Positions 1 through 33,516 of a DNA stretch of 33,516 nt are shown piece by piece. The DNA lies in assembly GCA_903914415.1 (NCBI GenBank), contig CAIWOY010000068.1:1-33516 (forward strand), read 5' to 3'. Origin of the DNA: an uncultured Phycisphaerales bacterium. Its GTDB lineage: Bacteria > Planctomycetota > Phycisphaerae > UBA1845 > Fen-1342. Both the position numbers and the translations under genes were made by a program. The stretch's first letter is position 1; every line of letters starts with the position of its first letter. The notes beneath the pieces were generated by a model. The model searched no databases. It saw only the letters and a program-made list of their open reading frames with translations, and had not been told where the DNA came from.

Positions 1-511
1 CCGGTGCCACACCGCCGAGCGGGCCGTCAAGGCAGGCTCTGGCACTGCGTGAGCATCTCAAGTATTCCTCACAAAGAGGCGGAAAGCAAAGCGGGGATGG
101 AGGGTTGGCGGAGTTTGGCGGCGCGTGGCGGAGATGGGCGGATTCTGGCGGGAAAATGCAACCGCAGAGAAGCAGAGAAGCAGAGAAAACGCAGAGTTAC
201 GCCTAGTATTGCGGACAAGGAAGGGCCGAGTCGAGAGCGCAGAGGCCAAGGGCAAACAGAAAACGGGCGCGGGGGCGGGGCAGGGCGGAAAGCGGTGGGT
301 GCGTGACAGAATCGGCGGAGGGCGGCACGGTCTGGCGAAGTCCGGCGCGGCGGACGAAGCCCGGCCATGGCGGCCCCGGCACGGCCCAGCGTCGCGGCGA
401 GCGCCTTGGCGCTGTACGACCATGCTGGGCGACGCTGGACCGTGGCACCCGCGCCGAAAGTGTCACGGACCCGAAAGCGGAAGCGGTCCGCCCCCGGGGC
501 GTTCCCCCGCG
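1..511. other. Non-coding leader region
   Basis: I find no convincing gene here. Open frames exist on both strands, but their translations are Arg/Pro/Ala-rich and low in complexity, as expected for shadow frames in GC-rich DNA, and none shows a recognisable motif or a good ribosome binding site. The stretch holds a purine-rich short repeat (161-196) and ends just before the promoter of the selenoprotein gene. Confidence 0.6.
161..196. repeat. Purine-rich GCAGAGA short repeat
   Basis: GCAGAGA occurs three times in a row at 8-base spacing and GCAGAG once more after a short spacer. Similar 'ACCGCAGAG...' strings are common intergenic filler in planctomycete and related genomes (from memory). 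No coding role is evident. Confidence 0.5.
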
Positions 512-540
512 TTGGCGCTGTGTGGGCCGGGGCCTATCAT
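512..540 (+). promoter_or_regulatory. Putative sigma70-type promoter of the selenoprotein gene
   Basis: TTGGCG (512-517) and TATCAT (535-540) are separated by 17 bases. The expected transcription start is near 547, giving a leader of about 37 nt before the ATG at 584. It probably drives the selenoprotein, the gamma-carbonic-anhydrase-like gene and perhaps the next gene. Confidence 0.5.
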
Positions 541-583
541 CTCTCGTGCAGCCGTCGCGAGTGCCGGCACCACGGAGACCACC

Positions 584-820
584 ATGAAAGTGAGCATCAC
601 GTACTGCGGACAGTGAAACTACCTCCCCAAGGCCACCAGTTTGGCGGCCGCCATCCCGAAGGAACACCACGTCGCCCCCAACCTCATCGAGGGCTCCGGC
701 GGCATCTTCGACGTGAAGGTGGACGGCCAGCTCATCTTCAGCAAGAAGGAGACCGGCCGGTTTCCGGAGGACCACGAGGTCCTGAGCGCGATCGCGCAGC
801 TCAAACCCGTCAAGAAATAA
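584..820 (+). CDS. SelW/Rdx-family selenoprotein with CxxU motif (UGA = Sec)
   Basis: This is a small thioredoxin-like redox protein of the Rdx (SelW/SelT/SelH) family, 78 residues if the TGA at 614-616 is read as selenocysteine. It starts at ATG 584, with GGAG at 574-577 six bases upstream. The N-terminus reads MKVSITYCGQ-U-NYLPKA, so residues 8-11 form C-G-Q-U exactly where Rdx proteins carry CxxC or CxxU after the first beta strand. After the TGA the frame stays open to TAA 818 and keeps the family signature: a YLPKA helix start, LAAAI, then GSGGIFDVKVDG, a K/R-rich turn and GRFPE before the C-terminal helix. A normal gene caller would find only ten codons. A candidate SECIS hairpin lies 22 nt after the UGA. 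The carbonic-anhydrase-like gene follows after 21 nt, probably in one operon. The cellular partner is unknown; related proteins are thought to act as thiol oxidoreductases. The sel genes needed for decoding are not in this window. Confidence 0.85.
631..649 (+). promoter_or_regulatory. Candidate bacterial SECIS hairpin
   Basis: GGCC (631-634) pairs with GGCC (646-649) and CCA (636-638) with TGG (642-644), with one A/C mismatch, closing a three-base loop G-U-U at 639-641. Twenty-two nucleotides separate the UGA from the loop. Bacterial SECIS elements usually place a small apical loop, with G among its first two bases, about 16-37 nt after the UGA, so this fits. The folding was done by eye only. 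Confidence 0.5.
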
Positions 821-841
821 ACGCCGCCGCGAGCCCCGCGC

Positions 842-1357
842 ATGATTAGCACCTTCGAAGGCCATACGCCGCAGATCGGCCCCGGCTCCTACGTCCACCC
901 CAGCGCCGACGTGCTCGGCCACGTCCGCCTCGGCGCCGGCTGCTGGATCGGGCCGGGTGCCCGCGTGCGCGGCGACTACGGCCAGATCGAGATCGGCGAC
1001 CACACCGCCGTCGAGGACAACTGCGTCATCCACGCCCGGCCCGGCGAGCGGACCGTCATCGGCAACTGGGTTACGCTCGGCCACGCGTGCATCGTGCACA
1101 ACGCCACGATCCACGACTGGGCCATCATCGGCATGGGCGCGATCGTCTCCGACTGGGCCGTCGTCGGCGAGTGGGCCGTGATCGGCGAGGGCACGGTCGT
1201 CCGCCAGCGCCAGGAAATCCCGGCCGGCCGCATCGCCGTCGGCACGCCCGCGAAGCTGTTCGACAAACCCGTCGCCGACGACTTCAAGGCCCAGTGGCGG
1301 GACTTCAAAGCGCTCTACGTCGACCTCGCCAAACGCTACCGCGCCGGGCTAACCTGA
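842..1357 (+). CDS. Gamma-carbonic-anhydrase-like hexapeptide-repeat protein (YrdA/PaaY type)
   Basis: This 171-residue protein is a left-handed beta-helix built from hexapeptide repeats such as VLGHVRLGAGCWIGPGARV and IIGMGAIVSDWAVVGEW. Three histidines, H64, H81 and H86, have the spacing of the zinc ligands in gamma-class carbonic anhydrases of the YrdA/PaaY/CaiE branch (IH...17 residues...GH...5 residues...H). The length and the final GxPAKLF turn followed by a C-terminal helix are typical. Members bind a metal as trimers, but carbonic anhydrase activity is proven for only a few, so the substrate here is open. There is no clear ribosome binding site before ATG 842. It lies 21 nt after the selenoprotein gene and 4 nt before the next start, so translation from an operon mRNA is likely. 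Confidence 0.85.
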   Translation: MISTFEGHTPQIGPGSYVHPSADVLGHVRLGAGCWIGPGARVRGDYGQIEIGDHTAVEDNCVIHARPGERTVIGNWVTLGHACIVHNATIHDWAIIGMGAIVSDWAVVGEWAVIGEGTVVRQRQEIPAGRIAVGTPAKLFDKPVADDFKAQWRDFKALYVDLAKRYRAGLT

Positions 1358-1361
1358 GCCC

Positions 1362-3281
1362 ATGACCCGGCCCACGCGAGCGCTGCTCATCGCCGCGACG
1401 GCTGTCTTCGTCGCGGCCTTCGGTGTCCGGTTCGTTTACCTGCGCCAAATCCGCAACATCGGCTTCTTCGAACGCCCCCTGTCGGACGGCTACATCTACG
1501 ACCAGCGGGCCCGCGGCATCGCCGCCGGCGACTGGCTCGGCCCGTCCGATTTCGTCCACGCCCCGCTCTACGCGTACGCGCTCGGCGTCATCCGGGTCAT
1601 CAGCGGCGACGGCGTGTGGTGACCGCGCATTTTCCAGTCCGCCGGCGACGCGTTTTCGTGCGTCCTGCTGCTGCTGATCCTGCGCCGCCTGTCAAACCTG
1701 TGGGTGGCCTGCCTCGGGGCAGCGCTGCTGGCCCTGTACCCGCCCGCGATCTTCTTCGACGGACTCATCCAGAAAACCAGCCTGACGCTGCTCCTCAGCA
1801 CCCTGCTGTTGTGGCTCGCGCTGCGCGCCGCCGCGCGCCCATCGATCGGGCAGTGGCTCGCCGCGGGCGTCGTGCTCGGCCTCCTCATCTTGAATCAGCA
1901 ATTCGCCCTGGTGCTCGCGCCGTTGCTTCTCCTGTGCGTCTGGTGGAGCGCGAGCGCCACATCGCTCACGCGGCGCGCGACGTGGATCGTGGTCAGCACG
2001 CTCGGCCTCGTGCTCACGCTGTCCCCGTGGGTCGTGCGGAACCGCGTCATGCTCGGCGACTGGGTCCTGACCACCCCCAACCTCGGCCAGAACTTCGCGA
2101 TGGGCAATCATCCGTATGCGACCGGCACATACCTCCCGCAAAAGCGTGGCCGCGCCTCCGCCGAGCGCGAACAGGAAGAGTGGGTGCGGGCCGCACAGCG
2201 CGCCGTGGGCCGCCCGCTGTCCGCACGCGAAGTCTCGGACTACTACGTTGCGTCCGCGATGCAGTGGATTCGCGCGAACCCGGCGGCGTGGCTCCGCCTG
2301 ACCGCCAAAAAGCTGCTGATGACCTGGAACGCGTACGAGCTGCCCGACACCGAGGACTACTACCTCTACCAGGAATCGTCGCCGCTGCTCCGCGGCCTGG
2401 ACCGCGTGTGGCACTTCGGCGTCCTGGCCCCGCTCGCCGCCGCCGGCATCGTCCTGACCTGGCCGAACCGCCGGCGTCTGTGGCTTCTCTACGCCTGGCT
2501 CTTCCTGACTACGCTTGCCGTCGCGGCGTTCGTCGTCTTCTCGCGCTATCGCATCCCGCTCGTGCCGGCGCTGCTGATTTTCGCGGCCCTGGGCGTCGGC
2601 GAAGCGGTCGGGCGCGTGCGCCGCCGTCAGGGCCGACAGCTTGTCGCACCCCTTGCCGTTGCAGCTCTGGTCACGGTCAGCGCCAATTGCCCCGTGTACG
2701 CGGCGCGCCGCCCCTACACGTTCTCCTACGTCAATCACGCCGTCGCGCTCGCTGACATCGGCCGTTACGACCAAGCCTTCGCCCAACTCGACCGCGCGCT
2801 CGCGCTAGCCCCCGACGACGTCGACGCCCACCTCGTCCGCGGCAGCGTCCTGCTCGACCTCGGCCGCTTCGACGACGCCCTCCGCGAATACCGCCTCGGC
2901 CAGACCGGCGACCCGAACTATGCCGGCGCCGCCCGTGGCGTGGGGGATGCTCTGGCCGGCCTGGGGCGCTTCGACAACGCCCTGCCGGAGTATCAGCACG
3001 CCGTCGCGCTCGACCCCGCCGATCACGTCTCGCTGAACTGCCTTGCGACCGTCTACGCCCGCCTCGGCCGCTTTAACGACGCCGTGACGCTCTTCCAGCG
3101 TGTCCTCGCGCTCGCCCCCAACTACCCCGAAGCGTATCTCAACCTCGGCAATACGTACCTGATGGTCGGACGGCTCGATGACGCGGCCAGCGCGTACCGC
3201 GCGGCGTTGCGGCGCCGCCCAGGCTACCCCGACGCCCTGCACAACCTGGAGGCCCTGGAAAAGCAGCGCCGCGGCCCGTAG
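1362..3281 (+). pseudogene. Membrane glycosyltransferase-like protein with C-terminal TPRs, interrupted by in-frame TGA
   Basis: One reading frame runs from ATG 1362 to TAG 3281 (639 codons before the stop) and is broken only by a TGA at 1620-1622. Upstream are one transmembrane helix and a periplasmic-loop-like stretch (SDGYIYDQRA, then GPSDFVHAPLYAY), resembling the acidic-loop region of GT39/ArnT-type mannosyl or arabinosyl transferases. Downstream the frame continues at once with RIFQSAGDAFSCVLLLLILRR and several further membrane helices. From about residue 455 come five tetratricopeptide repeats (for example GRYDQAFAQLDRALALAPDD). The family normally transfers sugars from lipid-linked donors outside the cytoplasmic membrane, and the TPRs suggest a protein partner. 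Sequence on both sides of the TGA fits one protein, so this is a nonsense mutation, a sequencing error or, less likely, recoding. A shorter protein could start at GTG 1704. Confidence 0.65.
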
Positions 3282-3298
3282 TCGCCCCGCGCCGGCCC

Positions 3299-3958
3299 CT
3301 ACGCCCCCGTCTGGTGCCGCACGATCTTCCCCGTGGAAAGGTAAATCACGTCCTCCGCGATGTTCGTCGCGTGATCCGCGATGCGCTCCAGGTTCTTCGC
3401 GACCGACAGCAGGTCCAGCTCGCCCGCGAGCTGCTTGGCGGTCCGGTCCGCGTACGCCACGATCGTCCGCACGATCTGCCCGTACAGCGCGTCGATCGCC
3501 TCGTCGTGCTCCACGACCCGCCGCGCCCCCTGCGCATCGTCCTGGCTGTACGCCTGCACCGCGTCGCGCAGCGCCTGCCGCACCGCCGGGCAAAGCTGCT
3601 TGAGTTCGTCGCACCTGCGGGCCACCGCCTGTAGCTCCCCATGCCGGGCGCGCTCGGCGATGTTGACGGCGCAGTCCGCCGTCCGTTCCAGGTCGTTGTT
3701 CACCTTCAGCACCGTGCACAGCGTCCGCAGGTCGCTGCCCACCGGCTGGTACAGCGCCAGCAGGCGGATCACCTCCGCCTCAACCTCGACCTCGGCGGCG
3801 TCCACCTCCGCATCGCGCTGAATCACGCGCAGCGCCAGCGGCTCGTTCGGCTCAAAAACCGCCTCGCACGCCTCGTGCAGCATGTCCTCCACCTGGCTCG
3901 CCATGCGCAGCGACCGCCGGCGAAGCTCCTCCAGCAGCGACACAAAATGCGCGGTCAT
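3299..3958 (-). CDS. phoU: PhoU phosphate-signalling regulator
   Basis: This 219-residue all-helical protein consists of two PhoU three-helix repeats. Each repeat ends with the family's metal-binding E/DxxxD-type signature: NNDLERTADCAVNIAE around residues 87-102 and KNLERIADHATNIAEDVIY near the C-terminus. PhoU lies at the membrane with the PstSCAB phosphate transporter and the PhoR kinase, and represses the Pho regulon when phosphate is plentiful. No pst, phoB or phoR gene is adjacent, so it is an orphan copy here. It converges on the TPR gene (17 nt between stops) and diverges from fusA. GGAGG lies 11 nt before the start. Confidence 0.93.
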   Translation of the reverse strand: MTAHFVSLLEELRRRSLRMASQVEDMLHEACEAVFEPNEPLALRVIQRDAEVDAAEVEVEAEVIRLLALYQPVGSDLRTLCTVLKVNNDLERTADCAVNIAERARHGELQAVARRCDELKQLCPAVRQALRDAVQAYSQDDAQGARRVVEHDEAIDALYGQIVRTIVAYADRTAKQLAGELDLLSVAKNLERIADHATNIAEDVIYLSTGKIVRHQTGA

Positions 3959-3987
3959 CGCGACACCATCCTCCCGCCCGCACCCGC

Positions 3988-4016
3988 ACTATACCCCCGC
4001 CCTGCGACCGCTCCAA
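3988..4016 (-). promoter_or_regulatory. Putative phoU promoter
   Basis: Read on the minus strand, TTGGAG (4016-4011) and TATAGT (3993-3988) are 17 bases apart. The predicted transcription start is near 3980, about 20 nt before the phoU ATG. Confidence 0.55.
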
Positions 4017-4034
4017 CGCCCGCGCCGCTTTCGT

Positions 4035-4063
4035 CTGGCTTAGTGCCGCCCCGCGCGTATAAT
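4035..4063 (+). promoter_or_regulatory. Putative fusA promoter
   Basis: A perfect TATAAT lies at 4058-4063, 65 nt before the fusA ATG. The -35 region, CTGGCT at about 4035-4040, is a poor match. It is divergent from the phoU promoter. Confidence 0.4.
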
Positions 4064-4128
4064 CTCGCCTTTTCGCGGCCCACGCGGCACGCTGACCCGC
4101 CGGCGCGGACCGCTCGGCTTGGTTACCC

Positions 4129-6432
4129 ATGGAAGACCTGTCCAAAATCCGCAATATCGGGATCGCCGCGCATATCGACGCCGGCAAGACCACCACTACC
4201 GAGCGCGTGCTCTACTACAGCGGCACGATCCACAAGATGGGCGACGTCGACGACGGCACCACCATCACCGACTTCGACGTCGAGGAGCAGCAGCGCGGCA
4301 TCACGATCTACTCCGCCGCCGTCTCCTTTGACTGGCGCGACTGCCGCGTCAACCTCATCGACACGCCCGGCCACGTCGATTTCACCGCCGAGGTCGAACG
4401 CAGCCTGCGCGTGCTCGACGGCGCCGTCGTTGTCTTCGACGCCAAAGAGGGCGTCGAGGCCCAGTCCGAGACCGTCTGGCGGCAGGCCGACAAGTACCAC
4501 GTCCCGCGCGTCTGCTTCCTCAACAAGATGGACAAGACCGGCGCCGACTTCCACCACGCCGTCGAGACCATCCGCACGCGCCTCGCCGGCAACCCGATCG
4601 TCATCCAGCTCCCCCTCGGGCAGGAAAACTCCTTCGCCGGCTACATCGACCTAGTCACTATGCGCGCCGTGGATTACGCGGGCGGCCCCGATGGTGCTGG
4701 TAGCGCCTGGGGCACAGGCTCCGGGGCCGGCAGGGGCAGTGGTGCCGGCCGCAGCGACGGGACGGGAGGCGGCGCAGGCCGCCCCGACGGCAGCACATAC
4801 GTGGTCGGCGAAATTCCGGACCAATTCAAGCACGAGGCCGACAAGTTCCGCCACCTCCTCGAAGAGCAGGTCGCCGAGCTCGACGACCACCTGATGGCCA
4901 AGTACGTCGACAACCAGCCGATGGAGCCCGCCGAGATCCGCGCCGCCCTGCGCAAGGGCACCATCGCCCGCCTGTGCCAGCCCGTGCTCTGCGGCTCGGC
5001 CCTGCGCTACATCGGCGTGCAGGCCGTGCTCGACGCCGTCTGCGATTACCTGCCCTCGCCGCTCGACATCCCGCCGGTCGCCGGCCACGACCCCGAAAAA
5101 CCCGAAAAAGTGGTCCGCCGCAAGTGCGACCCGGGCGAGCCGCTCTGCGCCCTCGTTTTCAAGATCGTCGCCGAGCCCCACGCCGACCTGCACTTCGTCC
5201 GCGTCTACTCCGGCGTGCTCAAGGCCGGCGCGCGCGTCCTCAACACCGGCCGCCAGAAAAAGGAAAACGTCCCCCAGCTCTTCCGCATGTTCGCCAAGCG
5301 CCGCGAGAAGGTCGAGCGGGCGACCTGCGGCGACATCGTGGCCGCGGTCGGCCTCAAGGACACACAGACCGGCGACACGCTCTGCGACACCCACGCCCCG
5401 CCCGTGCTGCTCGAACGCATCGAGTTCCCCGAGACCGTCATCAGCATGGCGATCGAGCCGCAATCGACCGCCGACCGCGACAAGCTGCTCGCGACCCTGC
5501 AAATGCTCTCCCGCAGCGACCCGACCTTCGAGTTCCACGGCGACGCCGAGACCGGCCAGACGCTGATTTCCGGCATGGGCGAGCTGCACCTCGAGGTGAA
5601 GTGCCACTTGCTCCAGCGCGAGTTCCACATCCCCGTCCGCGTCGGCAAACCACGCGTCGCCTACCGCGAGGCCATCACGCGCGCCGCCGAGGCCGAGGGC
5701 CGCTTCGTCCGCCAGACCGGCACCCGCGGCCATTTTGCCGTCGTCAGGCTGCGCGTCGAGCCCTTCACCCCGCAGCCCGGCGAGGAGCATTTCAAGTTCG
5801 CCAGCGAACTGCACGCCGGCACATCGGGCCGCTCCGTCTCGGGCTCGGCGTCCAGTCCGCGCGACCGATCCGTCTCGGGCCCGGCGTCCAGTCCGCGCGA
5901 ACGATCCGCCTCGGGCTCGCCGTCCGGTCCGCGCGCGCGATCCGCCTCAGGGCCGCGCACCGCATCCTACGTTCCGGCGATCGAGCAGGCCGTGCGCGAC
6001 GCCAGCCGCAGCGGGATGCTCGGCAGCTACCCGCTCATCAACGTCAAGGTGACGCTGCTCGACGCCGAGGAACGCGCCGAGGAGTCGTCCGAGATCGACT
6101 TCGAGAGCGCCGCGACGATGGCCTTCCAGCGCGCCGTCGAGCAGGCCGGCCCCGTGCTCCTCGAACCCATCATGAAGGTCGAGGTCGTCACGCCGGAGGA
6201 GTACTACGGCGCGATCAACGGCGACCTGATGTCCCGCCGCGCCACGATCACCGCGACCGCCATGCGCGGCAACAACCACGTCATCACGGCGGAAGTCCCG
6301 CTCTCGACGATGTTCGGCTACGCCACCCAGGTCCGCTCGCTCTCCCAGGGCCGCGCCTCCCACTCGATGGAGCCCTGCCGCTACGAGCGCATGCCCGCCG
6401 ACCTCGCCCGCAAAGTCCTCGGCGTCATGTAG
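4129..6432 (+). CDS. fusA: Translation elongation factor G with two low-complexity insertions
   Basis: EF-G is the GTPase that moves tRNAs and mRNA through the ribosome after peptide bond formation and helps recycle ribosomes. The G domain is intact: AHIDAGKT P-loop at residues 14-21, switch I with [13 protein letters not shown] in switch II and NKMD at 132-135. Domains II to V follow, ending in [21 protein letters not shown]. At 767 residues it is longer than the usual roughly 700. The extra length comes from a Gly/Ser/Arg-rich stretch at about residues 182-222 in the G domain and from tandem 12-residue RS-rich repeats at 568-608 in domain IV. Both insertions are in frame with intact flanks, so the protein is probably functional. 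There is no clear ribosome binding site before ATG 4129. Planctomycetes often hold several EF-G paralogues; whether this is the main one cannot be told here. Confidence 0.93.
4672..4797 (+). repeat. Gly/Ser/Arg-rich in-frame insertion in EF-G G domain
   Basis: Codons from about residue 182 to 223 encode a G/S/A/R/D-rich low-complexity segment between the YAGGPDG region and TYVVGEIP, where EF-G normally has a short loop. The DNA is built from degenerate GGC/GGT-rich units. Confidence 0.65.
5830..5952 (+). repeat. 36-bp tandem repeat inside fusA (12-residue RS repeats)
   Basis: Units begin at 5830, 5866, 5902 and 5938 (the last is partial). They encode [36 protein letters not shown] and RSASG. 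The repeat sits in EF-G domain IV, just before the conserved YVPAIEQAV helix. Confidence 0.9.
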
Positions 6433-6455
6433 CGGCCCGCGCCCTCGCGTGGCCG
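6428..6455 (+). repeat. Dispersed hairpin repeat, copy 1, possible terminator
   Basis: These 28 bases are identical to 12528-12555. They fold as CGGCC-CGCG (6433-6441), loop CCCU, CGCG (6446-6449), one bulged U, GGCCG (6451-6455): nine GC pairs with a tetraloop. The copy includes the fusA stop codon. There is no U tract, so it could be a terminator, an mRNA-end stabiliser or a REP-type element. Confidence 0.7.
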
Positions 6456-6538
6456 TTGCGATCCGTTGGCAGGCTCGGGCGGAAGCGTAACACCGCAATC
6501 TCTCGGGTGGTGAAGTGCGCGTAGCTGATCGCGCGCCC

Positions 6539-6567
6539 TTGCATCGCTGCCGAGTCGCCGCAACAAT
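6539..6567 (+). promoter_or_regulatory. Putative leaderless promoter of the HEPN-ATPase cassette
   Basis: TTGCAT (6539-6544), 17 bases, then AACAAT (6562-6567), which ends six bases before ATG 6574. No Shine-Dalgarno sequence precedes that ATG, so the transcript may start at or very near the start codon. The -10 box matches the consensus at four of six positions. Confidence 0.35.
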
Positions 6568-6573
6568 CGCGCC

Positions 6574-6996
6574 ATGCCGATTCCGGATGATTACGCATCG
6601 GCGGCCGCCCGGCACGTCAACGACGCCCGCCTCCTGTGCGAGGCCGATCGCTGGGATAACGCGGGGTACTTGGCCGGATACGCGATCGAGTGCAGTGTAA
6701 AGGCCGTCATCGACCGCGCGGACCTCCCTCCTCTTCACACTCACCTCAACGAGATTCCACGAGAGTTGCTCGCTCTGGCGGCGGATTTGAACCTCGCCGC
6801 AAGACGGTACCCGGTCGACGTGGACCCTGACGTCGCTGCCGTGCGCACCGCGTGGGCCACGAAACTTCGCTATGCGCAGACGGGCGCGCTCGCTGCGACC
6901 GACGCGCGGAGCCTCGTCGATTCGGCCGAGCGCGTCTTTGGCCGGACCATAGTTGCGATGGTTCTCGACGGATTCTTCGAACGGGTTCCACGATGA
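6574..6996 (+). CDS. HEPN-domain protein, first gene of three-gene cassette
   Basis: This 140-residue helical protein has a HEPN-type core: RHVNDARLLCEADRWDNAGYLAGYAIEC, then SVKAVI, around residues 13-47. The pattern W-x4-YLxGYxIECxxKxV is typical of HEPN proteins and recurs in the second HEPN gene of this window (19673-20128). HEPN proteins are often metal-independent RNases or partners of nucleotidyltransferases in toxin-antitoxin and defence loci. A usual RX4-6H catalytic motif is not obvious: R48 to H55 (RADLPPLH) fits loosely. Catalysis is therefore uncertain, and a scaffold or sensor role is possible. Its stop overlaps the next start in ATGA (6993-6996), so translation is coupled to the ATPase gene. 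Confidence 0.7.
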   Translation: MPIPDDYASAAARHVNDARLLCEADRWDNAGYLAGYAIECSVKAVIDRADLPPLHTHLNEIPRELLALAADLNLAARRYPVDVDPDVAAVRTAWATKLRYAQTGALAATDARSLVDSAERVFGRTIVAMVLDGFFERVPR

Positions 6997-8297
6997 TTCA
7001 CTTCGATGAAGTACTGCGAACGACGCGGGACGCCGTGAACGGCAGTCCCCTGGCGAAGTGCGTCGAAAAAGTGCTCGTGCTGCGCGACCTCCGCGGGCGA
7101 ATTCGCCTCCTGCTCACCCCGCCTGCCGACGCGCCAGCGCCGTCCGAGACCGCCCTCAAGCCGCTCGCCGACACGCTGAGCACGGCCCTCGGACCGTTCT
7201 GGGGCGGCGTCGTGGAGTTTGATTCGCGATTCAGCGACTTCGCGAAGCTCCTTATGCCTTTTCGACAGGAAGCGAGGCCCGTCGAACCCGAGAGCGGCTT
7301 CCCCAACTGGTCGATCATTGAGCGCCATGCGGCGAAATCAGGATGGACTTCTCGTCGTCATCGTCCACCCTGGCCCCTGAACCCAAACACGCCGCCTGTT
7401 GTCGCCTGGTACTCCCACAAGGGCGGCGTCGGCCGCACGACAGCGCTTTGTGCAACCGCCATGCACCTGGCGCGCGCAGGGGAAAAGGTCGTCGTTGTCG
7501 ACCTGGACCTTGAGGCCCCCGGCCTCGGGACGCTCTTGGCGGGCACGTCCACAGTTAGGTGGGGCGTCGCCGACTACCTGCTCGAGCGTATGCTCGCGCG
7601 CCACCCCTTGAGTTCGGGCATGGACGACTATTTGACACGCCAGACCGACCCGGCGCTCATCGGTGACTCCGGCGAGCCCATCATCTGCGTGCCGGCTGGT
7701 GTCGTGAACGAACACTATCTCGAGAAGCTGGCGCGGCTGGATTATGAGCTCTTGGGCGGGCAGGAGACTGCCGAAAACGGACCCCTGTCAGACCTCCTGC
7801 GACACATCAAAGGCGAATTCAAACCGTCGTTCATCTTCGTCGATTGCCGCGCTGGCCTGCACGACTTGGGCGGTCTCGCCGTTCAGGCCCTCTCCCATGC
7901 GAACGTCCTTTTCGGCCTGGACTCGCAACAAAGCTGGGACGGCCTTCGCTGCATCGTCCGCCGCCTGGGCTTGGTTGAGGGAGCGCCCCCAGCCTGCCTC
8001 CTGATCCAGGCGATGGAGGACGGCACGCCCGGTCCGAGGCGTGACGATGCCCGCGAGCGCTTCCTGAACCAGTCCTACAGCGCCTTTTGCGACGAATTCT
8101 ATGATGCGGGCGAAGTGCCGGACATCGCTGCCAAGGGCGAGGCACACGACCCCTTTCCGCTGGCGTACGACTCGCGCCTTGCCGGTTACCAGACGCTGGC
8201 GCAGGCAGCTGAGTTGCTGTTCCAAACCCCGTACCCCGCACTGACGGAGCGCGTGAAGCAACTCGTCGGAAAGGCGATGACCCATGTGCGCGCGTAG
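6993..8297 (+). CDS. KGGVGR-variant ParA/MinD-like ATPase, second gene of cassette
   Basis: This 434-residue protein has an unassigned N-terminal domain of about 135 residues followed by a SIMIBI-class (ParA/MinD) ATPase domain. The Walker A is SHKGGVGRTT at residues 141-150: the deviant signature lysine (K143) is kept, but the usual P-loop lysine is arginine (R148). VVVVDLDLEAPGLGTLL follows as switch I, and FIFVDCRAGLHDLGG near residue 280 matches the switch II/Walker B region. This variant is known as a family of its own and occurs with other P-loop proteins in accessory loci; its biochemistry is not settled to my knowledge. I chose ATG 6993 because it forms an ATGA overlap with the HEPN gene and nothing similar to the family lies upstream. 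The 3' end overlaps the next gene by 14 nt. A regulatory ATP switch controlling the HEPN protein is an inference. Confidence 0.8.
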   Translation: MIHFDEVLRTTRDAVNGSPLAKCVEKVLVLRDLRGRIRLLLTPPADAPAPSETALKPLADTLSTALGPFWGGVVEFDSRFSDFAKLLMPFRQEARPVEPESGFPNWSIIERHAAKSGWTSRRHRPPWPLNPNTPPVVAWYSHKGGVGRTTALCATAMHLARAGEKVVVVDLDLEAPGLGTLLAGTSTVRWGVADYLLERMLARHPLSSGMDDYLTRQTDPALIGDSGEPIICVPAGVVNEHYLEKLARLDYELLGGQETAENGPLSDLLRHIKGEFKPSFIFVDCRAGLHDLGGLAVQALSHANVLFGLDSQQSWDGLRCIVRRLGLVEGAPPACLLIQAMEDGTPGPRRDDARERFLNQSYSAFCDEFYDAGEVPDIAAKGEAHDPFPLAYDSRLAGYQTLAQAAELLFQTPYPALTERVKQLVGKAMTHVRA

Positions 8298-9780
8298 CAC
8301 CGCGACCCAGGACGATCGAGGCTCCCTATTAGAGGACCTGAAATGTCTCACGAAGGGCGGCGTCGATGAGTTTGAGCTTCAGGAGCTTCGGCGAACGCAC
8401 CTGCCTATCCCGGAGCATCGACATGTGCTCGATCGTGAGACACTGTTAATCCTGGGCGGACGCGGCACAGGCAAGACGCGGCTCTTCAACGTCCTGCGAA
8501 AACTGGACAATCCCACGGAATTGCTTACGCCGCCCGCCCGTACTGCCGGCGCAGAGCAGCGCGAGCAGTATACGGCGGGTTTCGGCGGCCCGGGGCGAGT
8601 TTTCCCCCCCAAAGCGGTATTGACGAGCCTGGTCTCCGCTGGCCAGTTGTCCGACCCGGAGCGGTTTTGGGCCGGAATGCTCGCGGGTGTCCTGCTCCAG
8701 CACGATTTGACGAGATCGGCTGTGTCGCCCGTCCTTGGGCCTAGCCTTCAGCGGGCCCTCGGCCAAGACCTGTCGACGCCCAACCGCTGGCTCGCAGCGA
8801 TCGAGCAGCCGGAGGAATACGGAGCGCTCTACAATGCCTTGGATCAGGCCGACAAGGCTATCGAAGACCAGAAATCCACGCTGTTCGTCACTTACGACGA
8901 TCTCGACCGGCTCGTTTCCGAAATGTCGAGCGCATACCCGTTAGTCAAGGGATTGCTGGCATTCTGGTTGGACAGCGTGCGCCGCTGGAGCGCTATCCGA
9001 TGCAAGATCTTCCTGCGAACGGACATATTCGCAGCCGAGGAGATTGCCTTCACCGACAGCTCAAAGCTGCGCCCGCTCTCGGTCACCTTGCGCTGGAACC
9101 CCGCCAATCTCTACCGCCTCGTATTGAAGCGACTCTTGAATGGTAGCTTGCGGCGCCCGTGGCTGCAGTTCATCGGCCGGAGAATTCCAAAGCACAGGCT
9201 GAGCGAAGTCGATCCGTGGGGACTAGTGCCCTCCACGGGAGAGGACGACCACCGTGTTTTCATGGAGCGCCTTGTCGGGCAATACATGGGCTCAGACAAG
9301 AGGAGAGGAGATACTTATCAGTGGTTCCTGAACCACTTGCAGGACTCGCTCGGCGACATCGCGCCGCGCTCCTTTCTGAAGCTATTCGAAATCGCGGCAG
9401 GGCGCCAGTTGGATGCGGGCCTTCCGGAATCGGCCAAGCTTCTTGCCCCCGAGCAGGTCAACGAGGCTCTGAAGGAAGTATCCAAGGACCGCATCGAAGA
9501 ACTGAAGGAGGAGTACAAGTGGATCGAGGCCTTCGGAGCTAACCTCGCGGGTAAGCTCGTGCCGATGGAGCGCGCCGAATTCTCGCGTACATGCCTTCGG
9601 GATATCGAATGGAATAAGTTCCCCGAATATGTACATGACCGAAAGGACCGACTCATCGATTATCTAATCAGCCTAGGCATTCTGCGTGAGACGAGCGACA
9701 AGCGGGTCCACGTGCCTGATATCTACCTCTTCGGGTTCGGTCTGAAACGCAAGGGCGGCATCCGTCGCCCGAGAGCGTGA
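8284..9780 (+). CDS. P-loop ATPase (Sll1717-like), third gene of cassette
   Basis: This 498-residue cytoplasmic protein has a Walker A motif GGRGTGKT at residues 58-65 and a Walker B motif LFVTYDDLD at 200-208. A sensor-like CKIFLRTDIF and SVTLRWNPANLYRLVLKRLL follow, as in STAND/AAA-like NTPases of the Sll1717 type. The C-terminal third (from about residue 300) is helical with a winged-helix-like ending (DYLISLGILRETSDKRVHVPDIY). Such ATPases commonly act as sensors or switches in prokaryotic conflict systems; no enzymatic effector domain is visible here. The start ATG 8284 lies inside the preceding gene (14-nt overlap), which indicates translational coupling. Base composition is clearly more AT-rich than the neighbours, suggesting horizontal acquisition. 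The assignment to the Sll1717 group is from memory of motif order. Confidence 0.65.
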   Translation: MCARSTATQDDRGSLLEDLKCLTKGGVDEFELQELRRTHLPIPEHRHVLDRETLLILGGRGTGKTRLFNVLRKLDNPTELLTPPARTAGAEQREQYTAGFGGPGRVFPPKAVLTSLVSAGQLSDPERFWAGMLAGVLLQHDLTRSAVSPVLGPSLQRALGQDLSTPNRWLAAIEQPEEYGALYNALDQADKAIEDQKSTLFVTYDDLDRLVSEMSSAYPLVKGLLAFWLDSVRRWSAIRCKIFLRTDIFAAEEIAFTDSSKLRPLSVTLRWNPANLYRLVLKRLLNGSLRRPWLQFIGRRIPKHRLSEVDPWGLVPSTGEDDHRVFMERLVGQYMGSDKRRGDTYQWFLNHLQDSLGDIAPRSFLKLFEIAAGRQLDAGLPESAKLLAPEQVNEALKEVSKDRIEELKEEYKWIEAFGANLAGKLVPMERAEFSRTCLRDIEWNKFPEYVHDRKDRLIDYLISLGILRETSDKRVHVPDIYLFGFGLKRKGGIRRPRA

Positions 9781-9793
9781 GGGCGGCCTGAAA

Positions 9794-9809
9794 GGCCCGC
9801 TGGCGGGCC
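9794..9809 (+). terminator. Candidate terminator hairpin of the ATPase cassette
   Basis: GGCCCG (9794-9799), loop CUGG, CGGGCC (9804-9809): six perfect GC pairs starting 14 nt after the TGA of the third cassette gene. No U tract follows, so factor-independent termination is uncertain. Confidence 0.45.
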
Positions 9810-10041
9810 TACGTGCTCCAGCCGGGCGCCCGGTCGCAAACGAACGTGACCCGCCCCACGAGTCCCCGCCCCGTCACAATCCCGGTCTCGAAGTCCCCCG
9901 CCGGCCCGGCCGAGGTCGGTCCGCCGCTCGCCGGCCTCGCGTCCCACCGCCCGTCGCCGCCCCACCGCCCTTCCCACCGCCCAACCCCGCCCGCGCCGTT
10001 CGGAATGCGTGTGTGCGAGGCGCGGCCCGGTGCGGCTCGGC

Positions 10042-10058
10042 GGGAGCCTCGCCCTCCC
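10042..10058. repeat. REP-like palindrome
   Basis: GGGAG (10042-10046) pairs with CTCCC (10054-10058) around CCTCGCC. I recall very similar 'GGCGGGAGCCTCGCCCTCC' strings as frequent intergenic elements in planctomycetes. Only one copy is seen here. Confidence 0.35.
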
Positions 10059-10081
10059 TGGCCGGCGCCGTGCGCGCCCCG

Positions 10082-10111
10082 TTGGACCCGCGCCGCCGTT
10101 CCACGTATAAC
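10082..10111 (+). promoter_or_regulatory. Putative leaderless promoter of the lolC-like gene
   Basis: TTGGAC (10082-10087), 18 bases, then TATAAC (10106-10111). Only eight bases separate the -10 box from GTG 10120, and no Shine-Dalgarno sequence lies between, so transcription should begin at or next to the start codon. Confidence 0.6.
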
Positions 10112-10119
10112 ACGCGCCC

Positions 10120-11775
10120 GTGTACAAGCTCTTTCTGACCCTGCGCTATCTCCGCAAACGCCGCATCGCCTATTTCGCGATCGCCGCGGTCCTGCTCTGC
10201 ACCGCGATGGTGCTGATCGTCATGTCGGTCATGGGCGGCTTCCTCGACCAGCTCAAGTTCAAGGCCCGCGGCCTGCTCGGCGACATCATCGTCGACAACA
10301 AGTCCTACAGCGGCTTCCCGCTCTACGAGGAGTTCATCGCCGACATCGCGCAGTGGCCCGAAATCCAGATCGCGACGCCCGTGCTCTACTCCTTCGGCCT
10401 CCTCCGCTTCCAGGACACCGCCCAGACGCACACCGTCCGGGTCGTCGGCGTCCGCCTCGAAGAGGTCTACGAGGTCAACGCCTTCAAGCACGGGCTGTAC
10501 TACGAAAAGTACTACCCCGGCACGACGACCCTCGCCGAGCAGCAGCAGCCGGTCATCGGCGTCGACCTGAACGCCGAGCCGATCGAGCTGAAGGACAACA
10601 AGGGCGAGGTGATCGGCCGCGGTGCCCGCCCGCTCCTGCCGCCGCCGTACGAGGCCGCGTTGCAGAAGAGCTGGGCCGCCGGCGTCCGCGACGACGAGAC
10701 CCCACCGACCGAATGGACCGAAATCTGCCGCGACGCGAACATCCCGATCATCGTCGGCGAACACGAGGTGGACCCCCTGCACCCGCCGGCGCTCACCGGC
10801 GACCCCTGGCCCGGGTTGATCATCGGCCGCGACATCATCGCCAAACGCCTCGCCGACGGGACATACAAGCGCTACTCGATGTACCCCCGCGGCTGCATCG
10901 TCACGCTGACGATGATACCTACGACCGGCGGCGGCTCGGTCGATACGCCCATCAAGCAGCCCTTCCGCTACGCCGACGACTCGCGCACGGGCATCTACGA
11001 GATCGACTCGCAGCACGTTTACTGCGACTTCGCCCTGCTCCAGAAGCTCCTGCACATGGACCAGGCCGAGCGCGTCGACCCGGAGAGCGGCGCGGTCGTC
11101 GGCACCGTCCCCGCCCGTTGCTCGCAAATCCAGATCAAGATCCACGAGTCGGTCGGCGGCCGCCCCGTCAATGTGAAGGCTGTCGCCCAACGCCTCCAGG
11201 AGCACTACCTCAGCTACGCAACCAACCCGCGCTTCAAGCTCAGCATCGGCGACACGCAGCTCGTCGAGTACGTCGAGGCGATGACCTGGGAGGAGTCGCA
11301 GTCGCACATCATCGCCCCCGTCGAGAAGGAGCGGCAGCTCGTCACCATCCTCTTCGCGATCATCTCCCTCGTCGCCGCCGTCCTCGTGCTCTGCATCCTC
11401 TACATGATCGTCCTCCAGAAGACGCGCGACATCGGCATCATCAAGGCCATCGGCGGCTCGTCCGGCGGCGTAGCCCTGATCTTCATCTCGTACGGCGCCG
11501 CCGTCGGCATCGTCGGCAGCACGCTCGGCACCGTGCTCGGCTACTACTTCGTCCGGTACATCAACCCGTTTCAGGACTGGCTGACCCGCGTGAACCCCGC
11601 CTGGCAGGTGTGGGACCGCTCCGTGTACTCGTTCGACGAAATCCCGCACACCGTCCGCGGCCACGACATGATCGCCGTCATCGTCGCCGCGATCGCCGCA
11701 TCGACGCTCGGCTCGCTGCTCGCCGCCTGGCGGGCTGGGGCGATGCAACCCGTGGAGGCGCTGCGCCATGAGTAG
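10120..11775 (+). CDS. LolC/LolE-type ABC transporter permease (FtsX-like)
   Basis: This 551-residue inner-membrane protein has the MacB/LolC layout. There is one N-terminal transmembrane helix (residues about 17-40), a large periplasmic domain, and three C-terminal helices forming the FtsX-like domain, with the conserved KTRDIGIIKAIGGSSGGVALIF loop that contacts the ATPase. The ending AWRAGAMQPVEALRHE is typical of the family. LolCDE complexes extract lipoproteins from the inner membrane; other relatives move toxins or lipids, so the substrate is inferred. GTG 10120 is preferred because it begins the conserved YKLFLTLRYLRKRR segment and follows a -10 box. The gene overlaps the ATPase gene by 8 nt. 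Only one permease is present, which suggests a homodimer like LolF. Confidence 0.85.
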   Translation: MYKLFLTLRYLRKRRIAYFAIAAVLLCTAMVLIVMSVMGGFLDQLKFKARGLLGDIIVDNKSYSGFPLYEEFIADIAQWPEIQIATPVLYSFGLLRFQDTAQTHTVRVVGVRLEEVYEVNAFKHGLYYEKYYPGTTTLAEQQQPVIGVDLNAEPIELKDNKGEVIGRGARPLLPPPYEAALQKSWAAGVRDDETPPTEWTEICRDANIPIIVGEHEVDPLHPPALTGDPWPGLIIGRDIIAKRLADGTYKRYSMYPRGCIVTLTMIPTTGGGSVDTPIKQPFRYADDSRTGIYEIDSQHVYCDFALLQKLLHMDQAERVDPESGAVVGTVPARCSQIQIKIHESVGGRPVNVKAVAQRLQEHYLSYATNPRFKLSIGDTQLVEYVEAMTWEESQSHIIAPVEKERQLVTILFAIISLVAAVLVLCILYMIVLQKTRDIGIIKAIGGSSGGVALIFISYGAAVGIVGSTLGTVLGYYFVRYINPFQDWLTRVNPAWQVWDRSVYSFDEIPHTVRGHDMIAVIVAAIAASTLGSLLAAWRAGAMQPVEALRHE

Positions 11776-12511
11776 CTCCCTCCTCGTCGCCCAGGGCGTC
11801 CAAAAGACCTACGTCATGGGTCGCGTCCAGCTCCGCGTCCTCCGCGGCTGCGACCTGCGCGTCGCACCCGGCGAGTTCGTCGCCATCATGGGCAAGTCCG
11901 GCAGCGGCAAGAGCACGCTGCTGCACATCCTGGGGGCGCTTGACGTGCCGCAGGCCGGACAGGTGCTCTTCCACGACGAGCCCGTCTTCGCCCCGCCGGG
12001 CCGCCGCCGCTTCGCCACTAGCGCCCTCGACGTGCTCTACGGCTACGAGCGCCGCCGCATCCGCTACCGGCGTTTCGCGTTCGGGTTCGTTTTTCAGTTC
12101 TACCATTTGCTGCCCGAGCTGAACGTACTGGAGAACGTGTTGCTGGCGCGGATGGTGGGGGCGTCGACGTTCGTCTGGTCGCGCCAGCGGGCCCGCGCCC
12201 GGGCCGATACGCTGGCGGTCCTCGGCCACATGGGCCTCGCCGAGCGGCTCAGGCACCGGCCCGCGGAGCTCTCCGGCGGCGAGCGTCAGCGGGTGGCGAT
12301 CGCCCGGGCGCTGGTGCACAAGCCGCAGATCCTGTTTGCGGACGAGCCGACCGGGAACCTGGACGCGGCGGCGGGTGCGGAGCTGATGTCGCTCATCAAG
12401 GGGTTGCACGCCGAGGGTCAGACGATCGTGATGGTCACGCACGATCCGACGGTCGCCGGCCAGGCGGACCGGATTCTGCGCCTCGAGGAGGGGCAGTTGC
12501 GGCAGGTGTAG
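11768..12511 (+). CDS. LolD/MacB-type ABC transporter ATP-binding protein
   Basis: This 247-residue cytoplasmic ATPase powers the adjacent permease. It shows Walker A GKSGSGKST at about residues 39-47, the signature LSGGERQRVAIARAL, Walker B ILFADEPTGNLD and the switch histidine in MVTHD. A stretch of about 25 residues rich in Arg and Tyr (FAPPGRRRFATSALDVLYGYERRRIRYRRFA begins near residue 75, shown here only by its position) precedes the Q-loop and is longer than in E. coli LolD. The ATG overlaps the end of the permease gene by 8 nt, so the two are co-translated. A 28-bp hairpin repeat lies 17 nt after the stop. Confidence 0.9.
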   Translation: MSSSLLVAQGVQKTYVMGRVQLRVLRGCDLRVAPGEFVAIMGKSGSGKSTLLHILGALDVPQAGQVLFHDEPVFAPPGRRRFATSALDVLYGYERRRIRYRRFAFGFVFQFYHLLPELNVLENVLLARMVGASTFVWSRQRARARADTLAVLGHMGLAERLRHRPAELSGGERQRVAIARALVHKPQILFADEPTGNLDAAAGAELMSLIKGLHAEGQTIVMVTHDPTVAGQADRILRLEEGQLRQV

Positions 12512-12527
12512 CCGCCGACCCCGTGAG

Positions 12528-12555
12528 TGTAGCGGCCCGCGCCCTCGCGTGGCCG
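12528..12555 (+). repeat. Dispersed hairpin repeat, copy 2, possible terminator
   Basis: This is identical over 28 bases to 6428-6455, with the same nine-pair stem and CCCU loop. It lies shortly after the LolD-type gene on the same strand, as copy 1 does after fusA. Confidence 0.7.
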
Positions 12556-12637
12556 CAATCCGATCCGAACCGCGACCGTCAGGGAGTGGCAATCCGAGCC
12601 GCGCACGGCAGTAAGCGGCCCGGGTCCGGCCAAACGG

Positions 12638-12866
12638 CCAGTGCGGGTCATTTTGTTGGCAATCTTCGGCGGTGGTGCGGGGCTCGCACGTCCCGCGCGT
12701 GGCTCGGCTGCTGGGCGTCGCCGAACGTGCGGTCCGCAACTGGGTGAACGGCTACAACCGCCACGGGCTGAGCGGCGTGCGCGATCAGGTTTTCTTGGTG
12801 TGGGTGTGTCGGCTCTGGGCGGACTGGCGCGCGTGCCCAATCATCGTCAAGCCCGAGACCGTCATC
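12638..12866 (+). pseudogene. Mosaic remnant of two transposases
   Basis: Codons at about 12669-12785 read VARLLGVAERAVRNWVNGYN, then RHGLSGVRD, the helix-turn-helix start of IS630-like transposases. The sequence just before it (RVILLAIFGGG, from 12641) fits the preceding IS630 segment but lies in another frame, so there is a frameshift near 12675. The same frame continues with VCRLWADWRACPIIVKPETVI (12808-12866 region), which resembles the integrase-type transposase segment 'LWxxWRxxLxIVKPETVIxWHR'. These two families are not normally joined, so the stretch is debris of two elements. No terminal repeats or catalytic residues remain. Identification is from memory of these families. Confidence 0.5.
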
Positions 12867-12878
12867 CCAACATCGTCT

Positions 12879-14141
12879 TCAGTCTTTCCATTCGCGCGCG
12901 ACCTGCTCGGCGCGGCGTAGCGCCCGCAATATGTTGCCACCCATGATCTTGTGGATGTCCCGCTCGGAGTAACCACGGTTGAGCAACTCCTGTGTGATGA
13001 ACGGATAGCCGGACACGTCCTCCAGTTGCAGCGGCATCTTCGATACCCCCTCGTAATCGCTGCCGAGCCCGACATGGTCGATCCCCGCGACCCGCACGAT
13101 GTGATCGATGTGGTCCACGACGGTGTGAACCGTCCCCGGCGGAGTCGGGTGGGCCTGATTCCACGCGGACCAGGCCGCCTTGAATTCCGCCGGGTCCGGA
13201 TACTGCTGCTTGAGCGCCCGCTCCTGCTGGAAGTACTCCGCCATCGACCGCGCACCCTCGGGATGAATGTAGCCGGAGAAGAACACCACCATCACAACGC
13301 CGCCATTGCAGGCGATCTCGCGCAGGACATCGTCCGGCACGTTACGTGTGTGGGCGGCGACCGCGTAGGCCCCGGAGTGCGAGGAAATCACGGGCGCCTT
13401 GCTCACGCGCAGGACGTCACGCATCGTGTCGTGCGACACGTGCGCCAGATCGACCAGCATTCCGAGGCGGTTCATTTCGAGGACCACGCGTTCGCCAAAC
13501 GGAGAGAGGCCGCCGGAGCGCGGTTCGTCCGTGGCCGAGTCGGCCCAGTCGATCGTCTCGGTCTGGGTCAACCCCATGTAGCGGGCGCCGCGCTCGTAGA
13601 ACTCGGCCAGTGTGTCGAGCGAGTTCTCGATCATGTGGCCGCCTTCGACACCGATCAGGGCGGCGATCTTGCCCCGGTCATGAATCCGCACAACGTCGTC
13701 GGCGGTGCGGGCGAGTTCGAAGTCATCGGCGTACCGCTCGACCATGCGATGAATGAGGTCGAATTGCTCCAGGGCAATCTTCCGGGCGGTTCCATCGCGC
13801 GCGGATTCGGGCGGGGCATACACGACCCAGAACTGCGCACCCACGCCGCCCTGGCGGAGGCGGGGAATATCCGTTTGCAGCTCCGGCTGGCGCTGCGTGA
13901 GGTCGAGTTGATCGAGCACGGCACCGACGCGCGTGCGTATCCGCCACGGCAGATCGTTGTGACCGTCGACGAGCAGACCGCTGCGATGGACTTGCCGGGC
14001 TCGCTCCGTGAGCACGATCGGACTCGGGGCCGTGGTCGCGGTCGTGGTCGCGCGTTGCGTGGTGGGTGGATCGGCCATGGCAGCAGAATCGCAGACCGCC
14101 ACCGCCGTGAGCCATCCCAGCAACCGCATCGTCAACGGCAC
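12879..14141 (-). CDS. Membrane dipeptidase, peptidase family M19
   Basis: This 420-residue protein has a Sec signal peptide (hydrophobic LLGWLTAVAVCDSAAMA near residues 7-23), so it is exported. The M19 dinuclear zinc site is visible: DGHND (H and D), the bridging glutamate in GVEGGH, histidines in VDLAHVSHD and SSHSGA, and the aspartate in GLGSDYEG. Family members hydrolyse dipeptides, including D-residue-containing ones, and some cleave beta-lactams. The natural substrate here is probably periplasmic peptides from turnover. GTG 14141 is chosen because AGGAG lies seven bases upstream; ATG 14129 is an alternative. The gene stands alone, with transposase debris just past its 3' end. Confidence 0.92.
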   Translation of the reverse strand: MPLTMRLLGWLTAVAVCDSAAMADPPTTQRATTTATTAPSPIVLTERARQVHRSGLLVDGHNDLPWRIRTRVGAVLDQLDLTQRQPELQTDIPRLRQGGVGAQFWVVYAPPESARDGTARKIALEQFDLIHRMVERYADDFELARTADDVVRIHDRGKIAALIGVEGGHMIENSLDTLAEFYERGARYMGLTQTETIDWADSATDEPRSGGLSPFGERVVLEMNRLGMLVDLAHVSHDTMRDVLRVSKAPVISSHSGAYAVAAHTRNVPDDVLREIACNGGVVMVVFFSGYIHPEGARSMAEYFQQERALKQQYPDPAEFKAAWSAWNQAHPTPPGTVHTVVDHIDHIVRVAGIDHVGLGSDYEGVSKMPLQLEDVSGYPFITQELLNRGYSERDIHKIMGGNILRALRRAEQVAREWKD

Positions 14142-14327
14142 GTACTACTCCTGTTCGAGGGGTTCTGCGTCGAACGTGCGACGCCCGACGGCGAAGGCGG
14201 CAAGCATTGTAGGTCGGTCGCTTGATCGGGCAACCGCCCCGATGGTCGTCGTTCCGGCAACCGGAATGCGGGGCGAGTCGCAGCGAGCCGTTTCCTCATG
14301 TTGGCCGATATCGCATCTGCCTGGCGA

Positions 14328-14504
14328 TCAGTGAGCACCGATCGGCTTGCGCCCTACGGGCGTGCCGAGCAGGCGGCCCAGAATCGCCATTGCCAGCCCG
14401 ACCGGGGCCAGGCTGGGATGAAGGGCGGCGGCGACGACCGGCGCCGACGCCGTACCGCGTGTGACGTGGATGACACGGTGGTTTCCCGCGTGGCGGAACG
14501 GGTG
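14328..14504 (-). pseudogene. Possible remnant: C-terminal end of a membrane protein gene
   Basis: A 58-codon open stretch without a start ends at TGA 14330-14328. It encodes GTASAPVVAAALHPSLAPVG followed by LAMAILGRLLGTPVG and a basic tail, a plausible last transmembrane helix. It loosely recalls the C-terminus of DUF819-type permeases, but I cannot name the family with confidence. An in-frame stop lies just upstream at 14505-14507. Confidence 0.25.
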
Positions 14505-14532
14505 TCAGGCTGAGGATTGAGGGTGCCACCAC

Positions 14533-14562
14533 TTGCGGGGCGACTCGCAGACGGGGTATATA
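14533..14562 (+). promoter_or_regulatory. Putative promoter of the secreted protein gene
   Basis: TTGCGG (14533-14538), 18 bases, TATATA (14557-14562). The resulting leader of about 230 nt is unusually long for this window. Confidence 0.4.
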
Positions 14563-14797
14563 ACCATCAGCGCCGGCTGGGTTCGCTATCCGTTTTCCCA
14601 GCGGACGGGATACGCGGCGGCAGGGCAAGTGCCCGGCGGGTGATTAGTGTTGAGTGTACGCTGAGCCGGGGCGTTCCCGGGGCGGCCGAGTGCGGCAAAG
14701 AGCTTGGGGCTGTGTGCCGGCCGAGAGCCGTGCGGTGTGCGAGCGCGGCGAGTGTGTTCAGGGTAAAGGCAGGCGTCAAAGAAGGAGGTTGATCAAC

Positions 14798-15829
14798 ATG
14801 AGCCGAGCGAGAATGTGTCTGCAACGGTTGCTTGTTCCGGCGATTTGTCTGGCCGGGTTGGCGTGCCCGGCCCCGGCCCAGGTTGAGGGGCTGGACAAGG
14901 CAAAGGGCGCCATCGAGAAGGGCAAGGCGAAGTTGGGGGCCAAGGACAAACCGGCTGCGGACAAGCCCGGCGAATCCGCGGCGGCCGCCGGCAAGATCGT
15001 TTTTTCCGCGTCGCCGATCGATCCGGCGAAGCCGGCCAACCTGGCCACGAGCTTCAAGAGCGGCGGCCACATCTACGCGCTCGTGCAGGTCGAGAAGACT
15101 TGGCGCGCGCTGCTGGGCAAGGGGGACAAGAGCGTCAAAGCGATCGAAGTCCCGATCGACATGCTCGTGGAAGGAAAGAACGTCGATTTCCAATACATCA
15201 CGATCAAGAAGCCGGAGGCCATCGACAGCAAGTACCTGGTGCTGGACGTGGCGCCGGAGCCCGGCAAGATGACCGCCTACAAGGACCCAGGGTTCTCTTA
15301 CGCCGAGGGCAAGGGCAACCGCAAGATCGGGCCGGACCAGTACACGTACAACCTCGCGGAGCTGGAGCCCGGCAAGCACACGATCCGCTTCCAGATTCGC
15401 AGCTACGGGGACGTGTTCTCCGCCGGCGAGTTCACGATCGAGGGCGACAGCTACAAGTTCTACGGCGAGCTGCGCGAGAAGCTGCTGGCCGAGGCCGCGC
15501 AGGTAGCGACCATGCCCAAGGCCCAGAAGGTCGACAAGGAGCTGGAGGCGACGATGCGCAAGCTCCTGGACAACGCGGGCTGGAAGAGCATCCGCAAGCT
15601 CGTCATCGTCGACAAGGACTGGTGGCTGGATCGATCCGAGGGCGGAGATTCGCCGATCGTGTCGCGCCACATCGCGGCGGCCGCGGCCACGAAGGCCGAC
15701 GATGGCAGCTTCTACTGGTGCATCTGCACGTTCCACGAGCAGAAGCGCCTCGACGGCTCGTTCGGCCCGCTGGAGCTTACGGACCAGGGCCAGAAGAAGC
15801 CGGTCCTCGAGGAGAACATCGACAAGTAA
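14798..15829 (+). CDS. Secreted protein of unknown function
   Basis: This protein of 343 residues begins with a clear signal peptide (RLLVPAICLAGLACPAPAQ, residues 10-28). A Lys/Ala-rich linker of about 35 residues follows, then a beta-rich domain (IVFSASPIDPAKPANLATSF..., HIYALVQVEKTW) and a C-terminal part with conserved-looking tryptophans (KDWWLDR) and a lone YWCICTF pair of cysteines. I do not recognise the family. The beta-rich part, with its GKHTIRFQIRSYGD motif, suggests a periplasmic binding or adhesion fold, but this is only an impression. The start is fixed by an almost perfect anti-Shine-Dalgarno match, AAGGAGGTTGATC at 14782-14794, just before ATG 14798; a longer open frame upstream is ignored. 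It is probably well expressed. Confidence 0.75.
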   Translation: MSRARMCLQRLLVPAICLAGLACPAPAQVEGLDKAKGAIEKGKAKLGAKDKPAADKPGESAAAAGKIVFSASPIDPAKPANLATSFKSGGHIYALVQVEKTWRALLGKGDKSVKAIEVPIDMLVEGKNVDFQYITIKKPEAIDSKYLVLDVAPEPGKMTAYKDPGFSYAEGKGNRKIGPDQYTYNLAELEPGKHTIRFQIRSYGDVFSAGEFTIEGDSYKFYGELREKLLAEAAQVATMPKAQKVDKELEATMRKLLDNAGWKSIRKLVIVDKDWWLDRSEGGDSPIVSRHIAAAAATKADDGSFYWCICTFHEQKRLDGSFGPLELTDQGQKKPVLEENIDK

Positions 15830-16011
15830 CGGCGCGGTGAGCTACCTCGTCTCGGACGGCACGCCGGAACTCGGGCTCGACCGAGCCGGGCGGCGACAGG
15901 TGCCAGGTGCATGCGCTAACAGGTTTTTGTGCGCGCTGAAGTCGGTGTCGTGGATGTGGAAGTTTCCGCGCCGATTCCCGAGAGAGGGGCCGAATCCGTC
16001 GCCCCGCCGGC

Positions 16012-17109
16012 CTACCACGGATCCTTCACGTGGCAGGTACGGCCGGTCTTTGTGATGTAATCCTGGTGGTATTCCTCGGCGGGCCAGAAGGTCTTCGCCG
16101 GCTCGACCTGCGTGACGATCGGGCGGCCGTCAAAGCGCTGCTCGGCTTCCAGCTCCTTGATGAACGCCTCGGCTTCGCGTTTTTGCTCGTCCGTCGTGTA
16201 CCAAATTCCAGACCGGTACTGCGTGCCAATGTCCGGCCCCTGGCGGTCGCGCTCGGTGGGGTCGTGCATCGTGAAGAACGCCTCCAACAGCCGGCGGTAC
16301 GTGATACGCGCCGGCTCGTACACGACCTTGACCGTCTCGGCGTGGCCGGTCTTGTCCGTGCACACTTCCTTGTACGTCGGATGATCGGCGCGGCCCTGCA
16401 TGTAGCCGCTGACCGCGTCCACTACGCCCGGCCCCTCCTGGAAGTAGTGCTCGAGGCCCCAGAAACAGCCGCCGGCGAAGTACGCCACCTCGGTTTTCAC
16501 GGGCTGGCTTTCCGGCGGCAACGCGGCGCCCTTCTCGTAGAACTTCAGGGAGGCCGAGTTGAGGCAGTGGCGCTCGCCGGTGGGCGGCGGACCGTCGTCG
16601 AACACGTGTCCGAGGTGCGCGCCGCAACGGGCGCAGTTGATCTCGGACCGAACCATGCCGAGGCTGTGATCGACGCGACGGGTGAGGTGCTCGGGATCGA
16701 CCGGCTGATAGAAGCTGGGCCAGCCGGTGCCCGAGTGAAACTTATGCTCGCTGGAGAACAGCGGCAGCCCGCAGACCACGCAGCAGTAGACGCCCTCTTG
16801 CTTGTTGTCGAGCAGCGTGCCGCAGAACGCCGGCTCAGTGCCGGCCTTCTGCGTGATACGGTACGCGCCCGGGTCGAGCTCGCGGGCCAGCCGCTCCACC
16901 TGCTCGCGCGGCAGGGGGGTAATGTCGTATTGGGACTTTGAATACTTGGGTTTCATGGTTCGCGCCGCTTCGGTAGGCTGCTCGGGCGTGGCGGCCAACG
17001 CCTCCGACGACTGGGCGCGGCCTTGATCCGCTGCCCGCGGCGGGCGACAGCCGGCCACAGCAATCGACAGCAGCGTCACGAGCCCAAACGTCTTCAAACG
17101 ACTGATCAT
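16012..17109 (-). CDS. msrBA: Lipoprotein MsrB-MsrA fusion, methionine sulfoxide reductase
   Basis: This 365-residue bifunctional enzyme reduces both the R (MsrB) and S (MsrA) forms of methionine sulfoxide. Residues 1-20 form a lipoprotein signal ending in lipobox VAGC, so it should be anchored on the outer face of the membrane. The MsrB domain (about 55-190) has two zinc CxxC pairs (CVVC and CARC), HFHSGTGWPSF-like substrate residues (HSGTGWPSF) and the catalytic cysteine in RHCLNSASL. The MsrA domain (about 205-365) has the catalytic GGCFWG and the EEYHQDY motif. The catalytic residue of MsrB is Cys, not Sec. The order MsrB-MsrA is the reverse of Neisseria and Streptococcus fusions. It lies 114 nt after fmdB on the same strand and fits the protein-repair theme. 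Confidence 0.93.
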   Translation of the reverse strand: MISRLKTFGLVTLLSIAVAGCRPPRAADQGRAQSSEALAATPEQPTEAARTMKPKYSKSQYDITPLPREQVERLARELDPGAYRITQKAGTEPAFCGTLLDNKQEGVYCCVVCGLPLFSSEHKFHSGTGWPSFYQPVDPEHLTRRVDHSLGMVRSEINCARCGAHLGHVFDDGPPPTGERHCLNSASLKFYEKGAALPPESQPVKTEVAYFAGGCFWGLEHYFQEGPGVVDAVSGYMQGRADHPTYKEVCTDKTGHAETVKVVYEPARITYRRLLEAFFTMHDPTERDRQGPDIGTQYRSGIWYTTDEQKREAEAFIKELEAEQRFDGRPIVTQVEPAKTFWPAEEYHQDYITKTGRTCHVKDPW

Positions 17110-17223
17110 ATCCGGCAGAACCGGCGCGTGGCGTCGCCTATTCCCGCTCCGGGGAAGTCCTTGGGCTGGGCTTCGCGGATTCAGGCCGGGCTTCGCGCTG
17201 CGAAGTTGTTCCCGTAGCGAACC

Positions 17224-17586
17224 CTACGAGGCCGGCGACACGGACGGTTTCTTGCCGCGTTTCTTGGTCTCGGCGGCGGATGGCGTCTTCTCTTCGCTAG
17301 CAGCCACCTTCTTCTCGGTCGACGGCTTGGCGCCGGCGTCCTTGGAATCACCCGCCGTCGATGCGGGCTTGCTCTCGGCCTCCGCGGCCTTCTTGTAGGA
17401 CTCGCTGCGGTAATCGGTCTGGTGAAAGCCGGAGCCCTTGAAGAGGATCCCGCCGCCCGCGCCGATCAGACGTTGGAGGGCCCGCGCGCCGCAGGCGGGG
17501 CATTTCCGCAACGGCCGAGCCGTGATGGATTGGTACTGCTCGAATTCGTGGGCGCACGCCGCGCAGCGGTAGTCATACGTCGGCAT
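17224..17586 (-). CDS. FmdB-family zinc-ribbon protein
   Basis: This 120-residue protein starts MPTYDYRCAACAHEFEQYQS and continues with CPACG, the four-cysteine zinc ribbon of the FmdB/putative regulatory family. After the GAGGGILFKGSGFHQTDYR segment typical of the family comes a Lys/Ser/Ala-rich disordered tail of about 55 residues. The family is widespread and its role is not established; a nucleic-acid or protein-binding regulator is usual speculation. Its ATG overlaps the grpE stop in TAATG (17588-17584), so translation is coupled to grpE. A longer in-frame reading into grpE is rejected because the family start is so clear. Confidence 0.88.
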   Translation of the reverse strand: MPTYDYRCAACAHEFEQYQSITARPLRKCPACGARALQRLIGAGGGILFKGSGFHQTDYRSESYKKAAEAESKPASTAGDSKDAGAKPSTEKKVAASEEKTPSAAETKKRGKKPSVSPAS

Positions 17587-18179
17587 TACGACACCTCGCC
17601 CGGCACTTCCTGCTTCTTCCCTTCGTCGGCCGGCGTGGGCGGTGGGCCGCTGGACAGAATGACGCGGCTCGGCCGCAGCACGCGCTCGTGCATCGTGTAT
17701 CCGCGGGCCGTTTCCCCCAGCACCGTGCCCGCCGGGTGCTCCAGGCTGGGCTGCTGCATGAGCGCCTCGTGAAACGCCGGGTTGAAGGGCTTGCCGACGG
17801 CCTCGATGCATTTGATTTGGCGCTGCTCGAGCACCTTCAGGAAGTGCTCGTAGATGATCCGCACGCCGTCGACGACCGTCTGGACATCCGTGGCGGTGTT
17901 GGCGACTTCGAGCGTCCGGTTCAGATCGTCGAGCACGACCAGCAGGTCGCGCGCGAACTCCGCTTCGGCGTACCGCAGCGCCTCCTGCTTCTCCCGCTGC
18001 GTGCGCTTTTGCTGATTCTGCAGTTCGGCAACCAGGCGCAGGTTCTTGTCCCGCAGCTCCGCGACTTCCCGCCGCAGTTGCGTCAGCTCGTCCTCGGCCG
18101 GCGGGGGGGCGGCGGCCTCCGGCGGCCCTTCTTGCGGGGTGGGGACCGGTTCGGTCGCGCGCTTGTCGTGCTTGCTCAT
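17586..18179 (-). CDS. grpE: GrpE nucleotide exchange factor
   Basis: This 197-residue protein exchanges ADP for ATP on DnaK. It has an acidic/Pro-rich start, a long heptad coiled coil (about residues 30-95: LTQLRREVAELRDKNLRLVAELQN onward, into QKRTQREKQEALRYAEAEFARDLL), then the C-terminal beta domain with FNPAFHEALMQ and ARGYTMHERVLRPSRVIL. Dimerisation is by the coiled coil. It is 7 nt after dnaJ and overlaps fmdB, so the order is dnaJ-grpE-fmdB. dnaK is absent from the window and must lie elsewhere. Confidence 0.95.
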   Translation of the reverse strand: MSKHDKRATEPVPTPQEGPPEAAAPPPAEDELTQLRREVAELRDKNLRLVAELQNQQKRTQREKQEALRYAEAEFARDLLVVLDDLNRTLEVANTATDVQTVVDGVRIIYEHFLKVLEQRQIKCIEAVGKPFNPAFHEALMQQPSLEHPAGTVLGETARGYTMHERVLRPSRVILSSGPPPTPADEGKKQEVPGEVS

Positions 18180-18186
18180 GTGTCGC

Positions 18187-19338
<1,152 letters not shown>

Positions 19339-19343
19339 TCACC

Positions 19344-19694
19344 TCACGCTGTCCGCTTCCGCGCCCGCGCGGCTGTGGAGGGACGGGCTCGGGTGGGCCG
19401 CTTCCGGGTGGGCGCGGGAATCTCGTCGGGCGCTTGCGCGAATTGCAGCGTCAGGCGGAGTTGGTCCGCGCGCTTCCAGGCTTCCCCGAGCGCGCTGGAC
19501 ACCAGGGCCAGACGTTCGGAGTAGTCGAGCCGGCGGAAATCCTCGGCGGTGACGTACAGCCGGTAGCGGCCGGGCAGGCCGGAGGGCTCCAGCAGAATGT
19601 CGACCGGGGTGACGCCGCGCTTCGCCAGCGCCCGCTTGAGATCGGCCTTCAGTTTGCTGCGCTGCGCGGTTGTCAGACTCTTCCAAGCAGCCAT
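19344..19694 (-). CDS. Small basic protein of unknown function, partner of HEPN gene
   Basis: This 116-residue protein is not recognised. The first 85 residues look like a compact alpha/beta domain (helix TTAQRSKLKADLKRALAKRG, strand RYRLYVTAEDF, helix YSERLALVSSALGEAWKRA, strand LRLTLQFAQAPDE). The last 25 are Arg/Pro/Ala-rich and disordered, possibly nucleic-acid binding. The gene overlaps the upstream HEPN gene by 22 nt and ends 20 nt before dnaJ. The overlap suggests a two-component pair, for example toxin and antitoxin or enzyme and regulator, but no nucleotidyltransferase motif (GSxxxGxxxxxSDxD) is present. Confidence 0.6.
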   Translation of the reverse strand: MAAWKSLTTAQRSKLKADLKRALAKRGVTPVDILLEPSGLPGRYRLYVTAEDFRRLDYSERLALVSSALGEAWKRADQLRLTLQFAQAPDEIPAPTRKRPTRARPSTAARARKRTA

Positions 19695-20128
19695 CGGCGC
19701 ACCTCCGTCAATCGTTGCCAGTACGCGCGGGCATCGTCCGTGGACGGTCGCTTCGGATTATATCGGATGCGCACCGTCCAACTCGCCAGGAACTCGAAGG
19801 CTGACCACACGCCGGCAAAGGCCGGTTTGCGGATCTCGGCGTCCAGCGCGGTGCACCCCGCCAGAAGCTCCATCAGGTCGTGCGACCGCCACAGGAGCTG
19901 CCTCATCCGCGGTTCGTTCCGTCGCGGCCAGAGTACGCTTTTCAGGAGGCACTCAATCACAAAGCCGCCGAGGTAGATGAGCGGGCTCCAGCGTTCGTGT
20001 TTCTGCAAGAACACGACGTCGCTGAACCACTGGCTGCTCTTTTCGCGGAACTGCGAAGGCCTCGTGATCGCGAAGCACGCCAACTCCCGAAGCCAGCTTC
20101 CTGCGGACCGACGCCCACGCTTGGGCAT
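19673..20128 (-). CDS. HEPN-domain protein upstream of dnaJ
   Basis: This 151-residue helical protein contains KHERWSPLIYLGGFVIECLLKSVLW, the same W-x4-YLxGxxIECxxKxV pattern as the HEPN protein at 6574-6996. A candidate RX6H motif (RQLLWRSH) and HDLMELL follow, and then helices with FLASWTVRIRYNP. HEPN proteins are often RNases or partners in toxin-antitoxin pairs; eukaryotic sacsin joins a HEPN domain to a J domain, so the position just upstream of dnaJ is suggestive. ATG 20128 is chosen because AGGAGG (20143-20138) sits nine bases upstream, although the frame is open further. A MITE-like inverted repeat begins just upstream. Confidence 0.65.
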   Translation of the reverse strand: MPKRGRRSAGSWLRELACFAITRPSQFREKSSQWFSDVVFLQKHERWSPLIYLGGFVIECLLKSVLWPRRNEPRMRQLLWRSHDLMELLAGCTALDAEIRKPAFAGVWSAFEFLASWTVRIRYNPKRPSTDDARAYWQRLTEVRRWLLGRV

Positions 20129-20160
20129 GTCGTCAGGCCTCCTGAGAGCGCTCGCCTTAG

Positions 20161-20268
20161 CAGTCCGCCGCAAAAGGACCTTCGCCGCCGAGGACCGCTC
20201 ACGAAGGCCGTGTTTTCTCGTATTCTACGTCGGCCACGGGGGGCCGACGCTACTTCTGCGGCGGACTG
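20161..20268. repeat. MITE-like inverted repeat with internal hairpin
   Basis: CAGTCCGCCGCA (20161-20172) is perfectly inverted at 20257-20268, and both ends are flanked by TTAGCAG-like bases. Inside lies a second perfect hairpin, CGTCGGCC (20228-20235) with GGCCGACG (20242-20249), loop ACGGGG. The element fills the gap between groEL1 and the HEPN gene and carries a TAGAAT box (20227-20222, minus strand) that could serve either as promoter for HEPN or be coincidental. The inner hairpin could end groEL1 transcription. Confidence 0.6.
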
Positions 20269-20343
20269 TTAGCAGCACCGGGGCGACCGCTACGGCGTCA
20301 CGCCGGCACGCGAAGACTGCCGCATCTGTCAGTGCGTTCGCCG

Positions 20344-21960
20344 TCAGCGCGTCGCGCCTTCAATCTTCTCGTGCTTCTCTTCCTTGTACTCCGTGCAGAG
20401 CACATCCGTGGTCAGCATCAGGCCCGCGACGCTGGCCGCGTTCTGGAGCGCCACCCGCGCGACCTTGGTTGGGTCGATGATGCCGGCCTCGAACATGTCG
20501 ACGTACTCGCCCTTGCTGGCGTCGTAGCCGAAGTTCTTCGGACGCGACTGGATTTCGTCGACGACCACGCCGCCGTCCTCGCCGGCGTTCTGGGCGATTT
20601 GCCGGGCCGGGTATTCGAGCGCCTTGGCGACGATGCGGTAGCCGATGGCCTCGTCGCCCTCGACCTTCTTCGCGGCCTCGAGCACGGGCTTGATCGCCCG
20701 CAGGAACACCACCCCGCCGCCGGGCACAACGCCCTCTTCGGCCGCGGCCTTGGTGGCGTGGAATGCGTCGTCGACCAGGTCCTTGCGCTCCTTAACCTCG
20801 ATCTCCGTCGCGCCGCCGACCTGGACGAGCGCGACGCCGCCGGTCAGCTTCGCCAGGCGCTCCTGGAGCTTCTCGCGGTCGTAGTCGCTGGTGGTCTTCT
20901 CGATCTGGGCGCGGATCTGGCCGATGCGCGCGTCGATTTCCTTCTTCTTGCCGGCGCCTTCGATGATCGTCGTGTCGTCCTTGGTGATGACGACCTTCTT
21001 CGCCCGGCCGAGCATCGTTAGCTCGATGCTTTCCAGCTTGAGCCCGCGATCCTCGCTGATGAACTCCCCGCCGGTCAGCGCCGCGATGTCGCCCAGCATG
21101 GCCTTGCGGCGGTCGCCGAAGCCGGGGGCCTTGACCGCGGCGACGTGCAGCGTGCCACGGAGCTTGTTGACGACGAGCGTCGCCAGCGCCTCGCCGTCGA
21201 CGTCCTCGGCGACGAGCAGCAGCGGCTTGCCGACGTTGAGGGTCTTCTCCAGCAAGGGGATGATGTCGCGGATCGCGCTGATCTTCTTCTCGTAGATCAA
21301 GATGTAGGGGTCTTCGAGCACGACTTCGAGCGTCGCCGGGTTCGTGATGAAGTAGGGCGAGACGAAGCCCTTGTCGAACTGCATGCCCTCGACGTGCTCC
21401 CAGGTCGTGTCGAGGCTCTTGCCCTCCTCGATCTCGATCACGCCGTCCTTGCCGACTTTCTCGAATGCGGCCGACAGGATTTTGCCGACCTCCTTGTCGC
21501 CGTTGGCCGAGATCGTCGCGACCTTGCCGATGTCGTCCTTGCCGCGGACCTTGATCGACTGCTTTTTGATCTCGTCGACGACGATGGCAACCGCCGCGTC
21601 AATGCCGCGCTTCAGGGCCATCGGGGCCGCGCCGGCGGTGACGTTCTTGAGCCCCTCGGCGAAGATCGCCTCGGCGAGCACGGTCGCGGTGGTCGTGCCG
21701 TCGCCGGCGATGTCCGAGGTCTTGCTGGCGACCTCGTTGACGAGCTTGGCGCCCATGTTCTGGAACGGCTCGGGCAGCTCGATTTCCTTGCTGACCGTGA
21801 CGCCGTCCTTGGTGATCCGCGGCGCGCCCCACGATTTCTGCATGAGCACGTTGCGGCCGACCGGCCCGAGCGTCGACGCGACGGCCTTCGTGAGCTTGCG
21901 CACGCCGACGAGCATTTCCTGGCGGGCCCGGTCGGAATACATCAGTTGTTTGGCTGGCAT
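20344..21960 (-). CDS. groEL1: Chaperonin GroEL, copy 1 (no GGM tail)
   Basis: This 538-residue Hsp60 forms the double-ring folding chamber closed by GroES. Key features are present: [22 protein letters not shown], the ATP-binding [14 protein letters not shown], and [21 protein letters not shown]. The C-terminus ends [12 protein letters not shown] and lacks the GGM repeats of copy 2, so the cavity floor differs. GAGG lies seven bases before ATG 21960. It follows groES, with an AT-rich inverted repeat in the 100-bp gap. The two copies are clearly diverged paralogues, not a recent duplication. Confidence 0.96.
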
Positions 21961-21971
21961 TGCGTGTCCTC

Positions 21972-22062
21972 ATTTTGGATTTTGGAATTTGGTTTTTGGA
22001 TTGAGCCGCCGGTACGGGGCTCGCTCCAGAAATCCAAAATCCAAAATCGAAAATCCAAAATT
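21972..22062. repeat. Long AT-rich inverted repeat between groES and groEL1
   Basis: The left arm (21972-22002, TTTTGGATTTTGG-type) is inverted in the right arm (22030-22062, AATCCAAAATCCAAAA-type). GAGCC and GGCTC near the centre extend the pairing. The right arm reaches the first bases of the groES stop codon. The hairpin would form in the groES-groEL1 mRNA. Such arms are common intergenic filler in planctomycetes (from memory). Confidence 0.8.
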
Positions 22063-22375
22063 AGTCCTGCACGGCGAGCACGTCGCTCTCGCGGAGGATG
22101 ACGTACTTCTCGCCTTCGAGCTCGACCTCGGTGCCGGTGTACTTGCCGTAGAACACCACGTCGCCGACCTTCAGCGACATCTTGCCGCGCTCACCGCTCT
22201 TCTCGAGCAGCTTGCCGGGGCCGGCGGCGATGACCTTGCCCTGCTGGGGCTTCTCGCGGGCAGTGTCCGGCAGGACGATCCCGCCGCGGGTCCGCTCCTC
22301 GGCCTCAAAACGGTCGACGACCACCCGGTCGTCCAATGGTCGGATCTTCAGTTTCTTTGCAGTGGCGGTTGCCAT
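22061..22375 (-). CDS. groES: Co-chaperonin GroES
   Basis: This 104-residue Hsp10 caps the GroEL ring. It has the family start IRPLDDRVVVDRFEAEERTRGGIVLPDTAREKPQ, with the mobile loop around residues 25-36, and KVGDVVFYGKYTGTEVELEGEKYVILRESDVLAV. ATG 22375 is chosen because AAGGAGG (22391-22385) lies nine bases upstream. It is followed by groEL1 and preceded by two small genes of unknown function after groEL2, so one GroES may serve both chaperonins. Confidence 0.96.
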   Translation of the reverse strand: MATATAKKLKIRPLDDRVVVDRFEAEERTRGGIVLPDTAREKPQQGKVIAAGPGKLLEKSGERGKMSLKVGDVVFYGKYTGTEVELEGEKYVILRESDVLAVQD

Positions 22376-22395
22376 TCGCGCATACCTCCTTACGT

Positions 22396-22659
22396 TCACT
22401 CGTCCCGCAATCGTATTGATTCAGCCGTAATTGATACCGTCTGACCGGATTTCAGCCTCACTGTGAAAGTCGCGCTCACATTCATCGGCACACCGCCGCG
22501 CGCATCGGCTGGGGCCGGCTTGCCGTCCTCCTCCACGCGCTCAAATTCAAGCTCTTTCTTGAGCACTCGTGCGGCTTGCCACACGCCATTGATGCAGACC
22601 TCCACCGACGTTCCCGGATCCAAGACCAAAGCCTGCTTCGCCGTCAAGCCATTCGACAT
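22396..22659 (-). CDS. Small protein of unknown function between groEL2 and groES
   Basis: This 87-residue protein (MSNGLTAKQALVLDPGTSVE...) looks beta-rich: SVEVCINGVWQAARVLKKEL, then a short linker and SATFTVRLKSGQTVSITAESIRL, perhaps a small SH3- or KOW-like barrel. No family is recognised. GGAG lies seven bases before ATG 22659; an upstream ATG at 22674 is less well placed. It ends 20 nt before groES, so it is probably co-transcribed with it. Confidence 0.6.
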   Translation of the reverse strand: MSNGLTAKQALVLDPGTSVEVCINGVWQAARVLKKELEFERVEEDGKPAPADARGGVPMNVSATFTVRLKSGQTVSITAESIRLRDE

Positions 22660-22725
22660 TGTGCTCTCCTTCATCCCGGCGCGGGTTCCTGACGGCACCT
22701 CGTATGTCGTTGCCGCCGCGCACTT

Positions 22726-22986
22726 CTAGACGTTAAGGATCCCGTAGTAATCCAGGTCGTCCTCTAAGACGGTGAAAACCTCCTTGGAGCCGTCTTCGCG
22801 AACCCGGCAGGCGCGCCGGAGATCCTTCACGTCCAGTCCAGACCCTCCCGCCTTGACCCACCTCGCACCTACGCGTCCGCCGAACTCTTCGATAATCAGC
22901 TTCTTGCCGACCGCGCCGGGGTTCGCGCATGCAGCGGCAGAGCCCTCCTTGAGCTGAACGACGTCGGTCTTCCTGAAGCGCGGCAT
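22726..22986 (-). CDS. Small protein of unknown function after groEL2
   Basis: This 86-residue protein starts MPRFRKTDVVQLKEGSAAACAN, with GGAGG before ATG 22986. It continues with KKLIIEEFGGRVGARWVKAGGSGLDVKDLRRACRVREDG and an acidic end, and looks like a small beta-barrel with an SH3/KOW-like opening. It has similar size and appearance to its neighbour 22396-22659 but no clear sequence identity by eye. It lies about 70 nt after groEL2. Confidence 0.55.
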   Translation of the reverse strand: MPRFRKTDVVQLKEGSAAACANPGAVGKKLIIEEFGGRVGARWVKAGGSGLDVKDLRRACRVREDGSKEVFTVLEDDLDYYGILNV

Positions 22987-23056
22987 TGGGACTACCTCCA
23001 CTTTTCACTTGGCGGGCGTAGCGAGTGGCGCCGAACAGGGCCCGCGCGACCCGGGT

Positions 23057-24742
<1,686 letters not shown>

Positions 24743-25226
24743 GCAGAGGTCTCCTTCCTAGCCAGTTCGTGTCCAATGGCGGGGTCGCGTGCCTGTCCAG
24801 GCACGTAGCGCGCAAACCCCATGTGTGAATAGATGTGTGGGCAAACGGGGTGCCAGGGGATCAACGTGGCAAGAATCGGCGCAAGTGATGTACCTATAAT
24901 AGATTAGCTGGAACGCCACCAGAGCCATGCCGGTCGTAACCGCTCCCGGCTGTCGCCCTGGCAGTGCCAAAGTGACAGTGAACCGGACTACCGGATGGCC
25001 GCGCCTTGGACGTGCCGGGTTGGCAATTCATCCGGATAATGGCAGCGGTACTTCGTCACCGCCGGAGTTTTTTAACTTACCAGTTTCGGCCGGGCCAAAC
25101 TTGATGTCGGTTGCTGGGGCTGGTCGGTCTGCACATAACCCCAGATTCGATGGAGAACCCCATGAGACTCGGTCGTCTAGCGGCTGAGCCTCTCTTTGTA
25201 TGCACCCGCCGATTGCGAACGCCAGC
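24743..25226. other. Intergenic region upstream of groEL2
   Basis: About 480 bases without a credible gene. A TATAAT (24895-24900, plus strand; TATTAT on the minus strand at 24901-24896) sits about 155 nt before groEL2 and may be its -10 box, though no matching -35 was found. The rest holds weak hairpins only. Confidence 0.5.
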
Positions 25227-28034
25227 TCATTCGCGATGGGCCGCCAGCGAGCGATAGTACGCCTCGAGCACGGGTCGTAGCTCGTCGGGCACCTGCTGCT
25301 CCGGCGGCGGGGCGATGCGGCGGAGCCCGTCCTGCGGTCGCTCGCCGGCCGCCACCTCGCGTTGCACGTCATCCGCAAGCCCCCGGCCGGTCGTCCGCGC
25401 GCGGTCGCCAACGCGCGTATCAAATACCAGCCGGCGAAGCTGCCCGGCCTCTCCGGCGTCGCGCGCCAGCTCGTGCAGCCGGCGCACCGCCTGCACGAAC
25501 GCCGACGCCCGCTCCGGTGCCCCCCCGTTTTCGGTGAGCAACTCTTCGGTGATCGCCGCACCTTGCGCCACCCGCTCAAGCAGCTCGACGGTTGCGGCGC
25601 GGCGGCGCGACTGGCCCGGCTGCGCTCCTCCCGAGCCCACGCCCGGTTGGCCTTCGCCGGGGGTCTCGGCCCCGGGCTGCGGCCCGGTCTGCGCGCCGGG
25701 CTGCTGCGCCGTGTTCTGACCGGACTGCGCCTCACTCGGCGACTGCGACTGCCCTGGAGGGGCTCCCTGCTTGGGGTCCGTGCCCCCTGGCGTGTCGTTG
25801 CCTGGGCCTGAGCTGCCGTCCTGCTGCCCGGTTTCGCCCGTCGGCCGGTCGGTCGATCCAGGGGGCGTTTCGCTGCCGCCAGGCGACTCTTGGGGCTGAC
25901 CGGAGGGCTCGCCCGGCTTGGGAGAGTCCGCCTTGCCCGGCTCGCCACCCTGCTGCTGACCATTCTCCTGGCCTTGCCCGTCGCTGGAAGGCTTCGCCGT
26001 GTCGCCAGCGGCGGATTCGGTGCCCTGTCCTTCCGGCGGGCCGGTTTCGGCTTCGCGCAGGCGCTCCACCACCTGTTCCGCCTCGGCGCCATGCGCGCGC
26101 GCGAACTGCTCCAGCTCCTGCTCGAGCTGCTCGTCCGCTTGCTGCTGGGCGCGGTCGGTTTCGCGCGCGGTGGACTCCTCCTGCGGTTCGCCTTCTGCTT
26201 CGGAATCACGCGTGTTTTCCGGCCGCGCTCCCTCGTTTGACCGCTCGCGGTCCGCTGGTTGGCTGGAAGGCGCGCTCGCGGGAGTCTGCGTGCCGTCGGC
26301 CGCTTGGTCGGGTTGCTCGGACGGGGGGCTGCGGTCAGCCCGGCGCGCGACGGTCGGAGCAGGCGTCGATTGACCGCCGGCTTGCTCGTCTTTTCCGGCC
26401 GGCTGCGACGAGACGCTCCCCGGCTCCGCGTTGGCAGCGCTGTCATCGCCGACGGCAGGCCAGACCAGCGTCACGACGCGGCTGCGCGCGGCTTGTGGCG
26501 CCTCGCGCCCGTCCGGCAGCACGCGGCCATCCTGCACCTCGAACCAGGCGCGCGCGGTCTCGACGCCCTCGGCCCGCGGCAGCGCCGCCACGTTGATTCG
26601 GCCCACCACATGCTTGGCGGCAGCGGCACTCGCCAGCCCGCGGCTCGTCGCACCGCCCTGCTCGACGTAGAAGAGCAGGGCGACGACCTTCACGTCGTCT
26701 TCGGCGACGCCGACGAATTCTGGGAAGCGTGCCACGTCAACGACATCGTCCGGCGTATCGGCTTGGCTCGGAGCGACGATCTGCACCGTCGGCGGTGCGT
26801 CCGCGTGCACGTCCACGTGGTGCGGCGGCGGATCGCGATACGGCGCCTGCCACGGATCGGAGAAACTGACGCGGTACGTGCCGCTCTCGACCGGCACAAG
26901 CGTCACGGTCGCCTGCTGCGGCTCCTCCGGGCTGGTACTCATGCGCGTCCGCGTCTGGCGCCCGCCGTCAAACACGAACACCGGCTCGCTGATGGGCGTA
27001 TTCGCCCGCACGCGGAACGTCGCCCGCGTGCCCGCCAGGATGCTGAGATCGACGTCGTTTGTGACCGTGGCGGGCTCGCCGGTGTACGCCGGCGGCTCCA
27101 GCGTGACCTCGATTCGCTCGATGTCCGGCTGCGGATGCACCGCGAGCACGCCTTCCAGCCGCGCATCGCCGGCCAAGCAGCGATAGCGGATGTCGTCGCG
27201 AACTTCGACCGGCGGCAGCGTGAATCGGTGGTGTTCATCCGTGTCGCGGCCCGCCGCGGCGGACACGTATTCGCGTTTGGCGGTGCGCGCGTCTCCGGCA
27301 GGGCTCAGGATGTCCAGGCGCACTTCCGACACCGGCCGTCCGTGCACCGCCATCTCAATCGTCAACGCCTCGCCGGCGTGTACGGCCTCGTCCAGCGTGG
27401 GGTGGATCAATTCCAGCCACGTCGCGGTCGGCGCCGCCCGGTCGGCGCCGAAAAAGCGGGCGAGCGAAGGCCCGACCGGCTTCGGCGTGGCGCCCGTGTA
27501 GAGCACCCAGGCCGCCGCCGCCGCAAGCAGCACCAGCACGGGGACTCGGCTGCTCCGCATTTCCGGAGTTTTCGCCGGCTCATGCTTCGTCAGGTCACGA
27601 ACGGCCTGGCGAACCAGCGCATCGACGGCGTAGGCCCGGCCCGTCGCGCTACGCAGCAGGACGGCGTTGACGACGGTGTTGTGCGGAATCTGGTACCCGC
27701 GTTCGAGTTGCTGGGCGACGAACGCCGGATTGAGGTGCCGGGCCAGCGTGAGAATCACGGTCGCCAGCAGCCCCCCGCCCACGCCGACCGCCCACAACAG
27801 CAGTGCGCCGTGCAACACGAAACCAGGTAGCCCACCCGACCAGAAGTGGTCCGCAACCACGACCAGCAGCGGCAGAAGCACGAACGGCGTCAGCGCGACG
27901 AGCACACGCGTGCGCAGCGCACGATGCGTGAGCCGCGCGCGGTACGCGTCGAGCGTGCGGACGAGGACCGTCTCCGGACTCGACGCCGTTGCGGCGCGCT
28001 CGGAAACCCCGTTCCCAGGCTGGTCTGCGGCCAT
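25227..28034 (-). CDS. Large DUF4175-like membrane protein with disordered Gln/Pro/Gly-rich region
   Basis: This 935-residue protein has three predicted transmembrane helices in its first 185 residues (VLVALTPFVLLPLLVVVADHF; ALLLWAVGVGGGLLATVILTLA; VPVLVLLAAAAAWVLYTGA). Large beta-rich extracytoplasmic repeats of about 340 residues follow, with Ig-like PPAYTGEPATV and TVTLVPVESGTYRVSFSD motifs. Then comes a roughly 300-residue low-complexity region rich in G, Q, P, E and S, and a C-terminal helix with RELxxxAGEAGQLRRLVFDTRVGDRARTT-type sequence (positions about 845-900). This resembles DUF4175/TIGR-type membrane proteins of planctomycetes, whose role is unknown. ATG 28034 has no Shine-Dalgarno sequence but lies six bases after a TATAAT box. 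The gene stands alone; MoxR or DUF58 partners seen elsewhere in such families are not adjacent. Confidence 0.75.
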   Translation of the reverse strand: MAADQPGNGVSERAATASSPETVLVRTLDAYRARLTHRALRTRVLVALTPFVLLPLLVVVADHFWSGGLPGFVLHGALLLWAVGVGGGLLATVILTLARHLNPAFVAQQLERGYQIPHNTVVNAVLLRSATGRAYAVDALVRQAVRDLTKHEPAKTPEMRSSRVPVLVLLAAAAAWVLYTGATPKPVGPSLARFFGADRAAPTATWLELIHPTLDEAVHAGEALTIEMAVHGRPVSEVRLDILSPAGDARTAKREYVSAAAGRDTDEHHRFTLPPVEVRDDIRYRCLAGDARLEGVLAVHPQPDIERIEVTLEPPAYTGEPATVTNDVDLSILAGTRATFRVRANTPISEPVFVFDGGRQTRTRMSTSPEEPQQATVTLVPVESGTYRVSFSDPWQAPYRDPPPHHVDVHADAPPTVQIVAPSQADTPDDVVDVARFPEFVGVAEDDVKVVALLFYVEQGGATSRGLASAAAAKHVVGRINVAALPRAEGVETARAWFEVQDGRVLPDGREAPQAARSRVVTLVWPAVGDDSAANAEPGSVSSQPAGKDEQAGGQSTPAPTVARRADRSPPSEQPDQAADGTQTPASAPSSQPADRERSNEGARPENTRDSEAEGEPQEESTARETDRAQQQADEQLEQELEQFARAHGAEAEQVVERLREAETGPPEGQGTESAAGDTAKPSSDGQGQENGQQQGGEPGKADSPKPGEPSGQPQESPGGSETPPGSTDRPTGETGQQDGSSGPGNDTPGGTDPKQGAPPGQSQSPSEAQSGQNTAQQPGAQTGPQPGAETPGEGQPGVGSGGAQPGQSRRRAATVELLERVAQGAAITEELLTENGGAPERASAFVQAVRRLHELARDAGEAGQLRRLVFDTRVGDRARTTGRGLADDVQREVAAGERPQDGLRRIAPPPEQQVPDELRPVLEAYYRSLAAHRE

Positions 28035-28040
28035 GCTTAC

Positions 28041-28046
28041 ATTATA
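28041..28046 (-). promoter_or_regulatory. -10 box of the DUF4175-like gene, leaderless
   Basis: A perfect TATAAT on the minus strand (28046-28041) ends six bases before ATG 28034. The -35 match at about 28069-28064 (CAGCCG) is weak. The geometry implies a leaderless transcript. Confidence 0.45.
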
Positions 28047-28075
28047 CCTGCCCGCAGGCGCCCCGGCTGTGGCGG

Positions 28076-28097
28076 AAGCCCGGCTGCAGCCGGGCTT
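28076..28097. terminator. Perfect 22-bp palindrome, possible terminator of the PLP-enzyme gene
   Basis: AAGCCCGGCTG (28076-28086) followed at once by its reverse complement. It lies 12 nt beyond the stop of the minus-strand PLP-enzyme gene. A hairpin would need a few unpaired central bases. There is no long U run. It also resembles frequent palindromic filler in planctomycete genomes. Confidence 0.4.
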
Positions 28098-28109
28098 AGC
28101 GTGCAGATG

Positions 28110-29567
28110 CTACCGTACGCCCGCCGGCGTGCCGACGGCCACCTTCGTCTTCACCTTGCTCAACGCCTGGTCGAGGTCCGCGATGATGTCGTCTGGGTGC
28201 TCGCCACCGACACAGAGGCGGATCAGGTTCGGCGGGATGTGGGCGAGTTGGCGGCCGGCTTCGCCCTGCTGGAGGTGCGTCGAGATCGCCGGGATCGTGG
28301 CGACGCTCTTGATGCGGCCCAGGTCGGTCGCCCGCCAGATGCGCTGCAGCCCGTCGAACGCCTTTCGCGTCGCCTCGACGCCGCCCTTCACGCAGAACGA
28401 CATCAGGTGGCCGTAGCGGTTCACGGGCCGCTTGTACTGCTCGTCGTGCTCAGCATCGACCAGCCACATATACCGGCTGGCCAGCTCATGCAGCGGGTGC
28501 TCCGGCAGCCCGAGATACTCGACGCGCTCGACCTGCGGGTGCCGGCTCAGGAACTCGGCCACCTTCGTCGTGTTGCGGCTGAGCATGTCCATCTTCGAGC
28601 GCAGCGTGCGCACGTCGTTGAGCGTCATGATCGCCTGCAGCGGGTGCAGGTTCGGGCCGTAGTCGCGGTTCGGCAGGTACTTCACGTACAGCGCGAAATC
28701 CTGCTTCAAATCGTCGTTGTCGACCCGGCAGATCAGGTTCTTCCGTGCGATCACGGCTCCGCAAATCCCGAACCCGCTGCTCGTCAGCGATTTCGTCGCC
28801 GACTGCACCACGATGTCCGCCCCGTGACAGATCGGCCGCAAGAGCGCCGGCGTCGCCACCGTGCTGTCCACGATCAGCGGCAAATTGTGGCTGTGCGCCA
28901 GGTCCGCGACGGCGGCGATGTCGAAAAAGCCCTGCTGCGGGTTGCTCGGCAGCTCGCCATAGAGGAAACGTGTGTTCTCGTCGATCTGCGACGCCCACTC
29001 GTCGATGTTCGCCGGGTTCTGGACCCAGCGGCACTCGATGTCGCGCTCCTCCATCATGCGGACCTTGAACTGCTGGAACGTCCCGCCGTAGCACTGCGCG
29101 GTGGCCAGGAAGTTCCGCGGCTCGTGCACGTGGTGCCGCTTGTGGACCAGGAAGGGCTGCACGGCGGTCATGATGGCGGCCATGCCCGAAGAGGTGGAAC
29201 AGCACGACGTGTCGCCCTTGAAGCCGTAGCCTTCCAGCAGCGCGAGCGTCCACTCGTAGTAGTACGTGGACGGGTTGGCGATGCGCGAATAGCACCAGGT
29301 GGGGATCAGGTAGGCCAGGGCGGCGGCCATCTCGTCGGCGTCGCGGTACGCCTGCGAGCTGCTCATGAAGATCGGTTCGATGATCGCGCCCTGGTAGTCC
29401 TCGAGCGCGTCCTGCACGGTGTACAGGCCGTGTACGGCGATCGTGTCGAACTTCCACTTCTTGACCACGTCGCGGATGTATTGGTCGCGCTTGGCGAGGT
29501 ACGCGTTGTTCTTGTCGATGTAGCGCTGCATCCCCGGCGTAATCTTGATTTCGTCGCTACTGAACAT
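28110..29567 (-). CDS. Cys/Met-metabolism PLP-dependent enzyme (cystathionine gamma-synthase/sulfhydrylase family)
   Basis: This 485-residue cytoplasmic enzyme belongs to the Cys/Met fold-type I family. Motifs are YSRIANPS, the PLP-binding lysine in QSATKSLTSSGFG, the aspartate in VDSTVATP, and IRLCVGGEHPDDIIADLDQAL. The family uses PLP for gamma- or beta-elimination and replacement on homoserine derivatives, cystathionine or methionine. Its roughly 75-residue N-terminal extension (SSDEIKITPGMQRYIDKNNA...) makes it longer than MetB, MetC or MetZ, so the exact reaction cannot be assigned. ATG 29567 is chosen because GGAGG lies eight bases upstream; ATG 29588 is the alternative. No other methionine genes adjoin. 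Confidence 0.85.
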   Translation of the reverse strand: MFSSDEIKITPGMQRYIDKNNAYLAKRDQYIRDVVKKWKFDTIAVHGLYTVQDALEDYQGAIIEPIFMSSSQAYRDADEMAAALAYLIPTWCYSRIANPSTYYYEWTLALLEGYGFKGDTSCCSTSSGMAAIMTAVQPFLVHKRHHVHEPRNFLATAQCYGGTFQQFKVRMMEERDIECRWVQNPANIDEWASQIDENTRFLYGELPSNPQQGFFDIAAVADLAHSHNLPLIVDSTVATPALLRPICHGADIVVQSATKSLTSSGFGICGAVIARKNLICRVDNDDLKQDFALYVKYLPNRDYGPNLHPLQAIMTLNDVRTLRSKMDMLSRNTTKVAEFLSRHPQVERVEYLGLPEHPLHELASRYMWLVDAEHDEQYKRPVNRYGHLMSFCVKGGVEATRKAFDGLQRIWRATDLGRIKSVATIPAISTHLQQGEAGRQLAHIPPNLIRLCVGGEHPDDIIADLDQALSKVKTKVAVGTPAGVR

Positions 29568-29701
29568 GGGCGCATCCTCCGCAGACATCCGGGCGAGTTT
29601 GTCGCACTGCCTAGCATACCCGAACGGTGCTCCGTCGCCAACGGCGAACCGCTAAGAGCCGCGACGCGCGATTGGGCAGCCGTCGCGGCCCGTGGTGTGG
29701 T

Positions 29702-29729
29702 TTGACACGCGTGCGTGCGGTTTTATAGA
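29702..29729 (+). promoter_or_regulatory. Promoter of tRNA-His
   Basis: TTGACA (29702-29707), a perfect -35, 16 bases, then TATAGA (29724-29729). The predicted start is near 29736, about 37 nt before the mature tRNA 5' end. Confidence 0.7.
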
Positions 29730-29772
29730 CTACACGGTCGGCGGGCGGCGCCGGCCTCGGCCCGTCCGCGTC

Positions 29773-29846
29773 GCCGGTGTAGCTCAGTTGGATAGAGCGC
29801 TTGACTGTGGATCAAGAGGTCCCCGGTTCGACCCCGGGCGCCGGCA
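29773..29846 (+). tRNA. tRNA-His (GTG), lacking G-1 and C73
   Basis: All arms fold. The acceptor is GCCGGTG (29773-29779) with CGCCGGC (29839-29845), including one U-G pair; the D stem is GCTC/GAGC; the anticodon stem is CTTGA/TCAAG with loop CTGTGGA, so the anticodon is GTG (29807-29809); the T stem is CCCGG/CCGGG with TTCGACC. The discriminator is A (29846) and the base before position 1 is C (29772), whereas canonical bacterial tRNA-His has G-1 paired with C73. CCA is not encoded. The strand opposite its 3' half is the end of the adjacent membrane protein gene. Confidence 0.95.
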
Positions 29847-32045
29847 ATCGAGTCGTAGCCATCGCATCGCGGGGGTCGCGAGCAGGAATGACAGAACGGC
29901 CGCCACGTACCACGGCCAGCGCGTCGCCGGTGCGTATGCGAAGCGGATTTCATGCCGGCCCGCGGGGACCTCGACGGCGGCGAAGCCCGGCGTGACCGGG
30001 AACACGGTCACGGGCACGCCGTCCACCGTCGCACGCAGACCGGGGTGGTAGCCCGCACGCCGAACCACCGCCGCGGGACGCGTGAGGTCCGCCGCGCACG
30101 ACCACGAATCGGCTTCCTCAGTCAACGTGCCGGCGGGCGTCCGTGCTTCCGTACTCAGGGGCAAGGCGGACTCGGGATTGTGGGCGTCGAACGCGGCGAC
30201 AGGCAGATCGGCCGGCCCGTATCCGCCGATCAGCAGGGCCGGGTACTCGCGGCGAAGCGCTAGGGCGCTCTTCAGCCAGGCATTCCCCACGTTGTAGACC
30301 GTCCGCTTCGAGCAACGGATGGCGTACGGCACATCGACCACGCCGAAGTACGCTGTGTCCGGGACCTCGTAGATGCGAAATCTCCCGACCTCGACCAGGA
30401 GCTGCGCGAACGGCGGCGGCGGGCGGTTTTGCTCGAACACGAGGTACCGCACGCCGAACGTCCGGCAATGCACCGGATTGTCCGGATTGAACCAGACCTG
30501 CACGTCGCCCGCATAGGTGATGGCAATCCAGAGGAAGCCGAGCGTGTCGATGCCGTCCAGCAGGCAGAACGCCGTCAGCGGAATGCCGACGACGCGGAGG
30601 TACTCCGCCTGGCGGCCGGGAATACCGACGTACACGCGGCCGCCCTTCAATGAGCGGAGTTCCGTCAGGAGCGGTTGCAGGTCGGCGTCCGCGCGGACGC
30701 CGGCCAGCGCGTCCTGCTTCCACTTCTTGCTCTGCAGGAGATACGCCGCCCGCTCGTTCACTGCGGGCGCCAGCAACAGACCGAGCACGGCCCCGGCGGC
30801 TGCCATGCGCAGCCACTGCTGCGGCGTGGCGAGGCATTGCATCACGAACGCCAGCCCGCAACCGGCCAGCGGGATGGCGAAGAGTTGCACGCCGCCGATG
30901 AAGCGGTGCAGCGGGATGTCGTGTGCGAGTGGCAGGAGGTCGATCAGGCGACCCCACGTCGGCCGGCCGAAGTAGATCAGCAGCCACGCGACGCAGAGAC
31001 CGGCCAACAGGCGCAGCGGCGTGCCGCCGCGCCGCGCTGCGTAGAGCAGGCCGAGTGCCGCGAGTATCGTCACGGCCGGCACGCGGCCCTGGTCGAAAAG
31101 CCGGCCGCCGATCAGGTGCCGCAGCACGACCTTCGCGCCCAGCGAATCCCACTTCTCCTGCTTCTCCCAGACGCTGTGGTTGGCGAACTCGGCGTCCTTG
31201 AGCGCGGGCACGAAGAAGTATGCGCCGACGAGGAGCGTCGTGCCGAGCAGCAACCCAACCCGTCCCGCGCGGCGCAGGCGCTGGGGCCCCGGCACGATGA
31301 ACGCCAGCGTCGACAGCGCCACGATGTAGCCGTACACAAGCTGCGAAACGAACGTCGCGGCGATCAGCAGCGCGGCACGGCCGAGCCCGCGGCCCGTCGT
31401 GACGGCGCGGTACGCAGTCGCGAGCGCTAGTGGGGTCAGCACCGACGCGAAAAGCTGGGCGTACAGCCCGCTGCCGCCCCACAAGTACGATTCGAAGCCC
31501 AGCCCGTACAGGTACGGTGCGGACAGCAGCGGCGCGATGAGGGCCGAGCAGCCGGCTGCCAGCGGGCGCAGGCCGAGCCGCCGCAGCGACCCGTACATCG
31601 CCAGCGGGAACAGGGCGAGCAGCGCCCCGAGCACGACGCGGTACGTCGTGGCCAGGGGGACGAAGCGGCCGACAACCATGTCCACCGCGACGAGAAAAAG
31701 GTGCGGCAAGTGCTGGTAGTGCCGCAGCAGCGGAAAGCCGAGCCCGACGTCCGGGTACCAAAAGTCGATCGCCGACTCGCCGCGGGCCAGCGCCTCCTTC
31801 ATCCGCTGCGCGATGGCCAGGTGGTAGGTCGAGTCGTTCAGGTCGGTGCAATTAATCGCCAGCTCGGGTGTGACGCCGATGGCGACTGTGATCGCGACGA
31901 GGAGCGCGACCGCGAGGCCGAGCCGCCGCTCGCCGGGCGATCCGTCGCCGCAGAGGGAGAAGGCGTCGGACGATTCGGCGGCGCCCGCCGATGGTGGTGC
32001 GGGTGGCGCCTTGGGTGTCTCCGGCCTCGCTGACGAGGTAGACAT
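29784..32045 (-). CDS. Large polytopic membrane protein (PTPS-related/YfhO-like)
   Basis: This 753-residue inner-membrane protein has about ten to twelve transmembrane helices. Its N-terminal half resembles GT-C type or PTPS-related (PF10131) membrane proteins: an acidic DLNDSTYH after the first helix, PDVGLGFPLLRHYQHLPHLF, then helices such as VLGALLALFPLAMYG. The soluble C-terminal part (from about 500) includes VGIPLTAFCLLDGIDTLGF and GYHPGLRATVDGVPVTVFPVTPGFAAVEVPAGRHEIRFAY, a beta domain also common in YfhO-like proteins. A final helix precedes a tail translated from the antisense of tRNA-His (CRRPGSNRGPLDPQSSALSN). The start ATG 32045 has no Shine-Dalgarno sequence. Function unknown; a role in surface polysaccharide or lipid glycosylation is likely for such folds. 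Confidence 0.75.
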   Translation of the reverse strand: MSTSSARPETPKAPPAPPSAGAAESSDAFSLCGDGSPGERRLGLAVALLVAITVAIGVTPELAINCTDLNDSTYHLAIAQRMKEALARGESAIDFWYPDVGLGFPLLRHYQHLPHLFLVAVDMVVGRFVPLATTYRVVLGALLALFPLAMYGSLRRLGLRPLAAGCSALIAPLLSAPYLYGLGFESYLWGGSGLYAQLFASVLTPLALATAYRAVTTGRGLGRAALLIAATFVSQLVYGYIVALSTLAFIVPGPQRLRRAGRVGLLLGTTLLVGAYFFVPALKDAEFANHSVWEKQEKWDSLGAKVVLRHLIGGRLFDQGRVPAVTILAALGLLYAARRGGTPLRLLAGLCVAWLLIYFGRPTWGRLIDLLPLAHDIPLHRFIGGVQLFAIPLAGCGLAFVMQCLATPQQWLRMAAAGAVLGLLLAPAVNERAAYLLQSKKWKQDALAGVRADADLQPLLTELRSLKGGRVYVGIPGRQAEYLRVVGIPLTAFCLLDGIDTLGFLWIAITYAGDVQVWFNPDNPVHCRTFGVRYLVFEQNRPPPPFAQLLVEVGRFRIYEVPDTAYFGVVDVPYAIRCSKRTVYNVGNAWLKSALALRREYPALLIGGYGPADLPVAAFDAHNPESALPLSTEARTPAGTLTEEADSWSCAADLTRPAAVVRRAGYHPGLRATVDGVPVTVFPVTPGFAAVEVPAGRHEIRFAYAPATRWPWYVAAVLSFLLATPAMRWLRLDCRRPGSNRGPLDPQSSALSN

Positions 32046-32052
32046 GCGCAGA

Positions 32053-32081
32053 AGATTACCGCAAGCCCGGCGGGCGGCCAA
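32053..32081 (-). promoter_or_regulatory. Putative leaderless promoter of the polytopic membrane protein gene
   Basis: On the minus strand TTGGCC (32081-32076), 17 bases, TAATCT (32058-32053). Only seven bases remain before ATG 32045, with no Shine-Dalgarno sequence, so the mRNA is predicted to be leaderless. Confidence 0.5.
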
Positions 32082-32144
32082 CTTGCCTGTTGGGAGGGCT
32101 TGTGGTAGTTGATCGGACTGGGACGTTCGCTGGAGGCGACGATC

Positions 32145-33516
32145 GTGGCCGGCATGGTGGAACCGCGTTTGCTGAGGGGCTTGCGGGATTACTTCCCCGA
32201 GCACATGCACGCCCGGCAGTGGATCATCGACACGATCCGCGGGGTGTACGAACGCTACGGCTACGTGCCGCTTGGCACGCCGGCGCTCGAATACCTCGAC
32301 ATCCTGCGCGGTACGGCGGGCGAGGAGAGCGAGAAGCAACTCTTCGAGGTCAAGGGCCCCGACGAGGAGCGGCTCGGGCTGCGTTTCGACCAGACGGTGC
32401 CGCTCGCCCGCGTCGTCGCGCAGTATCCCGACCTGCCGCGGCCGTTCCGCCGGTACCAGGTCTCGCCCGTGTGGCGGTGCGACAACCCGTACGAGAAGCG
32501 CGGGCGGTTCCGCGAGTTCATCCAGTTCGACATCGACGCGGTGGGCGTCGAGTCCGAGGTCGCCGATGTCGAGATGATCACGGCCATGTGCGACACGATG
32601 CAGGCGCTAAACGTCGGGCGGTTCCGCGTGCGCGTCTCGAGCCGCCGCGTGCTGAATCTCCTGCTGACCTACGCCGGCATCGCCCACGATCGGGCGCACG
32701 ACGTGTTCCGCGTTCTGGACAAGCTCGACAAGCTCGGCCACGAGAAGGTCCGCCTGGAGCTGACCACCGGCTACAAGGACGAATCGGGCAGCCCGATCCC
32801 GGGCCTGGGGTTTTCCAGCGCGCAGGTCGATCGCATCGACCAGTTCCTCGCCCTCCGCGCGACCAGCCGGGAGGACGCACTCGCACAGGTGCGCGACCTG
32901 TTCAAGGAAGTGCCCGACGCGGCAACTGAGATCGAAGTGCTCGCCTGCATGTCGCAGCAACTCCACACGCTCGGCTACGGCGACGATGTTGTGGCGTACG
33001 ACCTGACCATCGCCCGCGGCCTCGACTACTACACCGGCACCATCTTCGAGACGCTGCTGCGCGATCTGCCGGACTTCGGCTCAGTCTGCGGCGGCGGGCG
33101 CTATGACGACCTCGTCATGCGGTTCCTCGGCGAGCGCGTGCCGGCGGTCGGCACGTCGGTCGGGGTGGATCGGCTGCTCGTCGCACTGGAGCAGCTCGGC
33201 CGGCTGCCGTCGCGGAAATGCACCGCGCAGGTCCTGGTCACGGTCTTCGACGACGTACCGATCGAGGAGTACCTCGCGCTGGCGTACGAGCTGCGCCGCG
33301 CGGGCATCCCGACCGAGCTCTACCTCGGCACCGAACGCCGCTTCGGCAAGCAGGTCCGGTACGGCGACCACTACGGCATCCCGGTGCTGGTCGTCTGCGG
33401 CGCCGACGAGCGCGCCCGCGGCGAAGTGCAACTCAAAGACCGGTCCGTCGGCCGCAAACGCACCGCCCAAGTCGCCGACCGCGGCCAATGGAAGGCCGAG
33501 CGCCCTGGCCAGTTCA
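32145..33516 (+). CDS. hisS: Histidyl-tRNA synthetase, 3' end beyond window
   Basis: This class II synthetase charges tRNA-His; 457 codons are visible and the frame is open at the window end, so perhaps 20-50 residues are missing. It shows motif 2 (RYQVSPVWRCDNPYEKRGRF, then REFIQFD), the histidine-binding RGLDYYTGTIFE, CGGGRYDDL and motif 3 GTSVGVDRLL, then the anticodon-binding domain. The motif 2 block and the insertion DKLDKLGHEKVRLELTTGYK, then DESG, match the alphaproteobacterial HisRS type better than the E. coli type (GRYRQFHQ). GTG 32145 is chosen for GGAGG at 32132-32136, eight bases upstream; ATG 32154 is the alternative. It diverges from the membrane protein gene, and tRNA-His lies 2.3 kb away. 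Confidence 0.93.
   Translation, partial: MAGMVEPRLLRGLRDYFPEHMHARQWIIDTIRGVYERYGYVPLGTPALEYLDILRGTAGEESEKQLFEVKGPDEERLGLRFDQTVPLARVVAQYPDLPRPFRRYQVSPVWRCDNPYEKRGRFREFIQFDIDAVGVESEVADVEMITAMCDTMQALNVGRFRVRVSSRRVLNLLLTYAGIAHDRAHDVFRVLDKLDKLGHEKVRLELTTGYKDESGSPIPGLGFSSAQVDRIDQFLALRATSREDALAQVRDLFKEVPDAATEIEVLACMSQQLHTLGYGDDVVAYDLTIARGLDYYTGTIFETLLRDLPDFGSVCGGGRYDDLVMRFLGERVPAVGTSVGVDRLLVALEQLGRLPSRKCTAQVLVTVFDDVPIEEYLALAYELRRAGIPTELYLGTERRFGKQVRYGDHYGIPVLVVCGADERARGEVQLKDRSVGRKRTAQVADRGQWKAERPGQF

Follow-up and report, generated by a model that had tools for sequence, protein, structure and literature searches.

The tRNA-His and hisS genes of the window

The sequence analysed here, referred to as the window, is a stretch of 33,516 nucleotides from an uncultured Phycisphaerales bacterium (contig CAIWOY010000068.1 of assembly GCA_903914415.1). 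Towards its end, it carries the gene for a tRNA-His and, on the same strand, hisS, the gene for histidyl-tRNA synthetase (HisRS). The following features were considered:

29772, forward strand: base -1 of tRNA-His (C), read as part of the 5' leader and not as an encoded identity base
29773-29846, forward strand: tRNA-His(GUG), called by ARAGORN; G1:C72, A73, neither G-1 nor CCA encoded
29784-32045, reverse strand: open reading frame coding for a large membrane protein (match to YfhO weak, with a Pfam score below gathering; start approximate)
32154-33516, forward strand: hisS, A73-type histidyl-tRNA synthetase (TIGR00442, Pfam, tree); 3' end cut by the contig end
32481-32531, forward strand: motif-2 loop DNPYEKRGRFREFIQFD (alignment), longer by two residues than its counterparts in the other A73-type enzymes
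32502-32531, forward strand: GRFREFIQFD of motif 2 (sequence)
32718-32738, forward strand: DKLDKLG segment of the insertion domain (sequence, alignment)
32775-32789, forward strand: KDESG insertion, a signature of the A73-type clade (sequence, distribution of D-x-SG)

ARAGORN identified a tRNA-His(GTG) gene at 29773-29846 on the forward strand. When its sequence is read as an acceptor stem, G1CCGGUG7 pairs with C66GCCGGC72, giving G1:C72 as the first pair; A73, the discriminator, is position 29846, and the CCA end is not in the gene. An earlier sequence-only reading of this DNA had described a non-canonical tRNA-His with A73 and without G-1, which both the ARAGORN call and our inspection of the sequence confirm. 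The same reading had stressed a C at position -1. This base is indeed a C at 29772, but it is not a conserved feature: base -1 is C in most relatives from f1, the window's family, but the relative G416 has G, and in the rest of the A73 group T prevails. C-1 was dropped as a candidate identity base because of this variation. A related view would be that RNase P retains the encoded base -1 (C; often U in relatives), and that the enzyme reads N-1 in place of G-1. Such a mode of recognition would fit with a U at -1, able to pair with A73, being common in the U72 group, and an archaeal enzyme, the HisRS of A. pernix, accepts A-1 as well as C-1 (PMC9976931). However, base -1 may be C, G or T in closely related genomes that have the same type of HisRS, no standard pair is possible between C-1 and A73, and we regard recognition of N-1 as very unlikely.

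The hisS gene starts at about 32154 (ATG), 2,308 bp downstream of the tRNA-His gene, which confirms the separation of 2.3 kb noted before. Its continuation beyond the window lies on contig C3 or in a variant of the hisS piece found there. With 356.7 bits, the product passes the curated cut-off of the NCBIfam model TIGR00442 for hisS (286.75), and it contains the Pfam domains tRNA-synt_His and HGTP_anticodon. The best relatives with solved structures are 3net, 6nhi and human HARS1, all of them well ahead of the E. coli and Thermus HisRS; 3net and two weaker hits mentioned below, 3hri and 3hrk, we take to be HisRS of Nostoc and of trypanosomatids, respectively. The three segments to which attention had been drawn, GRFREFIQFD, DKLDKLG and KDESG, are all present, and the motif-2 loop is predicted to face the tRNA acceptor end. 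The gap between tRNA-His and hisS is filled by the membrane-protein frame on the opposite strand. The same layout is seen in the congener L036, and this frame is probably a later insertion into the tRNA-His/hisS pair rather than a member of it.

A single tRNA-His and a single type of HisRS in the genome

The assembly to which the window belongs (464 contigs, 97% complete) yielded 46 tRNA hits, only one of which was a tRNA-His, and an independent pattern search likewise found one tRNA-His. A search of this genome with TIGR00442 returned one near-complete hisS gene and a second piece, located at the beginning of contig C3; the remaining hits were weak and fell on other genes. The piece (C3:3-347) is the 3' end of a hisS gene with an A73-type C-terminus and 94% DNA identity to the window gene. 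It was therefore ruled out as a second, canonical synthetase and probably stems from a strain variant, at a point where the assembly breaks off. Thus, neither a second tRNA-His with G-1 and C73 nor a second canonical hisS was found in this assembly. A profile search of the same genome for a Thg1-like protein (PF04446) gave no match, while the Methanosarcina control gave a hit. Addition of G-1 by Thg1, as in the eukaryotic type of tRNA-His identity, accordingly has no counterpart among the proteins of this 97%-complete genome that this profile would detect.

HisRS type and discriminator base covary

Across the window's order (114 genomes), HisRS type was compared with the 3' end of tRNA-His, most of the surveyed genomes being metagenome-assembled (MAGs). 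Among the order genomes with a readable tRNA, covariation was perfect: all 39 genomes with an A73-type HisRS had A73, and all 51 with another HisRS had C73. The same correspondence was observed outside the order, where A73 was present in every A73-type genome that was read (14 planctomycetes, including G109, which was typed by a HisRS fragment, 5 genomes of other phyla and 6 alphaproteobacteria), and C73 in four alphaproteobacteria carrying other HisRS. Altogether, 64 A73-type genomes had their tRNA read, and 55 of these had U72 and 9 had C72. No tRNA-His was found by pattern search in G511, G514 and G166. In the phylum as a whole, 141 of the 150 tRNA-His rows listed had C73. Many of the listed C73 genomes hold a eukaryote-like HisRS whose score with the A73-type profile is about 350-475 bits, and such a HisRS alone therefore does not imply A73.

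An A73/C72 tRNA-His together with an A73-type HisRS was found in eight further members of the window's family, which shows that the case of the window is not due to chance. Other genera of this same family have a pair of the canonical G-1:C73 type. By sequence, the relatives of the window HisRS are MAGs of Phycisphaerae/Phycisphaerales and other planctomycetes, with identities ranging from 94 down to 60%, followed by MAGs labelled Nitrospira, Coatesbacteria, Zixibacteria, Cloacimonadota, unnamed bacteria and Pelagibacterales.

Phylogeny of the A73-type HisRS

A tree of 83 HisRS sequences was built both as a quick tree with SH-aLRT support and as a careful tree, the bootstrap of the HisRS tree not being settled. 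In the quick tree, the A73-type enzymes, including those of the RRCH alphaproteobacteria, formed one clade of 60 rows with an SH-aLRT value of 100. This clade has three parts. The first holds the enzymes of the Coatesbacteria, Zixibacteria and Nitrospira-MAG types. The second, which is well supported, consists of Phycisphaerae and holds the window enzyme. In the third, the RRCH enzymes (clade support of 100/98 on the careful tree) are nested among those of scattered planctomycetes, Cloacimonadota and a second Coatesbacteria enzyme. The window HisRS and its alphaproteobacterial counterpart are thus members of one divergent family, and the former does not group with ordinary bacterial forms, as had been anticipated. 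On the other hand, the alphaproteobacterial origin implied for the window enzyme does not hold, since it groups with Phycisphaerae and RRCH is one nested branch. A direct transfer from an RRCH alphaproteobacterium into the window lineage could explain that both have A73, the D-x-SG insertion and the FREF core, but it is contradicted by the tree, where RRCH form their own clade apart from the Phycisphaerae group with the window enzyme, and it must be considered extremely improbable.

Human HARS1, which is on a long branch, was placed outside the A73-type clade, together with 6nhi and the eukaryote-like enzymes of C73 planctomycetes. An AU test rejected a single clade of RRCH and human sequences (p-value of 0.003). 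For one gene, with one animal sequence and the root placed on the canonical enzymes, the alphaproteobacterial enzyme therefore most likely came from, or shares its source with, other bacteria, and would not have been derived directly from a eukaryote.

Repeated switching within the order

The distribution of A73 and C73 was then mapped on an rpoB tree that covers 90 members of the order (a single marker and a quick search; G407, for which there were no data, was not counted). Nine changes were counted, at least seven of them on well-supported branches, gains not being told from losses in this count. In seven independent pairs of genomes differing in their tRNA, the HisRS differed in the same direction (sign test p-value of 0.016). 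The window's family holds both states, and the same is true for the genus g351, in which G502 has A73 and its congeners G503 and G504 have C73. The tree thus indicates that switching is repeated at least seven to nine times in the order, once inside one genus. The order has two separate lineages of A73-type HisRS, which points to at least two acquisitions.

Position 72 and the motif-2 loop

The identity set of tRNA-His in Caulobacter consists of A73, U72 and the anticodon, with U72 being a determinant (PMC9976931), and for another alphaproteobacterial HisRS G1:U72 and A73 were found to be critical (PMC7590224). The G1:U72 pair is absent from the window, where C72 replaces U72, and from eight relatives in f1, which also have C72. 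The idea that the window has the whole alphaproteobacterial identity set can therefore not be maintained.

The enzyme differs as well. In eight of the nine C72 genomes, the motif-2 loop reads DNPYEKRGRFREF and exceeds that of the other A73-type enzymes by two residues. The alphaproteobacterial A73-type loops listed are of the EKPGPGRFREF/GRYRQF type (28 extracted, 2 missed by the search expression). The GRFREF core also occurs in the eukaryote-like HisRS of C73 genomes, and this part of the motif is thus not diagnostic. The matching motif-2 block that had been proposed for the window is therefore present as a string, GRFREFIQFD, but it sits in a longer loop and has a core that does not discriminate. 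Judging from the sequences compared, the D-x-SG insertion is more diagnostic than the GRFREF core, as it was found in 74 of 79 A73-type HisRS and in none of 17 eukaryote-like HisRS of the C73 type.

A strict coupling of the longer loop to C72 was considered and dropped, because G403 has C72 and a short loop. On both the HisRS and rpoB trees, G403 is placed apart from the window's subgroup, which suggests that C72 probably arose twice.

Probable joint transfer of tRNA and enzyme

Seventeen of the 19 genomes in the Phycisphaerae part of the A73-type clade have a tRNA-His gene that precedes hisS on the same strand. The distance is about 40-250 bp (41-245) in 13 of these 17 genomes, and 2.3-2.4 kb in the other four, including the window. 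A tRNA-His close upstream of hisS was also seen in Coatesbacteria and Pelagibacterales loci. In 20 members of the second A73-type lineage of the order, the two genes are on different contigs, and linkage is therefore not universal. The tRNA body of G502 is 79% identical to those of its congeners G503 and G504, with differing 3' acceptor strands. No flanking gene of the pair is shared with these congeners within about 6 kb on either side, and the site of insertion was not located in this comparison. For five of six A73 tRNAs tested, the best body identity to the C73 tRNAs of the order was 76-83%, again with different 3' acceptor strands. The sixth, that of G396, is 90% identical to one C73 tRNA of the order.

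In the scheme that Ardell and Andersson reportedly proposed for alphaproteobacteria in 2006, only the HisRS gene was transferred and the tRNA changed in place. A transfer of eukaryotic-derived HisRS in alphaproteobacteria has also been reported (PMC3937112). Applied to the window's order, this would mean that hisS alone was acquired and that the resident tRNA-His lost G-1 and changed from C73 to A73. The G396 tRNA and the unlinked genes of the second lineage are consistent with such a course of events. However, the low similarity of the five other A73 tRNAs to the C73 tRNAs of the order, the limited identity of the G502 tRNA body to those of its own genus, and the proximity of tRNA and hisS in 17 of the 19 subclade genomes speak against it, and transfer of the enzyme gene alone seems improbable. 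The linkage in the Phycisphaerae part, together with the divergent tRNA bodies, favours a joint transfer, at least in that part, and the tRNA and the enzyme probably travelled as a pair; G396 may be an exception. The lateral transfer of a HisRS with its matching tRNA that the sequence-only reading had suggested is thereby supported by linkage, tRNA divergence and the tree. Of its interpretation as a whole, the HisRS family, the lack of Thg1 and of another pair in the assembly, and the transfer have stood, but not the alphaproteobacterial origin or the full identity set.

A probable histidine identity independent of G-1

Taken together, these findings very probably reflect a tRNA-His/HisRS pair with a G-1-independent histidine identity, which was transferred jointly and subsequently acquired C72 and a longer motif-2 loop. 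RNase P would cut the single tRNA-His at G1, such that no G-1 is kept, leaving a tRNA with A73. The A73-type HisRS would then charge this tRNA by means of A73, the acceptor end that faces motif 2, and the GUG anticodon. With C72 in place of U72, the anticodon and A73 would be expected to weigh more than they do in Caulobacter. A joint lateral transfer would have brought both tRNA-His and hisS into the ancestor of the window subgroup, and the G-1:C73 tRNA and canonical hisS of this ancestor would have been lost; thereafter, U72 would have changed to C72 and the motif-2 loop would have gained two residues.

Comparison with known systems

The closest known system is that of the RRCH alphaproteobacteria (Caulobacter type), which share A73, the absence of an encoded G-1, the HisRS clade with the D-x-SG insertion, and the absence of a canonical second pair. 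The window differs from it by C72 instead of U72, by a motif-2 loop that is two residues longer, and by its phylum; RRCH are a nested branch and not the source of the window pair. The eukaryotic cytosolic pair also has A73 (PMC6471195), but most eukaryotes add G-1 by Thg1, for which the profile search of the window's genome gave no match. With human HARS1 the window enzyme has the length of the motif-2 loop in common (NPAMTRGRYREF vs NPYEKRGRFREF), but HARS1 lies outside the A73-type clade. In Trypanosoma brucei and Acanthamoeba castellanii, a tRNA-His without G-1 is charged by an atypical HisRS (PMC6471195, PMC9976931), as is predicted for the window. These are, however, eukaryotes, and closeness in sequence was seen only as the weaker hits to 3hri and 3hrk. 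The canonical pair of E. coli does the same job with a HisRS of the same class II family, but it has G-1, C73 and a distant HisRS.

A possible mobile module for histidine identity

The change to a G-1-less tRNA-His with A73 has been treated as a trait that likely had one origin in bacteria, and it has served to mark alphaproteobacterial descent (PMC3937112). A eukaryotic origin of the HisRS behind this trait has been disputed (PMC5370408). A search of the open literature for the trait outside alphaproteobacteria returned none among bacteria, which is not proof of novelty. The A73 pair is found across several phyla, and the ordinary pair has been repeatedly replaced, even within one genus. A single bacterial origin of the A73/G-1-less trait does therefore not stand, and its restriction to RRCH and SAR11 is contradicted by the present survey. 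It seems fairly likely that G-1-less histidine identity is a mobile bacterial module that replaced the canonical pair often within the order and across phyla, that served as the pool for the RRCH pair, and in which U72 changed to C72 in the window's family.

That several phyla share this pair, and that close relatives can differ in their state, weakens its use as a marker of a single origin, and a bacterial source can be offered for the alphaproteobacterial HisRS. Moreover, C73, A73/U72 and A73/C72 form a natural series in which the replacement of a tRNA identity code can be tested, and the A73/C72 pair of the window's family is a candidate orthogonal pair.

tRNA-His and HisRS variants in related genomes

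The tRNA-His of G396, a genome of the window's order, carries A73/C72 and has a body close to those of the C73 tRNAs of the order (90% identity to that of G483), a point on which the other tested A73 tRNAs differ. This tRNA may have arisen by in-situ conversion or by recruitment.

G396, L112:1493-1566, tRNA-His, A73/C72

The combination of an ordinary C73 tRNA-His with another eukaryote-like HisRS was common to many planctomycetes in the phylum-wide survey (e.g. L082-L096; example motif RGRFREFWQCDVD). Most loci of the alphaproteobacterial RRCH group (L177-L203) have hisS adjoined by a second ORF with a weaker HisRS-profile match, presumably HisZ, the ATP phosphoribosyltransferase regulatory subunit. 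The alphaproteobacterium G609 has two A73-type HisRS genes, on its contigs C51 and C24 (562 and 534 bits).

Genes near hisS in other genomes, and GroEL-like ORFs of the window

Two adjacent, diverged ORFs of the window resemble GroEL, judged by eye.

20344-21960 (-), GroEL-chaperonin-like ORF
23057-24742 (-), GroEL-chaperonin-like ORF, C-terminal Gly/Met-rich tail

In several families and one Coatesbacteria MAG, a lyase-like gene (PF00221; top NCBIfam match, histidine ammonia-lyase) lies immediately 3' of the A73-type hisS, with the order tRNA-His, hisS, lyase at some of these loci.

L222:7749-9299, histidine ammonia-lyase-like gene, PF00221
L206:4661-6493 (-), histidine ammonia-lyase-like gene, PF00221
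L040, L048, L069, L073, L141, L144, L146-L152, L160, further histidine ammonia-lyase-like genes

None was seen 3' of hisS in the window's genome (contig C3, which starts with a 3' piece of hisS). The placement of the lyase beside A73-type hisS may reflect histidine balance or joint transfer.
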